Virus record (IMG/VR): IMGVR_UViG_3300017917_001147
Coordinates: 1 to 58,794 of that record
Origin: a virus
Direction: 5' to 3' (one strand)
Length of the DNA: 58,794 nt
Numbering within the stretch: position 1 is the stretch's first letter; each line of letters starts with the position of its first letter. Below are positions 1-58,794 of this stretch, one piece after another. The translations under genes and the position numbers were made by a program. The notes beneath the pieces were generated by a model. It saw nothing but the letters and a program-made list of their open reading frames with translations. It had not been told where the DNA came from and searched no databases.

Positions 1-35
1 AAACAATTAAAATCAAGTAGTACAATATAAGTAGT

Positions 36-110
36 CCCACACAGGACCTTAGAGATGGATTAGTTACCCATTTACATACCTGGCCATCGTGCCTGAATTC
101 CCTGTGTGGG
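36..110. repeat. Long-loop inverted repeat, possible structured RNA or terminator
   Basis: CCCACACAGG at 36-45 is an exact inverse of CCTGTGTGGG at 101-110, giving a 10-bp stem with a 55-nt loop. No convincing T-run follows on the plus strand. It lies just before the HNH gene and its -10 box. It could be a terminator of an upstream gene, a small RNA or an operator. A similar long-loop hairpin precedes the gene at 28714. Confidence 0.5.
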
Positions 111-128
111 GCTCTTAATATTTGGCGG

Positions 129-134
129 TATAAT
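129..134 (+). promoter_or_regulatory. -10 box TATAAT, leaderless start of HNH gene
   Basis: TATAAT lies 7 nt before the ATG at 142, so transcription would start at or next to the start codon. No Shine-Dalgarno sequence precedes this ATG. Confidence 0.55.
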
Positions 135-141
135 ATTATTA

Positions 142-411
142 ATGACTGACAAAGAGTTGGCCCATTATAATAAACAGAGGTTCAAGCAAGAACTTGCTAA
201 GATAAAAGAAGCCTCTGGATGTGCAGACTGTGGAATTAAAAACCATATATTACTAGACTTTGATCATTTGAGAGATAAAAAATATAATGTGTCACGTATG
301 ATCCATGATGGATTCTCATGGAAGGCTATCAAGAAAGAGATAGAAAAATGTGAGGTGGTTTGTGCTAACTGCCATAGAATTAGAACATATAATAGGCTCA
401 GAGCCTCTTAA
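142..411 (+). CDS. HNH endonuclease
   Basis: An 89-residue protein with a zinc-bound HNH nuclease core: CADC near residues 27-30, DFDH about 15 residues later, and CANCH near residues 75-79. Phage proteins of this small type are usually free-standing homing nucleases that nick DNA and spread by gene conversion. An in-frame ATG at 106 would add 12 hydrophobic residues, but the -10 box at 129 lies inside that extension, so I choose ATG 142. A related enzyme with the same CANCHRxRTY tail lies on the minus strand at 11670-12008. The target site is unknown. Confidence 0.8.
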   Translation: MTDKELAHYNKQRFKQELAKIKEASGCADCGIKNHILLDFDHLRDKKYNVSRMIHDGFSWKAIKKEIEKCEVVCANCHRIRTYNRLRAS

Positions 412-417
412 AGGTGG

Positions 418-423
418 TATAAT
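418..423 (+). promoter_or_regulatory. Extended -10 box TGGTATAAT, leaderless start
   Basis: TGG-TATAAT is followed by exactly 6 nt and the ATG at 430. There is no ribosome binding site, which suggests a leaderless mRNA. Confidence 0.65.
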
Positions 424-429
424 AATTAC

Positions 430-1518
430 ATGCCATATCGTATAGGTGCTAAAGGAAGTTACGGATGCTCTGGATACCCTGCTGTTAAAGAGGGCGGAGA
501 AGTAATGGGCTGTCACACAACTCGTGCAGAAGCAGCAGCACAAATTTATGCAATTAATAGATCTGAAGGAAATATTGGAAAAGCAATGCCAAACCTTAAA
601 GAAGGAGATTGGGCATTAACTTCACATGGTGAAGAAGATGAATTTCATATTGGTCAAGTAGTTCACGTAATGAGAGAAGGAATGCTGGGCCTTCCAGGTG
701 GAGAATATACTTTAGAAGCAACAGCAGAAAACCCTGCAGTATTAATTCAATTATACGAACAAGAAGAGGATGGATTTTGGGAAGCAACAAGAGAATACTC
801 TGCATGCATGATGTCATTAATGATTCCAATTGATCCGCTACCACAAGAGCCAGAATTAAAAGATATGGAAACATCAATGGCTGGTGAAATGATGTATGAA
901 AAAGTAGATGATTCAATACTACCAACTCAAACTTATCAAGGAGAATGTTGTCCAGATGAATTAGGGAAACAAGCACCATGTTGGGATGGATATGTACAAC
1001 GTGGGATGAAGCCAGGAGCAAATGGAAAAATGGTTCCTAACTGTGTTCCTGCAGAAAAAGCAGATGATCTTTATGAAGATGATGATGATGTAGTTTATGA
1101 AACAGATTCAGTAAAGAAGGCTGAAGGATATTCTCCACCAGCAGGTGCAAGAGCAGCAGCACGTAGAGCAATTAAGTTTAAAGAAGATGGTAAGGCAAAT
1201 GGTGCGGGTACAGCAGTAGGTTGGACTCGTGCAGGACAATTAGCAAGAGGAGAAACATTATCTCTTAGCACAGTTAAAAGAATGTACTCATATTTTTCTC
1301 GTCATGAAGTAGATAAGAAGGGTAAAGACTGGGGTAACCAAGCAAATCCTTCTAATGGATACATTATGTGGTTAGCATGGGGCGGAGATGCAGGATTCTC
1401 TTGGTCTCGTAGAATTGTTAATGCAGAAAAAGATAAGTCTTTATTCGCAGATTTTGGTAAAAAAGTTTCCAAGACTGCAAGATTAACAGAAGTATTTGTT
1501 GACCCTAGAAGTAATTAA
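430..1518 (+). CDS. Probable phage structural or head-associated protein with N-terminal Cys motif and C-terminal conserved domain
   Basis: A 362-residue acidic protein. Residues 1-50 (MPYRIGAKGSYGCSGYPAVK, later GCHTTRAEA) resemble a small domain seen in phage head proteins, where a CxGY..V.....GCH..K/R pattern is common. A cysteine-rich stretch follows near residues 175-210. The C-terminal 110 residues (ARRAIKFKEDGKANG, TAVGWTRAGQLARG, WLAWGGDAGFSWSRR) resemble the C-terminal module found in many phage prohead-protease or capsid-associated proteins. Its partners upstream are outside the window. Placement ahead of bS22-like and thioredoxin genes suggests one operon. The function is inferred from family resemblance only. 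Confidence 0.55.
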   Translation: MPYRIGAKGSYGCSGYPAVKEGGEVMGCHTTRAEAAAQIYAINRSEGNIGKAMPNLKEGDWALTSHGEEDEFHIGQVVHVMREGMLGLPGGEYTLEATAENPAVLIQLYEQEEDGFWEATREYSACMMSLMIPIDPLPQEPELKDMETSMAGEMMYEKVDDSILPTQTYQGECCPDELGKQAPCWDGYVQRGMKPGANGKMVPNCVPAEKADDLYEDDDDVVYETDSVKKAEGYSPPAGARAAARRAIKFKEDGKANGAGTAVGWTRAGQLARGETLSLSTVKRMYSYFSRHEVDKKGKDWGNQANPSNGYIMWLAWGGDAGFSWSRRIVNAEKDKSLFADFGKKVSKTARLTEVFVDPRSN

Positions 1519-1520
1519 TC

Positions 1521-1616
1521 ATGGGATCTATAATTAAGAAGCGCCGTAAACGTATGGCGAAGAAAAAGCACAAGAAACGTCTCAAAAGATCTCGTTGGGC
1601 TAGACGCAATAAATGA
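1521..1616 (+). CDS. Homolog of actinobacterial small ribosomal protein bS22 (AURKAIP1/COX24 C-terminal domain family)
   Basis: A 31-residue, extremely basic peptide starting MGSIIKKRRKRMAKKKHKK. From memory this is nearly identical over the first 20 residues to the actinobacterial AURKAIP1/COX24-domain protein, later recognised as ribosomal protein bS22, a small-subunit component of mycobacterial ribosomes that lies near the decoding region. The ATG follows the preceding stop by 2 nt. Its TGA overlaps the thioredoxin ATG (ATGA), so the three genes look co-translated. A phage copy could replace or compete with the host subunit. The identification rests on the sequence match; the role is inference. 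Confidence 0.8.
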   Translation: MGSIIKKRRKRMAKKKHKKRLKRSRWARRNK

Positions 1617-1870
1617 AAAAGTTAATGCATTTTACTGCTACTTGGTGTCTACCATGCAAGCAAATGAAACCAATCATTGAAGAGTTTAGATTTTCTAATA
1701 AAGATGTTGAGTATCACAATATAGATGTTGATTTACCAGAAAATGAAGAACTAATTAAAGATTTTGAAATTCGTGGGGTACCAACATTCATAGTACTAAC
1801 AGACAACCAGGTAACAAATAGACACACTGGTATTGCTAATAAGGATAGATTAGAGTCTTTAGTTAATTAA
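1613..1870 (+). CDS. Thioredoxin-like protein
   Basis: An 85-residue thioredoxin fold with active site WCLPCK (Cys12 and Cys15) and the cis-proline motif RGVPTF near residue 57. Thioredoxins reduce disulfides and recycle ribonucleotide reductase. The class II reductase at 49718-51748 carries a C-terminal cysteine pair that needs such a reductant, so this is a plausible partner. The start overlaps the bS22-like stop by 4 nt. The 3' end overlaps the convergent glycosyltransferase gene by 4 nt. Confidence 0.88.
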   Translation: MKKLMHFTATWCLPCKQMKPIIEEFRFSNKDVEYHNIDVDLPENEELIKDFEIRGVPTFIVLTDNQVTNRHTGIANKDRLESLVN

Positions 1871-3777
1871 TTATGTTCGTGGTATATCTCAGCATTATGC
1901 AAGATATAAACATTATCATAGCCATACTGTTTAAATAGTTGACAAACCACTACCATTTCACAATCAGCCTCACCAGTCACGGTATTAATCCAATGATATC
2001 TAACACCATCTTTAAAAGGTTTAGACCTATATAAACAAATACCATTAGAGGTAGAGTAATACTTGTCGTAATCTTTCTTTTTGTAGCCATCCTCTAAAGG
2101 ATACTTATCAATATACTCTGGTTGCTTTCTAGTTGCCCACCAGTCGTACAGCCTTCTATTTTTAATTGATATTGTAGATGCTATATGAAAGTTTGGCTCT
2201 ATATTTTTAAAGTTAAGTAATTTTTCTACTGCAGATATATCAAAATCAATGTCACTCTCAACCATCATTACATAATCGCTCTTGTCTAAAAATCCACCAG
2301 CCTCAATTGCTTTGTTACGAGCAATGGCAAGGTTCTTTACTCGTTCCCCATCTTTTACTGACTCAAAGTATTTAGTATTAATATTTTCACTTACTATAGA
2401 TACTCCAGATAGGAAAGACCAGTCTTGTCTAAATATTTTTTCTTTTGTTGAGTCATCTGAGTCATTCTCATAAATTGAAAGATAAAAATCATATCTGTTA
2501 CCAAATGTAGATACTATATCTTTTATTTGATTATAAAATCTATTTACAAATGAAGATCTATTTCTGATAATTGTATATATTAATATTGTTTCTTTTTTAT
2601 TTTGATCTATGTTATGTTGTATAGCCTGTTTCTTATTAATCAAAGAGTCCACAAAACTTGCGTAGTTGTTTTTTATAACTTCCCAATCATATGTTTTGCT
2701 ATGATTATAACAATTTTCTGATAATCTATTATATACAAGATTATTCTCTAAAGTTTTTATTGATGCTACATAGTCTTTTGTTGTTTCAGATAACAGCATA
2801 CAATCATCTATCTCTTTGCTAGAAAATCCTCTTGCCCCTACTCTGGAAGTTATTATTGGTATTCCATAACTTAAAGCCTTCATCATTTTTAAATGTGTTC
2901 CAGATCCAGACTCCATTGGATTAATAAAAGCAAATGATTCTTTAAATAGTTTATCAAGCAACTCGTCGTCTATATGTCCCATGATCTTAAAGTTTCTTGG
3001 TTGCTCATCATACTGTAAACTATATCCAGCATTGCCACAAATTAAAAAATTATAATCTGGCATTGATCTGGCAATATCAATAATTTTTCTTGCAGCAATA
3101 ATATTTGGCATATGACTACTACCAACAAAAAGTATATTTTTAGACCTTAATCTTTTTATTGTGTCTACTTTTTTCTGCATTAAAGATCCATTTGGAACAT
3201 AGAATGAATTATCTATTTTTCCATAATAATCTTCAAGTTTTACAATATCTTCCGTTGAACAATATGTCGTGGCAATAGAGTTTTTAATTGCAATTCTTTC
3301 CATTTTTTCAACTATATTAATAATTTCTGTATTTTCAGGGTATAACTGATTAGCCATAACTATTTCAGCATTATGTGAGTTATATATAATAGGAACATCG
3401 GTAATTGACTCAATTAATGGAGAAACTGAAAAGTGATCTAAAATAATTAAATCTGAATCAGAAGCCAACTGTTTAATTTTTTTGATAACTGGCCCTAGAT
3501 CTCCTTTTAAAAGTTCTACTGCCGTATCATGATTTGCTTTTGCTCTTCCACGAATTAACTCTTTATATTTTCTTAATGTTCTATTATCTAGCCCAACTTG
3601 AACTTGACGAATTCCATTGGGTAGTTGAATATTCATTGATTCCTGTCCCCAGGCAAATGAAAAAAATGTTACATCATGTTTATGTAAGGCTTCGGAAAGG
3701 GTAGCAGTTCTTTCTTTTCCACCACTATTTTTAGACCAATCTCTCAGGTTGCCACTAACTATTAAAACTTTAGACAC
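1867..3777 (-). CDS. Two-domain glycosyltransferase: GT4-like N-terminus fused to CAP59/GT69-like C-terminus
   Basis: A 636-residue cytosolic enzyme. Residues 1-385 look like a GT-B glycosyltransferase family 4 protein: SGGKERT near the N-terminus, KNILFVGSSHMPN about residue 212, and an SGTHLKMMKALSYGIPII acceptor/donor region near 290-310. Residues 395-636 look like a GT-A enzyme of the CAP59 mannosyltransferase type, with YENDSDDST, LAIARNKA and the metal-binding-type motif VESDIDF. The start is GTG 3777 behind a GGTGG-like site. Fusing two transferases suggests successive sugar additions to one acceptor. Substrates are unknown. Confidence 0.75.
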   Translation of the reverse strand: MSKVLIVSGNLRDWSKNSGGKERTATLSEALHKHDVTFFSFAWGQESMNIQLPNGIRQVQVGLDNRTLRKYKELIRGRAKANHDTAVELLKGDLGPVIKKIKQLASDSDLIILDHFSVSPLIESITDVPIIYNSHNAEIVMANQLYPENTEIINIVEKMERIAIKNSIATTYCSTEDIVKLEDYYGKIDNSFYVPNGSLMQKKVDTIKRLRSKNILFVGSSHMPNIIAARKIIDIARSMPDYNFLICGNAGYSLQYDEQPRNFKIMGHIDDELLDKLFKESFAFINPMESGSGTHLKMMKALSYGIPIITSRVGARGFSSKEIDDCMLLSETTKDYVASIKTLENNLVYNRLSENCYNHSKTYDWEVIKNNYASFVDSLINKKQAIQHNIDQNKKETILIYTIIRNRSSFVNRFYNQIKDIVSTFGNRYDFYLSIYENDSDDSTKEKIFRQDWSFLSGVSIVSENINTKYFESVKDGERVKNLAIARNKAIEAGGFLDKSDYVMMVESDIDFDISAVEKLLNFKNIEPNFHIASTISIKNRRLYDWWATRKQPEYIDKYPLEDGYKKKDYDKYYSTSNGICLYRSKPFKDGVRYHWINTVTGEADCEMVVVCQLFKQYGYDNVYILHNAEIYHEHN

Positions 3778-3839
3778 AAACCACCATTAACTAATATCCT
3801 ATCTTTAATGTACTATATTCATCCATTATACCATTATGC

Positions 3840-3845
3840 TATACT
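3840..3845 (+). promoter_or_regulatory. Extended -10 box TGCTATACT
   Basis: TGC-TATACT lies 7 nt before ATG 3853. This decides against the upstream in-frame ATG at 3808 and supports a leaderless start at 3853. Confidence 0.5.
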
Positions 3846-3852
3846 TAAAAAT

Positions 3853-4530
3853 ATGGATTGCGTATACGTTTGTAGGCCAGGGGATAATGAAGAACTAAGA
3901 TATTCAATTAGATCATTAGTTGCTAATATGCCATACGACAATTTATGGCTAGTCGGATATAAACCATCTTGGTATGTGGGTAATTTTATATCAGTTCCAA
4001 ACACTACTACTAAATTTGAAAATATTAGACTTGCTATAAAGGCTGCTGCAGAGAATAATAATATATCAGATGATTTTATATTGATGAATGATGACTTCTT
4101 TGTTATAAAGCCAGCCAATCCAAATATTATATTGCATGGTGGATTACTAATTGATAAAATAAGCAGATATAGGTCTATGCTTGGTTCAGGAAGATATATA
4201 ACCCTTTTAGAAAATACTTACAAATTTTTAGTTAATTCTGGTATCAAAAATCCATTAGATTATGATATACATACACCAATGGTTTTTAATAAAAATAATC
4301 TACTGCAAATAATTAATAGAAGGCATTTTCCAAGATCTTTATATGGAAATATATTTAGTATTGGTGGAGAGTTAAGCAAAGACGTAAAAATTTATCCAAA
4401 GAATAGTTTATTAAAAAATGAAATCGACCATAATTTACCATATATATCTACACAAGATGACTCATTTGAAGACTTATATAATAATTTATTAAAAGATAAA
4501 TTTAGTAATAAAAGTATTTATGAAATATAG
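3853..4530 (+). CDS. Stealth-like sugar-phosphate or glycosyl transferase
   Basis: A 225-residue protein resembling the CR2 part of Stealth capsular phosphotransferases: an early LRYSIRSLVANMPY segment, then LMNDDFFVIKP near residues 77-87 with the acidic NDD motif. Stealth enzymes transfer sugar-1-phosphates in capsule synthesis. This copy is shorter than full Stealth proteins, which have four conserved regions. It starts at ATG 3853, not 3808, because the -10 box lies between. Its end overlaps the convergent GDPD-like gene by 13 nt. The exact donor cannot be read from sequence. Confidence 0.5.
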   Translation: MDCVYVCRPGDNEELRYSIRSLVANMPYDNLWLVGYKPSWYVGNFISVPNTTTKFENIRLAIKAAAENNNISDDFILMNDDFFVIKPANPNIILHGGLLIDKISRYRSMLGSGRYITLLENTYKFLVNSGIKNPLDYDIHTPMVFNKNNLLQIINRRHFPRSLYGNIFSIGGELSKDVKIYPKNSLLKNEIDHNLPYISTQDDSFEDLYNNLLKDKFSNKSIYEI

Positions 4531-4955
4531 TTATATGGATAGTCGGTACAAACTCCATAAGGAATTTTATCAATAAATTTAAATCCAGATAAATCAACAA
4601 TAATAGATCTTTTTGTTATGTCTTTGTTTGGATATGTCCATATATAGTTATTATTCGTTAAAGTAAAATCATCATTCTGATGCCAAAAATATTTTATTTT
4701 CTTTTGAGTAAAACAATAATTAATTGCTTCTAAATTCTTACAATGAAACCAAGCAAATGGTTTAATTTTTTTAAAAAATTTTTTATCAATAGGATAGGCT
4801 GGATCACTATGCCCAAAATATACTTCATCATTAATAACCCATAAATCAACTTCTATATCAAAACCATGGCTAATTGCATTTATTAAATAGTCAGGGGAGT
4901 TCTCTAGTTCTGGTTTTGAACCATCAATATTTCCTCTATGAGATATAATTTTCAT
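4518..4955 (-). CDS. Glycerophosphodiester phosphodiesterase-like protein (PI-PLC fold)
   Basis: A 145-residue protein starting MKIISHRGN, followed by ENSPDYLINAISHGFDIEVDLW and YFGHSDPAY. The HRG, E-x-D and H positions match the catalytic pattern of GDPD-family phosphodiesterases. It is shorter than classical GDPDs (about 240 residues or more), like the small family members found in capsule and LPS clusters. Its ATG overlaps the stop of the upstream HAD-nucleotidyltransferase gene (ATGA), so the two are translationally coupled. The substrate may be a glycan-linked phosphodiester. Confidence 0.65.
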   Translation of the reverse strand: MKIISHRGNIDGSKPELENSPDYLINAISHGFDIEVDLWVINDEVYFGHSDPAYPIDKKFFKKIKPFAWFHCKNLEAINYCFTQKKIKYFWHQNDDFTLTNNNYIWTYPNKDITKRSIIVDLSGFKFIDKIPYGVCTDYPYNYIS

Positions 4956-6289
4956 TTATAAAATTCCAAAAATTTAGATAGATCTTCTGGAGTTCCAAGA
5001 CCCCACATTTCATATACCATTTCAGATACAATTATTTTTTCATCTTGAATTGCTTCATTATAAACTGGACAAATATAATACTCATTATTTGTTTTTATCT
5101 CTTTATTTATCATCTGTTCAGCATATTTAACGAAATCAGATCCATGCTTCCAATAATATATTCCACATGTTGCTTCATCGCTAATTGCGTTTTTTTCTGC
5201 AACTGCTGAAACAAAATCGTTCTTATTCTTTTTTACAAATGACCACTTCTTCTCGTTAGACTTAAATGTTAGGATGCCACCATCTACACCAGATCGAATA
5301 AAGTTGTTAATTGTTTTATTACTGTTCCAAATTATATATTGATCTGAGTTTGCAATTAAAAGTGGTACCTCAGTATTGATTATTTTCTTTGCTAACAATG
5401 CAGATTTAGTAGCGCCATCAAGCCTTCCGTTCTGTGATATAACAATAGCATTATCACAAAATGAATCTATATGGCTTTTAATATCATACTCAGCATTGTC
5501 ATCTTCTTTAACAATAAAAATATAATTGGCTGAATAATTAAGATTATCAACCACTGTTTGAATCATACTTTTATTATTGATATCTATTAATGGTTTAGGT
5601 TTTTTATACCCTGCCAACTTAAATCTAGATCCTTCTCCAGCCATAGGAATTAAAATATTTATATGTTTTTTGTTGTTTGATATCTCCAATCTAATCTTTT
5701 CTATATTTAGGTCACTTCTATTATCAATAGAAACAAGTCTGGCACCAGATAAAACTGCAGCAGTTCTACCAACATAACTATCTTCAAATATAGTTGTATT
5801 TTGTGGGTCAGAGTTTAGTTCACTTATACATACATCATACATCTCTGAATCTGGCTTTGGATTTTTAACGTCTTCATTACTAATATAAAAATCTACTAGA
5901 TCATAAAGTCCTAAAGAAATTAAACATGTCTCTAATGTTTTTTTAATGCTATTGCTTGCAACACCTATCCTAATATTATTCTTTTTAATCTCTTTAAAAA
6001 TATTAATCAGTTCATAGTCTTGGCCTATTGAATTAAAAAAATCTATTGAGTTTGCTTGTTTAGTTTTCCATATATGGTCATGTAAGTATTCAGGTAGTCC
6101 CCTTGTGTCAGTCAATAATCTTAGTTTTTGATTTGTACTTAATCCCTCAAAAGTACCCTTCTGATCTTCTAAACTAATGATATATTTTTCATTAATATCA
6201 CTTAATGCTTTGTTTAAGGATAAATAGTGTACTTCTTTGCTATCAATTAGCACACCATCTAAATCAAAAATAAATGCTCTATTTTTCAC
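4952..6289 (-). CDS. HAD phosphatase - sugar nucleotidyltransferase fusion
   Basis: A 445-residue two-domain enzyme. The N-terminal half is a HAD hydrolase of the beta-phosphoglucomutase type: FDLDGVLIDS near residues 8-17, ASNS near 113, and KPKPDSEMY with the later FEDS motif near 168. The C-terminal half is a sugar-1-phosphate nucleotidyltransferase: LIPMAGEGSRF, KPKPLIDINNK and NSDQYI. It may make an NDP-activated sugar for the neighbouring transferases. An ATG at 6322 is in frame, but the -10 box TGCTATACT (6318-6313) starts within that codon, so GTG 6289 behind AGGA is the better start. Confidence 0.8.
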   Translation of the reverse strand: MKNRAFIFDLDGVLIDSKEVHYLSLNKALSDINEKYIISLEDQKGTFEGLSTNQKLRLLTDTRGLPEYLHDHIWKTKQANSIDFFNSIGQDYELINIFKEIKKNNIRIGVASNSIKKTLETCLISLGLYDLVDFYISNEDVKNPKPDSEMYDVCISELNSDPQNTTIFEDSYVGRTAAVLSGARLVSIDNRSDLNIEKIRLEISNNKKHINILIPMAGEGSRFKLAGYKKPKPLIDINNKSMIQTVVDNLNYSANYIFIVKEDDNAEYDIKSHIDSFCDNAIVISQNGRLDGATKSALLAKKIINTEVPLLIANSDQYIIWNSNKTINNFIRSGVDGGILTFKSNEKKWSFVKKNKNDFVSAVAEKNAISDEATCGIYYWKHGSDFVKYAEQMINKEIKTNNEYYICPVYNEAIQDEKIIVSEMVYEMWGLGTPEDLSKFLEFYK

Positions 6290-6303
6290 TTTATTCCATC
6301 CTG

Positions 6304-6318
6304 TATAATAATAGTATA
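6304..6318. promoter_or_regulatory. Overlapping divergent -10 boxes
   Basis: The plus strand carries TATAAT at 6304-6309 ahead of the GT61 gene. The minus strand carries TGC-TATACT with TATACT at 6318-6313 ahead of the HAD-nucleotidyltransferase gene. The two promoters overlap, so they may compete. Confidence 0.45.
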
Positions 6319-6341
6319 GCATAATAAGAATAGGAGTTATT

Positions 6342-7307
6342 TTGAACTTAAAAACTGGAACAATAGGGATTGATCGTTACAAAATCTTAAACTATCCAAC
6401 AGTAACCAAATTAAATATAGGATCATCAGATAGATATATAAACTATTTAAGAGGACACTACACAGGTGATGAGATAAACAAAGTTTTTAACCTAGAGCCA
6501 GAATTTTATTTATTAGAAAATTTAACTATTGCTGGATATGGAACAGAAAAAGAAAATAAAGAGATAGTTTGTCCTAAAGGACTTCCAGTTCTTTTCTTTT
6601 ATTGTAATAACAACTATTTGCATTTTTTGTTTGAAAATATAGGAAGGATTTTATTTTTAAAAGAAAAGGGCATTGAGTTTACTACGGTAGTTGGAGTTTT
6701 AAGCAAAGATTACCCAGATGAAAAATACTTCTATACACATAAATTTTTAGATGACCCGTTTAAAACAATCGGTATTAGATTAAATAAAGTTGTAACTCCT
6801 TTGTATGGATATAAAACTATAACATTTCCTAAACTAATAACTACCAATATGGATTATTTAATACATCTTGATGGATATTCAATAACTAGTAAACTACTTA
6901 GAAAATATTTTAGAAAAAATGGTTCACCTAGAAAAAATATATATATCTCAAGAAGGTACTCAATAAATAATAATCCTAGATTTATACATGACGAAGAAAA
7001 AATTGAAAAATATTATGCTAGAAGAGGATATCAAATTGTATATAATGAAAAATTAAACTTTACTCAACAAGTAGAACTATACAAAAATGCAAAGCATATT
7101 GTTGGTATTTCTGGTACTGGACTAGTCAATATATTATTTGCACCAGATGACTGTAAATTAACTGAATTAAGAACAAGTAACTATAAGGACGATGAAATAT
7201 TTAGATATATATGTAAGTCTTTAAATAATGAGTATGAGTTAATAACATCATATGATAGTAATGGTAGTGCTCAAAAAGTTTTAAACAGTATTAAATCGCA
7301 CCTCTGA
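6342..7307 (+). CDS. Glycosyltransferase family 61 (DUF563-like)
   Basis: A 321-residue protein with the GT61 C-terminal signature: KNIYISRRYS near residue 200, EKIEKYYARRGYQIVYNEKLNF, QQVELYKNAKHIVGISGTGLVNILFA. These are inverting GT-B enzymes. The start codon is TTG 6342 behind AGGAG at 6332-6336. The last 8-9 nt overlap the 3' end of the convergent tRNA-Arg gene, so mRNA and tRNA share sequence there. A second GT61 lies at 32924-33868. Confidence 0.8.
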   Translation: MNLKTGTIGIDRYKILNYPTVTKLNIGSSDRYINYLRGHYTGDEINKVFNLEPEFYLLENLTIAGYGTEKENKEIVCPKGLPVLFFYCNNNYLHFLFENIGRILFLKEKGIEFTTVVGVLSKDYPDEKYFYTHKFLDDPFKTIGIRLNKVVTPLYGYKTITFPKLITTNMDYLIHLDGYSITSKLLRKYFRKNGSPRKNIYISRRYSINNNPRFIHDEEKIEKYYARRGYQIVYNEKLNFTQQVELYKNAKHIVGISGTGLVNILFAPDDCKLTELRTSNYKDDEIFRYICKSLNNEYELITSYDSNGSAQKVLNSIKSHL

Positions 7308-7371
7308 TTGGATTTGAACCAACGACAAACGGATTAGAAGTCCGCTACTCTATCCACTGAGTTACAGAGGT
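7299..7371 (-). tRNA. tRNA-Arg (anticodon TCT)
   Basis: Minus strand: acceptor ACCTCTG pairs with CAGAGGT, D stem ACTC/GAGT, anticodon loop CTTCTAA, T arm GTTGG-TTCAAAT-CCAAT. It reads AGA, a codon heavily used for arginine in this AT-rich phage. No CCA is encoded. Its 3' end overlaps the GT61 stop region. Confidence 0.9.
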
Positions 7372-7375
7372 TCAG

Positions 7376-7449
7376 TACAGCGACTCAGACTTGAACTGAG
7401 ACAGACCAAATTATGAGTTTGGGGCACTAACCAATTGTGCTATCGCTGC
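7376..7449 (-). tRNA. tRNA with CAT anticodon (elongator Met, or Ile2)
   Basis: Minus strand: acceptor GCAGCGA/TCGCTGT, D stem GCAC/GTGC, anticodon loop CTCATAA on a CCAAA/TTTGG stem, T stem CTCAG/CTGAG. The anticodon stem lacks the three G-C pairs of an initiator. Whether C34 is modified to lysidine (reading AUA) cannot be told; AUA codons are common in this window, which makes Ile2 worth considering. Confidence 0.85.
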
Positions 7450-7462
7450 TTATGTAGTTTTG

Positions 7463-7535
7463 CTGGACTGGTAGGGCTCGAACCTACGACTTTGGAATTA
7501 ACAGTTCCACACTCTGCCAACTGAGTTACAGTCCA
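7463..7535 (-). tRNA. tRNA-Asn (anticodon GTT)
   Basis: Minus strand: acceptor TGGACTG/CAGTCCA, D stem ACTC/GAGT, anticodon loop CTGTTAA, T arm GTAGG-TTCGAGC-CCTAC, discriminator G. Confidence 0.9.
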
Positions 7536-7603
7536 AAAAAGTAAAATGCGGCTAATCCAATAATCATTATTGATAAAACAATGCGTTGAATCATATAACC
7601 CAT
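7526..7603 (-). CDS. Possible 25-residue membrane peptide between tRNA genes
   Basis: The ORF starts MGYMIQRIVLSIMIIGLAAF and ends inside the 5' end of tRNA-Asn. GAAGGG lies 9 nt before the ATG. The whole peptide could be one membrane helix. Small size and tRNA overlap keep confidence low. Confidence 0.3.
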   Translation of the reverse strand: MGYMIQRIVLSIMIIGLAAFYFFGL

Positions 7604-7638
7604 TCTACAGCACCCTTCTTGATAAGTCAAACTATTTG

Positions 7639-7711
7639 CGTCCCCAACGGGATTTGAACCCGTGTTAACGCCGTGAAAGGGCGACGTCCTAGGCCACTAG
7701 ACGATGGGGAC
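7639..7711 (-). tRNA. tRNA-Glu (anticodon TTC)
   Basis: Minus strand: acceptor GTCCCCA/TGGGGAC, D stem GTCT/GGAC region, anticodon loop CTTTCAC on TCGCC/GGCGT, T arm ACGGG-TTCAAAT-CCCGT, discriminator G. Confidence 0.9.
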
Positions 7712-7715
7712 CTGG

Positions 7716-7786
7716 AGCGGATGAAGAGAATCGAACTCTCACTGTCTGCTTGGAAGGCAGAAGCACTACCATTATGCAACATCCGC
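7716..7786 (-). tRNA. tRNA-Gly (anticodon TCC)
   Basis: Minus strand: acceptor GCGGATG/CATCCGC, D stem GCAT/GTGC, anticodon loop CTTCCAA on TCTGC/GCAGA, T stem GAGAG/CTCTT. It is the first gene of the array and starts about 7 nt after the predicted transcription start. Confidence 0.9.
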
Positions 7787-7799
7787 ACACATATATATC

Positions 7800-7828
7800 A
7801 GTATATCAGGGGGTATTTAGATTGTCAA
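7800..7828 (-). promoter_or_regulatory. Promoter of the tRNA array
   Basis: Reading the minus strand, TTGACA (7828-7823), a 17-nt spacer and TATACT (7805-7800) form a consensus sigma-A-type promoter. The start site would be about 7793, just before tRNA-Gly. Confidence 0.75.
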
Positions 7829-7836
7829 GATTTATA

Positions 7837-9141
7837 TTATAATCTTTCAATGCTAATGAAATTATTATTATAACTTCCACCAATAATCATGGTTATTCTC
7901 CAAGCAATAGTGCTGCTAACATCTCTCAGAAGAAGTGTTTCGGTGGCTCCAGCAGTTGTAAAGTTATAACCAGGGATAATAGATGTTGGTGTTGTTGTAA
8001 TTGTAACCGCACTTCCTTCTGGAATTGTTGAACCAGAAACACCACCTTGTGAATGAACATCGCTACCATAAACACTATAGGTACCTGTAACTGTAGATAA
8101 TTGTAGATTACGATTACCAGATGCTGAAAGTCTTGCTCTTAAATTACCCAATGTTACGTCAACACCAGCATTAACAAATCCACTGGATTTAAATAATAGT
8201 TCGCCAGAAACGCCCGTAGGTAACTTTGTTATATCAAGATATGCTCCTCTTACATCGCCACCTTGTTCAAAAATTCTTAATCGATCTCTGTATACATCTA
8301 TTGTTACGCCACCATTAATGCTTGTATTGGTTACTGCTTTATTTAAAAATATTTCTCCGCCCTCATCTCCTGAAGAAGGGGTGATGCTAAGTTTTCCAGC
8401 AATAGAAAGGTCTGTTCCAATTAAATCTGAAATAGCAGTATCAACATATGACTCTGTTGCAACTCCAGCCTCTGATGCTGTTTGGTTTTTCCATAATCCT
8501 GAAGCGGTATCGTAAGCAAGAACTTCATTATCTGCTATAGAACCATTTGATTCAAGTGCTACTGTATGAAGTTCGTTTAATTCAAAACCGTTTTGAGGTT
8601 TGACAAAAATTTCGCCATTATTTTGATTTTTACGAGTTACAATTCCTATAAAAACTAAGTGTGCTGGAGCAGATGGCTTATTGGCTAATCCATAAATAAG
8701 GTTTCCATCCACACCTAACCATACTGGATCTCCTGCATTTGCACCGTTTGTATTTAATCCACCAAGAAGTCCTTCTGTAATTACATATCCAAAATCATTT
8801 ATTGCTAGTGTAGAATCTATCAAACCCATAGTCTTACTAGAAGTTGCTTCAGTAGCATTTGATGCCTTGCCAACTATCATGTTGGTTCCATCATTTCCAG
8901 TAGATGCAGTTACATAAACTGCTTGTCCTTTAGTTAAGGCAACTCCAGCCTTTACTTCATGTTTTACAACGCTTGTAAAGTTTTCAATCCATTCAGTGTT
9001 GTAATCTGTACCGTCAATTTTTGCAAGAATTTCTCCAGGATTTCCACCAGGTGGAACGCCAACACCATCTTCACCAGCAGGACCAGTTGGTCCAGTAGGT
9101 CCTGGTAAACCATTAGCATCAGGACTTGTAAATCTTGCCAT
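7837..9141 (-). CDS. Tail fibre or appendage protein with short collagen-like N-terminus
   Basis: A 434-residue protein. Residues 11-27 contain collagen-like GXY triplets (GLP GPT GPT GPA GED). Then come IDGTDYNTEWIENF, a beta-rich region with GLIDSTLAINDFGYVITEG and WLGVDGNLIYG typical of phage decoration/fibre proteins, and YDTASGLWKNQTASEAGVA near 208-226, a common fibre repeat. The C-terminal about 100 residues (TTAGATETLLLRDVSSTIAWRI) look like a receptor-binding head. The ATG overlaps the upstream stop (TAATG), so it is coupled to the 9141-9425 gene. Confidence 0.7.
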   Translation of the reverse strand: MARFTSPDANGLPGPTGPTGPAGEDGVGVPPGGNPGEILAKIDGTDYNTEWIENFTSVVKHEVKAGVALTKGQAVYVTASTGNDGTNMIVGKASNATEATSSKTMGLIDSTLAINDFGYVITEGLLGGLNTNGANAGDPVWLGVDGNLIYGLANKPSAPAHLVFIGIVTRKNQNNGEIFVKPQNGFELNELHTVALESNGSIADNEVLAYDTASGLWKNQTASEAGVATESYVDTAISDLIGTDLSIAGKLSITPSSGDEGGEIFLNKAVTNTSINGGVTIDVYRDRLRIFEQGGDVRGAYLDITKLPTGVSGELLFKSSGFVNAGVDVTLGNLRARLSASGNRNLQLSTVTGTYSVYGSDVHSQGGVSGSTIPEGSAVTITTTPTSIIPGYNFTTAGATETLLLRDVSSTIAWRITMIIGGSYNNNFISIERL

Positions 9142-9425
9142 TACGCACCAGACTCAAGATTAGTTTTCATTACAGCAATTTGTAATCCAGCAGTAGATCC
9201 TATAGCGTAAATAGAATCTGCTCCAGGAAGTTCAAATGCTAATGCATTGTTGGGTGATATTCTATATCCATAATTAGTAGATGATAAGTCTTCACTTGCA
9301 CCAATATAAACATACCCATCTGAATTAATGTTTTGAATTGTAAGGTCTAATCCAGAATGAATTCCAACTGGTGTTAATCGAACTGCCTCAGAAGTACTCA
9401 AGGTTATTATTGAATGTGATGCCAT
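9141..9425 (-). CDS. Small virion/tail-associated protein
   Basis: A 94-residue beta-rich protein (VRLTPVGIHSGLDLTIQNIN, YVYIGASEDLSSTNYGYRI) of the type often found as a phage appendage component. It is the first gene of a two-gene unit with the fibre gene. The promoter box at 9432-9437 sets the start. Confidence 0.55.
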   Translation of the reverse strand: MASHSIITLSTSEAVRLTPVGIHSGLDLTIQNINSDGYVYIGASEDLSSTNYGYRISPNNALAFELPGADSIYAIGSTAGLQIAVMKTNLESGA

Positions 9426-9431
9426 ACCAAA

Positions 9432-9437
9432 ATTATA
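9432..9437 (-). promoter_or_regulatory. Extended -10 box TGATATAAT, leaderless start
   Basis: On the minus strand TGA-TATAAT is followed by 6 nt and the ATG at 9425. Confidence 0.65.
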
Positions 9438-9442
9438 TCAGT

Positions 9443-9823
9443 TTATTTAGTTTTATATTCAATATTCCAGAACTTCTTAGGATCTGGCAATGATGATGGA
9501 TCTTTTGTTGGAATACCAGCCTTAGCATATGCAGCACGAGCATTAGGATTGTCGTCTATTGCTAGTGTTACGCCTTTCAGTCTTTGAGCAACCTCAGCCT
9601 TATGCTTATTAGACTCTCTTGTGCTATATGGATTCATAATTAATCTAGAATACTTAATACCAGCATTACGTAATGCCTCTACCGTTTTTTGGCGGGTAGA
9701 TTCAGGACGACCTGTAACAATAATCTTAGATCCAGGAAGAGACTCTATGTAGTCAATAGTACGTCTAATAGGATAAACACCATTACGTAATAAAGTATCG
9801 TCTATATCTACAATAATTGACAT
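9443..9823 (-). CDS. HAD-superfamily phosphatase (polynucleotide kinase 3'-phosphatase-like)
   Basis: A 126-residue minimal HAD protein: motif I VDIDDTLL (residues 5-12), motif II IVTGRPEST near 36, and motif IV AIDDNPNARAAY near 87. It resembles the phosphatase domain of T4 polynucleotide kinase and small 5'-nucleotidases. A role in DNA/RNA 3'-end healing or nucleotide salvage is possible. The minus-strand sequence upstream has TAGAAT, 6 nt, ATG, so it may be leaderless, although CAGGAG also lies 12 nt upstream. Confidence 0.7.
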   Translation of the reverse strand: MSIIVDIDDTLLRNGVYPIRRTIDYIESLPGSKIIVTGRPESTRQKTVEALRNAGIKYSRLIMNPYSTRESNKHKAEVAQRLKGVTLAIDDNPNARAAYAKAGIPTKDPSSLPDPKKFWNIEYKTK

Positions 9824-9827
9824 ATTT

Positions 9828-10103
9828 TTATTCTACTCCTGTATTCTTATAAGACCTAGGGACAGTCCATTCTTGTCTACCTCTGACTGCTAATTTTTGA
9901 GATGTATAGTATGTGCCCCAACGTTTTTGAGGTTTTTCAAATATTAAAAATAGTTTGGCAAATACTCTTGCTTTTAGGCTATTGTCTTTGTCCTCAGCAC
10001 GAATCTCTTTCATTAAAAAATAAGTTGAGATAGATCCAGAGATATTTCCTATTGATCGTAATACTGGATTTCTAGTTTGAATATGTTTTTCAAAATTAAG
10101 CAT
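9828..10103 (-). CDS. Hypothetical protein
   Basis: A 91-residue basic protein (LNFEKHIQTRNPVLRSIGNI, then KRWGTYYTSQKLAVRGRQEW). I do not recognise the family. TATAAT lies 5 nt before its ATG on the minus strand, so it probably has its own leaderless promoter. It may be DNA- or membrane-associated; nothing decides. Confidence 0.6.
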   Translation of the reverse strand: MLNFEKHIQTRNPVLRSIGNISGSISTYFLMKEIRAEDKDNSLKARVFAKLFLIFEKPQKRWGTYYTSQKLAVRGRQEWTVPRSYKNTGVE

Positions 10104-10118
10104 GTTTAATTATACTGC

Positions 10119-10340
10119 CTATATTTTTTCATGCTGACCTCTTGCCATTGCAGCAGAAATCCTAAAAGCCTTTTCAGTTCTACGACTCTTTAGTAAACCT
10201 TTAGACTTCCATAAAGGAATTGTCGCCTCAATATCCATCGCAATCTGTTCTCTAATTTCTTTGACTGTTAGAATAACCAAGTTCATAACATCACGTTTTT
10301 GATCTTCAGTTAAATCATCAAGAGTTTTTATATTTTCCAT
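10119..10340 (-). CDS. Hypothetical small helical protein
   Basis: A 73-residue, mostly helical protein (IKTLDDLTEDQKRDVMNLV, TEKAFRISAAMARGQHEKI). A GGAAAGA Shine-Dalgarno site precedes the ATG, and the gene lies 1 nt after the methyltransferase stop, so it belongs to that operon. Function unknown. Confidence 0.6.
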   Translation of the reverse strand: MENIKTLDDLTEDQKRDVMNLVILTVKEIREQIAMDIEATIPLWKSKGLLKSRRTEKAFRISAAMARGQHEKI

Positions 10341-10341
10341 A

Positions 10342-10926
10342 TTAGTCTTTCCTCTTTGTTAGCCATACTTGGCCAAGCACAATATGAATTATTATTTTAT
10401 CTGAATACTCCTGTAAGAATTTATCTACACCCATTCTAGGCTCTAATTGTGGATCCTTTGAGTCATGTCTCCAAAGATAATCATCAAAAGCCATAAGTCC
10501 ACCAGTCTTTAATGTTCTAAAGGATAAAGATGCATCTTTGTAAACTGCGTCAGCAGTATGGTCTCCATCAATATAAATAAAGTCAAAGTAGTTTTCTTCG
10601 GCGGTAGATAGGAATGATTCCGAAGTACCCTTATACTTAATAACATTACCGTATGCAGACACCTTCTCATCATAAACAGACTCTACATCAGAGAAGTCCA
10701 TCTCTTTGTGTACAGCCTCATCAGATCCCTGCCATGTATCAACATCAGTTAGGGTTGAGGTTTGATTAGTCAATACGTTATCTAATAGCCACTTAGAGCA
10801 ATCACCTGTATAAGTTCCAATTTGTAAGAAGTTTAGGTTTTCTCTGTTTCTAAACCTTCTCATCATCAATGCAAAATAGTAAACTGCGTCCAGTTGGAAC
10901 CAGTTAGGATACTTTTGAGTTTCCAC
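10342..10926 (-). CDS. Class I SAM-dependent methyltransferase (Methyltransf_24 type)
   Basis: A 194-residue Rossmann methyltransferase: LQIGTYTGDCSKWLL (residues 34-48) is the SAM-binding motif I; DFIYIDGDHTADAVYKD (114-130) and KTGGLMAFDDY (140-150) are the later motifs. This family often methylates sugars or small molecules, so it may modify a glycan. The start is GTG 10926; it overlaps the 52-residue gene upstream by 23 nt, which implies coupling. Confidence 0.8.
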   Translation of the reverse strand: METQKYPNWFQLDAVYYFALMMRRFRNRENLNFLQIGTYTGDCSKWLLDNVLTNQTSTLTDVDTWQGSDEAVHKEMDFSDVESVYDEKVSAYGNVIKYKGTSESFLSTAEENYFDFIYIDGDHTADAVYKDASLSFRTLKTGGLMAFDDYLWRHDSKDPQLEPRMGVDKFLQEYSDKIIIHIVLGQVWLTKRKD

Positions 10927-11062
10927 GCTTTGACCTTTCTCTGTTTGCCTTTAGAAAGGCCTCGTGTTCTTTTCTTTCAATCTTAGCATACTCATCTAGC
11001 GGAGGACACTCGTTACACCAGTGACCTGAAACCTTGCCTTCTCTTTTATATCTACAAAGCAT
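10904..11062 (-). CDS. Small cysteine-containing protein
   Basis: A 52-residue peptide MLCRYKREGKVSGHWCNECP followed by a charged helix (DEYAKIERKEHEAFLKANRE). C3, C16 and C19 could bind zinc. The ATG overlaps the stop of the next upstream gene (TAATG), and AGGGGG precedes it. Function unknown. Confidence 0.55.
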   Translation of the reverse strand: MLCRYKREGKVSGHWCNECPPLDEYAKIERKEHEAFLKANRERSKRGNSKVS

Positions 11063-11202
11063 TACCATCCCCCTAAACATTTATTTGAATGTGTGTGTAA
11101 TGAACGATTAACTAAATATGCGCCTTTAGTTGGAGCAAATAGTTCCATATTACAGGCCCCACATTTTCCTGACCATTCTTCGGCAAAGAAGTCATATCTC
11201 AT
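11062..11202 (-). CDS. Small zinc-finger-like protein
   Basis: A 46-residue protein with CGACN near residues 13-17 and H..H....C near the end, a probable zinc site. The ATG overlaps the upstream stop (ATGA) and its stop overlaps the next start (TAATG). Confidence 0.6.
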   Translation of the reverse strand: MRYDFFAEEWSGKCGACNMELFAPTKGAYLVNRSLHTHSNKCLGGW

Positions 11203-11291
11203 TCTTTTACCCAAATCAACTTTCCATCTTTGTAAACTGGCACATAGCCTAATGCTCTCCAGTCCATCTGATATATCTTAGGCTCTTTCAT
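11199..11291 (-). CDS. 30-residue hypothetical peptide
   Basis: MKEPKIYQMDWRALGYVPVY then a short charged tail. AAGGATAAACA before the ATG is a good ribosome binding site. Start and stop overlap the neighbours by 4 nt. Function unknown. Confidence 0.5.
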   Translation of the reverse strand: MKEPKIYQMDWRALGYVPVYKDGKLIWVKE

Positions 11292-11389
11292 TGTTTATCC
11301 TTACACTTAGGACATTGTCTCGTTGGGTTGGCGGTATTAACTGATACCTCAAAAATCTCACCACAATCAAAACACAGTACTTTTAGCAT
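11288..11389 (-). CDS. 33-residue zinc ribbon
   Basis: MLKVLCFDCGEIF near the start and CPKCK near the end give CxxC...CxxC, a complete zinc ribbon. It is the first gene of a tightly overlapping leftward operon (11389 down to 9.8-10.1 kb) and begins at the predicted transcription start. Confidence 0.65.
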   Translation of the reverse strand: MLKVLCFDCGEIFEVSVNTANPTRQCPKCKDKQ

Positions 11390-11395
11390 ATATAC

Positions 11396-11424
11396 AGTAT
11401 AGCCACTTTATGGCTTAAAGTCAA
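11396..11424 (-). promoter_or_regulatory. Complete leaderless promoter
   Basis: On the minus strand TTGACT (11424-11419), a 17-nt spacer, TATACT (11401-11396), 6 nt and ATG 11389. It is the clearest example of the window's leaderless promoter layout. Confidence 0.8.
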
Positions 11425-11511
11425 GCGAAAAAATAGATTTTAAAGTTCGGCGACGAATAGAGTATACAAACCATCCCATGAGTCTTACGACTCACTATCG
11501 GTATCTTTACC

Positions 11512-11673
11512 CTATGTAGCCGTACATTTCCTAATGCTATTTTCACCATAATGATCTAACATAAATAAAGTTAATTCATCCTTTTGGTCAGTTATAATAA
11601 AATCATTACATCTGTGGCAATCTTGTAAGATTTTTTGATTGATAGGCTCATCCCAGTTAATATTTTTATTCAT
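11512..11673 (-). CDS. 53-residue hypothetical protein with CxxC
   Basis: MNKNINWDEPINQKILQDCH then RCND..., with a CHRC motif near residues 19-22 and one more Cys near the end. The ATG overlaps the stop of the HNH gene (ATGA), so it is coupled to it. About 87 nt of non-coding DNA follow before the next promoter. Confidence 0.5.
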   Translation of the reverse strand: MNKNINWDEPINQKILQDCHRCNDFIITDQKDELTLFMLDHYGENSIRKCTAT

Positions 11674-12008
11674 GATATAGATCTCATATAGGTTCTATGT
11701 CTATGGCAATTAGCGCAGACCAATTCACATTTTGCTACCTCTGCAATAATTTGATCTAAACTCTTATCTCTCATTCCAGTACTACTAAGTGGAAAAGATT
11801 TTTCAAATTGAGGTAGATGATCAAAATCATAAATATGGGGAGGATACTCTATGCCACAATCCAGGCAGGCAACATTTTCTTTAAGGTCGTGAACATATTG
11901 ACGCTTCTTGCTTCTACGAACCTTGATGGCAGCAAGTCTACGTTCTTTATTGCGTTGATGCCATAAAGCCTTATGCTCTTTAAGTTTGACAGGATCATTA
12001 ATTAACAT
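11670..12008 (-). CDS. HNH endonuclease
   Basis: A 112-residue protein: a basic helical N-terminus (EHKALWHQRNKERRLAAIKV), then CLDCG, YDFDHLP, and CELVCANCHRHRTY. This is the same HNH type as the plus-strand gene at 142-411, with an added DNA-binding-like N-terminus. The start at 12008 overlaps the upstream glycosylase-like gene by 11 nt; no good Shine-Dalgarno site is seen, so translation may be coupled. Likely a free-standing homing nuclease. Confidence 0.78.
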   Translation of the reverse strand: MLINDPVKLKEHKALWHQRNKERRLAAIKVRRSKKRQYVHDLKENVACLDCGIEYPPHIYDFDHLPQFEKSFPLSSTGMRDKSLDQIIAEVAKCELVCANCHRHRTYMRSIS

Positions 12009-12462
12009 GTGTAGGCCAATAATATAAACACTTCTCACAGCAAGGATTGGCGGTATTGGATTTAAACTCTGCATAGTAGATAGGATCTTTCCTATAGAGA
12101 TTAGCCTTATGGCTATTGGTAACACGAGATAATTTGTCTAGATCGCTAACCCAAAAAGGAGTTGTATTTCCCCATCTATCGCCAAACCCCTCTTTCAACA
12201 TATTAAGGTTTGACACATTTTTCTCTGTCCGAATGCCTCTATGGTTTGCCTCAACAACAAGAGTATCTATATAATTTGATAGGTGATGTTCTGATCGTTT
12301 CCACATAAGCACTGCTGGATGGTTACGCCAAGCACCAGTCTCTGAGGCACCAGATAAAATCTTCAAAATCTGATAGCCCTCTAATATCTGTTTGTTAAGG
12401 CGTTTGTTATCCAAAATATCTGCCGTATCCTGATAGTTATCAAAGGGCATAAAGGTCTGCAT
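11998..12462 (-). CDS. Pyrimidine dimer DNA glycosylase-like protein (T4 endonuclease V family relative)
   Basis: A 154-residue protein starting MQTFMPFDNYQDTADILDNK, with RLNKQILEGYQILK and WRNHPAVLMWK (residues 45-55). This matches the family annotated as pyrimidine dimer DNA glycosylase, whose members carry the RL.KQ..E...IL and W..HPAV.MW motifs. It may excise UV lesions, useful for a phage of sunlit water. A C-terminal CCEKC adds possible metal binding. The true reaction is inferred from family naming only. Confidence 0.7.
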   Translation of the reverse strand: MQTFMPFDNYQDTADILDNKRLNKQILEGYQILKILSGASETGAWRNHPAVLMWKRSEHHLSNYIDTLVVEANHRGIRTEKNVSNLNMLKEGFGDRWGNTTPFWVSDLDKLSRVTNSHKANLYRKDPIYYAEFKSNTANPCCEKCLYYWPTHVN

Positions 12463-12469
12463 GTATCAA

Positions 12470-12622
12470 TTAGTTTTCTATTGATTGAAGCAGTTCTGAT
12501 GTAATCTTTTGGATAGCATCAAGAATTTCCCATTGCTTGGCTGCTGGATTGTGATTTATGCCAAGACTAAGGGCAATTAATAAATGAGATTTTTGCTGTA
12601 TTTCTTCGTTTGTCATATTCAT
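12470..12622 (-). CDS. 50-residue hypothetical helical protein
   Basis: MNMTNEEIQQKSHLLIALSL then a second helix ending TSELLQSIEN. Start ATG 12622 lies 6 nt after the -10 box TATGAT. ATG 12616 is an alternative. The promoter contains a copy of the GGTTTGATA repeat between -35 and -10, so it may be repressible. Confidence 0.55.
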   Translation of the reverse strand: MNMTNEEIQQKSHLLIALSLGINHNPAAKQWEILDAIQKITSELLQSIEN

Positions 12623-12628
12623 GTATCT

Positions 12629-12657
12629 ATCATATCAAACCCCATATATAATGTCAA
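12629..12657 (-). promoter_or_regulatory. Leaderless promoter with repeat-type operator in the spacer
   Basis: Minus strand: TTGACA (12657-12652), 17 nt, TATGAT (12634-12629), 6 nt, ATG 12622. The spacer holds GGGGTTTGATA (12643-12633). The -10 box of the divergent GIY-YIG gene (TATAAT 12647-12652) overlaps it. Confidence 0.7.
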
Positions 12658-12658
12658 C

Positions 12659-12967
12659 ATGTGTATTCTATATATTATCTATCATGAAGGGTTTGATGCC
12701 ATCAAGGTAGGTATTGGGGATATAGCAGGTAGAAGGTTTCGCCAACATAGGACCAAAGGCTGGAAACTTGTTGCATATTGGTATTTCAAAAATCGGGGGG
12801 AAGCCAAGAGAGTCGAATCACTAGTAGTAAATACACTAAGGGGAAGATATGGGGTTTTTCTGGATAAGTCGGATATGCCTCAAAGTGGATATACGGAGAC
12901 ATTTAATGCACGAAAGATACGCAAGAAGACTCTCATACGTATGGTCAATAAGGCTATAAAGGGATAG
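12659..12967 (+). CDS. GIY-YIG / T5orf172-like nuclease domain protein
   Basis: A 102-residue protein: YIIYHEGFDAIKVGIGD (residues 4-20), RRFRQHRTKGW, EAKRVESLVVNTLRGRYG. The Y-I..........K.G......R..QH..GW pattern and the helix with an acidic residue (E near 55) fit the compact GIY-YIG nuclease superfamily. It starts 6 nt after TATAAT 12647-12652; the upstream in-frame extension to 12584 crosses the promoter and is unlikely. It borders the repeat region and may act on it. Nuclease activity is inferred. Confidence 0.65.
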   Translation: MCILYIIYHEGFDAIKVGIGDIAGRRFRQHRTKGWKLVAYWYFKNRGEAKRVESLVVNTLRGRYGVFLDKSDMPQSGYTETFNARKIRKKTLIRMVNKAIKG

Positions 12968-13416
12968 GGATACTTCATATACCCTGGTTTGATACCCTCT
13001 GAAATACCCCTTAAAACCCTAATTTGATACCGTTTATGGGGTTTGATAATGATTAAATATCTTACTGATGATATTTCTAGATAGGGTATAAGTGGAGTAA
13101 AGTGGAGGATAGTGGGTGATGGGGCGCATTTTTAAAGGGCTTCGTAATGTCTCAAACCCCCTATCACACATATCCAAATTTGTCAAACCCCATATCCACC
13201 ATATATGGTTTGGCATTATATATCAAACCACAGTGTTTGTCAAGTATGTTTTGTACCAAAACACTATGACAATTTCCAGGATTTTTCTGCAAATTTCGTA
13301 ATAAATTAATTAAAAGGTTTGATAAAGTTTTAAAAAGATTTCAAAAAGAATTAAAAAGTTTTAAAAAGAATTTGCTATCAGAATATAGTGGTTTGGTATA
13401 TATACTACTAGGGGGA

Positions 13417-13662
13417 TTAGAGTGTTCCTGTATCCCGCCAGGTTTCTGAGGGCTTGAATAAAAGTTCAGGGGTTTTTTGAGCCCCTTCGTAATGTCTATT
13501 TGTTTTATTAAACATCCCCTTGACCCGTGCAAAAAAGCGGGGGATAAAAGAGACAGTCTTCTTAGCAGTACTACCATTAAACATAGAGTAATACTCATAT
13601 TGATCTCTTACCAAACCAGAATTACTTCCATTAAACTTTGCATTATAGTTATGAGGAGTCAT
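13417..13662 (-). CDS. 81-residue hypothetical protein inside the repeat region
   Basis: MTPHNYNAKFNGSNSGLVRD, then TAKKTVSFIPRFFARVKGMF and a polar tail. TGT-TATAAT lies exactly 6 nt before ATG 13662 on the minus strand, which identifies this as a real leaderless gene; longer in-frame versions cross that promoter. The internal stretch is amphipathic and basic. A GGTTTGATA copy (13680-13688) sits just upstream of the -10 box. Function unknown. Confidence 0.55.
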   Translation of the reverse strand: MTPHNYNAKFNGSNSGLVRDQYEYYSMFNGSTAKKTVSFIPRFFARVKGMFNKTNRHYEGAQKTPELLFKPSETWRDTGTL

Positions 13663-13668
13663 ATAGAT

Positions 13669-13674
13669 ATTATA
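13669..13674 (-). promoter_or_regulatory. Extended -10 box TGTTATAAT, leaderless start
   Basis: TATAAT at 13674-13669 on the minus strand, preceded by TGT and followed by 6 nt and ATG 13662. A repeat copy at 13680-13688 overlaps the -10/-35 interval. Confidence 0.65.
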
Positions 13675-13858
13675 ACATTGGTTTGATATAGGGATATAAA
13701 GGTTTGACAAATATGGTGGTTTGATATATAATCCAGGATTTTTTATAGTTCTTCGTAATACCTGGTTTGGGGAAAAATATATATCTTTCGTAATGGTGGT
13801 TTGACAATTTGATATAAGGTTTGCTGGCAACTTTCAGCCCCGCAGGGGCGGATATTTA

Positions 13859-14122
13859 TTACATGCCCTTCAGAGCAAAAATATCATCCAAACTTTCAAA
13901 CCCTGTATCTTCAGGAATCTCTAATGCAGTAAGTAACAAATTAAATGTTTCATCAATATACTTGTTACCTAAATCAGATGCAGTAGCCAATTCATTATCT
14001 ACTAGATATGCTAATGGCAAACCTAAATCATTGTAGTCGCAGAAGTCTACAAACTCTTCGTCATCTCTGTAGTTGATCCATAGGTCTGCAAGGATCTTTA
14101 CCTTGTTAGTAAATTCTGTCAT
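13859..14122 (-). CDS. 87-residue acidic hypothetical protein
   Basis: MTEFTNKVKILADLWINYRD, FCDYNDLGLPLAYLVDNELA, then an acidic C-terminus. It resembles small acidic phage proteins of unknown role. The start overlaps the upstream gene; ATG 14140 is an alternative start. It is the last gene of the leftward operon beginning at 17061 or at internal promoters. Confidence 0.6.
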   Translation of the reverse strand: MTEFTNKVKILADLWINYRDDEEFVDFCDYNDLGLPLAYLVDNELATASDLGNKYIDETFNLLLTALEIPEDTGFESLDDIFALKGM

Positions 14123-14339
14123 TTCTATACCCCACTTCATTCTGCGCTGATGTGTTTGATTGGAACTGTGCGCTTTCTAATACTTCCAATGCTCTGCGAT
14201 AAACCAAGTAAGGTGTGGCTTTGTGTAAGTAATAACCAACCTTCTCTAAGTCAAGATGAAAGTCGGATAACAACTTACCAATCGCTACTGCCGTTTTTTC
14301 TTCTTTGGTTGTATGAACTGCTCTACTAATGCGATACAT
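14106..14339 (-). CDS. 77-residue hypothetical helical protein
   Basis: MYRISRAVHTTKEEKTAVAI, then HLDLEKVGYYLHKATPYLVY. GAGGAGTGTT right before ATG 14339 is a strong ribosome binding site and decides the start over 14402. Function unknown. Confidence 0.65.
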   Translation of the reverse strand: MYRISRAVHTTKEEKTAVAIGKLLSDFHLDLEKVGYYLHKATPYLVYRRALEVLESAQFQSNTSAQNEVGYRNDRIY

Positions 14340-14473
14340 AACACTCCTCACTAAACATTGTATCAAAAAAGATGTAGGGACGCAAGTAGGAAAAGTTACC
14401 AACGTCCCTGTGGGATTAGAGGTGACCCTTCCTCATACCCATATGCTGCAGGCGACATACATCCCTGCTAATA

Positions 14474-14824
14474 TTATGCACTGACAAGGCTGCTGCCGTA
14501 GGCTAAAATAAAATTATCCCAAGACACGGACACATTATCTTCTACAGTCTTATTAGTGAAATCAATAACGACGGTCTGGTCCCCTAAGTCGTAGTCATCA
14601 CCATGAACTGAATAGATACCAAACCCTGTTTCATCCATGATGCTGTCTTTAATAAGATGACTAATCATCATGCGTGTGCCATATGCTGAGTCTCCCCATC
14701 GTGGCTTAGCATGCTGTAATGCATTTGCAATGTCAGTCTGCCATTCGTATTGGCCCCAGTGGCTGTATAGGACCACGCTAGTATCTGTGCCATCCTTGAA
14801 GACGTAATTAATACGGGCTCCCAT
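14474..14824 (-). CDS. 116-residue hypothetical protein
   Basis: MGARINYVFKDGTDTSVVLY, SHWGQYEWQTDIANAL, AYGTRMMISHLIKDSI. Related proteins, with the pattern of reading a 'display' (SHWGG-type) beta sheet, occur in other actinobacterial phages; I know no function. GAGGAATAAC precedes ATG 14824. It is coupled to the gene at 14826 (1-nt gap). Confidence 0.7.
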   Translation of the reverse strand: MGARINYVFKDGTDTSVVLYSHWGQYEWQTDIANALQHAKPRWGDSAYGTRMMISHLIKDSIMDETGFGIYSVHGDDYDLGDQTVVIDFTNKTVEDNVSVSWDNFILAYGSSLVSA

Positions 14825-14825
14825 G

Positions 14826-15203
14826 TTATTCCTCACCTACAATAGCACCCTCAGTACCATCATAGTCATCATCTAATGAAGGCATGAAGTCAACAATAAT
14901 CTGAGCAACCTTGCCTGTTTCTTGATCAAGAATAGCGTAAACTGGGTAAACGCCATCGCCATCACCTGTGTTAAAGGCAACTGCTTTACCAAAGCCTAAT
15001 TCGCCATACTGGTTTTTAAGTGTAGTGGCACTTGCTCCAAGATAGGAATACTTACCGATCTGTTCATCTGAGAAGTCAAACTCCTCATTATTACTATCCC
15101 ACAACTCCCACTCTGAGAGGTAGGCTGGATCGCCAATAATAGCCTGTCCGCTATCTATTGCTATCATGCCAATTCTTACTGGGTTATCTATATCTGGTGT
15201 CAT
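14826..15203 (-). CDS. 125-residue acidic phage protein with GDPAYL motif
   Basis: MTPDIDNPVRIGMIAIDSGQ then AIIGDPAYLSEWE. The IDSGQ..IGDP.Y motif recurs in phage and bacterial proteins related to DUF4241-type folds. The C-terminus is very acidic. AAGGAGAAAA precedes the ATG; the promoter TTGACA with a weak -10 lies near 15235-15265. Function unknown. Confidence 0.7.
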   Translation of the reverse strand: MTPDIDNPVRIGMIAIDSGQAIIGDPAYLSEWELWDSNNEEFDFSDEQIGKYSYLGASATTLKNQYGELGFGKAVAFNTGDGDGVYPVYAILDQETGKVAQIIVDFMPSLDDDYDGTEGAIVGEE

Positions 15204-15275
15204 TTTTCTCCTTATATGTTAGGGTCTATCACTACTAAGGATAGCATTTTGCTATACCGCTTGTCAAGTCCTAGA

Positions 15276-15434
15276 CTATTCCTCTTCGTTCTTTTCTACT
15301 AGTACTGGTACGATTGACAATTGATTGCTAATCTCATTAAAGATAGACTCTTCATCCTCATTGTCAGTCTCATATTCAAAACTCATAAAATCACCTGTTG
15401 GTTCAAATATGACTTCTACTTCCCATCTTGCCAT
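15276..15434 (-). CDS. 52-residue acidic hypothetical protein
   Basis: MARWEVEVIFEPTGDFMSFE, then a strongly acidic stretch. It abuts the following gene (15435) without a gap, and GGAGAAGAATAA precedes its ATG. Function unknown. Confidence 0.6.
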   Translation of the reverse strand: MARWEVEVIFEPTGDFMSFEYETDNEDEESIFNEISNQLSIVPVLVEKNEEE

Positions 15435-15740
15435 TTATTCTTCTCCTTGTTCTTCGTAGGTCTCTATTGTGATTTGAATCTCATCGTCATTTTCAAACGG
15501 TACCTCAGTAATGAAATAGCCAATCCTATTAACTATATGATAGCCACTCCAAATAAAGGTTCCTCCATTATCGCCATCCCCATATGTCCAAATATAATGT
15601 GGATCTTGTGCTTTTACAAATACCTCTTCATCACCATATGTTTCAAACATACAGCCATCAAATGAGGCATTGCCTACTATATGGTTTTGAATTGGTTTAT
15701 ATTTCTCAAACCACTCATCTTCTGATATTTCTTTAAACAC
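15435..15740 (-). CDS. 101-residue acidic hypothetical protein
   Basis: Starts at GTG 15740 behind AGGAGA: FKEISEDEWFEKYKPIQNHI, CMFETYGDEEVFV, YIWTYGDGDNGGTFIWSGYH. A TTG at 15764 is in frame, but the ribosome binding site favours 15740. The fold appears all-beta. It follows the stop of the 15748 gene directly. Function unknown. Confidence 0.62.
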   Translation of the reverse strand: MFKEISEDEWFEKYKPIQNHIVGNASFDGCMFETYGDEEVFVKAQDPHYIWTYGDGDNGGTFIWSGYHIVNRIGYFITEVPFENDDEIQITIETYEEQGEE

Positions 15741-15747
15741 GGGTCTC

Positions 15748-16266
15748 CTAGTAGTGAAAGTCAATAGGTACTAAGAATAGCATTTCAGGGTTCTTCTTGT
15801 CAATATGCTCTTGGATATATTCCATATTGGCGGTATACCCAACGAGGTCATAAAAATAACTATTAGGACTATAACTCTCAGACATCAAGTCACTAGCCTT
15901 CTTTATATACCAGTTATTCATTTGTAATCTATCAGTTAATGAAGCATTGTTTGATATGTAATCTACCATATCACTGGTAAACTTATCAGTGTTAATTTGG
16001 GACATAAGGTCTTGCATTTCTTTTACCCTTGCTTTTTTACAACCCTCAAGTACTTCTTTAAACTTCTCAGGTTGTTCACTATATGATACGATCATATCAG
16101 ATGAATCTTCATACTGTGAATCAGACCAACGGCCACCACCAACTACATGCCAGTCTGACCATTCAACAAACTTGTCGCCTTCCTCACTAATTAATGTATT
16201 AGTAACAATGGCTCGTGAATCTTCTCTATCTTCTGCTTCTACTAGCCAGTAATGTAATGTATGCAT
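15748..16266 (-). CDS. 172-residue hypothetical protein (conserved early-phage type)
   Basis: MHTLHYWLVEAEDREDSRAI, EWSDWHVVGGGRWSD, then helical EQPEKFKEVLEGCKKARVKE and a C-terminal NPEMLFLVPIDFHY. Proteins beginning with this HYWLVEA...A pattern and a GGGRW motif are familiar from actinobacteriophages but have no known role. Its promoter matches the DNA-damage type (TTGTCAGCC-N8-TATAAT, 16321-16299). Confidence 0.68.
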   Translation of the reverse strand: MHTLHYWLVEAEDREDSRAIVTNTLISEEGDKFVEWSDWHVVGGGRWSDSQYEDSSDMIVSYSEQPEKFKEVLEGCKKARVKEMQDLMSQINTDKFTSDMVDYISNNASLTDRLQMNNWYIKKASDLMSESYSPNSYFYDLVGYTANMEYIQEHIDKKNPEMLFLVPIDFHY

Positions 16267-16298
16267 TTTGGGTCTCTTTCTATTAGGTTCTTAATACA

Positions 16299-16321
16299 AT
16301 TATAGTGTTTGGGGCTGACAA
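16299..16321 (-). promoter_or_regulatory. RecA-NDp-like promoter
   Basis: Minus strand TTGTCAGCC-N8-TATAAT. This matches the spacing of the actinobacterial LexA-independent DNA-damage promoter (TTGTCRGTG-N8-TANNNT). Confidence 0.55.
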
Positions 16322-16328
16322 TGGCAAG

Positions 16329-16508
16329 TTATGGGAGTGTGATCTTCTTCACATTCTTTTCCTTGACACGTCCATCCTCAACGGCTACCCTTACTAGTGC
16401 CCTGGCACCACAAGGACATTGTCCATCATAAACTGTGTATCTTTGCTCGGTAGTGATCTCAATCAATGCATCACAATCAGTACATACATAAGAATACTTA
16501 ATCCACAT
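16329..16508 (-). CDS. 59-residue zinc ribbon protein
   Basis: MWIKYSYVCTDCDALIEITT then CPCGARALVRV. CxxC and CPC.G cysteines form a probable zinc ribbon. GGGGTG before ATG 16508 decides the start. It overlaps the upstream gene by 11 nt. Confidence 0.65.
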   Translation of the reverse strand: MWIKYSYVCTDCDALIEITTEQRYTVYDGQCPCGARALVRVAVEDGRVKEKNVKKITLP

Positions 16509-16641
16509 AAACACCCCAGTTATCTTTAGCCCACTCCAAAGCAAGTAGCCAAGTTTGTAGGTAATCTCTATTTAATTCAGGAAACGTGCTATCTGCAAGT
16601 TCCTCCTTAATAAATTGGATTTCATAATCTATCTTGGTCAT
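16498..16641 (-). CDS. 47-residue hypothetical helical protein
   Basis: MTKIDYEIQFIKEELADSTF, LQTWLLALEWAKDNW. GAGGAATA precedes the ATG, and start and stop overlap the neighbours. Function unknown. Confidence 0.58.
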   Translation of the reverse strand: MTKIDYEIQFIKEELADSTFPELNRDYLQTWLLALEWAKDNWGVYVD

Positions 16642-16739
16642 TATTCCTCTATCTCTTGGGTCTCTTTATTATAATATCCTACACTACCGCACTGACAGTT
16701 GAATACTCCAGGCACATCAGAACAAGTCCAGTAATGCAT
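16641..16739 (-). CDS. 32-residue cysteine-containing peptide
   Basis: MHYWTCSDVPGVFNCQCGSV then an acidic tail. Cys6, Cys15 and Cys17 may bind metal. It is joined to both neighbours by 1-nt TAATG overlaps. Confidence 0.5.
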   Translation of the reverse strand: MHYWTCSDVPGVFNCQCGSVGYYNKETQEIEE

Positions 16740-16897
16740 TATTTAAAATATCCCGATTCAATCAATCCTTGTACTATTTCTTTTGCCATATACAAACCAT
16801 CAAACATAAAGGGATCGTTATTATATTCAACGGTAGTTAGGGCAGAGGCAATAGCATTCTCTATTTGAATAGCATTATCTAATGTATATCCAAACAT
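16739..16897 (-). CDS. 52-residue hypothetical protein
   Basis: MFGYTLDNAIQIENAIASAL then a helix ending LIESGYFK. GGGGGGAATA before ATG 16897 decides the start over 16954. Coupled by TAATG overlaps. Confidence 0.6.
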   Translation of the reverse strand: MFGYTLDNAIQIENAIASALTTVEYNNDPFMFDGLYMAKEIVQGLIESGYFK

Positions 16898-17061
16898 TAT
16901 TCCCCCCAATACTTGACAATGGTATTTAATGTGGTATGTAGGTAGCAATCGCAATCGCCTGAATTCATATATTCTATAAATTCAAAGTGTTCTAGATTTT
17001 CCTCATAAATCATTGTTACGAGTTCATCTATGGTATATGGTTTATAGGTCGTTTTGGTCAT
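16897..17061 (-). CDS. 54-residue hypothetical acidic protein
   Basis: MTKTTYKPYTIDELVTMIYE, then SGDCDCYLHTTLNTI. It is the first gene of the unit and begins 6 nt after the -10 box. Confidence 0.6.
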   Translation of the reverse strand: MTKTTYKPYTIDELVTMIYEENLEHFEFIEYMNSGDCDCYLHTTLNTIVKYWGE

Positions 17062-17067
17062 ATATTT

Positions 17068-17096
17068 ATTCTACATCAAACTGGGAAATAAATCAA
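17068..17096 (-). promoter_or_regulatory. Leaderless promoter TTGATT-N17-TAGAAT-N6-ATG
   Basis: Minus strand: TTGATT 17096-17091, 17-nt spacer, TAGAAT 17073-17068, 6 nt, ATG 17061. Confidence 0.72.
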
Positions 17097-17183
17097 GTAT
17101 TCTTAATGCAGGAATGGGAAAAATATCATCGTAACGTAATAAGGGGTTTGACAAAATATCATGGTTGTGCTGGCAAATTTTTG

Positions 17184-17257
17184 CGATTCGGACGGGACTT
17201 GAACCCGCAACCTCTACCGTGACAGGGTAGCGATCTAACCAATTGATCTACCGAACC
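17184..17257 (-). tRNA. tRNA-Asp (anticodon GTC)
   Basis: Minus strand: acceptor GGTTCGG/CCGAATC (one G-T pair), D stem GATC/GATC, anticodon loop CTGTCAC on CTACC/GGTAG, T arm GCGGG-TTCAAGT-CCCGT, discriminator G. It lies directly downstream of the DUF932 gene and a conserved hairpin and has no obvious promoter of its own, so it is probably processed from that transcript. Confidence 0.92.
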
Positions 17258-17264
17258 ATTAAGG

Positions 17265-17290
17265 TGAGCAGTTTTAAATCTTGCTCAGGA
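17265..17290 (-). repeat. Conserved 3' hairpin element, copy 1
   Basis: Minus strand: CCTGAGCA, variable loop, AAACTGCTCA. It starts 10 nt after the DUF932 stop. Same element at 18486, 19724 and 22392. Confidence 0.6.
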
Positions 17291-17299
17291 TTTTTTTTG

Positions 17300-18316
17300 T
17301 TATGCTAACTGCATTACATTTTGCACAACTTTTAGCAAACGATTTTTTTCTGCGTTAATTGCAGGATCAAAACCACTTGCAGACGCTAACAAACTTTCGT
17401 TATTAGCACCACGAGCAGAACGATACCAGTCTAAACGCTCAGTTAATGCATTGAACGCACCCCAAGCATTACCAGCGATCATTCCGTTAAATTCACCAGT
17501 GTAAATATCATTGATTAAATCAACTTTATTTTCCCACTTCTTGAATGAACCTTTAGCGTCCTTATCAGGCTTTGGATAAGCAGCCAAAATAATTTCGTTA
17601 AATTGTTTAGCAGATACCTCTTTGCTAATCATAGCATGAGCCATCTTGTCGAATTCGTCCATGTAAGAGTTAGCAAGACCTAGTGCTTGACGAGCAATTG
17701 CAACTTTTCCATTTGCAGTTTGCGTATGACGAATTTTGAATGATTGCTTTACGCCATCACGCTTGCGTGTACGACCTAATGCAAGGTTAAGAGTATTAGC
17801 ACACACAACACGAACAGGTGTTATGCTTGCTTGAATTGCAACAGAGCCATCGTGTGATGTATTGATAAGCAAATAAGTTTTAACCTTATCAGCCACGCCA
17901 CTAGGATCAAGCACAGTTTCACGCTCTAATGCTAGTGAGCCAAATACTACACGACCACCACGAATTGATCCAGCAGTCTCCCAACGACCACCACCATCAA
18001 GAATGTTATCACCAAATGAGAATAAATCTTCATTTTGCAATGGAACATAGCGTTCACCAACAATTCCCAAAACATCAGTTTGTGTTTTGTCAGTAGGATT
18101 TGTACGCACTACATATTGATAAGCCTTATCGCTTGTTAATGCAGATGGAATTTCTAATTCCTCTAAGCGAACATTCCAACCATTAAGGTTAGCAGTTTCT
18201 AGCATTTCGCTAGTTGTTTTTTCCTCAGTAAACACAGTACCAAGACCATGCCACGCAGGTTCACGAAATGACGCAAAACTTACTGCGCCGTTTTGAGTTT
18301 CTAACTCATGAGCCAT
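17300..18316 (-). CDS. DUF932 phage/plasmid-like protein (TIGR03299 type)
   Basis: A 338-residue member of the DUF932 family common on plasmids and phages: MAHELETQNGAVSFASFREP, AWHGLGTVF, VGERYVPLQNEDLFSF, VFGSLALERE, PVRVVCANTLNLALG. Family function is unresolved; it often sits near DNA-metabolism genes. AAAGGTAATAAAA precedes ATG 18316. The promoter resembles the DNA-damage type (TTGTCAGTC-N8-TAAACT), and a 13-mer shared with other promoters lies at 18398-18410. Confidence 0.85.
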   Translation of the reverse strand: MAHELETQNGAVSFASFREPAWHGLGTVFTEEKTTSEMLETANLNGWNVRLEELEIPSALTSDKAYQYVVRTNPTDKTQTDVLGIVGERYVPLQNEDLFSFGDNILDGGGRWETAGSIRGGRVVFGSLALERETVLDPSGVADKVKTYLLINTSHDGSVAIQASITPVRVVCANTLNLALGRTRKRDGVKQSFKIRHTQTANGKVAIARQALGLANSYMDEFDKMAHAMISKEVSAKQFNEIILAAYPKPDKDAKGSFKKWENKVDLINDIYTGEFNGMIAGNAWGAFNALTERLDWYRSARGANNESLLASASGFDPAINAEKNRLLKVVQNVMQLA

Positions 18317-18348
18317 ATTTTTATTACCTTTCTTTTTTGATTACTCTA

Positions 18349-18371
18349 AGTTTAGCAGGATAGACTGACAA
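18349..18371 (-). promoter_or_regulatory. RecA-NDp-like promoter of the DUF932 gene
   Basis: Minus strand TTGTCAGTC-N8-TAAACT (18371-18349); predicted start near 18342. Confidence 0.6.
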
Positions 18372-18485
18372 ATGCAACTCAGGATATGTAAACATGTACA
18401 AATCGGACATTGTGGGTAAAATCACATCCATCTTAAAGCGTGTTGGGCTTGACAAAATAAAAAAAATGTGCGGGCAATTTTTTGT

Positions 18486-18515
18486 GGAGCAGTTTAAATG
18501 GACGTGCTCAGGTCC
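18486..18515 (-). repeat. Conserved 3' hairpin element, copy 2
   Basis: GGACCTGAGCAC...AAACTGCTCC on the minus strand, 20 nt after the 18535 stop. It is followed by TTGCCCGCACA and a T-run, so this copy probably ends in a terminator. Confidence 0.6.
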
Positions 18516-18534
18516 GTTTTTTAGTAGCCCCCTA

Positions 18535-18945
18535 CTAAAATTCAACTCCATTAATTGAACTAGATATATAAGTTATCTTATCAGTGTCATATGAAATTGC
18601 TTCGAAGTCAATATCATGAATGATATCTTCTACCTCTTCACCAGCAGGCACATTCAGTGTCATCGAATATTCGACGGTCACGAGAACTTCAACTTCTTTT
18701 GCTAATTCGAATCCGCAGATCTCTGCAATGGCCTCTGCTTGTGGCTGTGTGATATCTGAATTCTCTAATTCATTAACTGTCCAGCCATGCATTTGATCAC
18801 GTAGTGAAGATAATGCTGCAGCGGTTGCATAGTCACGTTGTGTAACTTTTTGCACATGCTGCTCTAGTGATTGAATGCGTTCATCCTTGATTGCAATCTG
18901 TGACTGTAAGTAGTCATTAGTTGCATTAATTACTGTTTGCTCCAT
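18535..18945 (-). CDS. 136-residue hypothetical protein with coiled coil
   Basis: MEQTVINATNDYLQSQIAIK opens a coiled coil (KDERIQSLEQHVQKVTQRDY) over residues 1-55. A beta-rich, acidic C-terminus follows (EVEVLVTVEYSMTLNVPAGE). The C-terminal half resembles a small beta domain seen in other actinophage early proteins. Function unknown. Confidence 0.68.
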   Translation of the reverse strand: MEQTVINATNDYLQSQIAIKDERIQSLEQHVQKVTQRDYATAAALSSLRDQMHGWTVNELENSDITQPQAEAIAEICGFELAKEVEVLVTVEYSMTLNVPAGEEVEDIIHDIDFEAISYDTDKITYISSSINGVEF

Positions 18946-18998
18946 TAGGGGCCTACTTTCTTTTGTTAGTGGGGGTAATTTATATACCCCCAGTTTAT

Positions 18999-19169
18999 TT
19001 ATTTAGTTGTTGATACCATTGCTAAACGGCGTGAGCCATTTGCTAGTTGTAGCGATACTCTAGTTAGTTTAGAGTTGATAGGTGAGAACTTTACAATTCT
19101 ACCTGTGATACCTGTTTTGCTTGTAGTGAATAAATCACCAAGTTGGTAAGTGTATCCGCCTAGTGTCAT
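18999..19169 (-). CDS. 56-residue small beta-barrel-like protein (paralog of 19770-19937)
   Basis: MTLGGYTYQLGDLFTTSKTG ... RIVKFSPINSKLTRVSLQLA. It aligns along its length with the product of 19770-19937 (Y..GDL.T..K..ITG.I....P), so the two arose by duplication. AAAAGGAAAAGAC precedes ATG 19169. The promoter is TTGACT-N17-TAAAAT. An SH3-like or KOW-like fold is possible. Confidence 0.68.
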   Translation of the reverse strand: MTLGGYTYQLGDLFTTSKTGITGRIVKFSPINSKLTRVSLQLANGSRRLAMVSTTK

Positions 19170-19262
19170 TTGTCTTTTCCTTTTCTTTTGTTTGGGTCTT
19201 ATATTTATTTTACTAGATTTTGGGGGGTAAGTCAAGCAACCTACCCCTCAATTATTATCTAA

Positions 19263-19685
19263 TTAGAGATATTGAGCAATAGCGTTGTAGGTGCTAGTGC
19301 TAACTACTTCCTCATCTGTCATTTTCAGAATACGGATAGCGTTCTCAATTTCCTCTTTAGTAGATTTGTAAGAGTGAACATGTAAGGTTTCAAAATCACG
19401 CTCAGGCATTTTAGGAAAATCCTTCTCATCACATTTAATATCAAAATCAACATTAAGCATGGAGTTCCATGAGCGATAGTTTGTGCGTGTGTTTTCTGCT
19501 TTTGATACATTATCAAGAGCAAACTTAACAACTTCCTTTTGCCACTTAGCGAAAGCCTTTTGATACTTTGCTTCGTTTTCGTCTTGCTTTTTGTAGTTAG
19601 TTTCAATTTCTACTAACTTTGCTTCTAAAGCCTTGATAACTTTAGGTGTAGCGATTTTCACGCTAATTGCTTTTTGTCTAGCCAT
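19263..19685 (-). CDS. 140-residue hypothetical coiled-coil protein
   Basis: MARQKAISVKIATPKVIKAL, then a long charged helix (LEAKLVEIETNYKKQDENEA and on to about residue 65) and FETLHVHSYKSTKEEIENAI near 98. Similar small proteins are annotated as hypothetical in actinophages. AAAAGGAAACG lies upstream of ATG 19685. Function unknown. Confidence 0.68.
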   Translation of the reverse strand: MARQKAISVKIATPKVIKALEAKLVEIETNYKKQDENEAKYQKAFAKWQKEVVKFALDNVSKAENTRTNYRSWNSMLNVDFDIKCDEKDFPKMPERDFETLHVHSYKSTKEEIENAIRILKMTDEEVVSTSTYNAIAQYL

Positions 19686-19723
19686 TGGGTCGTTTCCTTT
19701 TCTGTTAGTTGGGGGTTTTAAGT

Positions 19724-19753
19724 TGAGCAGTTTTAGTAGTCATGCTCAGGACT
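19724..19753 (-). repeat. Conserved 3' hairpin element, copy 3
   Basis: Minus strand GTCCTGAGCA...TAAAACTGCTCA, 16 nt after the 19770 stop. It leads into the ribosome binding site of the next gene, so here it is intercistronic. Confidence 0.6.
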
Positions 19754-19769
19754 TTTACCTATTTGGTAA

Positions 19770-19937
19770 TTACTTTGCTGTCCAAGTTGTCCAGCGTGGT
19801 GTTCCATTAACATCAAGTTTTACACGAACGCTTGTTCCGTCTGTGTTTGGTTTGATCTCAGTAATTGTTCCTGTGATCTTTGACTTCTGTGATGTGTAGA
19901 GGTCGCCTACTTTGTATGTTGCGTTTGATACTGCCAT
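19770..19937 (-). CDS. 55-residue small beta protein (paralog of 18999-19169)
   Basis: MAVSNATYKVGDLYTSQKSK ... TGTITEIKPNTDGTSVRVKL. AAAGGAGAAACAA precedes the ATG. The promoter TTGTAT-N17-TAGACT (20000-19972) lies downstream of a Crp-like box at 20031-20046. Function unknown. Confidence 0.65.
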   Translation of the reverse strand: MAVSNATYKVGDLYTSQKSKITGTITEIKPNTDGTSVRVKLDVNGTPRWTTWTAK

Positions 19938-19971
19938 TTGTTTCTCCTTTGTTTGTTTTGCTTACTATCTA

Positions 19972-20000
19972 AGTCTAACATTTTTATCCCAAAAATACAA
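19972..20000 (-). promoter_or_regulatory. Promoter TTGTAT-N17-TAGACT
   Basis: Minus strand, predicted start near 19965. A Crp/GlxR-like box is centred about 73 bp upstream. Confidence 0.6.
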
Positions 20001-20030
20001 GTTATTTTTAACATTTCTCATATTTTGAGA

Positions 20031-20046
20031 TGTGATTTATCTCACA
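20031..20046. promoter_or_regulatory. Crp/GlxR-like box TGTGATTTATCTCACA
   Basis: Perfect TGTGA-N6-TCACA half-sites. The identical 16-mer recurs at 23349-23364 and, inverted, at 24823-24838. Confidence 0.7.
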
Positions 20047-20048
20047 AG

Positions 20049-20061
20049 ACAAATCGGACAT
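20049..20061. promoter_or_regulatory. 13-mer ACAAATCGGACAT
   Basis: Recurs with one change at 18398-18410, 21075-21087 and, inverted, 28607-28619. Here a second CGGACATT follows at once. Candidate operator next to the Crp-like box. Confidence 0.5.
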
Positions 20062-20069
20062 TTCGGACA

Positions 20070-20138
20070 TTAGTGTCCTAGCCCTGCGAATACTAGGTAT
20101 AGCGCTATAATAACTACTAGTCCTAATAATAACTCCAC
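20070..20138 (-). CDS. 22-residue membrane peptide
   Basis: MELLLGLVVIIALYLVFAGL followed by GH: a single membrane helix. It starts at GTG 20138 with GGAGGG 5 nt upstream, a strong site, right after the GP88 stop. Tiny membrane peptides are frequent in phages, but this is at the limit of what can be called. Confidence 0.4.
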   Translation of the reverse strand: MELLLGLVVIIALYLVFAGLGH

Positions 20139-20148
20139 TTATACCCTC

Positions 20149-20868
20149 CTATTTTTTAGATGAACTAAACACTATATCAGACTTATTGTGAACACACAAG
20201 CCACAAGACACACACGCACTTCCAGCGGTAGAGATTAAGGGAATAGCCTTTTTATTCTCAGGACATTTGGCTCCCACTTTACCAATCATTTCTTTCATAT
20301 GTGCTTGACCAGTAGCAAAATTCTTTGCAAGGTATGCCATGCGAATTCCATTATTTAATTTAAGATCCACTGCCTCTTTGATATTAGCACTATCGGCGGA
20401 ATAGTATAAAGATAAATTATCAATACCGTTAAGGATAAGGGCTGCAGACTTTACTCGTGTATATACCCAGAATTGAATATCAGGATGAGTATTGATTACA
20501 TCCTTCCAAGCGATGGCGTAAGTATCATTAAAGAAATCTCCATCCCAGTGAATGCGGAATAGTTTCTCAGCATTGCGCTTATCACAATCTTTTTTAAAAT
20601 CAATAATCATTTCATTAATTAAACTAAACATGCGATCATGATCAGCGTCTTTTAATTGTTCCCAATTGCTTAAGAGTACATTACGTACACCTTTGTAAAT
20701 CTTTTCTAATTTTCCTGCGTAGCAAACACTCTCACAAACACTAGTGGCACCAGGGCATGAATATTGTTTTCCACTAGGCAATCCAAAAGTGTTGGCGATG
20801 GTTGGGGTTTTTCCATTTGGTGAGACTGCATTAGTTACTTTCCTATCTTTACTTCTTATGAGGGCCAT
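20149..20868 (-). CDS. GP88-family phage protein
   Basis: A 239-residue protein of the mycobacteriophage Gp88-like family: TNAVSPNGKTPTIANTFGLP, then YSCPGATSVCESVCYAG (residues 36-52) with three cysteines, FRIHWDGDFFN near 104, VYTRVK near 133, and a C-terminal CVSCGLCVHN. Five or more conserved cysteines suggest a metal or Fe-S centre; some authors have noted radical-SAM-like features but no activity is established. Function unknown. Confidence 0.82.
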   Translation of the reverse strand: MALIRSKDRKVTNAVSPNGKTPTIANTFGLPSGKQYSCPGATSVCESVCYAGKLEKIYKGVRNVLLSNWEQLKDADHDRMFSLINEMIIDFKKDCDKRNAEKLFRIHWDGDFFNDTYAIAWKDVINTHPDIQFWVYTRVKSAALILNGIDNLSLYYSADSANIKEAVDLKLNNGIRMAYLAKNFATGQAHMKEMIGKVGAKCPENKKAIPLISTAGSACVSCGLCVHNKSDIVFSSSKK

Positions 20869-20880
20869 TTTATTTTCTTT

Positions 20881-21024
20881 CTACTCGTCTTTTAATTCTA
20901 ACATTTTTCTAGTGCTTTGTCTAGTTCTTTTGTATTGTAATTTAGATGGCACGGCTGAAGCAGCGTTGGAGCGTCGTAACTCCATTAGTCGTCTTAATTC
21001 TTCAGGGCTCTTTTTTAGTGTCAT
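20881..21024 (-). CDS. 47-residue basic hypothetical protein
   Basis: MTLKKSPEELRRLMELRRSN, then KLQYKRTRQSTRKMLELKDE. Strongly basic and helical, possibly nucleic-acid binding. Identified because its ATG lies 6 nt after TAATAT in a complete promoter. Confidence 0.55.
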   Translation of the reverse strand: MTLKKSPEELRRLMELRRSNAASAVPSKLQYKRTRQSTRKMLELKDE

Positions 21025-21030
21025 GTAATA

Positions 21031-21059
21031 ATATTAGCAGAAATCGGGAAAAATATCAA
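21031..21059 (-). promoter_or_regulatory. Leaderless promoter TTGATA-N17-TAATAT-N6-ATG
   Basis: Minus strand: TTGATA 21059-21054, TAATAT 21036-21031 preceded by TGC, ATG 21024. The 13-mer ACAAAACGGACAT lies at 21075-21087, 15 bp upstream of -35. Confidence 0.65.
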
Positions 21060-21113
21060 GTCTTCTTAATTAGGACAAAACGGACATGGGCCAGCAAATT
21101 TTTGCGGGCGTTT

Positions 21114-21338
21114 TTAATCTACAATATATAAATCAAATTGAGCGTAATCATCAACTTCAATTAAATCTTTTTCACCAAAATCATTTGAGTAAGTAATTGC
21201 ATAACCATTATTTAATGGAACGACCTCACACACTTGAACAATATCATCGTCAATTTGTATGAGATCGCCAATTTCTAATTGATCAACATTTAATACATCT
21301 ACTTTGATGAATTCCATGTTAAACATTGTAGCACCCAT
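21114..21338 (-). CDS. 74-residue acidic hypothetical protein
   Basis: MGATMFNMEFIKVDVLNVDQ, IGDLIQIDDDIVQVCEV, then GEKDLIEVDDYAQFDLY. A small beta protein common in actinophages. Its start (21338, or ATG 21317) lies 1 nt past the upstream stop. A hairpin GCAAAAATTTGC (near 21090-21105) follows its stop and may end the unit. Confidence 0.6.
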   Translation of the reverse strand: MGATMFNMEFIKVDVLNVDQLEIGDLIQIDDDIVQVCEVVPLNNGYAITYSNDFGEKDLIEVDDYAQFDLYIVD

Positions 21339-21339
21339 T

Positions 21340-21678
21340 TTATTCTAGGTATCCTGAATCAACACCAATATCAACTATGCAATCGCTACAATCACAATCA
21401 GCATAGTGAGGTATCCAAAAATCTAAGTGATGCTGTTCTACAATAGCAGAGGCAGGTGCTTGCTTCATGCCCTTCCACAATACCTGGAAATCACCAACCA
21501 TTGGCATATCAATCATGCGTGAGTAGTCCTCATCATAGTAAGCGTCAATAGCCTCAATACAAGGCTTAACCATTTCTTTTGGAACTGGCGGATAGTGATT
21601 ACCACGCAAGTGATAAAGTAATTGAGTTTCTAGGTCAAGTACGCTGTCTTGAATACCTAGTGCTGTTACTGATCCCAT
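21340..21678 (-). CDS. 112-residue hypothetical protein
   Basis: MGSVTALGIQDSVLDLETQL, LLYHLRGNHYPPVPKEMVKP, and a C-terminal CDCSDC near residues 96-101 that may bind metal. The 'LRGNHYPPVP..M' stretch is widespread in actinobacteriophage early proteins of unknown role. The ATG overlaps the upstream stop (TAATG). Confidence 0.7.
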   Translation of the reverse strand: MGSVTALGIQDSVLDLETQLLYHLRGNHYPPVPKEMVKPCIEAIDAYYDEDYSRMIDMPMVGDFQVLWKGMKQAPASAIVEQHHLDFWIPHYADCDCSDCIVDIGVDSGYLE

Positions 21679-21887
21679 TATTTAATTACCACCTCTCCAT
21701 TACGATAGAAAGTTTTAGTATACATTTTACCCGTAGGGTCTGACAAGTTATAGGTTGCGTATTCATTAGCAAACCCGTAGTCAACACATCTATTCCAAGC
21801 GTCAACTGCTTCAAGCATATCTGCTGTTCGCAGGGTATGCCTCAATTTTCCATCATAGGAAGTAGTTAGAGAGTAGTTATATTCCAT
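21678..21887 (-). CDS. 69-residue hypothetical protein
   Basis: MEYNYSLTTSYDGKLRHTLR, MLEAVDAWNRCVDYGFANEY, ATYNLSDPTGKMYTKTF. GAAAGGATATAACTA precedes the ATG. Similar small proteins are common in actinophages. Function unknown. Confidence 0.68.
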   Translation of the reverse strand: MEYNYSLTTSYDGKLRHTLRTADMLEAVDAWNRCVDYGFANEYATYNLSDPTGKMYTKTFYRNGEVVIK

Positions 21888-22012
21888 TAGTTATATCCTT
21901 TCGCACAATACGAGCATAGCACCATTAACTTACAATAGCAATCTGACACGCTGACTCTTTCATCATCGAAATCGTCATAGCGGTCAAATCCATAATTATC
22001 AAATCTAGACAT
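21887..22012 (-). CDS. 41-residue cysteine-rich peptide
   Basis: MSRFDNYGFDRYDDFDDERV, then CYC and CSYC. Four cysteines suggest a zinc knot. Both ends overlap neighbours by 1 nt. Confidence 0.55.
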   Translation of the reverse strand: MSRFDNYGFDRYDDFDDERVSVSDCYCKLMVLCSYCAKGYN

Positions 22013-22209
22013 TATTCGTCCTCCCCTACTGCTACCACACGATAAGCATAACGGAGAGACTTAGGGTTGTCAATTTTAACTAAGTAAGCCTGAGCGTTCA
22101 TGCCAAACCATGCTGAATGTTTTTTAACACCAACAATTTTTCCTTCCATAGTTTTTGAGCGATACACTTTACCTAATAGTAAAGTTTCTTTTGTATATAA
22201 GTTAGCCAT
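22012..22209 (-). CDS. 65-residue hypothetical beta protein
   Basis: MANLYTKETLLLGKVYRSKT, MEGKIVGVKKHSAWFGMNAQ. AAAGGAAGTGGC precedes ATG 22209, which decides against the longer form from 22275, where the promoter lies. First gene of the unit. Function unknown. Confidence 0.65.
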   Translation of the reverse strand: MANLYTKETLLLGKVYRSKTMEGKIVGVKKHSAWFGMNAQAYLVKIDNPKSLRYAYRVVAVGEDE

Positions 22210-22246
22210 AATTAGCCACTTCCTTTCTTGATCTTTATTACTAGTA

Positions 22247-22275
22247 ATCTTATCAGACATCACTGACATTTTCAA
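22247..22275 (-). promoter_or_regulatory. Composite promoter: TTGAAA-N17-TAAGAT with RecA-NDp pattern
   Basis: Minus strand: -35 TTGAAA 22275-22270; ATGTCAGTG-N8-TAAGAT (22269-22247) lies inside it. GGCGTGTC boxes lie at 22278-22285 and 22354-22361 just upstream. Confidence 0.65.
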
Positions 22276-22277
22276 GC

Positions 22278-22361
22278 GACACGCCGTAAATTACATGAAC
22301 GTAATTCTGTGATCTTAAACACATTCCCATAAAGTTATCCACAGCCTGTGGACGACACGCC
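22278..22361 (-). promoter_or_regulatory. Paired GGCGTGTC boxes with a DnaA box between
   Basis: GGCGTGTC on the minus strand at 22361-22354 and 22285-22278; the second touches the -35 box. TTATCCACA (22335-22343) between them is a perfect DnaA box. Confidence 0.6.
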
Positions 22362-22391
22362 TGCAAAAAAATTGCCCGCATTTTTTAGTGT

Positions 22392-22418
22392 GGAGCAGTT
22401 TTTATTCTTGCTCAGGAA
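22392..22418 (-). repeat. Conserved 3' hairpin element, copy 4
   Basis: Minus strand TTCCTGAGCA...AAAACTGCTCC, 7 nt after the 22425 stop, followed by GCGGGCAA and a T-run (22365-22380), so this copy looks like terminator plus element. Confidence 0.6.
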
Positions 22419-22424
22419 TTTTAT

Positions 22425-22580
22425 TTATTTATTTTTACGGCGTTCAGTTCGCAATGCAACTTGTAAGCGTGTAATTTCTTTATGTAGTTTAAAAGTATTA
22501 TTTACAAATAAACCAATAACTAAAATTGATCCGCTAAGTGCAATAACGATTGCTGCTAATGTGTAATTATCTAAATACAT
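22425..22580 (-). CDS. 51-residue single-pass membrane protein
   Basis: MYLDNYTLAAIVIALSGSIL begins a membrane helix that runs through VIGLFV; a basic helix KEITRLQVALRTERRK follows, probably cytoplasmic. The ATG overlaps the upstream stop (TAATG). Function unknown; an inner-membrane effector is possible. Confidence 0.6.
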   Translation of the reverse strand: MYLDNYTLAAIVIALSGSILVIGLFVNNTFKLHKEITRLQVALRTERRKNK

Positions 22581-22762
22581 TAAGCCACCTCATATTCTTT
22601 CATGCATGCTTGTTCAAATTTAACTCCGTCAAATCTTTCGTTATCAGAATAAAAGAACTCTGAAAACTCATATACTAAATCTTCAAAAGTGGTTTGGTTA
22701 ATTTCACCTTTGAATTGATTTAGAATTTTAGCAGTTGCGATATAGTCTTTTCTAGTCATCAT
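22580..22762 (-). CDS. 60-residue conserved phage protein
   Basis: MMTRKDYIATAKILNQFKGE, LVYEFSEFFYSDNERFDGVK. The RKDY..IA.IL pattern followed by F..DN..FD...F is very common among small actinophage proteins of unknown role. Coupled to both neighbours. Confidence 0.72.
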   Translation of the reverse strand: MMTRKDYIATAKILNQFKGEINQTTFEDLVYEFSEFFYSDNERFDGVKFEQACMKEYEVA

Positions 22763-22923
22763 TATGCGTTCACCTTGTTTTCAATAGCGTTTGAAATCAT
22801 TACATAAGCAGTCGCACAGCGATAGCAATATGTTTCAGTAGGGATACCGCCTAACATCATAGCATCTATTCCTGAATAGACTATGTTAGTTTCTTCGCAG
22901 TTCATTGTTGCACATGTTTTCAT
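22762..22923 (-). CDS. 53-residue protein with two Cys pairs
   Basis: MKTCATMNCEE near the start and YCYRCATAY near residue 34 give C-x4-C and CxxC, a probable zinc site. AAAGGTAAACTATAAA precedes the ATG. Confidence 0.62.
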   Translation of the reverse strand: MKTCATMNCEETNIVYSGIDAMMLGGIPTETYCYRCATAYVMISNAIENKVNA

Positions 22924-22940
22924 TTTATAGTTTACCTTTC

Positions 22941-23087
22941 TTAGTTGTTTTCTGGAGTTGTGAATAAGTTTACAGGATTGTCAACGCATTGGCAAGTTTC
23001 CACGCCGTAGTCGTTTTCATCACCGTAGAATATATAACCATGACCCCCGCAGATATCGCAGGGGATAGATTGAACAGAGTTTATCAT
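22941..23087 (-). CDS. 48-residue zinc-finger-like protein (DnaJ-type CxxCGG)
   Basis: MINSVQSIPCDICGGHGYIF, then CQC. CDICGGHG resembles one half of a DnaJ zinc finger. Its ATG overlaps the preceding stop (ATGA). Confidence 0.6.
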   Translation of the reverse strand: MINSVQSIPCDICGGHGYIFYGDENDYGVETCQCVDNPVNLFTTPENN

Positions 23088-23266
23088 TTAGCAGACCCCC
23101 TAAGAGTTCCACGAATACCAAGAGCGTCGCAGGACATCTTTACAGAGATACCAACAGGCAACTGCTGAGGATATTGGTTAATGAATTGAGCAACTGCTCC
23201 ACGAGAAGGAACAGAGATTTTTTTAGTAGAACCATTAAAGGTTTCTAGTGTTATAGTGTAAGTCAT
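23084..23266 (-). CDS. 60-residue protein, paralog of the rightward gene 25426-25623
   Basis: MTYTITLETFNGSTKKISVP, then FINQYPQQLPVGISVKMSCD and a GIRGTLRG tail. It shares V.FI....LP.......K..CD.LGI.G.L.G with the product of 25426-25623 on the other side of the control region. GAAAGGAAG precedes ATG 23266 and excludes the longer form. Function unknown. Confidence 0.68.
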   Translation of the reverse strand: MTYTITLETFNGSTKKISVPSRGAVAQFINQYPQQLPVGISVKMSCDALGIRGTLRGSAK

Positions 23267-23297
23267 TTTGACTTCCTTTCTTATTTTGTTAGTGATA

Positions 23298-23326
23298 ACT
23301 TTACCATTTAGGGCTGACATTTTCAA
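23298..23326 (-). promoter_or_regulatory. Composite promoter TTGAAA-N17-TAAAGT with RecA-NDp-like core
   Basis: Minus strand -35 23326-23321; ATGTCAGCC-N8-TAAAGT (23320-23298); predicted start near 23291. Crp-like box centred about 65 bp upstream. Confidence 0.6.
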
Positions 23327-23348
23327 GCACCTAAGCGGGGTGTTGCCT

Positions 23349-23364
23349 TGTGATTTATCTCACA
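23349..23364. promoter_or_regulatory. Crp/GlxR-like box TGTGATTTATCTCACA
   Basis: Identical to the box at 20031-20046. It overlaps the stop codon of the 40-residue gene 23360-23482. Confidence 0.7.
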
Positions 23365-23482
23365 AAGCCCCTTCTTGGAATAAGCCTATTTCTAGGTCTA
23401 GCAGAGTTTCTGCGGGGATATCTGAGAGATCAAGCCACTCAGCCCCTTCAGGAGTGATAGTAAATACTTCAATGTAGCCCAT
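23360..23482 (-). CDS. 40-residue hypothetical acidic peptide
   Basis: MGYIEVFTITPEGAEWLDLS, then ETLLDLEIGLFQEGAL. AAAGGTGGTTCATA precedes the ATG. Its promoter TTGATT-N17-TAGACT (23545-23517) has paired GGCGTGTC boxes upstream. Confidence 0.58.
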   Translation of the reverse strand: MGYIEVFTITPEGAEWLDLSDIPAETLLDLEIGLFQEGAL

Positions 23483-23516
23483 TATGAACCACCTTTCTTT
23501 AGTTTCTTACTCCGTA

Positions 23517-23604
23517 AGTCTAACATAAACTATCTTAAAAATCAAATCGACACGCCGTAATTCGGGAAATATTTCTTGTTATCTTAACCACATTGCGACA
23601 CGCC
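23517..23604 (-). promoter_or_regulatory. Promoter TTGATT-N17-TAGACT with paired GGCGTGTC boxes
   Basis: Minus strand: -35 23545-23540, -10 23522-23517; GGCGTGTC at 23556-23549 (3 nt from -35) and 23604-23597. Confidence 0.62.
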
Positions 23605-23648
23605 AGCAAAAATGCTGGCAAATTTTGTAGAAAATAAATTCTACAAAA
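23602..23648 (-). terminator. Tandem hairpins ending the 24428-23659 operon
   Basis: GCCAGCA-AAAA-TGCTGGC (23602-23619) and TTTTGTAGAA with its inverse TTCTACAAAA (23623-23648) lie just after the 23659 stop. The second is followed on the minus strand by TTTGCC. Probably two terminators in series. Confidence 0.6.
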
Positions 23649-23658
23649 CTTTTTTATT

Positions 23659-23760
23659 TTATTTTATTTTTTCTAAAAGTTTTTCTAATTCTTTTAGTTG
23701 TTCTAAATTCAAATGATCTAATTGAATTGCGTTTTCAAATTGTTTTGTTATGTTTTCCAT
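23659..23760 (-). CDS. 33-residue helical peptide
   Basis: MENITKQFENAIQLDHLNLE then a leucine/lysine helix. GAGGAAAAC precedes the ATG. Last gene of the unit. Function unknown. Confidence 0.5.
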   Translation of the reverse strand: MENITKQFENAIQLDHLNLEQLKELEKLLEKIK

Positions 23761-23761
23761 T

Positions 23762-23851
23762 TTAGTTTTCCTCAATTTCGTTTAGTAATTCCCAAAGTAT
23801 TGGCTCTAATTCTTTAGCAGCCAAATCTAATTTATCTTGTAGGTTTTTCAT
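23762..23851 (-). CDS. 29-residue helical peptide
   Basis: MKNLQDKLDLAAKELEPILW then an acidic tail. GAGGAGAAATAA is a strong ribosome binding site. Function unknown. Confidence 0.5.
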   Translation of the reverse strand: MKNLQDKLDLAAKELEPILWELLNEIEEN

Positions 23852-23992
23852 TTATTTCTCCTCAATCTCTGCGACATAGACATGATCTCGGCGCAACTTT
23901 CCAAATTTTAGGTGAGTATCAAATATATCAATTGCGGAATCATAGTCCTCCGCATTTACGGTTACAAATACATTAAATTCAAATTGTTTCAT
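23852..23992 (-). CDS. 46-residue hypothetical protein
   Basis: MKQFEFNVFVTVNAEDYDSA, IDIFDTHLKFGKLRRDHVYV. The beta-alpha-beta look (FEFNVFVTVNAED..SA) suggests a small ferredoxin-like fold. GGAGG lies in the end of the upstream gene. Function unknown. Confidence 0.58.
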   Translation of the reverse strand: MKQFEFNVFVTVNAEDYDSAIDIFDTHLKFGKLRRDHVYVAEIEEK

Positions 23993-24091
23993 TTAAGCCT
24001 CCCAGCAATTAACGCAGACGATTACATCATCAATTTCAAATTCAACACTTGAAACTGATGTTTCACAATTTTTACAATTAAGAGTTATCAT
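23993..24091 (-). CDS. 32-residue zinc ribbon
   Basis: CKNC near residues 6-9 and CVNC near 26-29 make a full CxxC...CxxC zinc ribbon. Coupled to both neighbours. Confidence 0.6.
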   Translation of the reverse strand: MITLNCKNCETSVSSVEFEIDDVIVCVNCWEA

Positions 24092-24253
24092 TTATTCACA
24101 CTCACAATCTTCATACGGATTAAATTCGCAGAATTGACAACCCATAAATTCACTATGTTTTTTACAATAGTATTTGAATTGTAATTCATCACAACAAGAG
24201 AACACTCTCTCCCCAATTTCATAGAATTGGTTTTGATCTATAAGGTAAGACAT
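24092..24253 (-). CDS. 53-residue cysteine-rich protein
   Basis: MSYLIDQNQFYEIGERVFSC, then CCD, CQFC and CEC; eight cysteines in 53 residues suggest one or two zinc sites. Function unknown. Confidence 0.58.
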   Translation of the reverse strand: MSYLIDQNQFYEIGERVFSCCDELQFKYYCKKHSEFMGCQFCEFNPYEDCECE

Positions 24254-24254
24254 A

Positions 24255-24428
24255 TTACTTACCTACTTTCCATGAAGACCAATAAGACATGAAGTCTTCA
24301 TCTTCACGATAGTGAGAAGTTATATTCTGCTCACAATTCTCGCAGAAGGTAAATCTCTGATCATTAACATAAGAGATAGCATTTTGATTAGGTGTATGCT
24401 TACACACTTTATTTTGTAGTGAATTCAT
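24255..24428 (-). CDS. 57-residue zinc-ribbon-like protein
   Basis: MNSLQNKVCKHTPNQNAISY, CENCEQNITSHYRE: C.H...CENC. AAAGGAATTC before ATG 24428 excludes the longer form, which crosses the promoter. First gene of the leftward operon. Confidence 0.62.
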   Translation of the reverse strand: MNSLQNKVCKHTPNQNAISYVNDQRFTFCENCEQNITSHYREDEDFMSYWSSWKVGK

Positions 24429-24474
24429 TTTGAATTCCTTTCTTAGTGAGAGTTTCTCACTTTCTAATAACTTT

Positions 24475-24497
24475 ATTCTAACACCTACCACTGACAA
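24475..24497 (-). promoter_or_regulatory. RecA-NDp-type promoter TTGTCAGTG-N8-TAGAAT
   Basis: Minus strand, exact match to the actinobacterial DNA-damage promoter consensus TTGTCRGTG-N8-TANNNT. Predicted start near 24468. Crp-like box centred about 74 bp upstream. Confidence 0.7.
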
Positions 24498-24512
24498 TTT
24501 GCGTATTACTGA

Positions 24513-24590
24513 CCAGTATGTGAGATGATTTTCTTGTGATCCGTATCACACTACCCCTGTGGATAACTCACCAGTATACTCACCAGTATG
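24513..24590. repeat. Three direct copies of CCAGTATR
   Basis: CCAGTATG 24513, CCAGTATA 24571, CCAGTATG 24583, interleaved with DnaA boxes. Possible iterons. Confidence 0.45.
24535..24550. promoter_or_regulatory. Crp/GlxR-like box TGTGATCCGTATCACA
   Basis: TGTGA-N6-TCACA with a different centre from the other three copies. Confidence 0.65.
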
Positions 24591-24620
24591 AGCGTGTCTG
24601 TGGATAACCCCTGTGGATAG
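24558..24620. other. DnaA box cluster, candidate replication origin
   Basis: TGTGGATAA (inverse of TTATCCACA) at 24558-24566 and 24599-24607, and TGTGGATAG at 24612-24620, in the divergent control region 24429-24927. A further perfect box lies at 22335-22343. An AT-rich stretch follows at 24775-24795. Host DnaA could open DNA here. No origin is proven. Confidence 0.55.
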
Positions 24621-24681
24621 TCAACAACGAGGTCGGGCGTGTCGTTTGCCCGCATTTTTTTGCGTTTGTCAAGTTTTCTTC

Positions 24682-24770
24682 GGCGTGTCGCCGTGTGATA
24701 TAAAACACTAATAACATCCGTGTAATTCACGGCGTGTCGTGTTGACTTTTCGGGTATTGTGTGATAGTAT
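24682..24770 (+). promoter_or_regulatory. Rightward promoter TTGACT-N17-TAGTAT with paired GGCGTGTC boxes
   Basis: -35 24742-24747, -10 24765-24770. GGCGTGTC at 24682-24689 and 24731-24738; a third copy lies at 24636-24643. Spacing of the pair (49) matches the pair at 23549/23597 (48). Confidence 0.65.
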
Positions 24771-24822
24771 TCTCCTATAAATTAAATATAGAAAGTTTAG
24801 GGTATGAGCCTTAGCAAATAAA

Positions 24823-24838
24823 TGTGAGATAAATCACA
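24823..24838. promoter_or_regulatory. Crp/GlxR-like box TGTGAGATAAATCACA
   Basis: Exact inverse of the boxes at 20031 and 23349. Centred about 64 bp upstream of the start predicted from the promoter at 24866-24888. Confidence 0.7.
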
Positions 24839-24865
24839 GTGAGCCTAAGCAAATAAGACCCCAAA

Positions 24866-24888
24866 ATGTCAGACCCCCCTGCTAGACT
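24866..24888 (+). promoter_or_regulatory. RecA-NDp-like promoter ATGTCAGAC-N8-TAGACT
   Basis: Same spacing as the DNA-damage promoter consensus. It would start transcription near 24895, ahead of the gene at 24928. Confidence 0.6.
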
Positions 24889-24927
24889 AGAGGGTATAAG
24901 AAAGTATCTAAGAAAGGATAACTAAAA

Positions 24928-25104
24928 ATGATAAACGAATACTATAACAATATAACAAGCGAATTAGTCGCTGAATATGGCGAGGGTATCCTTGCTAATA
25001 ACTATGAAAACGAATTTGAGATAACTCTCGTTCGTGCTGATGAGTTAATTAGAACAATGGGCTTTGATCAAGCCATGGAATATGTTAAGAAAGGTGGTCG
25101 CTAA
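24928..25104 (+). CDS. 58-residue acidic hypothetical protein
   Basis: MINEYYNNITSELVAEYGEG, then RADELIRTMGFDQAMEYVKK. AAAGGATAACTAAAA precedes the ATG. First gene of the short rightward early operon, behind the control region. Helical. Function unknown. Confidence 0.62.
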   Translation: MINEYYNNITSELVAEYGEGILANNYENEFEITLVRADELIRTMGFDQAMEYVKKGGR

Positions 25105-25105
25105 T

Positions 25106-25279
25106 ATGACTAACAAACAAGTAATTGCTGATGAAATTGGCAAACTATATAAACAAAGACATGGTGTAGACATGTATCACGCTGCCCTATGGGGTGCGTC
25201 TCAAGTGTTTCTAAATGAGGAACAATTATTAACAATACTAGACTTTGCTCAACGACAAGCAATTAAGGAGAATAACTAA
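25106..25279 (+). CDS. 57-residue hypothetical helical protein
   Basis: MTNKQVIADEIGKLYKQRHG, HAALWGASQVFLNEEQLLTI. AAGGTGG lies 8 nt before ATG 25106, which decides the start over 25064. Function unknown. Confidence 0.62.
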   Translation: MTNKQVIADEIGKLYKQRHGVDMYHAALWGASQVFLNEEQLLTILDFAQRQAIKENN

Positions 25280-25280
25280 A

Positions 25281-25439
25281 ATGGAATTCGCTTTTTATTT
25301 AGATGGAGAAACTTATTTTTATAGTGAGTTTCTCGGTATTGACTTTACAATTAACACAGGTGTGCTGATTGGTATTATTGGAATTGCTTACGCAATTAGA
25401 TTACTAAAGAAAGACGGTATAAAGAATGATAAGAAATAA
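25281..25439 (+). CDS. 52-residue single-pass membrane protein
   Basis: MEFAFYLDGETYFYSEFLGI then a membrane helix (GVLIGIIGIAYAIRLL) and a basic tail. AAGGAG lies 10 nt upstream. The last 14 nt overlap the next gene. Possibly an inhibitory or anchoring early protein. Confidence 0.6.
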   Translation: MEFAFYLDGETYFYSEFLGIDFTINTGVLIGIIGIAYAIRLLKKDGIKNDKK

Positions 25440-25623
25440 CATCAGAGTAAGACTAACCGCAATGAGCGGAATTACTAAGGACATCTACTTTCAAACTAGA
25501 GAGCAGGTTGAAAACTTCGTTGCTGAATTACCAAATGATCTAGGAGTAAATCAAAGAGTAAAAATTACTTGCGATATTCTAGGCATTGACGGGTACCTAC
25601 AAGGTAAAAAAGTTCTTGCCTAA
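25426..25623 (+). CDS. 65-residue protein, paralog of 23084-23266
   Basis: MIRNNIRVRLTAMSGITKDI, VENFVAELPNDLGVNQRVKI, then TCDILGIDGYLQGK. The K..CD.LGI.G.L.G ending is shared with the leftward gene 23084-23266, so a duplicated gene flanks the control region on both sides. Last gene before a terminator. Function unknown. Confidence 0.68.
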   Translation: MIRNNIRVRLTAMSGITKDIYFQTREQVENFVAELPNDLGVNQRVKITCDILGIDGYLQGKKVLA

Positions 25624-25632
25624 TTAAAAGTA

Positions 25633-25678
25633 AGAGGGCGTAGTAGTGTGCTCACTATTTACGCTCTATTTATTTTTC
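25633..25678 (+). terminator. Probable rho-independent terminator
   Basis: AGAGGGCGTAGTAGTG pairs imperfectly with CACTATTTACGCTCT (25633-25667), followed by ATTTATTTTTC. Ends the operon 24928-25623. Confidence 0.65.
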
Positions 25679-25752
25679 AAAATCATGCATCATACATTTA
25701 GTAAAAATATTCAGATTTTAGTAAAAATGAAATTTAAAAATTTTTTCAGATT

Positions 25753-25866
25753 TCAGCAGTTATGGGTGCAGCCACAAATTGGACACGGATAGCCAGGGGG
25801 AGATACGCAATCATCACACCACTCTGGGGGAGTCTTCTTATATCCTGGTAATTCATCTTCTTCCAT
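25753..25866 (-). CDS. 37-residue cysteine-rich peptide
   Basis: MEEDELPGYKKTPPEWCDDC, then CPICGCTHNC. Six cysteines suggest zinc binding. TATACT lies 6 nt before its ATG, overlapping the divergent promoter of the 25889 gene. Confidence 0.58.
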   Translation of the reverse strand: MEEDELPGYKKTPPEWCDDCVSPPGYPCPICGCTHNC

Positions 25867-25872
25867 AGATCT

Positions 25873-25882
25873 AGTATATAAT
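25873..25882. promoter_or_regulatory. Divergent overlapping leaderless promoters
   Basis: TATACT on the minus strand (25878-25873, 6 nt to ATG 25866) overlaps TATAAT on the plus strand (25877-25882, 6 nt to ATG 25889). The two start codons are only 22 nt apart. Confidence 0.7.
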
Positions 25883-25888
25883 AGAATT

Positions 25889-26047
25889 ATGTGCGAACAC
25901 GTCTATAAAGATTTTGGTCTAGGTCCATGCCCTAAATGTGGTTTGGACACACATGTCACTAACTGGGTAAAGCAGAACCAACTTATGCGGGAATACAAAG
26001 AAAAAGTTGGATACTTCTATAACACTAACCAGTGGTGGTCTATTTAG
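25889..26047 (+). CDS. 52-residue zinc-binding-like protein
   Basis: MCEHVYKDFGLGPCPKCGLD, then a helix WVKQNQLMREYKEKVG. C2, H4, CPKC form a likely zinc site. Leaderless start. Followed after 12 nt by the gene at 26060. Confidence 0.62.
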   Translation: MCEHVYKDFGLGPCPKCGLDTHVTNWVKQNQLMREYKEKVGYFYNTNQWWSI

Positions 26048-26059
26048 GAGGATACAACC

Positions 26060-26197
26060 ATGGCATTTCTTGATAACCTTGAATCATCTATATGGAACGA
26101 TAAACCAGAAAACGATGGTTTGGCATTAAAAATATTTTCAGAATTTTGCTGCGACAGTTGTTCTTGTAAGTCTGAATCAGACCATACTAAAAACTAA
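26060..26197 (+). CDS. 45-residue cysteine-rich peptide
   Basis: MAFLDNLESSIWNDKPENDG, then FCCDSCSCKSES. AGGAGG lies 8 nt upstream, a perfect ribosome binding site. The 3' end overlaps the convergent 26187 gene by 11 nt. Function unknown. Confidence 0.6.
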   Translation: MAFLDNLESSIWNDKPENDGLALKIFSEFCCDSCSCKSESDHTKN

Positions 26198-26936
26198 GAT
26201 AATTCTCTTCAATAATATTTTTCTGAATCTCAGCCAATAACTTCTCTCTGAGTCCAGCAGCCCTAAACCTCTTATATCTTGTTGCAAGGGTAGAGCCATA
26301 ACCAAACATATCAGCATGTCTGATACAGGCAAGTGCAATAGTATTAATTTCATCTGTATATTTAAATCGATGAACATTAACCTTTCGCTCTGTCATTAAC
26401 TCTGCATAAAACAATGGCTCTCCAGCCTTAAAGATAACCTCACCCTTATTTGACCATAATTGCATTTCTAGGATAAAAGGTCTAAACCATTGTCCAACAT
26501 CAAATATGCCAGGAAGGATACTTCCATAATTTAGATATTGTGGTTTGTGAAAATATGGCGGGGTAAAGTTAATACTCAAAGACTCATCAGCAAAGAACAT
26601 CTGGGCATAGTTTAAATCAAGTGTCAAACCTTGAGCCATCCCATTATCTCTAGTCTTTCTAATAGGCAAGATAGTTCCATCTGTATTTTGAATAAAGTTA
26701 TTTCCATTGGTAAAGTCATACTCGTATTTAGCATCTATGCCACATGGATAACTTAATATTTTTCTAAACTTATTTCTAACAGCAGGACATGACATATATC
26801 CTAACTCTTGAGGAATTGAAACTTTGTCTTTATGTAAATCAGAATAGAGGTTTGTAGGGTTTGGATAAAGCATAGCCAGAACACCAACACTTGGGGTCAT
26901 ATCTGGAGAGATATAAAGATTGATTGGTTTTTCCAT
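26187..26936 (-). CDS. 249-residue hypothetical protein, possibly related to the 44302/45015 family
   Basis: MEKPINLYISPDMTPSVGVL, MSCPAVRNKFRKILSYP, FFADESLSINFTPPYFHKPQ, FRPFILEMQLWSNKGEVIF, KAGEPLFYAEL. The last stretch (KAG.P......) and the overall plan of W- and P-rich beta strands recall the two paralogs at 44302-45776 (GTPL or GTPI in the same place). Coupled to 26936-27106 by a 1-nt overlap. A double-stranded beta-helix fold is possible. Function unknown. Confidence 0.6.
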   Translation of the reverse strand: MEKPINLYISPDMTPSVGVLAMLYPNPTNLYSDLHKDKVSIPQELGYMSCPAVRNKFRKILSYPCGIDAKYEYDFTNGNNFIQNTDGTILPIRKTRDNGMAQGLTLDLNYAQMFFADESLSINFTPPYFHKPQYLNYGSILPGIFDVGQWFRPFILEMQLWSNKGEVIFKAGEPLFYAELMTERKVNVHRFKYTDEINTIALACIRHADMFGYGSTLATRYKRFRAAGLREKLLAEIQKNIIEENYLSF

Positions 26937-27106
26937 TATAGTGCTAAAATCTTATCTGCTATTTCTGTAGCGGTATCTATAAGAGCAGGTCTACCAAATT
27001 CAATAAATCTCTCTAAATCAGAACCAGATAACTCTTTAGGAGCATCCTTACGTAGATTTGTTTCTATGGTTTCTACAATAATGTTTATAACTTTTTCTTT
27101 ATCCAT
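26936..27106 (-). CDS. 56-residue helical hypothetical protein
   Basis: MDKEKVINIIVETIETNLRK, SDLERFIEFGRPALIDTATE. GGTGAGAA precedes the ATG and its stop overlaps the next start. Function unknown. Confidence 0.58.
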   Translation of the reverse strand: MDKEKVINIIVETIETNLRKDAPKELSGSDLERFIEFGRPALIDTATEIADKILAL

Positions 27107-27109
27107 TTC

Positions 27110-27307
27110 TCACCATTTCTCTAAAGGACATTTTGCTTGTTTAAGAGTTGACTTCAACTTCATAAAACATCCACACTTTCTACATTTCGTTAATCTCTTA
27201 TCTAGCCATTCACAGGAGTTGCATATTTCCAAACGGTATTGGATCAAATCTTTATCTGATCTTGGTTGATTAGGATCAAATAAATCTATGAATCTAACGT
27301 CTGCCAT
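27110..27307 (-). CDS. DUF6171-like zinc-ribbon protein
   Basis: 65 residues: MADVRFIDLFDPNQPRSDKD, then CNSC and CRKCGCFMKLKSTLKQAKCP. The C..C............C..CGCFM.LK....C pattern is the same as in the rightward gene 32672-32899. The start may be 27307 or 27334. It overlaps the tiny membrane gene upstream. Confidence 0.7.
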   Translation of the reverse strand: MADVRFIDLFDPNQPRSDKDLIQYRLEICNSCEWLDKRLTKCRKCGCFMKLKSTLKQAKCPLEKW

Positions 27308-27377
27308 ACTTATCAATAACCGTCCATATACCAAAAGACAGTATAAGCGCTATCGCTATATTAAATATATGCTTCAT
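27294..27377 (-). CDS. 27-residue membrane peptide
   Basis: MKHIFNIAIALILSFGIWTV then VIDKYGRR. A single hydrophobic helix with a basic end. Its ATG overlaps the DHH-like stop (ATGA) and its end overlaps the next start. No independent ribosome binding site needed if coupled. Confidence 0.42.
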   Translation of the reverse strand: MKHIFNIAIALILSFGIWTVIDKYGRR

Positions 27378-28144
27378 TCCCACTCCATCTCTTGATCATA
27401 TGTAACCGAATACTCTCCACCGTATATCTCTGCATATGAGATTATATCTTTATTATATCGTACTACTGTGGTTTTGTCTACTTTGCTTGATTGATACTTT
27501 CTACCGCTGGTTAGTGGCAAATGCTCAATACCCTCGTTTACTAGGGCTTCATTTAACTTAAGCATATATCTCTCTTTGCCAAACCTCTTTGAGGTAAAAG
27601 ATTGGTTTGGATATTTTTGCTCAATATCTAATCTTCCCTGGACATCAGAGGATAATGGGTTTAATATATTCTCTACCTCTGGATGGTACATCCTATCAGA
27701 CCAGTTTCGCATGTTTCTGCCGTAGTTAATTAAATTCTTATAGGTAGAATCGGCATAAGCCATGCGGTGTTTGTCTTCTGTGGATGTTGAGACCTCTGTT
27801 GCGAAAGTTATCAAATAACACGTCGCATAAGGAAACTTGTCGGTGTATGTCGTTATGCCGAAGTGTACATTCGGATTAAACGACTCAACAGACATATTGT
27901 CAGAGAGTAATCTCATGTGGTTTCCTATTGAAACATATTCTTGTCGATTCATGTCGCAGTCAACGAAAAGACATTTCTCTGGATCTATGCCGTCGGCGAG
28001 ACATAAAATATTTTTATCATATGAGCCTACGACTTTGGATCCATTGTATTTGTTTATTAATTTTGCGGACATAAAACCATCCATGTCTGGCGAAATAATT
28101 AACTGGTCAGAATATTCTAGTGTATCCCGTATAGACGATTTCAT
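27374..28144 (-). CDS. DHH-phosphoesterase-like protein
   Basis: A 256-residue protein. ISPDMDGFMSAKLI (residues 17-30) matches DHH motif I (DxDG..SA), LFVDCDMNR (59-67) resembles motif II, and IGNHMRLLSDN (73-83) sits where the DHH motif would be, but here reads NH rather than DHH. DHH enzymes cleave oligonucleotides, cyclic dinucleotides or polyphosphates. A role against host cyclic-dinucleotide signalling is attractive but unproven. The modified third motif makes activity doubtful. Confidence 0.5.
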   Translation of the reverse strand: MKSSIRDTLEYSDQLIISPDMDGFMSAKLINKYNGSKVVGSYDKNILCLADGIDPEKCLFVDCDMNRQEYVSIGNHMRLLSDNMSVESFNPNVHFGITTYTDKFPYATCYLITFATEVSTSTEDKHRMAYADSTYKNLINYGRNMRNWSDRMYHPEVENILNPLSSDVQGRLDIEQKYPNQSFTSKRFGKERYMLKLNEALVNEGIEHLPLTSGRKYQSSKVDKTTVVRYNKDIISYAEIYGGEYSVTYDQEMEWE

Positions 28145-28176
28145 TTTTTAAAAACTCCCTTTATAATTACTCTATT

Positions 28177-28443
28177 ATGTCAGCACTCGACTGGACTGGA
28201 TTAATCCTAACAACTCTATCAATTGTAACATTAGTTGCTGGTGGAGTCAAGTTTCTCGTCAAACATTATTTCGACGAAATTAAAAGCGAACTTAAACCGA
28301 ATTCAGGATCAAGTCTTAAGGACCAGGTTACAAGATTAGAAATGCGTAGTAATGAAGCAGACCAAATGCGTCGTGATATGAATGCTAAACTTGATAAAAT
28401 GTATATGATTTTAATTGATCATATTGCTAAAAACGATAAATAA
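28177..28443 (+). CDS. Holin-like or membrane-anchored coiled-coil protein
   Basis: MSALDWTGLILTTLSIVTLV contains one membrane helix (residues 8-28); a coiled coil follows (LKDQVTRLEMRSNEADQMRR). 88 residues, one membrane span and a charged C-terminus fit a class III holin or a spanin-like partner, and the secreted lysin at 35229-35777 would need one. TATAAT at 28162-28167 lies 9 nt before the ATG. Confidence 0.5.
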   Translation: MSALDWTGLILTTLSIVTLVAGGVKFLVKHYFDEIKSELKPNSGSSLKDQVTRLEMRSNEADQMRRDMNAKLDKMYMILIDHIAKNDK

Positions 28444-28646
28444 TTTTCCCTATATATAATATATATAATATATAAGATATCTTAAAAACTAATCTATAGT
28501 ATATTCTTTTAATATAATATATATAATAAAAGTATACACCAAGTTTCGTTTTCTTGATGCTAAATTGTAAATCTGATTATAACGATTTTATAACTTTAAA
28601 TATTAGATGTCCGTTTTGTCCTATTATGATATAATTTAAGTTCTGG

Positions 28647-28692
28647 TACCTAGGTCAGTCTCTCATACCCACCGATCTAGGTATCAGTTTTT
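28647..28692 (+). terminator. Hairpin with 17-nt loop and T-run, possible terminator
   Basis: TACCTAGGTC (28647-28656) pairs with GATCTAGGTA (28674-28683, one G-T), followed by TCAGTTTTTAT. It lies just ahead of the leaderless promoter at 28702. Confidence 0.55.
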
Positions 28693-28701
28693 ATATCGTG
28701 G

Positions 28702-28707
28702 TATAAT
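28702..28707 (+). promoter_or_regulatory. Extended -10 box TGGTATAAT, leaderless start
   Basis: 6 nt to ATG 28714, no ribosome binding site. Confidence 0.65.
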
Positions 28708-28713
28708 CTCATT

Positions 28714-29094
28714 ATGACTTCCTGTGGCCCTGAGATTTTTGGTTCTGATCCAGTAAACGTTAAATGGAGTGTTGTCCGTGGTGACACCTCTACACTACGT
28801 GTTGATTTCTTGGACAATGACGAAGTAACACACTACGATACTAGCGACTGGACCTACCTATCAAGCGCCTACGACCCAAAGACAGATATCATCGACGAAC
28901 TAATCGTTACAGAGGGAGAAGGATATGTTGAGATTTCTATCCCTTCCGATATAAGCACAAATTGGGGAACTCTATACTCTGGAACGGTAGCAGAATTAAA
29001 CTTTGACTTAAGAGTAACACTATCTAACGATACAATCTGGACTCCTGTAGTAGGAACTATATCTGTTATTGGAAACGTGAGCAACGGTCTATAA
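28714..29094 (+). CDS. Baseplate/tail Ig-like protein (RGDT family member 1)
   Basis: 126 residues: KWSVVRGDTSTLRVDFLDND, then a beta-rich body ending WTPVVGTISVIGNV. The RGDT..(L/F)RV opening is shared with 36169-36573 and, as KGDTYQFVI, with 29966-30310. The layout resembles the N-terminal domain of BppU-type baseplate proteins. Each relative has its own promoter. Likely a virion component. Confidence 0.62.
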   Translation: MTSCGPEIFGSDPVNVKWSVVRGDTSTLRVDFLDNDEVTHYDTSDWTYLSSAYDPKTDIIDELIVTEGEGYVEISIPSDISTNWGTLYSGTVAELNFDLRVTLSNDTIWTPVVGTISVIGNVSNGL

Positions 29095-29195
29095 TGGCAA
29101 TCATTAAAGTTTCAAACAAAAAAAATAATCTACCAGATGTAGTAAAAGTATCGACATCAACTGGGGATATAAAAGTACAAAAAATAAAAAAATAA
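29094..29195 (+). CDS. 33-residue hypothetical peptide
   Basis: MAIIKVSNKKNNLPDVVKVS, then a basic tail. Its ATG overlaps the upstream stop (TAATG). Its context matches the 74-residue gene 36573-36797, which follows the other RGDT gene. Confidence 0.45.
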   Translation: MAIIKVSNKKNNLPDVVKVSTSTGDIKVQKIKK

Positions 29196-29207
29196 CTGGA
29201 GGGGCAT

Positions 29208-29939
29208 ATGTCTGTTTCTAAAAATATGAGTTTTCCAGGTGAGAATAGTTATATAAAGCAGGTTAAAAAAACACAAGAAACCAGTAATTTATTATCTCCA
29301 GAAATTATTCCTATACCAGGTCCACAGGGGCCTCCAGGACCCACAGGAAGGCCAGGAGAGCCAGGACCAAAGGGTGAGCCAGGTGCTAAGGGGGAACAAG
29401 GAGAACAAGGCGCTAGAGGAGAACGAGGGCTTCCAGGAAAAGATGGATTATCTTATTTACCAACATACGGACAAAAAGTTGGATGGGCAGTTTATGATTC
29501 GCAAAATCCTACATCTGTAAGAGTTGGAATTGAAAGAGGAGAGAACGGATGGTCATCTATATACTTGACCAACAAGGGGCCAGGAACAAACGAAAAATAT
29601 TTGCCAGAAAATAATATAAGTTTTTATAATTATGGATCTAAAAGGATTAATTTTAAACATTTAAATGTAGGTACACAGGTTTCTGTAACCTATAACATTT
29701 TACTAAATACCTATTCCAATAGTACAGAAGTTTGGTTAAGATCACACTTTGCAGAAGATCAGGAGCCAGTGGTCTCATATGTAGGATTGTTAAAATATCA
29801 ATACACCTATCAATTTAGCATTACTCAAAACATATACCTGGATTCTGAGGATAAAATCAGACATGGGGTGGTTCCTCAAATAATGACAGACATGGATGGA
29901 GAAGTTATTTTAAAATCTATCCATATTTCTGTTTCTTAG
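29208..29939 (+). CDS. Collagen-like virion protein
   Basis: A 243-residue protein. Residues 38-80 are about 14 unbroken GXY triplets ([42 protein letters not shown]), a triple-helix stalk; several have Pro or Lys in the Y position. A C-terminal domain of 160 residues ([34 protein letters not shown]) is probably a trimeric receptor-binding head. CTGGAGGGG precedes ATG 29208. See the finding on GT25 and 2OG oxygenases. Confidence 0.78.
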
Positions 29940-29944
29940 CGTGG

Positions 29945-29950
29945 TATAAT
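29945..29950 (+). promoter_or_regulatory. Extended -10 box TGGTATAAT
   Basis: Here a 15-nt leader with AAGGAGG precedes ATG 29966, so this promoter gives a leadered mRNA. Confidence 0.6.
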
Positions 29951-29965
29951 AATCAAGGAGGAATT

Positions 29966-30310
29966 ATGGCATTTCCAGGTACTTACAATTTTAACTATTA
30001 TAAAGGCGACACATATCAATTTGTTATTCGCCCAAAGAACTCTGACGGCTCCGCATTTGACCTAAGTGGATATACTGGTGCTTTTACTATCGCAACTGCA
30101 CGAGGTAGTGGAGCAACACAATATACGGCAACAACATCCGTAGACACTGTAAATGATTTAATCACATGTACTATATCCGCTACAACTGGATCTTCAATTC
30201 CCGCAGGGGCAACATATGTTTACGACGTACAAATTTCAAACTCTTCAAATATTGTTTACACACTTTTGACTGGTAATATAACAATTACCGAACAAGTCAC
30301 TGGAGCATAA
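29966..30310 (+). CDS. Baseplate/tail Ig-like protein (KGDT family member 2)
   Basis: 114 residues: GTYNFNYYKGDTYQFVIRPK, FDLSGYTGAFTIATARG, YVYDVQISNSSNIVYTLLTG. This is the typical BppU-N-like domain of phage baseplate proteins (KGDT....I......G..fDLSG..). AAGGAGG precedes the ATG. Its stop overlaps the next start. Confidence 0.68.
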   Translation: MAFPGTYNFNYYKGDTYQFVIRPKNSDGSAFDLSGYTGAFTIATARGSGATQYTATTSVDTVNDLITCTISATTGSSIPAGATYVYDVQISNSSNIVYTLLTGNITITEQVTGA

Positions 30311-30867
30311 TGCCAGACGTATTATTAAACAATGACGACATTACAGTTTTAGGGTCTCCCCCTGTAGTAGATTTATTAGTTGATATTGGACCAAAGGGCG
30401 ATGCTGGAAGTCAAGTATTAGTTGGTTTGGGAAATCCCAATTTAATATCAATTGGACAAACCCCAAAACTTAATGATTTATATATTAATGCATCTCCAGG
30501 CGCTAACTATGGATATCTATATCAATATATTTTACAGCCAGGTGGAGAAACTTGGGTAGAAGTTTTAAAGATATCTCCAACAATTTATACAGAGATTAGA
30601 ACAACAACCTTTACATCAGGAACTGCAACAGCAAGCATTCCTATTACAAATATAACCTCTTTGACTGGCTTAACTGCAGCAAACTTTGCTGTTAGATATA
30701 GCATTGCACATTCAAACCCCATTGCGTCTTCTATGCAAATACCGTCATTGACTGGAGACGGAGATACACTTGTTATTAATTTTGATGCTGTAGAGTCCTC
30801 ATCTGGTACCTGGCAAAATTTATCTGGAGAGGTCACCATACATTTGTTTATATCAATTGTGGTATAA
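30310..30867 (+). CDS. Tail/fibre-associated protein
   Basis: 185 residues: a short collagen-like GPKGDAGS stretch near residue 28, LNDLYINASPGANYGYLYQY, and a C-terminal beta domain. The ATG overlaps the previous stop (TAATG). A virion component by context. Confidence 0.6.
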   Translation: MPDVLLNNDDITVLGSPPVVDLLVDIGPKGDAGSQVLVGLGNPNLISIGQTPKLNDLYINASPGANYGYLYQYILQPGGETWVEVLKISPTIYTEIRTTTFTSGTATASIPITNITSLTGLTAANFAVRYSIAHSNPIASSMQIPSLTGDGDTLVINFDAVESSSGTWQNLSGEVTIHLFISIVV

Positions 30868-30868
30868 T
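30863..30868 (+). promoter_or_regulatory. Extended -10 box TGGTATAAT
   Basis: Leader of 19 nt with AAGAGGTG before ATG 30888. The box overlaps the upstream gene's last codons. Confidence 0.55.
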
Positions 30869-30887
30869 TCAAAAGAGGTGATTTACT

Positions 30888-31706
30888 ATGTCTGAAAATA
30901 TTGGCTCAATCTATACAACACAAATCCCACAATATGAGGATAGTGCCGATATTAAGGCAGCCCTTAAACTTTATCACTACGGACAGGCCTCAGAGCCAGC
31001 AACAGTTGGAGATGTTCCAGCACAATCAATTGCTGGATATTTAATAGATTTACAAGATCAAATAGATACATTGTCAAATAGTGCTGGAATTCAAGCATCT
31101 ATTGTAGATGCAAAAGGTGATTTGATTGTAGCAACTGGAGCAGACACCGTTGCAAGAAAAGCAGTAGGGACGAATAACCAAGTTTTAGCAGCAGACTCTT
31201 CAGAGACAACTGGTGTTAAATGGGTAGCGGCAACAGACTTAATCTCGGCAGCAAGTACATCTATAGCAGGTAAAGTTCAACTAGAAGACTCTGTAAGTTC
31301 TACATCAACAACAAAAGCAGCAACTCCAAACTCTGTTAGACTAGTGAATGATGACTTAATTCTTTTGTCTTCCGATGTTGATTCTTTAGCAGGAGCAATT
31401 GATGCCTCAACAAAAACTTCTTCTTATTCTTTAACATCTAATGATGTTGGTAAAACAATTATAATGAACGTGTCTAGTGGATCAGCAATAATAACAGTTC
31501 CACCACAATCATCTCAAACATTTATTGATAATGCAAAAATTGATGTAGTGCAAATTGGATCTGTTCAAGTTGAGTTTGTTGCTGGATCAGGAGTAACAAT
31601 TAATAGTAAAAATTCAAATAAGAAGATAGCGTCACAATATTCTGGAGCAACACTTCTTAGAGTTTCTGAAAACTCTTGGGTTCTTATAGGCGATTTAATC
31701 GCATAG
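30888..31706 (+). CDS. Tail fibre protein with C-terminal module shared with 41304-42755
   Basis: 272 residues: IGSIYTTQIPQYEDSADIKA, then VDAKGDLIVATGADTVARKA (a common phage fibre motif) and SIAGKVQLEDSVSSTSTTKA. The C-terminal 85 residues (YSLTSNDVGKTIIMNVSSG ... SWVLIGDLIA) match the end of the 41304 fibre (TVVSSDVNNIREMSGGG ... TFVVIGDLKA). Confidence 0.7.
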   Translation: MSENIGSIYTTQIPQYEDSADIKAALKLYHYGQASEPATVGDVPAQSIAGYLIDLQDQIDTLSNSAGIQASIVDAKGDLIVATGADTVARKAVGTNNQVLAADSSETTGVKWVAATDLISAASTSIAGKVQLEDSVSSTSTTKAATPNSVRLVNDDLILLSSDVDSLAGAIDASTKTSSYSLTSNDVGKTIIMNVSSGSAIITVPPQSSQTFIDNAKIDVVQIGSVQVEFVAGSGVTINSKNSNKKIASQYSGATLLRVSENSWVLIGDLIA

Positions 31707-31714
31707 GGTCCTAA

Positions 31715-32152
31715 ATGTTAATACATCCTGGATTCTGGTCATCATCTAAGGGAATGGTTTTAGTTCCTAATATTGTTGGATTAACAACATCTGCAGCACA
31801 AGCAGCAATTACCGCAGCAGGTTTAGCAAATAGTGGAAATACAACAACCAGTACAAGTGATTCTGGATTAGATGGAAAAATTGCTTCACAAGATCCAGCA
31901 TCTGGAACAAAGGTTCAATATGAAAGTAATGTTTCATATGTTTCTTATAATTATGTTGCAGCCCCTGTTACCCCACCAGTTTCACCACCAGTTAGCCCAC
32001 CCGTTACTCCACCAGTTACTCCACCAGTTACTCCACCAGTTACTCCACCAGTTTCACCACCTACAAACAGATTATGTAACTCAATGAACGTTCAATTTGG
32101 TCAATGTGGTCTTAATGAGTGTAGATCAATTGGATATGGAGCGGTATGTTAG
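31715..32152 (+). CDS. PASTA-domain virion protein with proline-rich repeats
   Basis: 145 residues. Residues 15-80 form one PASTA domain (VLVPNIVGLTTSAAQAAITA, GLDGKIASQDPASGTKV). Then a TPPV/SPPV repeat tract (residues 84-115) and a C-terminal Cys-rich tail (CNSMNVQFGQCGLNECRS). PASTA domains bind peptidoglycan in Ser/Thr kinases and penicillin-binding proteins. It may anchor a tail appendage on the cell wall. Confidence 0.72.
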   Translation: MLIHPGFWSSSKGMVLVPNIVGLTTSAAQAAITAAGLANSGNTTTSTSDSGLDGKIASQDPASGTKVQYESNVSYVSYNYVAAPVTPPVSPPVSPPVTPPVTPPVTPPVTPPVSPPTNRLCNSMNVQFGQCGLNECRSIGYGAVC

Positions 32153-32155
32153 TTA

Positions 32156-32184
32156 TTGACAATAAAAATGCAAGATGCTATAAT
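32156..32184 (+). promoter_or_regulatory. Consensus promoter TTGACA-N17-TATAAT
   Basis: TTGACA 32156-32161, TATAAT 32179-32184 with TGC before it. Drives 32211-32899 and onward. Confidence 0.7.
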
Positions 32185-32210
32185 TACTTATCTATATTGA
32201 TTGGAAAAAA

Positions 32211-32666
32211 ATGATAACAGAACAAGATATTGCATATGAATATAATGGAATACCAGGAAGTGCCCTAGCCTTTGTTATTGGGGAAGACTCTGTATATGAT
32301 ACTGTTTTTCATGACGAGCATGCACAAATATTTTTAGGATTTGATGAGGCAATAGATATATCTGATCAATATCCAGATCATGATGGTATTACAGTTAGAT
32401 TATTTAAGAATGGCGAACTGTTGGAAGATTTTCAAACATCTGAATATTTTGGAAATATTCTTTTAAGTAATCCCGTAATTATAAATTTAAATACGCATAA
32501 TCATGGATTACAGACAATGTCTCCACATGCAAGGTTTGTTAATAATGAATTTATAACAACAGACTGGGATTCTTCTAACGAAATAGGTTATTTACCACAG
32601 TTTTTAGATCAACAAGTTAGAGATAGTATATGCGCTACTCACTGCCAGTGCTATAAGTTAAAGTAG
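32211..32666 (+). CDS. 151-residue hypothetical protein
   Basis: MITEQDIAYEYNGIPGSALA, TVRLFKNGELLEDF, LNTHNHGLQTMSPHARFVNN and a C-terminal CATHCQCYKLK. I do not recognise the family. It begins a unit with the DUF6171-like and GT61 genes. Confidence 0.55.
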   Translation: MITEQDIAYEYNGIPGSALAFVIGEDSVYDTVFHDEHAQIFLGFDEAIDISDQYPDHDGITVRLFKNGELLEDFQTSEYFGNILLSNPVIINLNTHNHGLQTMSPHARFVNNEFITTDWDSSNEIGYLPQFLDQQVRDSICATHCQCYKLK

Positions 32667-32671
32667 TTTTT

Positions 32672-32899
32672 ATGTCAAGTCGTTGGCAACAGTATAAAGA
32701 AAAAAATGGAACGACTCCATTAGATATGTTAAATCCAAAAACAAAAAGAGTAGATTCAGTAGTAAAAGATAGCAGAATGTCTATTTGTTTATCTTGTCCA
32801 GATTTAATTAAATTAACGAATCAATGCAAGAGATGTGGATGCTTTATGGACCTTAAAACAGGATTACAAGAGTCTAAGTGTCCAATTGGTAAGTGGTAG
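32672..32899 (+). CDS. DUF6171-like zinc-ribbon protein
   Basis: 75 residues: SRWQQYKEKNGTTPLDMLNP, CLSCPDLIKLTNQCKRCGCF, MDLKTGLQESKCPIGKW. Four or five cysteines form a zinc ribbon. Paralog of 27110-27307. Such proteins are common beside glycan genes in phages of aquatic bacteria; function unknown. Confidence 0.72.
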   Translation: MSSRWQQYKEKNGTTPLDMLNPKTKRVDSVVKDSRMSICLSCPDLIKLTNQCKRCGCFMDLKTGLQESKCPIGKW

Positions 32900-32923
32900 A
32901 AAAATAACTATTTATATTTTTAA

Positions 32924-33868
32924 ATGGATACAGAAATAGAGTTCTTAAAACCAGGAGTGGTGTATGACTCAGTTAAAACATATAATCATGGAGAAAATAT
33001 AATATATGAGTTTAGTTCTGTAAAATATTCAAATTGTAATTTAAAACAAACAAAACTAAAGGGTGTATATTTGCCGATAGTGTCTGGACTCCATTATTTT
33101 CATTTTTTAAAAGAATATGTAGGGTCGTTTTTATATTATAAAAAACATATAAATAAAGATGCAAAAGTCTTATGGTTAAATACAAATGTTGAAAACTATA
33201 AATATCATGATTGTAGTAAAGTAGTCCAACAGGTATTGGATTTATTGTTAGAAAATAATATACCAATAGTCTTTGTAGATCCAAATGACATGCTTAAGAA
33301 TAATATAGAGTTTGAAAAAATTGCAATAATATATGATCCAGCAGCATATATTGTATCTACTCAATTTCCATATTTTGATCAATTTAAACATACAAATAAT
33401 GTTGAGGTAAGAGAATTTGTAAAGCCTTTTATGAAAAAAGACAACTTATGTCCTAAAAAAGTTTATATCTCTAGACGACAGGTCAGTTCATATCTTGAAG
33501 AAAATAATTTAAAAGACCATATATCAAGATATAATGAAAAACATGTTGAGGATGCATTAGAAGACTTTTTTATTAATAATGGATATCAAAAAATAGATTT
33601 TTCTGGAATGACTTTACAGGATCAAGTTATGTATATGTATAATGCAACTCATGTTGCTGGTCTAATGGGAGCAGGAACTTGGAATGGAATATTTTGTGAT
33701 AGTGGGGTAAAATATTTTTGTATAAAAACACACATGTGGTTCAATCATGAATATAATAAAGATATGGAGTCTGTAATAGATTTGAATTATAGACTTATAG
33801 AACTTTCTAACCTAGAATCCTATCATTCAGTTATTAGTGAATTAAATCAAAAAGTAAAAGATGCCTGA
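32924..33868 (+). CDS. Glycosyltransferase family 61
   Basis: 314 residues with the GT61 pattern: KKVYISRRQVSS near 187, EKHVEDALEDFFINNGYQKI, and HVAGLMGAGTWNGIF near 245. Paralog of 6342-7307 in fold, with low sequence similarity. Its end overlaps the convergent sulfotransferase by 22 nt. Confidence 0.75.
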   Translation: MDTEIEFLKPGVVYDSVKTYNHGENIIYEFSSVKYSNCNLKQTKLKGVYLPIVSGLHYFHFLKEYVGSFLYYKKHINKDAKVLWLNTNVENYKYHDCSKVVQQVLDLLLENNIPIVFVDPNDMLKNNIEFEKIAIIYDPAAYIVSTQFPYFDQFKHTNNVEVREFVKPFMKKDNLCPKKVYISRRQVSSYLEENNLKDHISRYNEKHVEDALEDFFINNGYQKIDFSGMTLQDQVMYMYNATHVAGLMGAGTWNGIFCDSGVKYFCIKTHMWFNHEYNKDMESVIDLNYRLIELSNLESYHSVISELNQKVKDA

Positions 33869-34473
33869 GAGTATAACTCTAGATCATTTTTATTATATTC
33901 ATTAATTTTATTTAATATTGTTGGTTCGCCTACTATCATATCGTATAGATCTTTTTCGGGCTGCATAAAGACGTGCTCATAGTCTGGTGGATAGTAGTCA
34001 AACCTATAAGATATGTTTAAATCTTTAAATATTGCGTCTACCATCTTGTTTTCATTATTTTTAATATATTCAGTTTTTATTAACATATTTATTCTGTCAA
34101 CATTATTCCCAATAATGGATGATTGATAATTTTTTATATATTTTTCTTCAAGCCAAAACAAAAAATTGTCTTTTGTATAATAGGGACACTGTCTGTCTCT
34201 ACCAAAGTGATGTGTCCTTTTACCATCATCCCCATAGTTTGCCCACCAATAAAACTCAGATACAGTTCTTTCTACTGGATCTCTTACAGTAGAAAATATA
34301 TAGGTATTATTATCAAAATCCTGCCAGTGATTATGGCTGCTATGGCTTTTATTTAACTCTATAGCCGATACCCCATTATTTTCAAGAATCTGATATAATG
34401 GATCAAATAGCCGAATGCCCAACGTTTTGGCAGTATTTTTGTTTATGTGTAAAAAATAAAATTTATTATACAT
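33847..34473 (-). CDS. Sulfotransferase family protein
   Basis: 208 residues. YFLHINKNTAKTLGIRL (residues 6-22) matches the 5'-phosphosulfate-binding loop (K.GG/T type), and IFSTVRDPVERTVSEFYWW (59-77) is the 3'-phosphate loop of PAPS-dependent sulfotransferases. It would transfer sulfate to a carbohydrate or tyrosine. It lies antisense among rightward glycan/fibre genes with its own leaderless promoter. Confidence 0.72.
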   Translation of the reverse strand: MYNKFYFLHINKNTAKTLGIRLFDPLYQILENNGVSAIELNKSHSSHNHWQDFDNNTYIFSTVRDPVERTVSEFYWWANYGDDGKRTHHFGRDRQCPYYTKDNFLFWLEEKYIKNYQSSIIGNNVDRINMLIKTEYIKNNENKMVDAIFKDLNISYRFDYYPPDYEHVFMQPEKDLYDMIVGEPTILNKINEYNKNDLELYSQASFTF

Positions 34474-34479
34474 TTATAC

Positions 34480-34485
34480 ATTATA
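34480..34485 (-). promoter_or_regulatory. Extended -10 box TGATATAAT, leaderless start
   Basis: Minus strand, 6 nt to ATG 34473. A plus-strand -10-like GTATAAT lies near 34496. Confidence 0.65.
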
Positions 34486-34522
34486 TCAAAAGTAGTATAA
34501 TTAGGATATAGGAAAGGACTTC

Positions 34523-35251
34523 ATGAGCACATCAAAGCAATTAGAGGCTTTATCAATTAAAAACTTTTTATCTGATGAACTTTTTAAAAAGGTAAAAGAT
34601 CATGTTATTGCAAAAAATATGGGCCCAGATGGACCACACTTTTATCATACCGTTGCTGGTAGATGGCTAACAGAAATCCATTTTGATGAGGATACTGAAA
34701 AAGAAATTTTAGAACTGGCAAGAAAAACATTTAATAATCCTAATTTAAAACGTGCTGGATTTCATACCGCAAGATATCAAATACAAGGTGGGATTAAACC
34801 GCAATTATGGAAGCATTGGGATCAATCAGCATGCCAATACTCACTCGATATTTGTATAGAAAAAACAATAGACTGGACCTTAGTTGTTGAAGATAAAGAA
34901 TTTCAAGAGGAGCCAAATAGTTGTGTTATATTTTCTGGAAACGATATGCTTCATTGGAGAACTGAGTATCCAAGCAATAGTGAGGATGATTATGTAACAT
35001 TATTGTTTATGCAATTTGCAGAGCCAGACCACTGGTTCTTTGTAGAAGGAAGTAAAGAAGGTTTTGATAGACATGGGCATGAGGCAGATTTTAAATTTAG
35101 AGCAAGAATGGGATACTGGTCTCAACCAGATTACTCTGATGGAAGACCAATATGCCCATGCTGTGATTATCGTGGTGTTTTAAATTTTGAATCAAGATAT
35201 CAAACTGAAAAACACATTTGGGAAAATCCTAGACAGGAAAATCTAGCATAA
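34523..35251 (+). CDS. 2OG-Fe(II) oxygenase-like protein
   Basis: 242 residues. The double-stranded beta-helix pattern is visible: KHWDQS gives the HxD pair (H98, D100), and CVIFSGNDMLHWRTEYP the distal His (H144) with a following Arg. A C-terminal ICPCCDYRG may bind zinc. The family hydroxylates proteins or small molecules using 2-oxoglutarate and Fe(II). AAAGGACTTC precedes ATG 34523. The substrate could be a virion protein. Confidence 0.65.
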   Translation: MSTSKQLEALSIKNFLSDELFKKVKDHVIAKNMGPDGPHFYHTVAGRWLTEIHFDEDTEKEILELARKTFNNPNLKRAGFHTARYQIQGGIKPQLWKHWDQSACQYSLDICIEKTIDWTLVVEDKEFQEEPNSCVIFSGNDMLHWRTEYPSNSEDDYVTLLFMQFAEPDHWFFVEGSKEGFDRHGHEADFKFRARMGYWSQPDYSDGRPICPCCDYRGVLNFESRYQTEKHIWENPRQENLA

Positions 35252-35777
35252 GGTCTTTGACCTTTGGTGTAATACCTTTCCAAGCAGACCAGTCCTTACC
35301 ACCATCACTCATGTGATATGCGATCTCTGCATTTGTGATTGGATTAAATAGATCAGAGTTTGTTTTTAGTTCAAACTTATCTCTACGTGCTGGTCCAAGA
35401 TCACCAATCATGTTAATTTGGAAAATACCATAAGACTTGTCTCCTGTTGTCTTATCCCCGTTAAAGGCAAGAGGTCTTCCATTAGATTCTTTTTTAGCAA
35501 TAGCCCAAGCCTCTTTAAGGTCTTTACCCTTAAAGCCAACTAGTTCTAGTACCTGCTTAAGTTCTAGGTCAGTCAAACTTATAGCATTTTCATATTTCTT
35601 TATTAATTGCTCTCTAGAAACACTTAAAGCCACTTTCGTGGCTGATGATGCGTCTATACCTTGTTTAGTTAATAAATTATTATCAGTAGCATTGGCAGAA
35701 TTTGAATATACGCCAACGAGCCCCACTATACTGAGTATTCCTATGACTTCCCTGTTATTCTTCATAAAGTTGATCAT
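35229..35777 (-). CDS. Secreted lytic transglycosylase-like endolysin
   Basis: 182 residues. Residues 1-30 look like a signal or signal-anchor sequence (KNNREVIGILSIVGLVGVYS, then NSANA). The catalytic part is lysozyme-like: AIAKKESNGRPLAFNG (Glu97), DKSYGIFQINMIGDLGPARR. This is the slt/resuscitation-type fold. GGAGGAAAC precedes the ATG. The gene stands alone on the minus strand with its own promoter, so lysis may be timed apart from the structural genes. Confidence 0.72.
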   Translation of the reverse strand: MINFMKNNREVIGILSIVGLVGVYSNSANATDNNLLTKQGIDASSATKVALSVSREQLIKKYENAISLTDLELKQVLELVGFKGKDLKEAWAIAKKESNGRPLAFNGDKTTGDKSYGIFQINMIGDLGPARRDKFELKTNSDLFNPITNAEIAYHMSDGGKDWSAWKGITPKVKDLMLDFPV

Positions 35778-35799
35778 GTTTCCTCCTTAGAAAACGATA

Positions 35800-35816
35800 A
35801 CACCCTTTTGGGGTGT
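35800..35816. promoter_or_regulatory. Hairpin ACACCC-N5-GGGTGT in the lysin leader
   Basis: A 6-bp inverted repeat 23 nt before the lysin ATG, downstream of its promoter. Possible repressor or attenuation site. Confidence 0.45.
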
Positions 35817-35824
35817 CAAGTACT

Positions 35825-35854
35825 AGTATAACAGGAATTTTTGGCAAAAGTCAA
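35825..35854 (-). promoter_or_regulatory. Lysin promoter TTGACT-N18-TATACT
   Basis: Minus strand: TTGACT 35854-35849, TATACT 35830-35825, giving a leader of about 40 nt that holds the hairpin and the GGAGG site. Confidence 0.65.
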
Positions 35855-35880
35855 GTCAAGACAAATATTTATAATTATGT

Positions 35881-35886
35881 TATAAT
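35881..35886 (+). promoter_or_regulatory. Extended -10 box TGTTATAAT, leaderless start
   Basis: 6 nt to ATG 35893. Confidence 0.65.
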
Positions 35887-35892
35887 TCTATT

Positions 35893-36144
35893 ATGCCTTC
35901 ATCTACGCCTAATCAGAACATTCCGTATCCGTTATCCACAGATAACGTTAATGTTCAACAGGATATTCAGAATATTGCAGAAGCAGTAGATACTGTTTTA
36001 GAATCATTTTCAGATGCTATTGATCAAAATACTTCTGATATTAATAATGCAATATCAAATACTATCCCAGAATTGATTGGCGACTTAGGCTTAGAGACAT
36101 TATTGTCAAATGGATTAACTTGGGGGGAACTTAAGGGAATATAA
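35893..36144 (+). CDS. 83-residue fibre-type protein
   Basis: MPSSTPNQNIPYPLSTDNVN, VQQDIQNIAEAVDTVLESFS. This is the common phage fibre N-terminal pattern (PYP...D...V..DI..LA..vd). Possibly a short adaptor. Leaderless start. Confidence 0.58.
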   Translation: MPSSTPNQNIPYPLSTDNVNVQQDIQNIAEAVDTVLESFSDAIDQNTSDINNAISNTIPELIGDLGLETLLSNGLTWGELKGI

Positions 36145-36156
36145 TCCTTTGAGTGG

Positions 36157-36162
36157 TATAAT
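36157..36162 (+). promoter_or_regulatory. Extended -10 box TGGTATAAT, leaderless start
   Basis: 6 nt to ATG 36169. Confidence 0.65.
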
Positions 36163-36168
36163 AAAAAT

Positions 36169-36573
36169 ATGGCAACTACAAGAGGTTCTGCAGGAAGTTA
36201 TAGCGTAGGAAATAGACCACCAACCGTAAGTTGGACAATTGTTCGTGGTGATACTTCAGCATTCCGTGTTTATGTTACAGATGATGCAAAAGAGCCACTA
36301 GTTATTGGCGACTGGACAATTGACATGGAAATTAAAAGACCAAACAATGCAGCAGATGCTGGAATCATAACTGATGATGCAAATACAATTCTCACTTTAA
36401 CTCCTGCCCCAGATGCAGACGATGCAGATGGAGAATTCACTGTATCTCTAACAGCAGAAGAATCTTCAATTTTAGAAACAGGAGATATCTTTGATATTGA
36501 GTTATCAGATCCAACTAGAGTTTGGACAGTTGCACAAGGCAGCATAATAGTATTAGAAGATGTAACTAACTAA
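36169..36573 (+). CDS. Baseplate/tail Ig-like protein (RGDT family member 3)
   Basis: 134 residues: TVSWTIVRGDTSAFRVYVTD, then WTIDMEIKRP and WTVAQGSIIVLEDV. Closely matches 28714-29094 in plan. Its stop overlaps the next start. Confidence 0.65.
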   Translation: MATTRGSAGSYSVGNRPPTVSWTIVRGDTSAFRVYVTDDAKEPLVIGDWTIDMEIKRPNNAADAGIITDDANTILTLTPAPDADDADGEFTVSLTAEESSILETGDIFDIELSDPTRVWTVAQGSIIVLEDVTN

Positions 36574-36797
36574 TGGCAAAAGCCGTTATTTCTAAAAAAA
36601 ATAAAGTAGTAACGAAGTTGATAGAAACTTCCGATTATGGTATTATTAAAATAAGACCAGATAAAAGATCTGTTACTATTAATGAGGTTTTGCCTTTTAG
36701 GGTAAAATTTATTAATATTGGAATTGAGGGATATTCTGCAAATAATGTTCCCCCAATCCCATTGCAAGTTATCGGTTTTAGTAACTATATTTTATAG
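36573..36797 (+). CDS. 74-residue hypothetical protein
   Basis: MAKAVISKKNKVVTKLIETS, DYGIIKIRPDKRSVTINEVL. It follows the RGDT gene with a 1-nt overlap, as the 33-residue gene does at 29094, so the pair seems to be a repeated cassette. Confidence 0.52.
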   Translation: MAKAVISKKNKVVTKLIETSDYGIIKIRPDKRSVTINEVLPFRVKFINIGIEGYSANNVPPIPLQVIGFSNYIL

Positions 36798-36805
36798 GAG
36801 ACGGT

Positions 36806-37519
36806 ATGGCTAAGGTATTTGTTGCAACACCAATGTATGGTGGAGTATGTCACGGTCAATTTTTAAAATCAATCACTGCTCTTCTTATGAAAGGCAAAGA
36901 ACGTGGTCATGAGATTACCTTTACAGATTTATACAATGAGTCTTTAATTAATAGAGCAAGAAACACCCTTACTGAATTATTTTTAAGAACTAATTCAGAA
37001 TATTTACTATTTATTGATGCTGATCAAGGATTTGATGCTGAAGCAGTACTTAGAATGATTGAAGAAAATCTAGATATCGTAGGTGCAGCGGTACCAATGA
37101 AGGGTATTAACTGGAAAAGAGTTGAGAAGGCTGTAAAAGAAGGAAAGACAGACCTAACAAAACATACTGGAATTTATAATGTTAACATGTCAAAAGAGCA
37201 AAAAGAAGTTTTTCTTAAAGACTCAAATAAGATTACCGAAATAAATTATATTGGTACTGGCCTTATGCTTATTAAAAGAGATGTTCTAGAAATATTAAAA
37301 GAGCATGTTGGTGCATATAGATCAGATCAGATGGATGTCGGAACAATTAAAAAGGGAGATACAATATACGATTTTTGGAAAACTGTTGTTGACCCAGTAT
37401 CTGAGAGACTACTATCAGAAGACTATAATTTTTGTAAGTTATGGAAAGATCAGGGTGGCAAAATATATCTTGCCCCATATGTAAAGGTTGTCCATGTTGG
37501 CACATACTGGTTCCAATAA
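36806..37519 (+). CDS. Glycosyltransferase, GT-A fold (GT2-like)
   Basis: 237 residues: FVATPMYGGVCHGQFLKSIT, YNESLINRARNTLTELFLR, LLFIDADQGFDAEAVLRMIE with the DxD motif (near 71-73), then IGTGLMLIKRDVLE and LLSEDYNFCKLWKDQGGKIY. GGAGACGGT precedes the ATG. Its 3' end overlaps the GT25 gene. Confidence 0.75.
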   Translation: MAKVFVATPMYGGVCHGQFLKSITALLMKGKERGHEITFTDLYNESLINRARNTLTELFLRTNSEYLLFIDADQGFDAEAVLRMIEENLDIVGAAVPMKGINWKRVEKAVKEGKTDLTKHTGIYNVNMSKEQKEVFLKDSNKITEINYIGTGLMLIKRDVLEILKEHVGAYRSDQMDVGTIKKGDTIYDFWKTVVDPVSERLLSEDYNFCKLWKDQGGKIYLAPYVKVVHVGTYWFQ

Positions 37520-38207
37520 ACTAAAGGGCTTTAGCCCAGTGTACGTAATCAATCTTGAAGAAAGAGAAGATAGACGTAACTATATAGAGTCTGCACTAAA
37601 AAATGCAGGGGTAGATAATTATAAATTAATAAAAGCAATGAATGGTAATGATCCAATAGTTAATGACCTTATTCATGTTAGAGAAAGAATTCCTTTATCA
37701 AACCCCGAAATTGGTGCGTCAATATCACACCTACAAACAATCAAACAATGGCTAGAAGAATCTGATTCAGAGTATGCAATCATAATAGAAGATGATCTAA
37801 GTTTTGAGACTGTAGAATTTTGGGACTTTACTTTTGAAGATTTTTTATCATCAATAGACAAAGAATATGATATTTTACAATTTTGCATAATCCATAATTA
37901 TAGAATAAATAGAAAATTCCATATGAAGGAAAAACATGATTGGTCAGCAGCCTGCTACCTTATTAAAAGAGAATGGGCCCAAAAGTTAGTAGAGAGACAC
38001 TATGTAAATGATAAGATTGCCCTTTATCCTAACTGGGATTCTTTAGCAGATGCCCTTATTTATAGAGAGGCAAAGGCATATTCAATGCCGTTACTTACCT
38101 TTACTTTAGAGTTCGAATCATCAATAAACCAAGAACATCAGAACGGTAGTCATAAAAGATCTAGAGAACAAACCTTAGAGTATTGGCAAAGTAAAAATCC
38201 TAAATAG
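37494..38207 (+). CDS. Glycosyltransferase family 25
   Basis: 237 residues. PVYVINLEEREDRRNYIESA is the GT25 start; IGASISHLQTIKQWLEESDS and IIIEDDLSF (DD of the metal site) follow, then AACYLIKREWAQKLVERHY. GT25 includes LOS galactosyltransferases and eukaryotic procollagen galactosyltransferases. ATG 37494 with AAAGG 6 nt upstream is chosen over TTG 37488. It overlaps the GT2-like gene by 26 nt, so both are probably co-translated. Confidence 0.78.
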   Translation: MLAHTGSNKLKGFSPVYVINLEEREDRRNYIESALKNAGVDNYKLIKAMNGNDPIVNDLIHVRERIPLSNPEIGASISHLQTIKQWLEESDSEYAIIIEDDLSFETVEFWDFTFEDFLSSIDKEYDILQFCIIHNYRINRKFHMKEKHDWSAACYLIKREWAQKLVERHYVNDKIALYPNWDSLADALIYREAKAYSMPLLTFTLEFESSINQEHQNGSHKRSREQTLEYWQSKNPK

Positions 38208-38222
38208 TATATAAAATGATGT

Positions 38223-38228
38223 TATAAT
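38223..38228 (+). promoter_or_regulatory. Extended -10 box TGTTATAAT, leaderless start
   Basis: 6 nt to ATG 38235. Confidence 0.65.
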
Positions 38229-38234
38229 TACCAC

Positions 38235-38681
38235 ATGGCTAAACTTTCAATCTCATCAATAAAGGCAAAGTTTCAAACTGGAGATCGTCCAACCCAGACA
38301 GATTATGAAGATTTAATCGACACATCTGCTGGACAGGCATTAGACCTAGGATCTGCAGGTAACAATGAAAGTACAATCAATGGAATAGAGAACGCTACAG
38401 TAGTTGATAACTTTGATGCAACTCAATGGAGAATGGTAAAGTATACCGTTTCTATATCAAAAACAACAGGTGGCGCAAATAAGTATTATTCAACAGAAAT
38501 TAATGTATTGGTTGATGGATCAAATATTAATGTAACTGAATATGGAACAATCGACAATGATGGGAATATTGGCACCATTAGCGTCTCACGGACTGGAAAT
38601 ACCGTGGCTTTAACAGTCACTCCAGATCCTGCAATAACCCCTATAACTGTACGTTATTCACGTACTGGACTTAAGGCGTAA
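38235..38681 (+). CDS. Fibre/tail protein, short
   Basis: 148 residues: MAKLSISSIKAKFQTGDRPT, QTDYEDLIDTSAG is a typical phage fibre N-terminus. The C-terminal beta domain (INVLVDGSNINVTEYGTIDN) resembles the C-terminus of the next gene (SNNNIAVTEYATIYT). Confidence 0.65.
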   Translation: MAKLSISSIKAKFQTGDRPTQTDYEDLIDTSAGQALDLGSAGNNESTINGIENATVVDNFDATQWRMVKYTVSISKTTGGANKYYSTEINVLVDGSNINVTEYGTIDNDGNIGTISVSRTGNTVALTVTPDPAITPITVRYSRTGLKA

Positions 38682-38695
38682 ACTAAGGAGATAAA

Positions 38696-40765
38696 ATGGC
38701 AACCGTAAATAAAAACTTTAAAATTAAAAATGGCCTTGTAGTAGAAGGCGCAACCGCAACAGTTAATGGTAACGACGTTCTTACCAAATCTGCAGCAGAC
38801 ACAACCTATATCCAAGGTCTTGTCGGTGGAGTAGCAAATTCACAATCGGTAGCAAATGCTATCGTTTTACGTGATGCAAATGCATCTTTTGCTGCAAACG
38901 TAGTTACAGCAGACCTTGTTGGTGATGTAACTGGTACAGTATCAGACATTTCAAATCATGACACAGATGCTTTAGCAGAAGGAACTACAAACAAGTATTT
39001 CTCAAACACACTTGCTCGTGATGCATTCTCTGCTGGAACAGGTATTACTCTTTCTAATGGTGAGATTTCTGTAACATCAGGAACTTACGATGCAGCAGGT
39101 TCTGCTGACACAGCACAAACTAACGCACAGAATTATGCTGACAGCCTAGCGAGTAACTATGACGCAGCAGGATCAGCAAGCACTGCACAGACCAATGCAG
39201 TAACAATTGCTAATGACTATACAGATGAGGCTGTAGCAAACCTAGTAAATGGTGCTCCAGAACTTCTTGACACACTTAATGAATTAGCAGCAGCACTTGA
39301 TGATAATCCAAACGTAATTGCAGATCTTCAAGATATTGCATCAAACAAGCAAGATACACTAGTTGCAGGAACTGGCATTGATATTGCTGGAAATACTATT
39401 TCTGTAACAACAAACACCTATGATGCTTATGGCTCTGCCGATACAGCACAAACAAATGCTCAAAATTATGCAGATAGTCTTGCAGGAAACTATGATTCAT
39501 CAGGTTCCGCATCTACCGCACAAACAAATGCTCAGAACTATGCAGATAGTTTAGCAAGCAATTACGATGCAGCAGGTTCTGCTGACACAGCACAAACTAA
39601 TGCACAGAACTATGCAGACAATGCCATTTCAACAGCACTTTATCCTGGTGGAGCATTTGCATTTGATACATATGGTTCTGCTAACACAGCACAAACAAAC
39701 GCTCAGAATTATGCGGATAGTCTAGCAGGTAACTACGATGCCTCTGGATCTGCCTCTACAGCACAAACAAATGCTCAGAACTATGCAGACAGTTTAGCAA
39801 GTAACTATGATGCAGCAGGATCAGCATCAACTGCACAAACAAACGCACAAAACTATGCTGATAGTTTAGCGTCTAATTATGATGCAGCAGGTTCTGCAAG
39901 TACAGCACAGACAAACGCTCAGAACTATGCCGATAGCCTAGCATCAAACTATGATGCAGCAGGTTCTGCCTCTACAGCACAAACAAATGCACAAAATTAT
40001 GCTGATTCAGTTGCTGACACAGCGCAAACCAATGCACAAAACTACGCTGACAGCGCAGTATCTGCACTTGTAGATTCTGCACCAGAATTGCTAAATACTC
40101 TTAATGAGTTAGCAGCAGCAATTGGTGACGATGCAAACTTTGCAACAACATTAACTAACCTAGTTGCAACAAAACAAGATACTTTAACTGCAGGATCAAA
40201 CATTGATATTACAGGAAATACAATATCTGTAACTGGTGTTGATCTAGCAGGTTCTGCTGATACAGCACAAACAAATGCTGTAACAATTGCAAACTCTTAC
40301 ACAGATACAGAAATTAATAGTCTTACAACAGACGATATTGAAGAAGGTTTAACTAACCTATACTTTACTAACGCTCTTGCAGTAAGCGCATTAGAGGCTG
40401 TAACACCTAACTTCCAAAGCGTAGACATTACATGGGTACGTCGTGAAGAAGCAACATGGACAGATGCAAACACAGCAGGAACATTTACTGCTCATACTTT
40501 CGGTACAAATGAAGGTAGCGTAAAGTATCTAGTTCGTATATTTAACAATGGAGAATCACAAGTATCAGAGGTTCTTGTTACTACAGATAGCAATAATAAC
40601 ATTGCAGTTACTGAGTACGCAACTATCTACACAAGTGAAAATCCACTAGCAACAGTAACTGCTGACTGGAATGCAGGAAGTTCAGAATATCGTTTGCGTG
40701 TAACAACAGCAAATAATAACTCTGAAATCCTTGTGGCAGCAACACTGATTGCATACAACGATTAA
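38696..40765 (+). CDS. Long tail fibre with tandem 24-residue repeats
   Basis: 689 residues. N-terminus NKNFKIKNGLVVEGATATVN recurs in 40795-41250. Residues about 130-455 hold roughly ten copies of a 24-residue unit (YDAAGSASTAQTNAQNYADS then LASN), interrupted by an APELLDTLNELAAALDD module that also appears in 41304-42755. The C-terminal 115 residues are a beta head. Probably a trimeric coiled/beta fibre shaft. AAGGAGATAAA precedes the ATG. Confidence 0.8.
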   Translation: MATVNKNFKIKNGLVVEGATATVNGNDVLTKSAADTTYIQGLVGGVANSQSVANAIVLRDANASFAANVVTADLVGDVTGTVSDISNHDTDALAEGTTNKYFSNTLARDAFSAGTGITLSNGEISVTSGTYDAAGSADTAQTNAQNYADSLASNYDAAGSASTAQTNAVTIANDYTDEAVANLVNGAPELLDTLNELAAALDDNPNVIADLQDIASNKQDTLVAGTGIDIAGNTISVTTNTYDAYGSADTAQTNAQNYADSLAGNYDSSGSASTAQTNAQNYADSLASNYDAAGSADTAQTNAQNYADNAISTALYPGGAFAFDTYGSANTAQTNAQNYADSLAGNYDASGSASTAQTNAQNYADSLASNYDAAGSASTAQTNAQNYADSLASNYDAAGSASTAQTNAQNYADSLASNYDAAGSASTAQTNAQNYADSVADTAQTNAQNYADSAVSALVDSAPELLNTLNELAAAIGDDANFATTLTNLVATKQDTLTAGSNIDITGNTISVTGVDLAGSADTAQTNAVTIANSYTDTEINSLTTDDIEEGLTNLYFTNALAVSALEAVTPNFQSVDITWVRREEATWTDANTAGTFTAHTFGTNEGSVKYLVRIFNNGESQVSEVLVTTDSNNNIAVTEYATIYTSENPLATVTADWNAGSSEYRLRVTTANNNSEILVAATLIAYND
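39085..40060 (+). repeat. In-frame 72-bp tandem repeats in the fibre gene
   Basis: About ten units coding for YDAAGSA.TAQTNAQNYADSLASN. Synonymous sites differ between copies, so the repeats are old or kept by selection on protein. Confidence 0.8.
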
Positions 40766-40794
40766 TTTAAAATAAAAAAAGAGGGGGAGATACT

Positions 40795-41250
40795 ATGGCA
40801 ACACTAGACAAAGACTTTAAGGTAAAGAATGGCCTGTTCGTAACTAATGGAGGTACATTCGGAGATGTAGTAATTGTCGGTACTCCAACAGAACCTGAGC
40901 ATGCAGCCACAAAGGCTTATGTAGATGCAAATACTGGTGGTATGCCAGTACTAAGTACTCCCCCTAATTCACCAACTAATGGACAGATGTACTTTGACTC
41001 ATTAACAAGTCATATTAACATTTACTATAATGGTGAGTGGATAATGATTGCTACCCTGGCTGATGCTGAAGTTCTACCACAGCACATTCATGATACAGCA
41101 ATTGATGGTACAGGATTTGTAGTAAGCAGATTTTATGATGCTGGTTATTACAATAGTGCTCAAGCAACAAGTGCAAGTGGTGGTTTCTATAATACCAACT
41201 CTTGGACAAGTGTTTGGGACGGTGGAAGTGCAATAGATAATTTTAATTAA
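40795..41250 (+). CDS. Short fibre-related protein
   Basis: 151 residues: MATLDKDFKVKNGLFVTNGG, EPEHAATKAYVDANTGG, SPTNGQMYFDSLTSHINIYY. The first 20 residues and the KAYVD motif are fibre hallmarks. GGGGGAGATACT precedes the ATG. Its C-terminus (YNSAQATSASGGFYNTNSW) is Gly/Ser/Tyr-rich. Confidence 0.68.
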   Translation: MATLDKDFKVKNGLFVTNGGTFGDVVIVGTPTEPEHAATKAYVDANTGGMPVLSTPPNSPTNGQMYFDSLTSHINIYYNGEWIMIATLADAEVLPQHIHDTAIDGTGFVVSRFYDAGYYNSAQATSASGGFYNTNSWTSVWDGGSAIDNFN

Positions 41251-41303
41251 AATATTAAAATTACCTGTTATAATAAGACATAGATTTACCTAGGAGGCAA
41301 TAA

Positions 41304-42755
41304 ATGGCAACAAGAATGCAGCAACGCAGAGGTACTGCAGCGCAATGGACATCAGCAGACCCAATATTAGAGGCTGGTGAAATCGGCTTTGAGAGCGATA
41401 CAAGTAAATTTAAGATGGGCGATGGAGTAAACCAATGGTCAGACCTAGACTACTTCATTAACGAATCAGCAATATCAACAGATATTGAAGGAGCCATTTC
41501 AGACTCCGAAAAGGGAGCAAACAATGGTGTTGCTACTCTTGACTCAACAGGACAGGTACCACTGTCTCAATTAGGAAATATTATTGATGGTGCACCAAGT
41601 GCATTAAATACATTAAATGAAATTGCAGCAGCACTAAATGATGATGAAGACTTTGCTAATGCAACAATAGGACACTTAGCAGATGTAGATAACTTATTAG
41701 ATACACACGCAAACAGTTTAATTAGCCTTGAAGCAAGTATTAATAACGTATCAAATACAGTAACTGGACTACAAACTGTTGTTGAAACACAAGGAAATTC
41801 TATTACTGGCATACAAGGAAGTATTTCATCGATAGAATCTGATATATCAAACACACAATCAGATTTATCATCACACGAATCATTAACTGCAAACGTACAT
41901 GGAATTGCAGATACATCACTACTTGCAACAACATCATATGTTGATTCAGCAAAAGCAAATGCAATCTCAAATGCAAATGCATACTCTGATAGTTTGGCAA
42001 CAAACTACGAAGTATCTGGAGCAGTATCAACACACAATTCAGATACAACAAACGTACACGGAATTGCAAATACAGCAGCATTAGTAACAACTGCTGGTGG
42101 AACAATTAGCGGTAGTTTAATAATCACTGGAGACTTAACAGTATCTGGAAACACAGTAACTGTTGGAACTCAGGATTTGGTTGTAACTGACCCAATGATT
42201 TATCTTGGTGAAGACAATTCAAGCGATGCTTTAGACTTAGGTATCGTTGCTTCACACACAATTGCTAACGTATACTCACATGCTGGTATCGTAAGAGATG
42301 CTTCTGCTGGAAAGTGGAAGTTCTTTACTGGCGTAACAGATGAGCCAACAACAACAATAAACTTCTCACAAGGAACACTGGACGATGTTGAACTTAAAGA
42401 TTTAACTGCAGCATCAGCAACAATTGGTGGAGTAGCATTTACTGCAAAAGCAAATGCAACAGCCTCAATTGCTGATATGAACGGATCACACACAGTAGTG
42501 TCATCTGACGTAAACAACATTCGTGAAATGAGCGGTGGAGGAACACTTTCAATTCCTTCAGATAACTCATTCTGGCCAGTAGGTCAAAGAATGGAAGTTA
42601 TACAAACTGGATCATCCGAAGTAACTATCGCAGGTGCTTCTGGAGTAACTGTAAACGGTACCCCAGGACTTAAGTTACGTGGACAATGGTCAGGTGCGGT
42701 AATTATTAAGAGAGCAAGTAACACATTCGTTGTTATCGGCGATCTAAAAGCATAA
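41304..42755 (+). CDS. Tail fibre with Mtd-N-like start
   Basis: 483 residues. MATRMQQRRGTAAQWTSADP, ILEAGEIGFESDTSKFKMGD is the N-terminal module of many phage fibres. Then APSALNTLNEIAAALND, a coiled coil (LIS..SINNVSNTV) to about 200, a beta region with FFTGVTDEPTTTINFSQGTL, and the C-terminal module shared with 30888-31706. CTAGGAGGC precedes the ATG. Confidence 0.78.
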   Translation: MATRMQQRRGTAAQWTSADPILEAGEIGFESDTSKFKMGDGVNQWSDLDYFINESAISTDIEGAISDSEKGANNGVATLDSTGQVPLSQLGNIIDGAPSALNTLNEIAAALNDDEDFANATIGHLADVDNLLDTHANSLISLEASINNVSNTVTGLQTVVETQGNSITGIQGSISSIESDISNTQSDLSSHESLTANVHGIADTSLLATTSYVDSAKANAISNANAYSDSLATNYEVSGAVSTHNSDTTNVHGIANTAALVTTAGGTISGSLIITGDLTVSGNTVTVGTQDLVVTDPMIYLGEDNSSDALDLGIVASHTIANVYSHAGIVRDASAGKWKFFTGVTDEPTTTINFSQGTLDDVELKDLTAASATIGGVAFTAKANATASIADMNGSHTVVSSDVNNIREMSGGGTLSIPSDNSFWPVGQRMEVIQTGSSEVTIAGASGVTVNGTPGLKLRGQWSGAVIIKRASNTFVVIGDLKA

Positions 42756-42783
42756 AAATTAATAGTAACATAGAGGAGATAAA

Positions 42784-43602
42784 ATGGCATTAAGACAAAC
42801 TGGTGACGCTAGTCCTAGAAAAGTAACCATTCCAAATCTTAGCGGAATGACAAGAACTCAAGCACAGGCTGCATTAACTGCTGCTGGATTATCTTACTCT
42901 GAGACAAACGAAAATACTGGAAACTCTGGTCTAGATACCAAAATTAAAGACGGTACACAGACAACTGGAACAGTATTACTAGGATCTACAGTATCTTATA
43001 CATACTATACATATGTATACGGTGGCTTCTATCATGGATTTGGATTCTATGGTGGATTTTATCATGGATTCTATCACAGTTTCTATCATGGCTTCTATCA
43101 TGGTTTTGGTTTCTCAAGTTATGGATTAAACGTCTCATCTAGCCCATGGATTGGTGTTAACCTAAACGTTAAGGCTCTAGATGGATATGTAATTCCAATT
43201 AACTTAGAACCACAAACTATTGTTGAAACTAAAGAAATTGCAGAATTAAACGGTCTATCTAGCCCAACAGAATTAAAATCTGAAACTTTAACAATATCTG
43301 ATAGCAGTAGCATGGTATTAGAAGTAACTCAGTCAGTTGGAGATACTCTATACGTAATAAATGGAAATCACTATTCTCCAAATTACTATGCGCTTGCTAA
43401 AAAGGATGGGGTACACTCTTTTGTAAATGTTGCAGATATAGATGAGACATATACAGTTTATAGTGCATCAGCAAATGACTTTATTGCGGTAGAGTTAGTA
43501 GAAAAAATAGCATATATTGACAACATATATACTATTAAGGCTCAGCCAATAAATTTAATTATAGTTAATGATCTTTTAATATTCGATAAGCCCGTAGAGT
43601 AG
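42784..43602 (+). CDS. PASTA-domain virion protein with Tyr/Gly/Phe/His repeats
   Basis: 272 residues. Residues 12-76 are a PASTA domain (VTIPNLSGMTRTQAQAALTA, SGLDTKIKDGTQTTGTV). Residues 79-112 are repeats of YGGFYHGF or FYHGFYHSF, unusual aromatic and His-rich sequence. A beta-rich C-terminus follows. Similar architecture to 31715-32152 with a different linker. It may touch peptidoglycan; the aromatic repeat could bind metal or carbohydrate. Confidence 0.72.
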   Translation: MALRQTGDASPRKVTIPNLSGMTRTQAQAALTAAGLSYSETNENTGNSGLDTKIKDGTQTTGTVLLGSTVSYTYYTYVYGGFYHGFGFYGGFYHGFYHSFYHGFYHGFGFSSYGLNVSSSPWIGVNLNVKALDGYVIPINLEPQTIVETKEIAELNGLSSPTELKSETLTISDSSSMVLEVTQSVGDTLYVINGNHYSPNYYALAKKDGVHSFVNVADIDETYTVYSASANDFIAVELVEKIAYIDNIYTIKAQPINLIIVNDLLIFDKPVE

Positions 43603-43610
43603 GTAGTTCT

Positions 43611-44315
43611 ATGGGCAGGTTGCCAAACAAAGAATATTATCCAGATTTTGGAGATAAAGATTATAATTTAACACATGATGAAGTTGCGCTAAATGCTGAA
43701 AGAGAAAATACTCCATTTTTAATTAGTTCTCAAATTGCTACTAAAACTAAAGAGTTTTCAGAAAATGCACATATATCAGAAGAACTTTTACAAAAGATAA
43801 ATATAAACTGGACAAAAGATTATGAAGATGGCACATCATATTTTATTCCAGAAAATAGATGGGCACATGAAGTAGTTATTCCACCAATAAAAATTGAAGA
43901 AAATCTTTATTTAATTAAACTATCGGCAGATGTATATTTTCGAAGTAATCAAATGCCAAACAGTGATCCCATGATGAAAGATTCTTTTGATTTTGTATCC
44001 AGAACGCTATATCCATACGTTGTTGATTATAAAAGAGAAATTGAAATAGATGATGAATTATATGGTAAAAAGCCATTTGCCTGGGTAATTAGATGGTTGC
44101 CTAGAGATGATAAAACATTAATTTTTTTTACTGATGAAAAAATAGAAAAAGAGTTGCTTATTAAAACCCCAGAATATAGAATAGACTTATCCCCAGAGTT
44201 TGAAAATGTAGTGGTACCATTCTTTTTACACAAAGATTTAGGTAAAAAAATGTCTGTTTTTAGACATGATAGTGATATACTATATATGAAGGTGGTAGAT
44301 AATGAAAAAAAGTAA
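43611..44315 (+). CDS. 234-residue hypothetical protein
   Basis: MGRLPNKEYYPDFGDKDYNL, then WTKDYEDGTSYFIPENRWAH and YVVDYKREIEIDDELYGKKP. I do not recognise it. It overlaps the next gene by 14 nt, so it is coupled to the two paralogs that follow. Confidence 0.58.
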   Translation: MGRLPNKEYYPDFGDKDYNLTHDEVALNAERENTPFLISSQIATKTKEFSENAHISEELLQKININWTKDYEDGTSYFIPENRWAHEVVIPPIKIEENLYLIKLSADVYFRSNQMPNSDPMMKDSFDFVSRTLYPYVVDYKREIEIDDELYGKKPFAWVIRWLPRDDKTLIFFTDEKIEKELLIKTPEYRIDLSPEFENVVVPFFLHKDLGKKMSVFRHDSDILYMKVVDNEKK

Positions 44316-45015
44316 AATCATAAATTTTATGCCAAAGACAGAATATGTACATGCGTATGCCCCAAAGCCAGAGCCAATGTCAAAAAACCTGCCATTATGG
44401 TGGAGAACTCAGGAGCCATATGTTGGTGGAGAAAAACGTGTTGTTAATGGTGCATACAACGAAACAATAAAAAAGTGTCCTGGAATTCAAGACTTATTAT
44501 TTTCTGGGTATTTGTTAAAGTTTCCATGTGATATATATATAGATGCTACTGGTGACTCAATTAAAACAGATGTGCATGATGTCCATGCACCATCATTTTC
44601 TATGCATAAAAAAGAGCAAATCGCAAGTTGGGACTTCAATAGAGATCAGTATATGGAAGATGTTTTTAGAGTTCATCCAATGTGGGTAATTGGAACTCAA
44701 AAAGGATATAGTACATTATTTACACACCCAGCATTTCATGACTCTTTACCATTTAGAGTGGTTCCAGCAATTGTTGATACTGATATGTATTTATCCGATG
44801 GATGGTTTTCTATAATTATTGAAAAGGGTTTTAAAGGAGTTATAGAAAAGGGAACTCCTCTAGTACAATGTATACCTTTTAAAAGAGAAGAATTTAAAAT
44901 GAATATACTAGAGCGACCAGATGCAAAAGCACTAAATACCATTCCTCATAGAATTAGATCTATGTTTGGAAATGCCTATAAAACATATTTATGGGAAAAG
45001 AAAGTTTTTAAATAA
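44302..45015 (+). CDS. Hypothetical beta-rich protein, paralog of 45015-45776
   Basis: 237 residues: PEPMSKNLPLWWRTQEPYVG, then FTHPAFHDSLPFRVVPAIVD, WFSIIIEKGFKGVIEKGTPL, VQCIPFKREEFKMNI. The same order of motifs occurs in the next gene (PDWWKDRP, ITHPIGRYDLPF, FFLRKDFEGVIKAGTPI, FLPIKRANWEMKI). Possibly a cupin-like or dsDNA-phage glycan enzyme; no catalytic motif recognised. Confidence 0.6.
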   Translation: MKKSKIINFMPKTEYVHAYAPKPEPMSKNLPLWWRTQEPYVGGEKRVVNGAYNETIKKCPGIQDLLFSGYLLKFPCDIYIDATGDSIKTDVHDVHAPSFSMHKKEQIASWDFNRDQYMEDVFRVHPMWVIGTQKGYSTLFTHPAFHDSLPFRVVPAIVDTDMYLSDGWFSIIIEKGFKGVIEKGTPLVQCIPFKREEFKMNILERPDAKALNTIPHRIRSMFGNAYKTYLWEKKVFK

Positions 45016-45776
45016 TGGATAAACTACATGATAGATATAAAAATCCAAAACCACTAGAAGACTTAGAAATAACATTCTTTGCACCAGCAGCATATGCCGA
45101 AACAACGCTTGCTCCAGTACCAGCAATAGATAATCTTCCAGACTGGTGGAAAGATAGACCTTTATATCAAGTCCACGATGATTTTTCTAAACTAAATGTA
45201 TCAAGTAATATGGGAGCAGATTCAGCAGCCATTAGTATTAAACATTGTATGCCATTCTTTGACGCAATAACTGGTGGATATCATTATTTATTAACAACAG
45301 ATATTACGGTTAAAAAAACGGATAATCCAAATAAGCCAGAAATTTCGTGGGATGCAAATGCTCCAAGACCAATAGAAATGCGTGGTCATTTAGAGATTCC
45401 AGTACCCTCTGGATGCTATCCAATACATTTTGTTTGGGACATGCGATGGGGTACAAAGTTACCTGACGGATGGTCTTTATTAATTACTCATCCAATAGGA
45501 AGATACGATCTACCATTTTTTACAATGACCGCAATACAGGATGCAGACAGATGGTCGTCATCAAACATTGTTACATTCTTCTTAAGAAAAGATTTTGAAG
45601 GAGTTATAAAGGCTGGAACTCCTATTATTTCTTTTTTACCAATCAAACGTGCTAACTGGGAGATGAAGATTGACCATTCATTACATAATGATGGTGTTTG
45701 GGACTTAGAAAGAAAAAGAAATTACTTGTATGGATTTTATAAAAAGCATAGATGGATAAGAAAGAAATATAGATGA
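45015..45776 (+). CDS. Hypothetical beta-rich protein, paralog of 44302-45015
   Basis: 253 residues. Shares the WW, THP, K.F.GVI..GTP and PIKR motifs with its neighbour; adds HCMPFFDAITGGYHYLLTTD and FVWDMRWGTKLPDGWSLL. 1-nt overlap with the preceding stop. A weaker resemblance to 26187-26936 suggests a wider family. Function unknown. Confidence 0.6.
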   Translation: MDKLHDRYKNPKPLEDLEITFFAPAAYAETTLAPVPAIDNLPDWWKDRPLYQVHDDFSKLNVSSNMGADSAAISIKHCMPFFDAITGGYHYLLTTDITVKKTDNPNKPEISWDANAPRPIEMRGHLEIPVPSGCYPIHFVWDMRWGTKLPDGWSLLITHPIGRYDLPFFTMTAIQDADRWSSSNIVTFFLRKDFEGVIKAGTPIISFLPIKRANWEMKIDHSLHNDGVWDLERKRNYLYGFYKKHRWIRKKYR

Positions 45777-46129
45777 TATATTTTTTAACATTTATTGCCT
45801 TTATAATTTTTATAAAATATGTTATTGACACAAAGTCAACAATTAAACAATTAAGGTTAGAAAGAGATAGATATAGGATAATTGTTTGGAAAACTAATAT
45901 AAATAAAGATAGTGGTCAAAAACTAAACTGGCTGTATAAAAACATCAAGTTTCAAATTTCAGAATTAATTAATGATATAAAAGATACTGATTTTGATAAT
46001 TACGAGTCAGATATTAAACAGGAAATTATTAATGCGCTAAATAATATAGATAATTATTCTACTAAAATTGAAAATGAAGACATGGACTCTCTTATTTTTT
46101 ATAAGGAAGATCATGGTAAAACTAAATAA
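45773..46129 (+). CDS. Membrane-anchored coiled-coil protein
   Basis: 118 residues: MIYFLTFIAFIIFIKYVIDT is one membrane helix, then a charged helical body. ATGA overlap with the preceding gene and 17-nt overlap with the GT25 gene. It could anchor a glycosylation complex at the membrane; no family recognised. Confidence 0.6.
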   Translation: MIYFLTFIAFIIFIKYVIDTKSTIKQLRLERDRYRIIVWKTNINKDSGQKLNWLYKNIKFQISELINDIKDTDFDNYESDIKQEIINALNNIDNYSTKIENEDMDSLIFYKEDHGKTK

Positions 46130-46919
46130 AGATTATGTAATTATCAAAATAAATGATAAAAGAATAAAAACTCAAAAACAAATACAACAAGATTTAGTAG
46201 GATTTAATCAACATTTTCCAGAGTTTGTTGATGGAAGAGATAAAAATGCAGTAAAGTCTTTTTTTCAAAATAATCAAAATATAAAAGAATTACGACCAAT
46301 GAGATATGGATATTTAGGACACTGGATATCATTTTTAAATACTTTAGTCTATATGATAAATAATAATATTGAAAATATATTAGTGTTAGAAGATGATGCT
46401 ATTTTGTCTAAAACATTTATTAATGACTTAGATATCTATATGGCCCATATGCCAGAGGATTATGATTTTTTTATAATATATAATTCTATTCCAAACTCAA
46501 AAAATTATTTGTTTTCAAAAAATGATGTATCTAACAGGGTACATCAAAGAGTGCAGATAGATCAAAACATAGAAAATATTCATAAAGACTGGGATATAGG
46601 ATGTAGCCATATAGTAAAAACATATCAGAGGTTTGGCTCTGTAGGACAAATCTTTTCGTTAGGTGGGGCAAAAAAAATAATTGAGTTGACAGAAAAAAAT
46701 GGATTTGGTATAAGTAGATGGAAAGCCAAGCCATTTGATATGACAATGTACTCATATTCTTTTAACGGAATTCTTAACGGGTATCAGCCAAATCCAATGT
46801 TGGGATTAGATAGTCTAGTTACTATAAATGATACAATAGAAGGAACAGACAATGAGACTCAGATTCAGGGAACTAAGTACGTATATTTAACTAAATTATT
46901 GGAGGATAGTGTTGGCTAA
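46113..46919 (+). CDS. Glycosyltransferase family 25-like
   Basis: 268 residues: VIIKINDKRIKTQKQIQQDL, YLGHWISFLNTLVYMINNNI, ILVLEDDAILSKTFINDL with the EDDA metal motif (near 91-95), FSLGGAKKIIEL. AAGGAAGATC before ATG 46113 decides the start. Tandem paralog at 46912-47718. Confidence 0.72.
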   Translation: MVKLNKDYVIIKINDKRIKTQKQIQQDLVGFNQHFPEFVDGRDKNAVKSFFQNNQNIKELRPMRYGYLGHWISFLNTLVYMINNNIENILVLEDDAILSKTFINDLDIYMAHMPEDYDFFIIYNSIPNSKNYLFSKNDVSNRVHQRVQIDQNIENIHKDWDIGCSHIVKTYQRFGSVGQIFSLGGAKKIIELTEKNGFGISRWKAKPFDMTMYSYSFNGILNGYQPNPMLGLDSLVTINDTIEGTDNETQIQGTKYVYLTKLLEDSVG

Positions 46920-47718
46920 ATTAAATAAAGATTTTGCAATAATTAGAATTAACGATATTCGTATAAATAATCAAAATAAAATAAGACAACAACTAAGTTC
47001 TTTTAAAGAGCATAGTTTTAAATGTATTGATGGTCATTCAGAAGAAGACGTTATAAATTTTTTTGAAATGCATCCAAATATTAAAGAAACTAGAAAAACT
47101 CGTGCTGGATATTTAGGTCATTGGCTTAGTTTTTTAAATGCCCTTTATTATATTGTTGATAATAATTTAGAAAGTTTAATGACCATAGAAGACGACGCTA
47201 TACTTTCGGAAACTTTTATAGATGATTTGTCATTATATATGAGCCATGTTCCAGAAGACTATGATTTTTTTGCAGTCTACCAATTTTTACCACACATACA
47301 TAATTCTGAGTTTTCTAGAGAAAGACTATTTTCTAAAATCACTACACATGGACAGTCATCCCACAACTTTGGTCAAATACACAATGACTGGCAAATTGGT
47401 TCTAAATATGTCGTTAGGTCATATCAAAATGTAGGGTCTGCTGGTCATATTTTTTCAAATGCTGGAGCAAAAAAAATAATATCTTTAACAGAACAAAATG
47501 GATTAGGAAAGAATAGGCTTGACGCAGGAGCATTTCGTAATTTTGATAGAACAATATATAATTATTCTTTTAAAGGCCTACTTAATGGATATCAGCCAAG
47601 TCCATATTCTGGTTTAAAAAAATTAATTACAGTTCCACATATAGCAGGTGAAACAGATATCTTATCTCAAACACATAAAACACCATATGTAATGTTGAAT
47701 GAAATATTAAGAAAGTGA
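46912..47718 (+). CDS. Glycosyltransferase family 25-like, tandem paralog
   Basis: 268 residues aligning with the preceding gene throughout: AKLNKDFAIIRINDIRINNQ, YLGHWLSFLNALYYIVDNNL, MTIEDDAILSETFIDDLSLY, FSNAGAKKIISL. The start is TTG 46912 (GGAGG 6 nt upstream); GTG 46909 is too close to that site. The overlap of 8 nt with the preceding gene suggests coupling. Confidence 0.72.
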   Translation: MAKLNKDFAIIRINDIRINNQNKIRQQLSSFKEHSFKCIDGHSEEDVINFFEMHPNIKETRKTRAGYLGHWLSFLNALYYIVDNNLESLMTIEDDAILSETFIDDLSLYMSHVPEDYDFFAVYQFLPHIHNSEFSRERLFSKITTHGQSSHNFGQIHNDWQIGSKYVVRSYQNVGSAGHIFSNAGAKKIISLTEQNGLGKNRLDAGAFRNFDRTIYNYSFKGLLNGYQPSPYSGLKKLITVPHIAGETDILSQTHKTPYVMLNEILRK

Positions 47719-47724
47719 TAAAAT
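47719..47724 (+). promoter_or_regulatory. Extended -10 box TGATAAAAT, leaderless start
   Basis: 6 nt to ATG 47731. Confidence 0.55.
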
Positions 47725-47730
47725 AGTATA

Positions 47731-48642
47731 ATGAAAAAGTTATTCATAGTTGGTGGAACTGGAACCGTTGGAATTAATTTTTGTAAATATGCATTAAAAA
47801 ATAACCTATTTGACTCAATAGTATTATTTTCCCGCAATGAAAAAAATCAGGTACTTGCTAAACGTGACTTAAATACAAATTTGGTAGATTTTATTATTGG
47901 AGATGTTAGAGATAAAGATGCACTAAGATTGGCAATGGCTGGCTCAACCCATATACTAAATACGGCAGCAATAAAGCATATAGATTTAGCAGAGCAAAAT
48001 TATAATGAAACAATTAAGACAAATGTTTATGGTGCACAAAATATTGCAGATATTATTAAAGAAATGTCAAAAACATCTATTATTAAAAATATATATATAT
48101 CAACAGATAAAGCAGCAATGCCCAACAGCATTTATGGTTCTACTAAATTAGTTGCAGAAAAAATATTTACAAATATTGATGGCAACAATATTAACTCTTC
48201 TTGTATTAGATTTGGCAATATATTAGGAAGTAGTGGATCAATCTTCGAATATTGGAGTAGCAATAGGGGAAAGCAGATCTATTTATCAGATCGAGACTTA
48301 GAAAGATATATTATAAAAATAAATACTGCTTGTCAGTTTATAGATTTTGTATTTAGCAATATGACTGGTGGAGAAATATTTATACCGTCAATGAATAAGT
48401 TTAAAGTCAGAGATATAGCAGAAATATTTTCAGATAACATAATTGAAGATGAACTTCGTCCTGGAGAAAAAATATCAGAAATCCTGTACTCCCCTGAAGA
48501 AGCAAACAGAACTATTGTCTTTGATCATCACTTTTTAATTAAGCCTAATAATACTATTAGATATAGGTCATATACAAAAGATATGCAGTTTAAAAATGAT
48601 TATGCTACAATTGGTGATATAGCAGATTATTTTGAGCAATAG
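47731..48642 (+). CDS. UDP-sugar 4,6-dehydratase-like enzyme (Polysacc_synt_2 type)
   Basis: 303 residues: GGTGTVG (8-14) NAD(P) loop, GDVRD (57-61), NTAAIKHIDLAEQ, STDKAAMPNSIYGSTK with Thr125/Asp126/Lys127 and Tyr135/Lys139, RFGNILGSSGS, ELRPGEKISEIL. These are hallmarks of PseB/CapD-type UDP-GlcNAc 4,6-dehydratases that start deoxy- and aminosugar synthesis. It would supply a modified sugar to the transferases around it. Confidence 0.82.
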   Translation: MKKLFIVGGTGTVGINFCKYALKNNLFDSIVLFSRNEKNQVLAKRDLNTNLVDFIIGDVRDKDALRLAMAGSTHILNTAAIKHIDLAEQNYNETIKTNVYGAQNIADIIKEMSKTSIIKNIYISTDKAAMPNSIYGSTKLVAEKIFTNIDGNNINSSCIRFGNILGSSGSIFEYWSSNRGKQIYLSDRDLERYIIKINTACQFIDFVFSNMTGGEIFIPSMNKFKVRDIAEIFSDNIIEDELRPGEKISEILYSPEEANRTIVFDHHFLIKPNNTIRYRSYTKDMQFKNDYATIGDIADYFEQ

Positions 48643-48659
48643 AAAACAAAGGGGTAAAA

Positions 48660-49304
48660 ATGTACGGTAATCCACAAATGGAAAGTGATAGTAAGTCAAA
48701 AATAGAGCATAAGTTTTTTGACAAATTTTTAAATAATAATTTAGTAGATTTACAAAGATTTTTAGAAATACAGTATCAGAGAATTGAAAATGGAGACTTA
48801 ATAAAAGGTCCTAAAAATCAAAACACTCCATGGGATTCGTCAAATAGCGAAACAACTATTCAATGGAATAAATATAACGTTTTTCAATTTTATCATCCAG
48901 GAATCTTTGAGTTGTTTCGGGCAGTAAAACAAATGACATTAGAGGCTTGTGATCACTACAACTTAAAGTTTGACCTAGAACAGTTTATGGTTCAAGGTTG
49001 GTTTAACATTAACTACAACAAAAAGGGTAAGTTAGATTGGCATGAGCATGGTGGAAATGGGGCACCACACTTCCATGGATATTATTGTGTTAAGGCAGAG
49101 CCATCAACAACTCACTATAGAGTATTTGATAAAGAAATAGAAAATATTAATAAAAATAATCGTGCTATTTTGTCTGAGACTGGTCACCCACATGCAATGG
49201 CAGATTGGGACTGGGACGGTCCAAGAATTACTATTGCATATGATGTTATTCCATTAAGATTTATTCCAAAGGACTGGGAACAGCACTGGATCCCAATGGT
49301 TTAA
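48660..49304 (+). CDS. 2OG-Fe(II) oxygenase-like protein
   Basis: 214 residues: WFNINYNKKGKLDWHEHGG (residues 114-132) with the HxE/H metal pair (H128), FHGYYCVKAEPST, then GHPHAM (H176/H178) and GPRITIAYDVIP (R189 for 2-oxoglutarate). This resembles the 'putative 2OG-Fe(II) oxygenase' family of phages. It sits directly ahead of a ferredoxin. Possible protein or glycan hydroxylase. Confidence 0.65.
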   Translation: MYGNPQMESDSKSKIEHKFFDKFLNNNLVDLQRFLEIQYQRIENGDLIKGPKNQNTPWDSSNSETTIQWNKYNVFQFYHPGIFELFRAVKQMTLEACDHYNLKFDLEQFMVQGWFNINYNKKGKLDWHEHGGNGAPHFHGYYCVKAEPSTTHYRVFDKEIENINKNNRAILSETGHPHAMADWDWDGPRITIAYDVIPLRFIPKDWEQHWIPMV

Positions 49305-49502
49305 ATGATAGAGGTTAATATATCTAAAAGATGTCAGGCTTGGGGGCAATGCGTTTTTGATGCCCCTGAGATATTTTCTCTTGTCGATGGAGAAAGAAAA
49401 ACTTGGGAATACTTAGTTGATAAAAGTTTAAAGGACAGAGTTGTAAATGCTGCATTACATTGTCCAAATGATGCTATATCTTATAGAGAATTAAATGATT
49501 AA
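49305..49502 (+). CDS. P450-type [3Fe-4S] ferredoxin
   Basis: 65 residues: RCQAWGQCVFDAPEIFSLVD with Cys10 and Cys16, and HCPNDAIS with Cys53. The C-x5-C...CP layout, lacking the middle cysteine, and APEIF after it are typical of actinobacterial ferredoxins that serve cytochrome P450s. It starts at the base after the oxygenase stop. No P450 is visible in this window. It may donate electrons to a host or phage oxygenase. Confidence 0.8.
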   Translation: MIEVNISKRCQAWGQCVFDAPEIFSLVDGERKTWEYLVDKSLKDRVVNAALHCPNDAISYRELND

Positions 49503-49629
49503 TAAATTATTATGTTTTATAGTTGGTCACAAAAAAACTATATCTAAATGTCCAGTAACTGGAATTAGTTTAGAGACATGTCTACGTTGTTCTCCAAAAC
49601 AACATAGCACAAAAATGACTTTTAGATAA
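49495..49629 (+). CDS. 44-residue cysteine-containing peptide
   Basis: MINKLLCFIVGHKKTISKCP, then TCLRCSPKQH. Four cysteines and two histidines suggest a zinc knot. Its ATG overlaps the ferredoxin end by 8 nt. Function unknown. Confidence 0.5.
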   Translation: MINKLLCFIVGHKKTISKCPVTGISLETCLRCSPKQHSTKMTFR

Positions 49630-49677
49630 CTCTCAACTATTACTTTAGGCACAGTTTTACTTTTTTTAAAACTCTGC

Positions 49678-49683
49678 TATACT
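49678..49683 (+). promoter_or_regulatory. Extended -10 box TGCTATACT of the RNR gene
   Basis: Leader of about 28 nt with GAAAGGTG before ATG 49718. Confidence 0.55.
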
Positions 49684-49717
49684 TAGGATCTATTCCAGAT
49701 TTCGAAAGGTGTTTTAT

Positions 49718-51748
49718 ATGTCAGACTTTTTTTCTTTTAGATTACCAGAAGACTTTGTTGAGAAGTATACAAAGTTACCATCTCCATTTGGGTTTAAAGA
49801 TGCAGCAGAAAACTCTTTAGGAGAGATTACTTTTATACGTACATATTCTCGTGTTAAAGAAGATGGTACAAAAGAAAGATGGCATGAAGTTTGTCGCCGT
49901 GTAATTGAGGGAATGTACTCAGTTCAAAAGAATCACGCTAAAGAAAACCGCCTTCCATGGAATGATTATAAGGCTCAGAAGTCAGCACAAGAAGCATTCC
50001 AAAGAATGTTTGAATTAAAGTGGACACCCCCAGGACGTGGTATGTGGACATTTGGAACGGCCATGACAATGGAAAAAAGAAACTCTGCAGCACTTCAAAA
50101 CTGTGCAATGGTTTCTACAAAGGATTTAGATAAGAATGATCCAGGTGCATTATTTGCTTGGGTTATGGATGCATTAATGCTTGGTATTGGGGTAGGATTT
50201 GATACTGTAGGACAGGAAAAGAATTTCCTAATCTATTCTCCAACAGAGCCAGAGGAGATTTATGAAATTCCAGACACTCGTGAAGGATGGGTTGAGTCTG
50301 TAAGAATTTTAATTAATTCCTACTTGAGACCAAATCAAAGTATACAGAAGTTTAATTATGACCTTATTAGGCCTCTAGGAGCCCCTATTAAGGGGTTTGG
50401 CGGGGTATCTAGTGGTCCAGCACCATTAAAGAGACTACACGACCAAATAGACAAAGTTATAGGTCAAAGAGCAGGAGAGACATTAGATGCTCGTGCAATT
50501 GTAGATCTAATTAATCTTATTGGAACATGTGTTGTTTCTGGAAATGTTCGTCGTTCTGCTACCCTTGCACTTGGAGCAGCAGGAGATGAAGCATTTATTA
50601 ATCTAAAAAATGCAGAAGTGTTTCCAGATAGAAACTCATTTGATCCTGAAAATCCAGGATGGGCATGGATGTCTAATAACTCTATTTCTGCAACAGTAGG
50701 AATGGATTACAACAAGTACACAGATTTAATTGTAAATAATGGAGAGCCAGGTTTTATATGGCTTGATGTAGCAAGAAACTATGGAAGATTGAAAGATGCA
50801 CCAGATGGAAAAGACTATCGTGTAATGGGTTTTAATCCATGTGCAGAACAACCACTAGAATCATATGAACTTTGCACTCTTGTAGAGGTTCACTTAAATC
50901 GACATGAGTCTAAAGAAGATTTCTTAAAGACATTGAAGTTTGCTTATCTATATGGAAAGACTGTAACATTGCTTCCAACACACTGGCAACAGACAAACGG
51001 AATTATGCAACGTAACCGTCGTATTGGAACATCTTTAACTGGCATTGCTTCTTTTGCAGATCAACATGGTTTGCCAACCGTTCGTGAATGGATGGACGAA
51101 GGATACAATACAATTCGTAAATATGACAATCAATATTCAGAATGGCTATGTGTTCGTGAATCAATTCGTGTAACAACCGTTAAGCCTTCTGGTTCTGTAT
51201 CAATTCTTTCTGGTGCTACTCCTGGAGTTCACTGGGGACCTGGAGGCAACTTCTTCCTTCGTGCAGTTAGATTTGGTGATACAGATCCTATGCTTCATCT
51301 ATTTAAAGCAGCAAACTATACAATTGAAAAGGATGTAGTTTCAGCAAATACATCAGTTGTATATTTCCCAATTAAATCTGGCCACCCACGTTCTGAAAAA
51401 GATGTAACTCTTTTTGAAAAGATTGCACTTGCTGCAACTGCTCAAAAATATTGGTCAGACAACGGAGTATCTGTAACCCTATCATTTGATAAAGAAACAG
51501 AGTCAAAGCATGTTGCTCCAGCGCTTCATATGTATGAGGGACAACTAAAGGCCGTTTCATTTTTACCAATGGGAAATACAGTCTATCCTCAACAGCCATA
51601 TACACAAATAACAGAAGATGAGTATAACTCATATATTGGTAAATTGAAGCATATTGATTTTTCTGCTATTTATGATGGTGTAGATAATCTAGAGGCACAA
51701 GGCGAAGCCTACTGTACAACAGATTATTGCGAAATAAAAATCTCGTAG
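49718..51748 (+). CDS. nrdJ: Adenosylcobalamin-dependent class II ribonucleotide reductase (monomeric)
   Basis: 676 residues, the size of monomeric class II enzymes. The cysteine set is complete: LQNCAMVST (C129), NPCAEQ (C375, radical site; E377) and ELC 11 residues later (C386, redox pair with C129), and a C-terminal CTTDYC (C666, C671) that shuttles electrons. It reduces ribonucleotides using B12 radical chemistry without oxygen. ATG 49718 has GAAAGGTG 6 nt upstream. The thioredoxin at 1613 may reduce it. A B12 supply must come from the host. Confidence 0.9.
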   Translation: MSDFFSFRLPEDFVEKYTKLPSPFGFKDAAENSLGEITFIRTYSRVKEDGTKERWHEVCRRVIEGMYSVQKNHAKENRLPWNDYKAQKSAQEAFQRMFELKWTPPGRGMWTFGTAMTMEKRNSAALQNCAMVSTKDLDKNDPGALFAWVMDALMLGIGVGFDTVGQEKNFLIYSPTEPEEIYEIPDTREGWVESVRILINSYLRPNQSIQKFNYDLIRPLGAPIKGFGGVSSGPAPLKRLHDQIDKVIGQRAGETLDARAIVDLINLIGTCVVSGNVRRSATLALGAAGDEAFINLKNAEVFPDRNSFDPENPGWAWMSNNSISATVGMDYNKYTDLIVNNGEPGFIWLDVARNYGRLKDAPDGKDYRVMGFNPCAEQPLESYELCTLVEVHLNRHESKEDFLKTLKFAYLYGKTVTLLPTHWQQTNGIMQRNRRIGTSLTGIASFADQHGLPTVREWMDEGYNTIRKYDNQYSEWLCVRESIRVTTVKPSGSVSILSGATPGVHWGPGGNFFLRAVRFGDTDPMLHLFKAANYTIEKDVVSANTSVVYFPIKSGHPRSEKDVTLFEKIALAATAQKYWSDNGVSVTLSFDKETESKHVAPALHMYEGQLKAVSFLPMGNTVYPQQPYTQITEDEYNSYIGKLKHIDFSAIYDGVDNLEAQGEAYCTTDYCEIKIS

Positions 51749-51775
51749 TATGATAAAATAGGGCTAGGAGAAAAT

Positions 51776-54700
51776 ATGTCTAGCCCATCAAATTTATATG
51801 CTGAAAAGGTTTATGCCGAACATCCATTGGCATTATGGTCATTAGACGAACAAGTAGACTATCTAAGTCTAATAACAGAAAATCAAAGAGACTTTGCTAA
51901 CTGGGATATAACTGGGGCATCAGATCAATACGAAAGCATAATAGCAAGTCAACCATTTGTTGATAGTATTACAAATACTATAGAGGGTACGCCAAATACA
52001 CTAGTAACATTAATAAGTCCAGACCTAGTTGAATTTTCTTCACTACAGGATCGACTAAGAACCATGTGTATAGGTACTTACTATTATTCAAATAGCGATA
52101 ACTACGACTATATAGAAATTGGTTATGAGTATATTGATTCAGATACATCTTTAATAGTTCAAAATGTAAAAAGATTTACAAACATTATTCAAGATGAATG
52201 GGCCTTTATATCCGAAACATTTGAAATACCAAATGAGACAAATGTTTTTAGGGTTTTAGTAAACATACAACTAAATGATTCTGGATCGCTACCATCTGAT
52301 TATATTTTTAACTTTAACGGTATATCTGTTGGTCAATGGTCTGAAGAGTTTAACACAACATCACTTGGAGTTAATGCAATAAATTTACCATCAACAATTG
52401 GATTGCCAGAAACTGGGCTAAAATGTATAGCGTCAAACTCTTACGGAAATAGTGCTAACACTGGCTATTATTTAATTGCTAACAATGTATTAGCATCTAA
52501 AAATACTAGCGTTCCACTTGTCTATGGCTCATCTGGAGTCATTAGATTATTCCCTAACTATGAAACAGTTATTGATGGTGTAATTGATGCTGGAGGACCA
52601 ATATCTACTACATCAGAATTTATTGACGGTGGTAATCCATCTACAGAACCTATAGAGTCGCTAGATGGAGGAATTGAAGTTTTATCTCCATCATATATAA
52701 TTCCTGGTCTAGGACTTTTAAATGAAGATGGAAAGTATAAAGAATATACCCTAGAATTTTGGACAAGAATAGATTGTAATTCATCTGAATCACATAGACT
52801 TGTTGGTCCAATTGGATCAGACGACGGTATTTATGTTGAAGGCGGACACATAACCTTAGTAGTAGGAACATCATTTAAGTCATACTTTGTTGGTCAGTGG
52901 ATAAGACCAATGCTAATTAATATGACTATATCAAAATCATTGGCAACACTAATGATTAATGGTGAAGAAGTTATAAATATGCAAATAGATTTATCACAAA
53001 TAAATTTACCAGAAAAGAATATCGTAATAGAAGGAAATTTAAAAGATCAGGACTATATTGGATTCTATTGTTATCCAGACACCCCATCTTTTGAACTTGA
53101 CTCTGTAGCCATTTATTCCTATAAGGTGCCAGGCATTGTTGCTAAAAGAAGATATGTATATGGTCAGGGAGTGGGATCATCAGAATTAATAAATAATTCA
53201 TATGCTGGTACAGAAGCATTTATAGATTACACATTTGCTGAGTATACTGCAGATTATTCATATCCAGATTTTGCTAAATGGAATCAGGGATCATTTGATA
53301 ACTTAATTACAGATAATATATCTCTTAAAACTCCAGAATATCAGTTACCAACTATATATTTTAATAATAAAACATTAACTGAATTTTATACAGATTGTAG
53401 AGCCTCTCAAACAGTAGATACCAAGTTTATATCGTTTAGACCAGATCATACATGGGACAGCACTCTGGCATATTTAAACTTTCCAAGATTAGACATTCTG
53501 CAGACTGTATTAAAAATGATATATGTAGTTTATTCTGTTGATAATACTTATTCTGGAGATCAAGTTATTTTAAAGATTTATAACTCTCAAAACAATAACA
53601 CGTTTACCGTGCTTAAACAGGGTAGTCAGATAAAATATCTATTTAACTATAATGGATCCTCTCAAGAGATTTATGCTCATACATATATTAATGAAGCAAA
53701 GCATGTTGCAGGAATTAAAATAGAAGATCTTGGGTCATCCTACGATAATATTTATTCATTTTTTAGTAACATAAGTAGTTTAAAGATGTATGTTGGTGGA
53801 GATAATACTGGTGAGTATACATTTGGTGGAAAGATCTATGCTGTTGGATTTGGCTCTGAAAATAATGCTTCTTCGTTTATAAACTTTACAAATGGAATAG
53901 CATCATATAATGAGGCACAAGACTTTATAGATAGACTTGCAAGTTATACACTTCTTCCTACAGACAAATATAATTCTTTCTTTTTAGATATTGGGGTTTC
54001 TGGATATTGGGAAGATTATTTGCCACTATCCTATTTTGGAAAATACGTAACAGATGAGTACGGCTACAAATATTATGACCTAGACTTTTTACAGTTTAAC
54101 GTAGATGCACCAGCCCCATCTGAAGCGGTAAAGTATGAAACCACATCTGAGTGGCTCTATTCACAACTAGACTCAGAATTTAATAACCCAGTACAACAAA
54201 CCTACGTACAACTTGACAACAATAACTATACTGGTTGGGATAACTATCAAGACATGAATCAGAACTCTGACCAGTATAAAAAATATAATATTTCTGAGTC
54301 TGAGGTTAAATCTTATTTAACTATGCAGTATATGTTGGATGGATCAAACCTTCTTCAAAGCAACTTTACAACAACTACACAGATTGATGAAAACAAGGTT
54401 ATAGATTTTTCTAAGCACTCAAACTGGTCAACACACAGATTTGAAATAGTAGATAACTCAATTATTTACCCACCAGCAAGTGCTGATTTTAATTCTTTAG
54501 CAGTAGTTTATAGATTAGAGATTAATACTAGAAATACAGTTAATCGACCAATTGCAATAAAGAAATTACAAATTACCTCTCAGTCTTTAGATCATAACAA
54601 GTTTAACAAAATTGGAACAAGATTTGGAACCCCTCTATATCCATATACTAGAAGCGGTATATATTATGACTTTAAAACAAAGAACCCATTTGCAATTTCA

Positions 54701-55465
54701 AAAACATCATCTCCATACCTATATGCTACACAATCTAGCGGAATAGAAATTAGAAATGAATATGAGACGGATGTTGATAAAGGAATATCGTTGCCTATTA
54801 ACTCAGGAAGAACGCCTAGTTTCCAGGTTGCTGCAGTACAATTTTGGATGAGATCTAATAAGAGTAAATTTCCAGCAACAAAACAAAAAATATTTGAAAT
54901 TAATTATCTATCAGATACGGTAGAGTTTTTTATACTAGCAAATAGTGAAAATGGTGATCGTGCAAAAATATTTGCTGTTAATAAAAAAACTAATACGCCA
55001 TTTACAGGTCTAACATACTATATAAACGGAAATTTTGTTCGTGAACCTGTAGTATCAAGAAAAGAATGGACAGTTATTGGAATGTCCTTTGAAAATAACC
55101 TGTCGTTTGATGGAATGTTTGGATCTATGAATATTACTGGACCTTATATTTTTAATAATATATCTTATTATCAGGCTACAAACCTTCAGTTGGCACAGAG
55201 TAGAAATCTTAGATCTTGGTCTAAAGTTAAGACGGTATCGTCAGTAGATAAAGACTGGCAGGATTGGCTAACTTATACATGGAACCAAGTACTGATATTA
55301 AGAACCTCAAATCTATATGGAACTAACCCTGCTGACATATATAAGACATATATTGGCACAAATAAGATAATTATTGACGATAATGAGGGAATGTCATTTA
55401 ATCCAGATACGATAAAGATGTATCAAGATGCTACGTGGCAATCATTTATTGTAACTCCAGTATAA
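51776..55465 (+). CDS. Giant LamG-like structural protein (minor tail/fibre)
   Basis: 1229 residues starting SSPSNLYAEKVYAEHPLALW, a motif found in actinophage minor tail proteins. Two or more concanavalin/LamG-like beta domains are likely: LNEDGKYKEYTLEFWTRIDC near 315 and VAAVQFWMRSNKSKFPATKQ near 1020. No membrane segment. Likely a host-recognition or adhesion protein. CTAGGAGAAAAT precedes the ATG. Confidence 0.72.
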   Translation: MSSPSNLYAEKVYAEHPLALWSLDEQVDYLSLITENQRDFANWDITGASDQYESIIASQPFVDSITNTIEGTPNTLVTLISPDLVEFSSLQDRLRTMCIGTYYYSNSDNYDYIEIGYEYIDSDTSLIVQNVKRFTNIIQDEWAFISETFEIPNETNVFRVLVNIQLNDSGSLPSDYIFNFNGISVGQWSEEFNTTSLGVNAINLPSTIGLPETGLKCIASNSYGNSANTGYYLIANNVLASKNTSVPLVYGSSGVIRLFPNYETVIDGVIDAGGPISTTSEFIDGGNPSTEPIESLDGGIEVLSPSYIIPGLGLLNEDGKYKEYTLEFWTRIDCNSSESHRLVGPIGSDDGIYVEGGHITLVVGTSFKSYFVGQWIRPMLINMTISKSLATLMINGEEVINMQIDLSQINLPEKNIVIEGNLKDQDYIGFYCYPDTPSFELDSVAIYSYKVPGIVAKRRYVYGQGVGSSELINNSYAGTEAFIDYTFAEYTADYSYPDFAKWNQGSFDNLITDNISLKTPEYQLPTIYFNNKTLTEFYTDCRASQTVDTKFISFRPDHTWDSTLAYLNFPRLDILQTVLKMIYVVYSVDNTYSGDQVILKIYNSQNNNTFTVLKQGSQIKYLFNYNGSSQEIYAHTYINEAKHVAGIKIEDLGSSYDNIYSFFSNISSLKMYVGGDNTGEYTFGGKIYAVGFGSENNASSFINFTNGIASYNEAQDFIDRLASYTLLPTDKYNSFFLDIGVSGYWEDYLPLSYFGKYVTDEYGYKYYDLDFLQFNVDAPAPSEAVKYETTSEWLYSQLDSEFNNPVQQTYVQLDNNNYTGWDNYQDMNQNSDQYKKYNISESEVKSYLTMQYMLDGSNLLQSNFTTTTQIDENKVIDFSKHSNWSTHRFEIVDNSIIYPPASADFNSLAVVYRLEINTRNTVNRPIAIKKLQITSQSLDHNKFNKIGTRFGTPLYPYTRSGIYYDFKTKNPFAISKTSSPYLYATQSSGIEIRNEYETDVDKGISLPINSGRTPSFQVAAVQFWMRSNKSKFPATKQKIFEINYLSDTVEFFILANSENGDRAKIFAVNKKTNTPFTGLTYYINGNFVREPVVSRKEWTVIGMSFENNLSFDGMFGSMNITGPYIFNNISYYQATNLQLAQSRNLRSWSKVKTVSSVDKDWQDWLTYTWNQVLILRTSNLYGTNPADIYKTYIGTNKIIIDDNEGMSFNPDTIKMYQDATWQSFIVTPV

Positions 55466-55470
55466 TATGG

Positions 55471-55476
55471 TATACT
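55471..55476 (+). promoter_or_regulatory. -10 box TATACT, probably leaderless
   Basis: 7 nt to ATG 55484; a GTG at 55478 is in frame but lies too close to the box. Confidence 0.5.
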
Positions 55477-55483
55477 TGTGGTT

Positions 55484-55870
55484 ATGGATTCATTAATCAA
55501 TAAAAAAACTGGTAAGCCAATTGTAGGAAATGTTCGTCGTCAGGTCATAGATAAGCATTATGACTGGGGACTATATGTATATAAAAAGTCAGATGGAAAG
55601 TGGTTTACTGATGGAACTGGTTCAGTTTTAAATATCCCAGCAATGAAGGGTGATATTGAGAAGATTTCGGAACTAAAAAGGGTAGCAATGCACTATGGTG
55701 ATGAAGGAGATGGACAGGCTGTATTTGTTCCAGGTTTAACAAGAGTATCAGAAGCAGAATATTCAGAACAAAAGCAAAGATTAAGAGAAGGATTAATTCC
55801 ATCAATGAATGACCTTGGAGCATGGCATGCTGCACAACAAACATTTAAGAAGTACGGGAGTGATGAATAA
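55484..55870 (+). CDS. 128-residue hypothetical protein upstream of portal
   Basis: MDSLINKKTGKPIVGNVRRQ, YVYKKSDGKWFTDGTGSVLN, VAMHYGDEGDGQAVFVPGLT. Proteins of this type are seen near portal genes in related phages. The stop overlaps the portal ATG (TAATG). Function unknown. Confidence 0.6.
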   Translation: MDSLINKKTGKPIVGNVRRQVIDKHYDWGLYVYKKSDGKWFTDGTGSVLNIPAMKGDIEKISELKRVAMHYGDEGDGQAVFVPGLTRVSEAEYSEQKQRLREGLIPSMNDLGAWHAAQQTFKKYGSDE

Positions 55871-57471
55871 TGTCAGATAACGAAAACTTTATAGTTGGAG
55901 CAAGAATTGACAATGTACCAACATCTGAAGATATATTTAAAAAATCAGATCCATTTAATAAAAACTGGGAAGAGTTAAAACTATTTTCTGGTTTGGATAA
56001 TAACTTTAAAAGACGTGCTGCAAGAATGTCTAAGGTTGACGCAACTGATAGATACATGGAAAGTTCACGGGCAGTCAATGTAGGTATTGATGGCGCTAAG
56101 TCAAAAGAAATTAATCCAGGGACTGTTTATAGAAATGGATATGGGCTATTTGATGTAATTACTCCTCCATGGAATGTTTATGAACTTGCTAATTTTTATG
56201 ATACTTCATTTGCCAACCACGCAGCAATTGATGCCAAAGTAGAAAACATCGTTGGCCTTGGATACGATTTTGAAATTTCTCCAAGAACAATGCTCAAGTT
56301 AGAAGCATCTACGGATAGTGGTGCTACAGACAGAGCACGTAAAAGAATTGAACGAGCAAAAATCGAGATGCATGATTGGTTAGAATCATTAAATGATGAT
56401 GATTCATTTACATCAACAATGGAAAAGGTTTTTACAGATGTACAGGCAATTGGAAATGGCTACCTAGAAGTTGGTAGAACCACAAAAGGTGAGATTGGAT
56501 ATGTTGGACATATTCCAGCAACCACAATGCGTATTCGTCGTTTGCGTGATGGATATGTTCAAATCATTGGAAACAAGGTTGTTTATTTCCGTAACTTTGG
56601 TGCTACTAATCCAAATCCAGTAACTGGAGATCCACGTCCAAATGAAATTATTCACTTTAAGCAATACTCTCCACTAAACACATTTTATGGAGTTCCAGAT
56701 ATTATTTCTGCAATTACATCTTTGCAAGGTGATCAATTAGCATCACAATACAATATTGACTACTTTTCAAATAAAGCAGTTCCTAGATATGTTGTTACTC
56801 TTAAAGGAGCAAAACTATCTGGAGAGGCTGAAGATAAAATGTTTAGATTCCTTCAAACAGGCATGAAGGGGCAAAATCACAGAACGCTTTATATTCCTCT
56901 TCCTGGAGATACAGATCAAAATAAGGTTGAGTTTAAAATGGATCCAATTGAGAATGGAATTCAAGATGGTTCATTTAAAGAGTATCGCAAGCAAAACCGT
57001 GATGATATTCTTGTTGCACACCAAGTACCACTTTCAAAGTTGGGTGGCGCAGATGCGTCTGCTATTGCTGCAGCACTTGCACAAGATCGTACCTTTAAGG
57101 AACAAGTAGCAAGACCAGCACAAAGACAATTAGAAAAACATATCAACAAAATTATTCGTGAGAAAACAGATATTCTTGAACTTAAGTTTAACGAGTTAAC
57201 CCTAACAGATGAGATTGCTCAATCACAAATTATTGAGCGATATGTTAAGACTCAGGTCATGACTCCAAACGAAGCAAGACAGACTCTAGGAATGCCACAA
57301 CGTGCAAACGGTGATGAGCCATTCCAGATGTCAGCAAGACAGGCAACTGACATGAGGGCAAATACTGCACAGAATAGACAAAGAGATGCAGAAAGAACAA
57401 ATAGCCAGTCTGATGGAAGTGCGACTCTTGATGGCAGAAATGCTCAAGGTGAGGGTAGATCTGCACAATAG
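55870..57471 (+). CDS. Portal protein (PBSX/HK97-like)
   Basis: 533 residues: YELANFYDTSFANHAAIDAK, VENIVGLGYDFEI, VFTDVQAIGNGYLEVGRTTK, IGYVGHIPATTMRIRR, PNEIIHFKQYSPLNTFYGVP, DIISAITSLQGDQLASQYNI, DYFSNKAVPRYVV. These are the motifs of PBSX-type portals, which form the dodecameric DNA gate at one capsid vertex. The disordered C-terminus is Gln/Asn-rich. Coupled to the upstream gene. Confidence 0.9.
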   Translation: MSDNENFIVGARIDNVPTSEDIFKKSDPFNKNWEELKLFSGLDNNFKRRAARMSKVDATDRYMESSRAVNVGIDGAKSKEINPGTVYRNGYGLFDVITPPWNVYELANFYDTSFANHAAIDAKVENIVGLGYDFEISPRTMLKLEASTDSGATDRARKRIERAKIEMHDWLESLNDDDSFTSTMEKVFTDVQAIGNGYLEVGRTTKGEIGYVGHIPATTMRIRRLRDGYVQIIGNKVVYFRNFGATNPNPVTGDPRPNEIIHFKQYSPLNTFYGVPDIISAITSLQGDQLASQYNIDYFSNKAVPRYVVTLKGAKLSGEAEDKMFRFLQTGMKGQNHRTLYIPLPGDTDQNKVEFKMDPIENGIQDGSFKEYRKQNRDDILVAHQVPLSKLGGADASAIAAALAQDRTFKEQVARPAQRQLEKHINKIIREKTDILELKFNELTLTDEIAQSQIIERYVKTQVMTPNEARQTLGMPQRANGDEPFQMSARQATDMRANTAQNRQRDAERTNSQSDGSATLDGRNAQGEGRSAQ

Positions 57472-57505
57472 CATTGTTTTTAACAATAGTGTTATAAAAA
57501 GGGTC

Positions 57506-57511
57506 TATAAT
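57506..57511 (+). promoter_or_regulatory. -10 box TATAAT before the protease gene
   Basis: 10 nt to ATG 57522; TATACT at 57513 is an alternative. Confidence 0.45.
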
Positions 57512-57521
57512 ATATACTAGT

Positions 57522-58794
57522 ATGACTATCTCTAAAGCCCACTGGAACACAGAAGGCGACAACGTTCGCCTATCCCTACCGTTTAGTAAGGTAGATAAAG
57601 AGAGACGTATTGTCTCTGGCTTTGCGTCATTGGATAATTTAGATAAACAAAATGATATTGTAACAGCAGAAGCATCAATGAAGGCTTTTGCAAAATTCCG
57701 TGGGAACATTAGAGAAATGCATCAACCATCAGCAGTAGGAAAGATGGTTTCATTTAAAGAAGATAAGTATTTTGATCCAGAATCAAAGAAGTTTTATAGT
57801 GGTGTTTTTGTATCTGCATATGTTTCAAAAGGTGCACAAGATGCATGGGAAAAAGTTCTAGATGGAACATACACTGGTTTTTCAATTGGTGGAAGAATGA
57901 ACAAGTGGGATGACGGATATGATGAGAAGTCAGATACCCAAATTAGAATTATTAAAGAATACGATTTAGTTGAGTTATCACTTGTTGATAATCCAGCAAA
58001 TCAATTTGCAAATATTATGTCTGTTGAAAAAGTAGATGGTGTCGATACTATTAAAGGTGATGGAGTAAACACAGTATTAGAAAATGTTTTTTGGGATAAA
58101 GAATCTGGAATCGTTTTAGTTTCAGAAAATGAATCAGTTGTTAGCCCAACTTCTGGTGAGCCAATGCAAAATATAGGTTTCGTTGAAAAAAATGACAACG
58201 AAAAAACAAATATGATAAAGTTCTTAGTTGATAGTGCTAAAGGCATTAATACTTCTAAGATTAACAAGGAGGTAAATCCTATGACAGAGACAACACAAGT
58301 TGCAGAAGAAATCGTTGAGAAGACTGATGCAGTAGTTGAAAATGTTGAGGTCGCTCCAGAGGCAGATGCCGTAGTTGAAACTCCTGTTGCTGAAAAAGCA
58401 GATGTTGTCGAAGAAGCACCAGTTGCTGAAAAAGCAGATGTTGCTGAAGAAGCACCAGTTGCTGAAACAACAGAAGCACTAGTTACAGAAGTATCTAAAT
58501 CAGATGAAGTTATTGCTGAGTCAATTACTGAAATCAATAATACTATCACATCAGCCTTTAGCGATCTAGTTGCTACAGTAAAATCATTGCAGGCAGAAGT
58601 AGAATTACTTAAGTCAGCAAAGGTAGACGTAGAAGTAGTAAAAGAGTCTTTCGAAGCAGTTGCAAAAGATCTTGCATCAGCACGAGAGGAATTTAATAAG
58701 TTTGGAAAGAGAGTAGACGCAGTAGAAGCAGACACTGCTTTCCGAAAGTCTGGCGATCTCGGCGAGATTGTACAGGATCAACCTGAAATGGTTG
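57522..58794 (+). CDS. Prohead serine protease fused in frame to a scaffold-like C-terminus (runs off the window)
   Basis: At least 424 codons; the end lies beyond the window. Residues 20-165 form an XkdF/HK97-type prohead protease: KERRIVSGFASLDNLDKQND, EMHQPSAVGKMV (His67), YTGFSIGGRMNKW (Ser121), YDLVELSLVDNPANQFA. From residue 254 the sequence becomes Glu/Val/Ala-rich (VVETPVAEKADVVEEAPVAE) with a coiled coil, as in scaffolds. It follows the portal as in many siphophages. Confidence 0.82.
   Translation, partial: MTISKAHWNTEGDNVRLSLPFSKVDKERRIVSGFASLDNLDKQNDIVTAEASMKAFAKFRGNIREMHQPSAVGKMVSFKEDKYFDPESKKFYSGVFVSAYVSKGAQDAWEKVLDGTYTGFSIGGRMNKWDDGYDEKSDTQIRIIKEYDLVELSLVDNPANQFANIMSVEKVDGVDTIKGDGVNTVLENVFWDKESGIVLVSENESVVSPTSGEPMQNIGFVEKNDNEKTNMIKFLVDSAKGINTSKINKEVNPMTETTQVAEEIVEKTDAVVENVEVAPEADAVVETPVAEKADVVEEAPVAEKADVAEEAPVAETTEALVTEVSKSDEVIAESITEINNTITSAFSDLVATVKSLQAEVELLKSAKVDVEVVKESFEAVAKDLASAREEFNKFGKRVDAVEADTAFRKSGDLGEIVQDQPEMV
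58281..58794 (+). CDS. Internal in-frame start: probable separate scaffold protein
   Basis: ATG 58281 (Met254 of the protease frame) has AAGGAGGT at 58266-58273, an ideal ribosome binding site 7 nt upstream, better than that of the full gene. The product starts MTETTQVAEEIVEKTD and is acidic and helical. This repeats the lambda C/Nu3 logic, where the scaffold is made alone from the 3' part of the protease gene. Truncated by the window end. Confidence 0.62.
   Translation, partial: MTETTQVAEEIVEKTDAVVENVEVAPEADAVVETPVAEKADVVEEAPVAEKADVAEEAPVAETTEALVTEVSKSDEVIAESITEINNTITSAFSDLVATVKSLQAEVELLKSAKVDVEVVKESFEAVAKDLASAREEFNKFGKRVDAVEADTAFRKSGDLGEIVQDQPEMV

Follow-up and report, generated by a model that had tools for sequence, protein, structure and literature searches.

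The octamer and its promoters in the window

The viral DNA fragment analysed here, called the window below, is 58,794 bases long and carries a short octamer, GGCGTGTC (GACACGCC on the other strand), that recurs beside promoters at a hub of divergent transcription. The locus raises the question of what this box does there and which protein reads it. Seven exact copies are present in the window, all within 2.5 kb (22278 to 24738) and all where a first-pass annotation had placed them, while dinucleotide shuffles give an expected count of 0.17 for the whole window and in no case as many as seven copies. Three of the seven adjoin the -35 hexamers of good sigma-A-type promoters, each with a 17-nt spacer to the -10. 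On the minus strand, the proximal box of P1 (22278-22285) is followed by TTGAAA (22275-22270) and TAAGAT (22252-22247), and that of P2 (23549-23556) by TTGATT (23545-23540) and TAGACT (23522-23517); on the plus strand, the proximal box of P3 (24731-24738) is followed by TTGACT (24742-24747) and TAGTAT (24765-24770). The boxes end 2, 3, and 3 nt from the -35 of P1, P2, and P3, respectively, which bears out the closeness noted in the annotation but not its range of 2-4 nt. A generic promoter scan of this AT-rich hub was not above shuffles (14 versus 12.3), and we take P1-P3 as real on account of their fixed box spacing rather than the scan.

Each of the three promoters has a second, distal copy, located at 22354-22361 (minus) in P1, 23597-23604 (minus) in P2, and 24682-24689 (plus) in P3, and the start-to-start distances within the pairs (76, 48, and 49 bp) equal those annotated. 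Between the two boxes of P1 lie a DnaA-box-like TTATCCACA (22335-22343) and a CRP-like TGTGATCTTAAACACA (22308-22323), and 4 nt further than the distal boxes of P2 and P3 are the CRP-like TGTGGTTAAGATAACA and TGTGATATAAAACACT (the latter at 24694-24709), each with one mismatch. The order in the window is distal box, CRP-like site, proximal box, and -35. Whereas the annotation regarded the pair as the basic unit, the unit is the proximal box, and the distal copy is part of a CRP-site/box module. The seventh copy, annotated at 24636 and found at 24636-24643 (plus), lies within a terminator-like hairpin (24634-24652) and has no promoter at the box-promoter distance. Besides the exact copies, AGCGTGTC at 21945-21952 on the minus strand (GACACGCT on the other strand), which has one mismatch and lies in a small ORF, is probably the fourth box promoter of the window (P0), because TTGCTA and TATGCT follow it at the usual spacing; the arrangement of AGCGTGTC, N3, TTGCTA, 17 nt, and TATGCT is that of the other box promoters.

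Other repeated elements were seen in the hub. DnaA-box-like copies (TTATCCACA/TGTGGATAA) are located at 22335-22343, 24558-24566, and 24599-24607, and in relatives such copies often adjoin distal boxes (GGCGTGTCGTCCACAGGTTATCCACA); they may possibly mark an origin or DnaA control. A cassette of the form [-35]AA(A/T)TGTCAG occurs at 22275, 23326, ~24501 (minus), and ~24866 (plus), at promoters whether or not they have the box, and it is present in relatives too. ACCAGTAT is present three times in 24510-24595, beside a minus-strand promoter near 24497.

Conservation and promoter geometry in related contigs

We used as relatives the best 80 of 228 viral contigs matching the protein encoded at 20149-20868 (1.32 Mb in total); a megablast search against named phages gave no near DNA relative of the window. 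The 80 contigs contain 352 copies of GGCGTGTC against about 10 expected, and GGCGTGTC and its register shifts GCGTGTCG and CGGCGTGT are their top over-represented octamers. The extended site in relatives is approximately [T/A][A/C][C/G]GGCGTGTCG. Of the AATTNAC that the annotation described before the proximal copy (AATTTAC, AATTAC, and AATTCAC in the window), the relatives keep only T/A-A/C-C, together with a G after the box (GGCGTGTCG). The site is nearly invariant across 9 bp, and its tolerance of substitution is therefore unreadable. Four relatives of 105-123 kb have nearly all their copies in one 2-4 kb hub of diverging transcription and one or two stray copies outside it. The annotation had proposed a motif scan of related phages and would have put the octamer down to chance if it were equally frequent away from promoters or not conserved; it is instead conserved and concentrated in the hub. 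The family that carries the box is a large group of mainly low-GC actinobacterial phages, probably from freshwater. Further octamers, CGGACATT/AATGTCCG and GTTCGGCGG-like words, are also strongly over-represented in these relatives (L008-L087).

After removal of similar sites, 193-208 sites remained, the number varying with the stretch compared, and they fall into two fixed promoter geometries. The forward arrangement (class B) is GGCGTGTC-N3-[-35]-17-TANNNT, with a TANNNT -10 at gap 26 in 56 of 208 sites (median over all gaps, 4), and the reversed arrangement (class A) is GACACGCC-N10-[-35]-17-TANNNT, with the -10 at gap 33 in 57 of 208 sites (median over all gaps, 5). About half of the class A -35 hexamers are without consensus (GCTAAT, CCCAAT, GGCAAA, and others), and for this reason the class A box seems to take the place of the -35. 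If start sites are assumed, the box is located at about -46 to -39 in the forward and -53 to -46 in the reversed orientation, and the GACAC element within it lies near -43 to -39 in class B and -53 to -49 in class A, one helical turn apart. A further minus-strand promoter of the window, P4 (23298-23364), has a CRP-like TGTGATTTATCTCACA (23349-23364) and a degenerate reversed box AACACCCC (23337-23344), which is followed by N10, the -35 TTGAAA (23326-23321), and the -10 TAAAGT; by comparison with class A, it looks like a decayed promoter of that class.

The box is accompanied by CRP-like palindromes that are helically phased relative to it. Matches to TGTGN8CACA lie 3 nt (36 sites) or 13 nt (21 sites) from one side of the box and 10 nt (25 sites) or 20 nt (10 sites) from the other, while a shuffled-flank control gave 19 matches altogether, scattered. 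In both classes the palindrome centre falls at about -64.5 or -74.5, again with the start site assumed. These putative sites are TGTGA-N6-TCACA-like and phased upstream, the two features by which we recognise a CRP/GlxR promoter. Across the entire collection, there are at least 120 matches to the class B pattern and 42 when its octamer is written in reverse order; the class A pattern with N10 has at least 120 and an N15 control 85, raw counts that are not decisive alone. The CRP context is decisive: among the matches listed, 90 of the 108 distinct N10 matches have a CRP-like palindrome no more than 40 bp upstream, versus 0 of 69 N15 matches, and the same context accompanies 40 of 136 box matches versus 0 of 28 reversed-octamer matches. 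Near-perfect TGTGAN6TCACA palindromes also occur in the window at 23349-23364, 24535-24550, 24823-24838, and 20031-20046, some of them at promoters without GGCGTGTC.

The geometry extends beyond the family. In phage contigs with little or no family homology (GC 0.40-0.54), the box keeps the same distance from promoters, and three of these contigs encode WhiB. In G030, a distant relative with a GC content of 0.46, 14 boxes are spread across the early region, 7 of them with a -10 at gap 25-27 and with -35 hexamers that include GATAAG and TAGGTG. DSL-LC01 has 7 octamers, none with promoter geometry. The box geometry is likewise absent from the WhiB-encoding Streptomyces phage BillNye and Rhodococcus phage Weasels2, so it is not a common property of WhiB phages and our claim is limited to this group. 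The spread beyond the family would be best explained by a shared host factor. One WhiB-encoding contig with a GC content of 0.54, L128 (G049:2739-2763), carries the inverted pair GACACGCCCCGGCGTGTC immediately upstream of TTGACA-17-TACAAT.

Identity of the protein that reads the box

The first-pass annotation knew of no actinobacterial regulator with this site. However, GACACGCC contains GACAC, the WhiA motif of Streptomyces, and agrees at all 8 positions with GAYACRCY, the core bound by WhiA of Mycoplasma, a fit that only 16 of the 65,536 octamers have in either orientation. This fit is a partly independent check: WhiA was already the lead, yet its motif is one of several that could have been considered. 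Both the GACAC/GAYACRCY core and its placement upstream of a sigma-A-type promoter, as in WhiA/WhiB promoters, were found here. In Streptomyces, GACAC is bound by WhiA as a monomer, whichever way the motif points with respect to the gene (PMC3781837), and WhiB and WhiA are mutually dependent at shared promoters, where the sole consensus is GACAC (PMC4850268); binding of Mycoplasma WhiA to GAYACRCY was observed by EMSA (PMC11701221). Judged by the motif, WhiA is the somewhat likely reader of the box, although a near-invariant 9-bp phage site is stricter than the Streptomyces WhiA pentamer, which counts against this assignment. Another regulator, FtsR (Rv1828), was considered and rejected, its motif AACCCTAAAGTAAAGGTTGAGGGTA being unlike the box. 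The PF02650 (WhiA) profile had no match above cut-off in 21 phage records. Neither GGCGTGTC nor GACACGCC was found in connection with phage regulation in the set of papers searched, and a survey of WhiB in actinophages makes no mention of WhiA, a binding site, or a promoter.

Of 20 relatives, 15 encode a WhiB-like protein (PF02467), as do 10 of the 11 contigs of at least 85 kb that were selected by the box pattern alone, and the phage protein retains the four cysteines and the GVWGG turn. The window, a 58.8-kb fragment, has no WhiB gene; relatives carry the gene outside the homologous stretch. WhiB is a general actinophage marker, and its presence is for that reason weak evidence of its use here, indicating only that the partner is available. 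Two contigs from Bacteroidota MAGs, L217 (CANGYR010000020.1) and L218 (CAMBYJ010000135.1), carry a WhiB gene whose product shares 69-72% identity with the phage protein and are probably mis-binned phage contigs. The host is an actinobacterium, to judge from WhiB, from the closest named protein relatives (Mycobacterium, Streptomyces, and Rhodococcus phages), and from DUF7455, which we take to be linked to actinobacteria. The labels 'freshwater' and 'Nanopelagicales' are those we infer from the GC content and from published work on phages of this kind, and whiA is assumed to be present in the host.

Proposed mechanism and alternatives

The annotation had suggested a dedicated activator or repressor site at a divergent early hub, and the box is indeed conserved, concentrated in the hub, and fixed in its spacing to the -35 and -10. 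We consider it highly likely from these sequence patterns that the box is an activator element of sigma-A promoters whose position is critical; activation is favored over repression by the geometry and by the way the -35 loses its consensus behind the box. WhiB is said to sit on sigma-A region 4 in the WhiA-WhiB-RNA polymerase structures (PDB 8dy7 and 8dy9), with WhiA reading GACAC upstream. In our proposal, a protein bound to the box just upstream of the -35 would help sigma-A region 4 to hold a good or poor -35. Host WhiA would read the box and be bridged to sigma-A by a WhiB-like protein, which most relatives encode themselves and which the host would supply beforehand, while a CRP/GlxR-type host protein at about -64 or -74 would add upstream activation. 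That the box is a WhiA-type activator site working in this manner at sigma-A promoters of divergent early operons is the best explanation we can offer, with slightly more speaking for it than against it. The full model, in which WhiA, phage WhiB, and CRP all take part, is held more tentatively. Binding by WhiA and CRP, participation of WhiB, the activating effect, and the early timing of the genes are all predicted, the sign of the effect being one that we infer, because Mycoplasma WhiA is a repressor.

A phage-encoded activator unrelated to WhiA might read the box in its place, and so invariant a site would suit a dedicated phage protein. The best candidate is a 180-aa protein encoded near the helicase gene (L223:1118-1660, minus strand), which has a GRPRK AT-hook-like motif and a weak HTH_17 match (E 0.15) and is conserved in four near-complete relatives. 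However, that match is below the Pfam cut-off, the phages that carry the box but share little or no homology with the family showed no homologue of this HTH_17-like protein, and the match to the WhiA core would become a coincidence, so we regard such an activator as unlikely. Short, asymmetric sites repeated in the same orientation beside early promoters could also be taken for operators of a phage repressor, comparable with the asymmetric stoperators of L5-type mycobacteriophages, the more so as WhiA-type proteins are capable of repression. L5-type stoperators have an GGTGGMTGTCAAG-like consensus and are spread genome-wide together with a phage repressor; the box was rejected as such a stoperator, as its sequence differs from GGTGGMTGTCAAG and its sites are confined to one hub. 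Repression also fits poorly with the many promoters that lack a -35 consensus behind the box, as activation predicts, and with two fixed geometries that share a helical face and a phased CRP-like site; no repressor was recognised among the core proteins examined in a non-exhaustive search. This role of the box therefore appears quite improbable. It is very unlikely that a WhiB-like protein alone, without WhiA, reads the box, even though the box lies where Wbl proteins contact DNA beside sigma-A region 4 and most relatives encode WhiB: the same box accompanies WhiB proteins of differing sequence, the only consensus at Streptomyces WhiB targets is the GACAC of WhiA, and a small Wbl protein would hardly read, in both orientations, an asymmetric GC-rich site of 9 bp. 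Chance or a functionless repeat has a negligible probability, being refuted by the conservation in relatives, the fixed geometry, and the collection-wide controls.

Returning to the WhiA-type activator site, we would put forward with some hesitation that the early promoters of a large, mainly freshwater group of actinophages have become tied to host WhiA and CRP at base-exact positions, with a WhiB of the phages' own completing the activator. If true, these viruses would switch on their early genes through a host cell-division regulator (WhiA), and early transcription would be gated by the growth and division state of the host and then reinforced by the phage. It would also explain, for one large group, why so many actinophages carry WhiB, which would serve there as a co-activator of the phage's own early promoters through WhiA sites. 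Hundreds of natural promoters with two WhiA-site geometries and phased CRP-like sites could also reveal the rules of WhiA/WhiB-sigma-A promoters outside Streptomyces.

Comparison with known systems

The palindromes of TGTGA-N6-TCACA type at phased upstream positions resemble those of CRP/GlxR-regulated sigma-A promoters; unlike at usual promoters of this kind, they are always coupled to a WhiA-type box in the modules described. L5-type stoperators are likewise short, asymmetric, and repeated phage sites, but they differ from the box in sequence, whereas the box sites occupy one hub only, keep an exact promoter spacing, and have no recognised repressor. WhiB7-type promoters, in which a Wbl protein acts on sigma-A region 4, also have an element a few nucleotides upstream of the -35 that aids sigma-A; that element is an AT-rich A-tract in WhiB7, whereas the phage box is GC-rich and asymmetric. 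The phage box fits at all eight core positions the WhiA site of the Mycoplasma gallisepticum rpsJ operon, which consists of a GAYACRCY core and a GTTGT auxiliary motif; that site, however, represses a ribosomal operon without WhiB, and GTTGT is not established in the phages. Compared with the WhiA/WhiB sigma-A promoters of Streptomyces and Corynebacterium, the phage promoters are early promoters with a near-invariant 9-bp site, two exact spacings, a phased CRP-like site, and predicted binding, but they share with them a GACAC core in either orientation, its placement upstream of a sigma-A promoter, and, in most relatives, an encoded WhiB-like protein as a potential partner. By these features the phage promoters would work like WhiA/WhiB promoters and are candidate members of that class.
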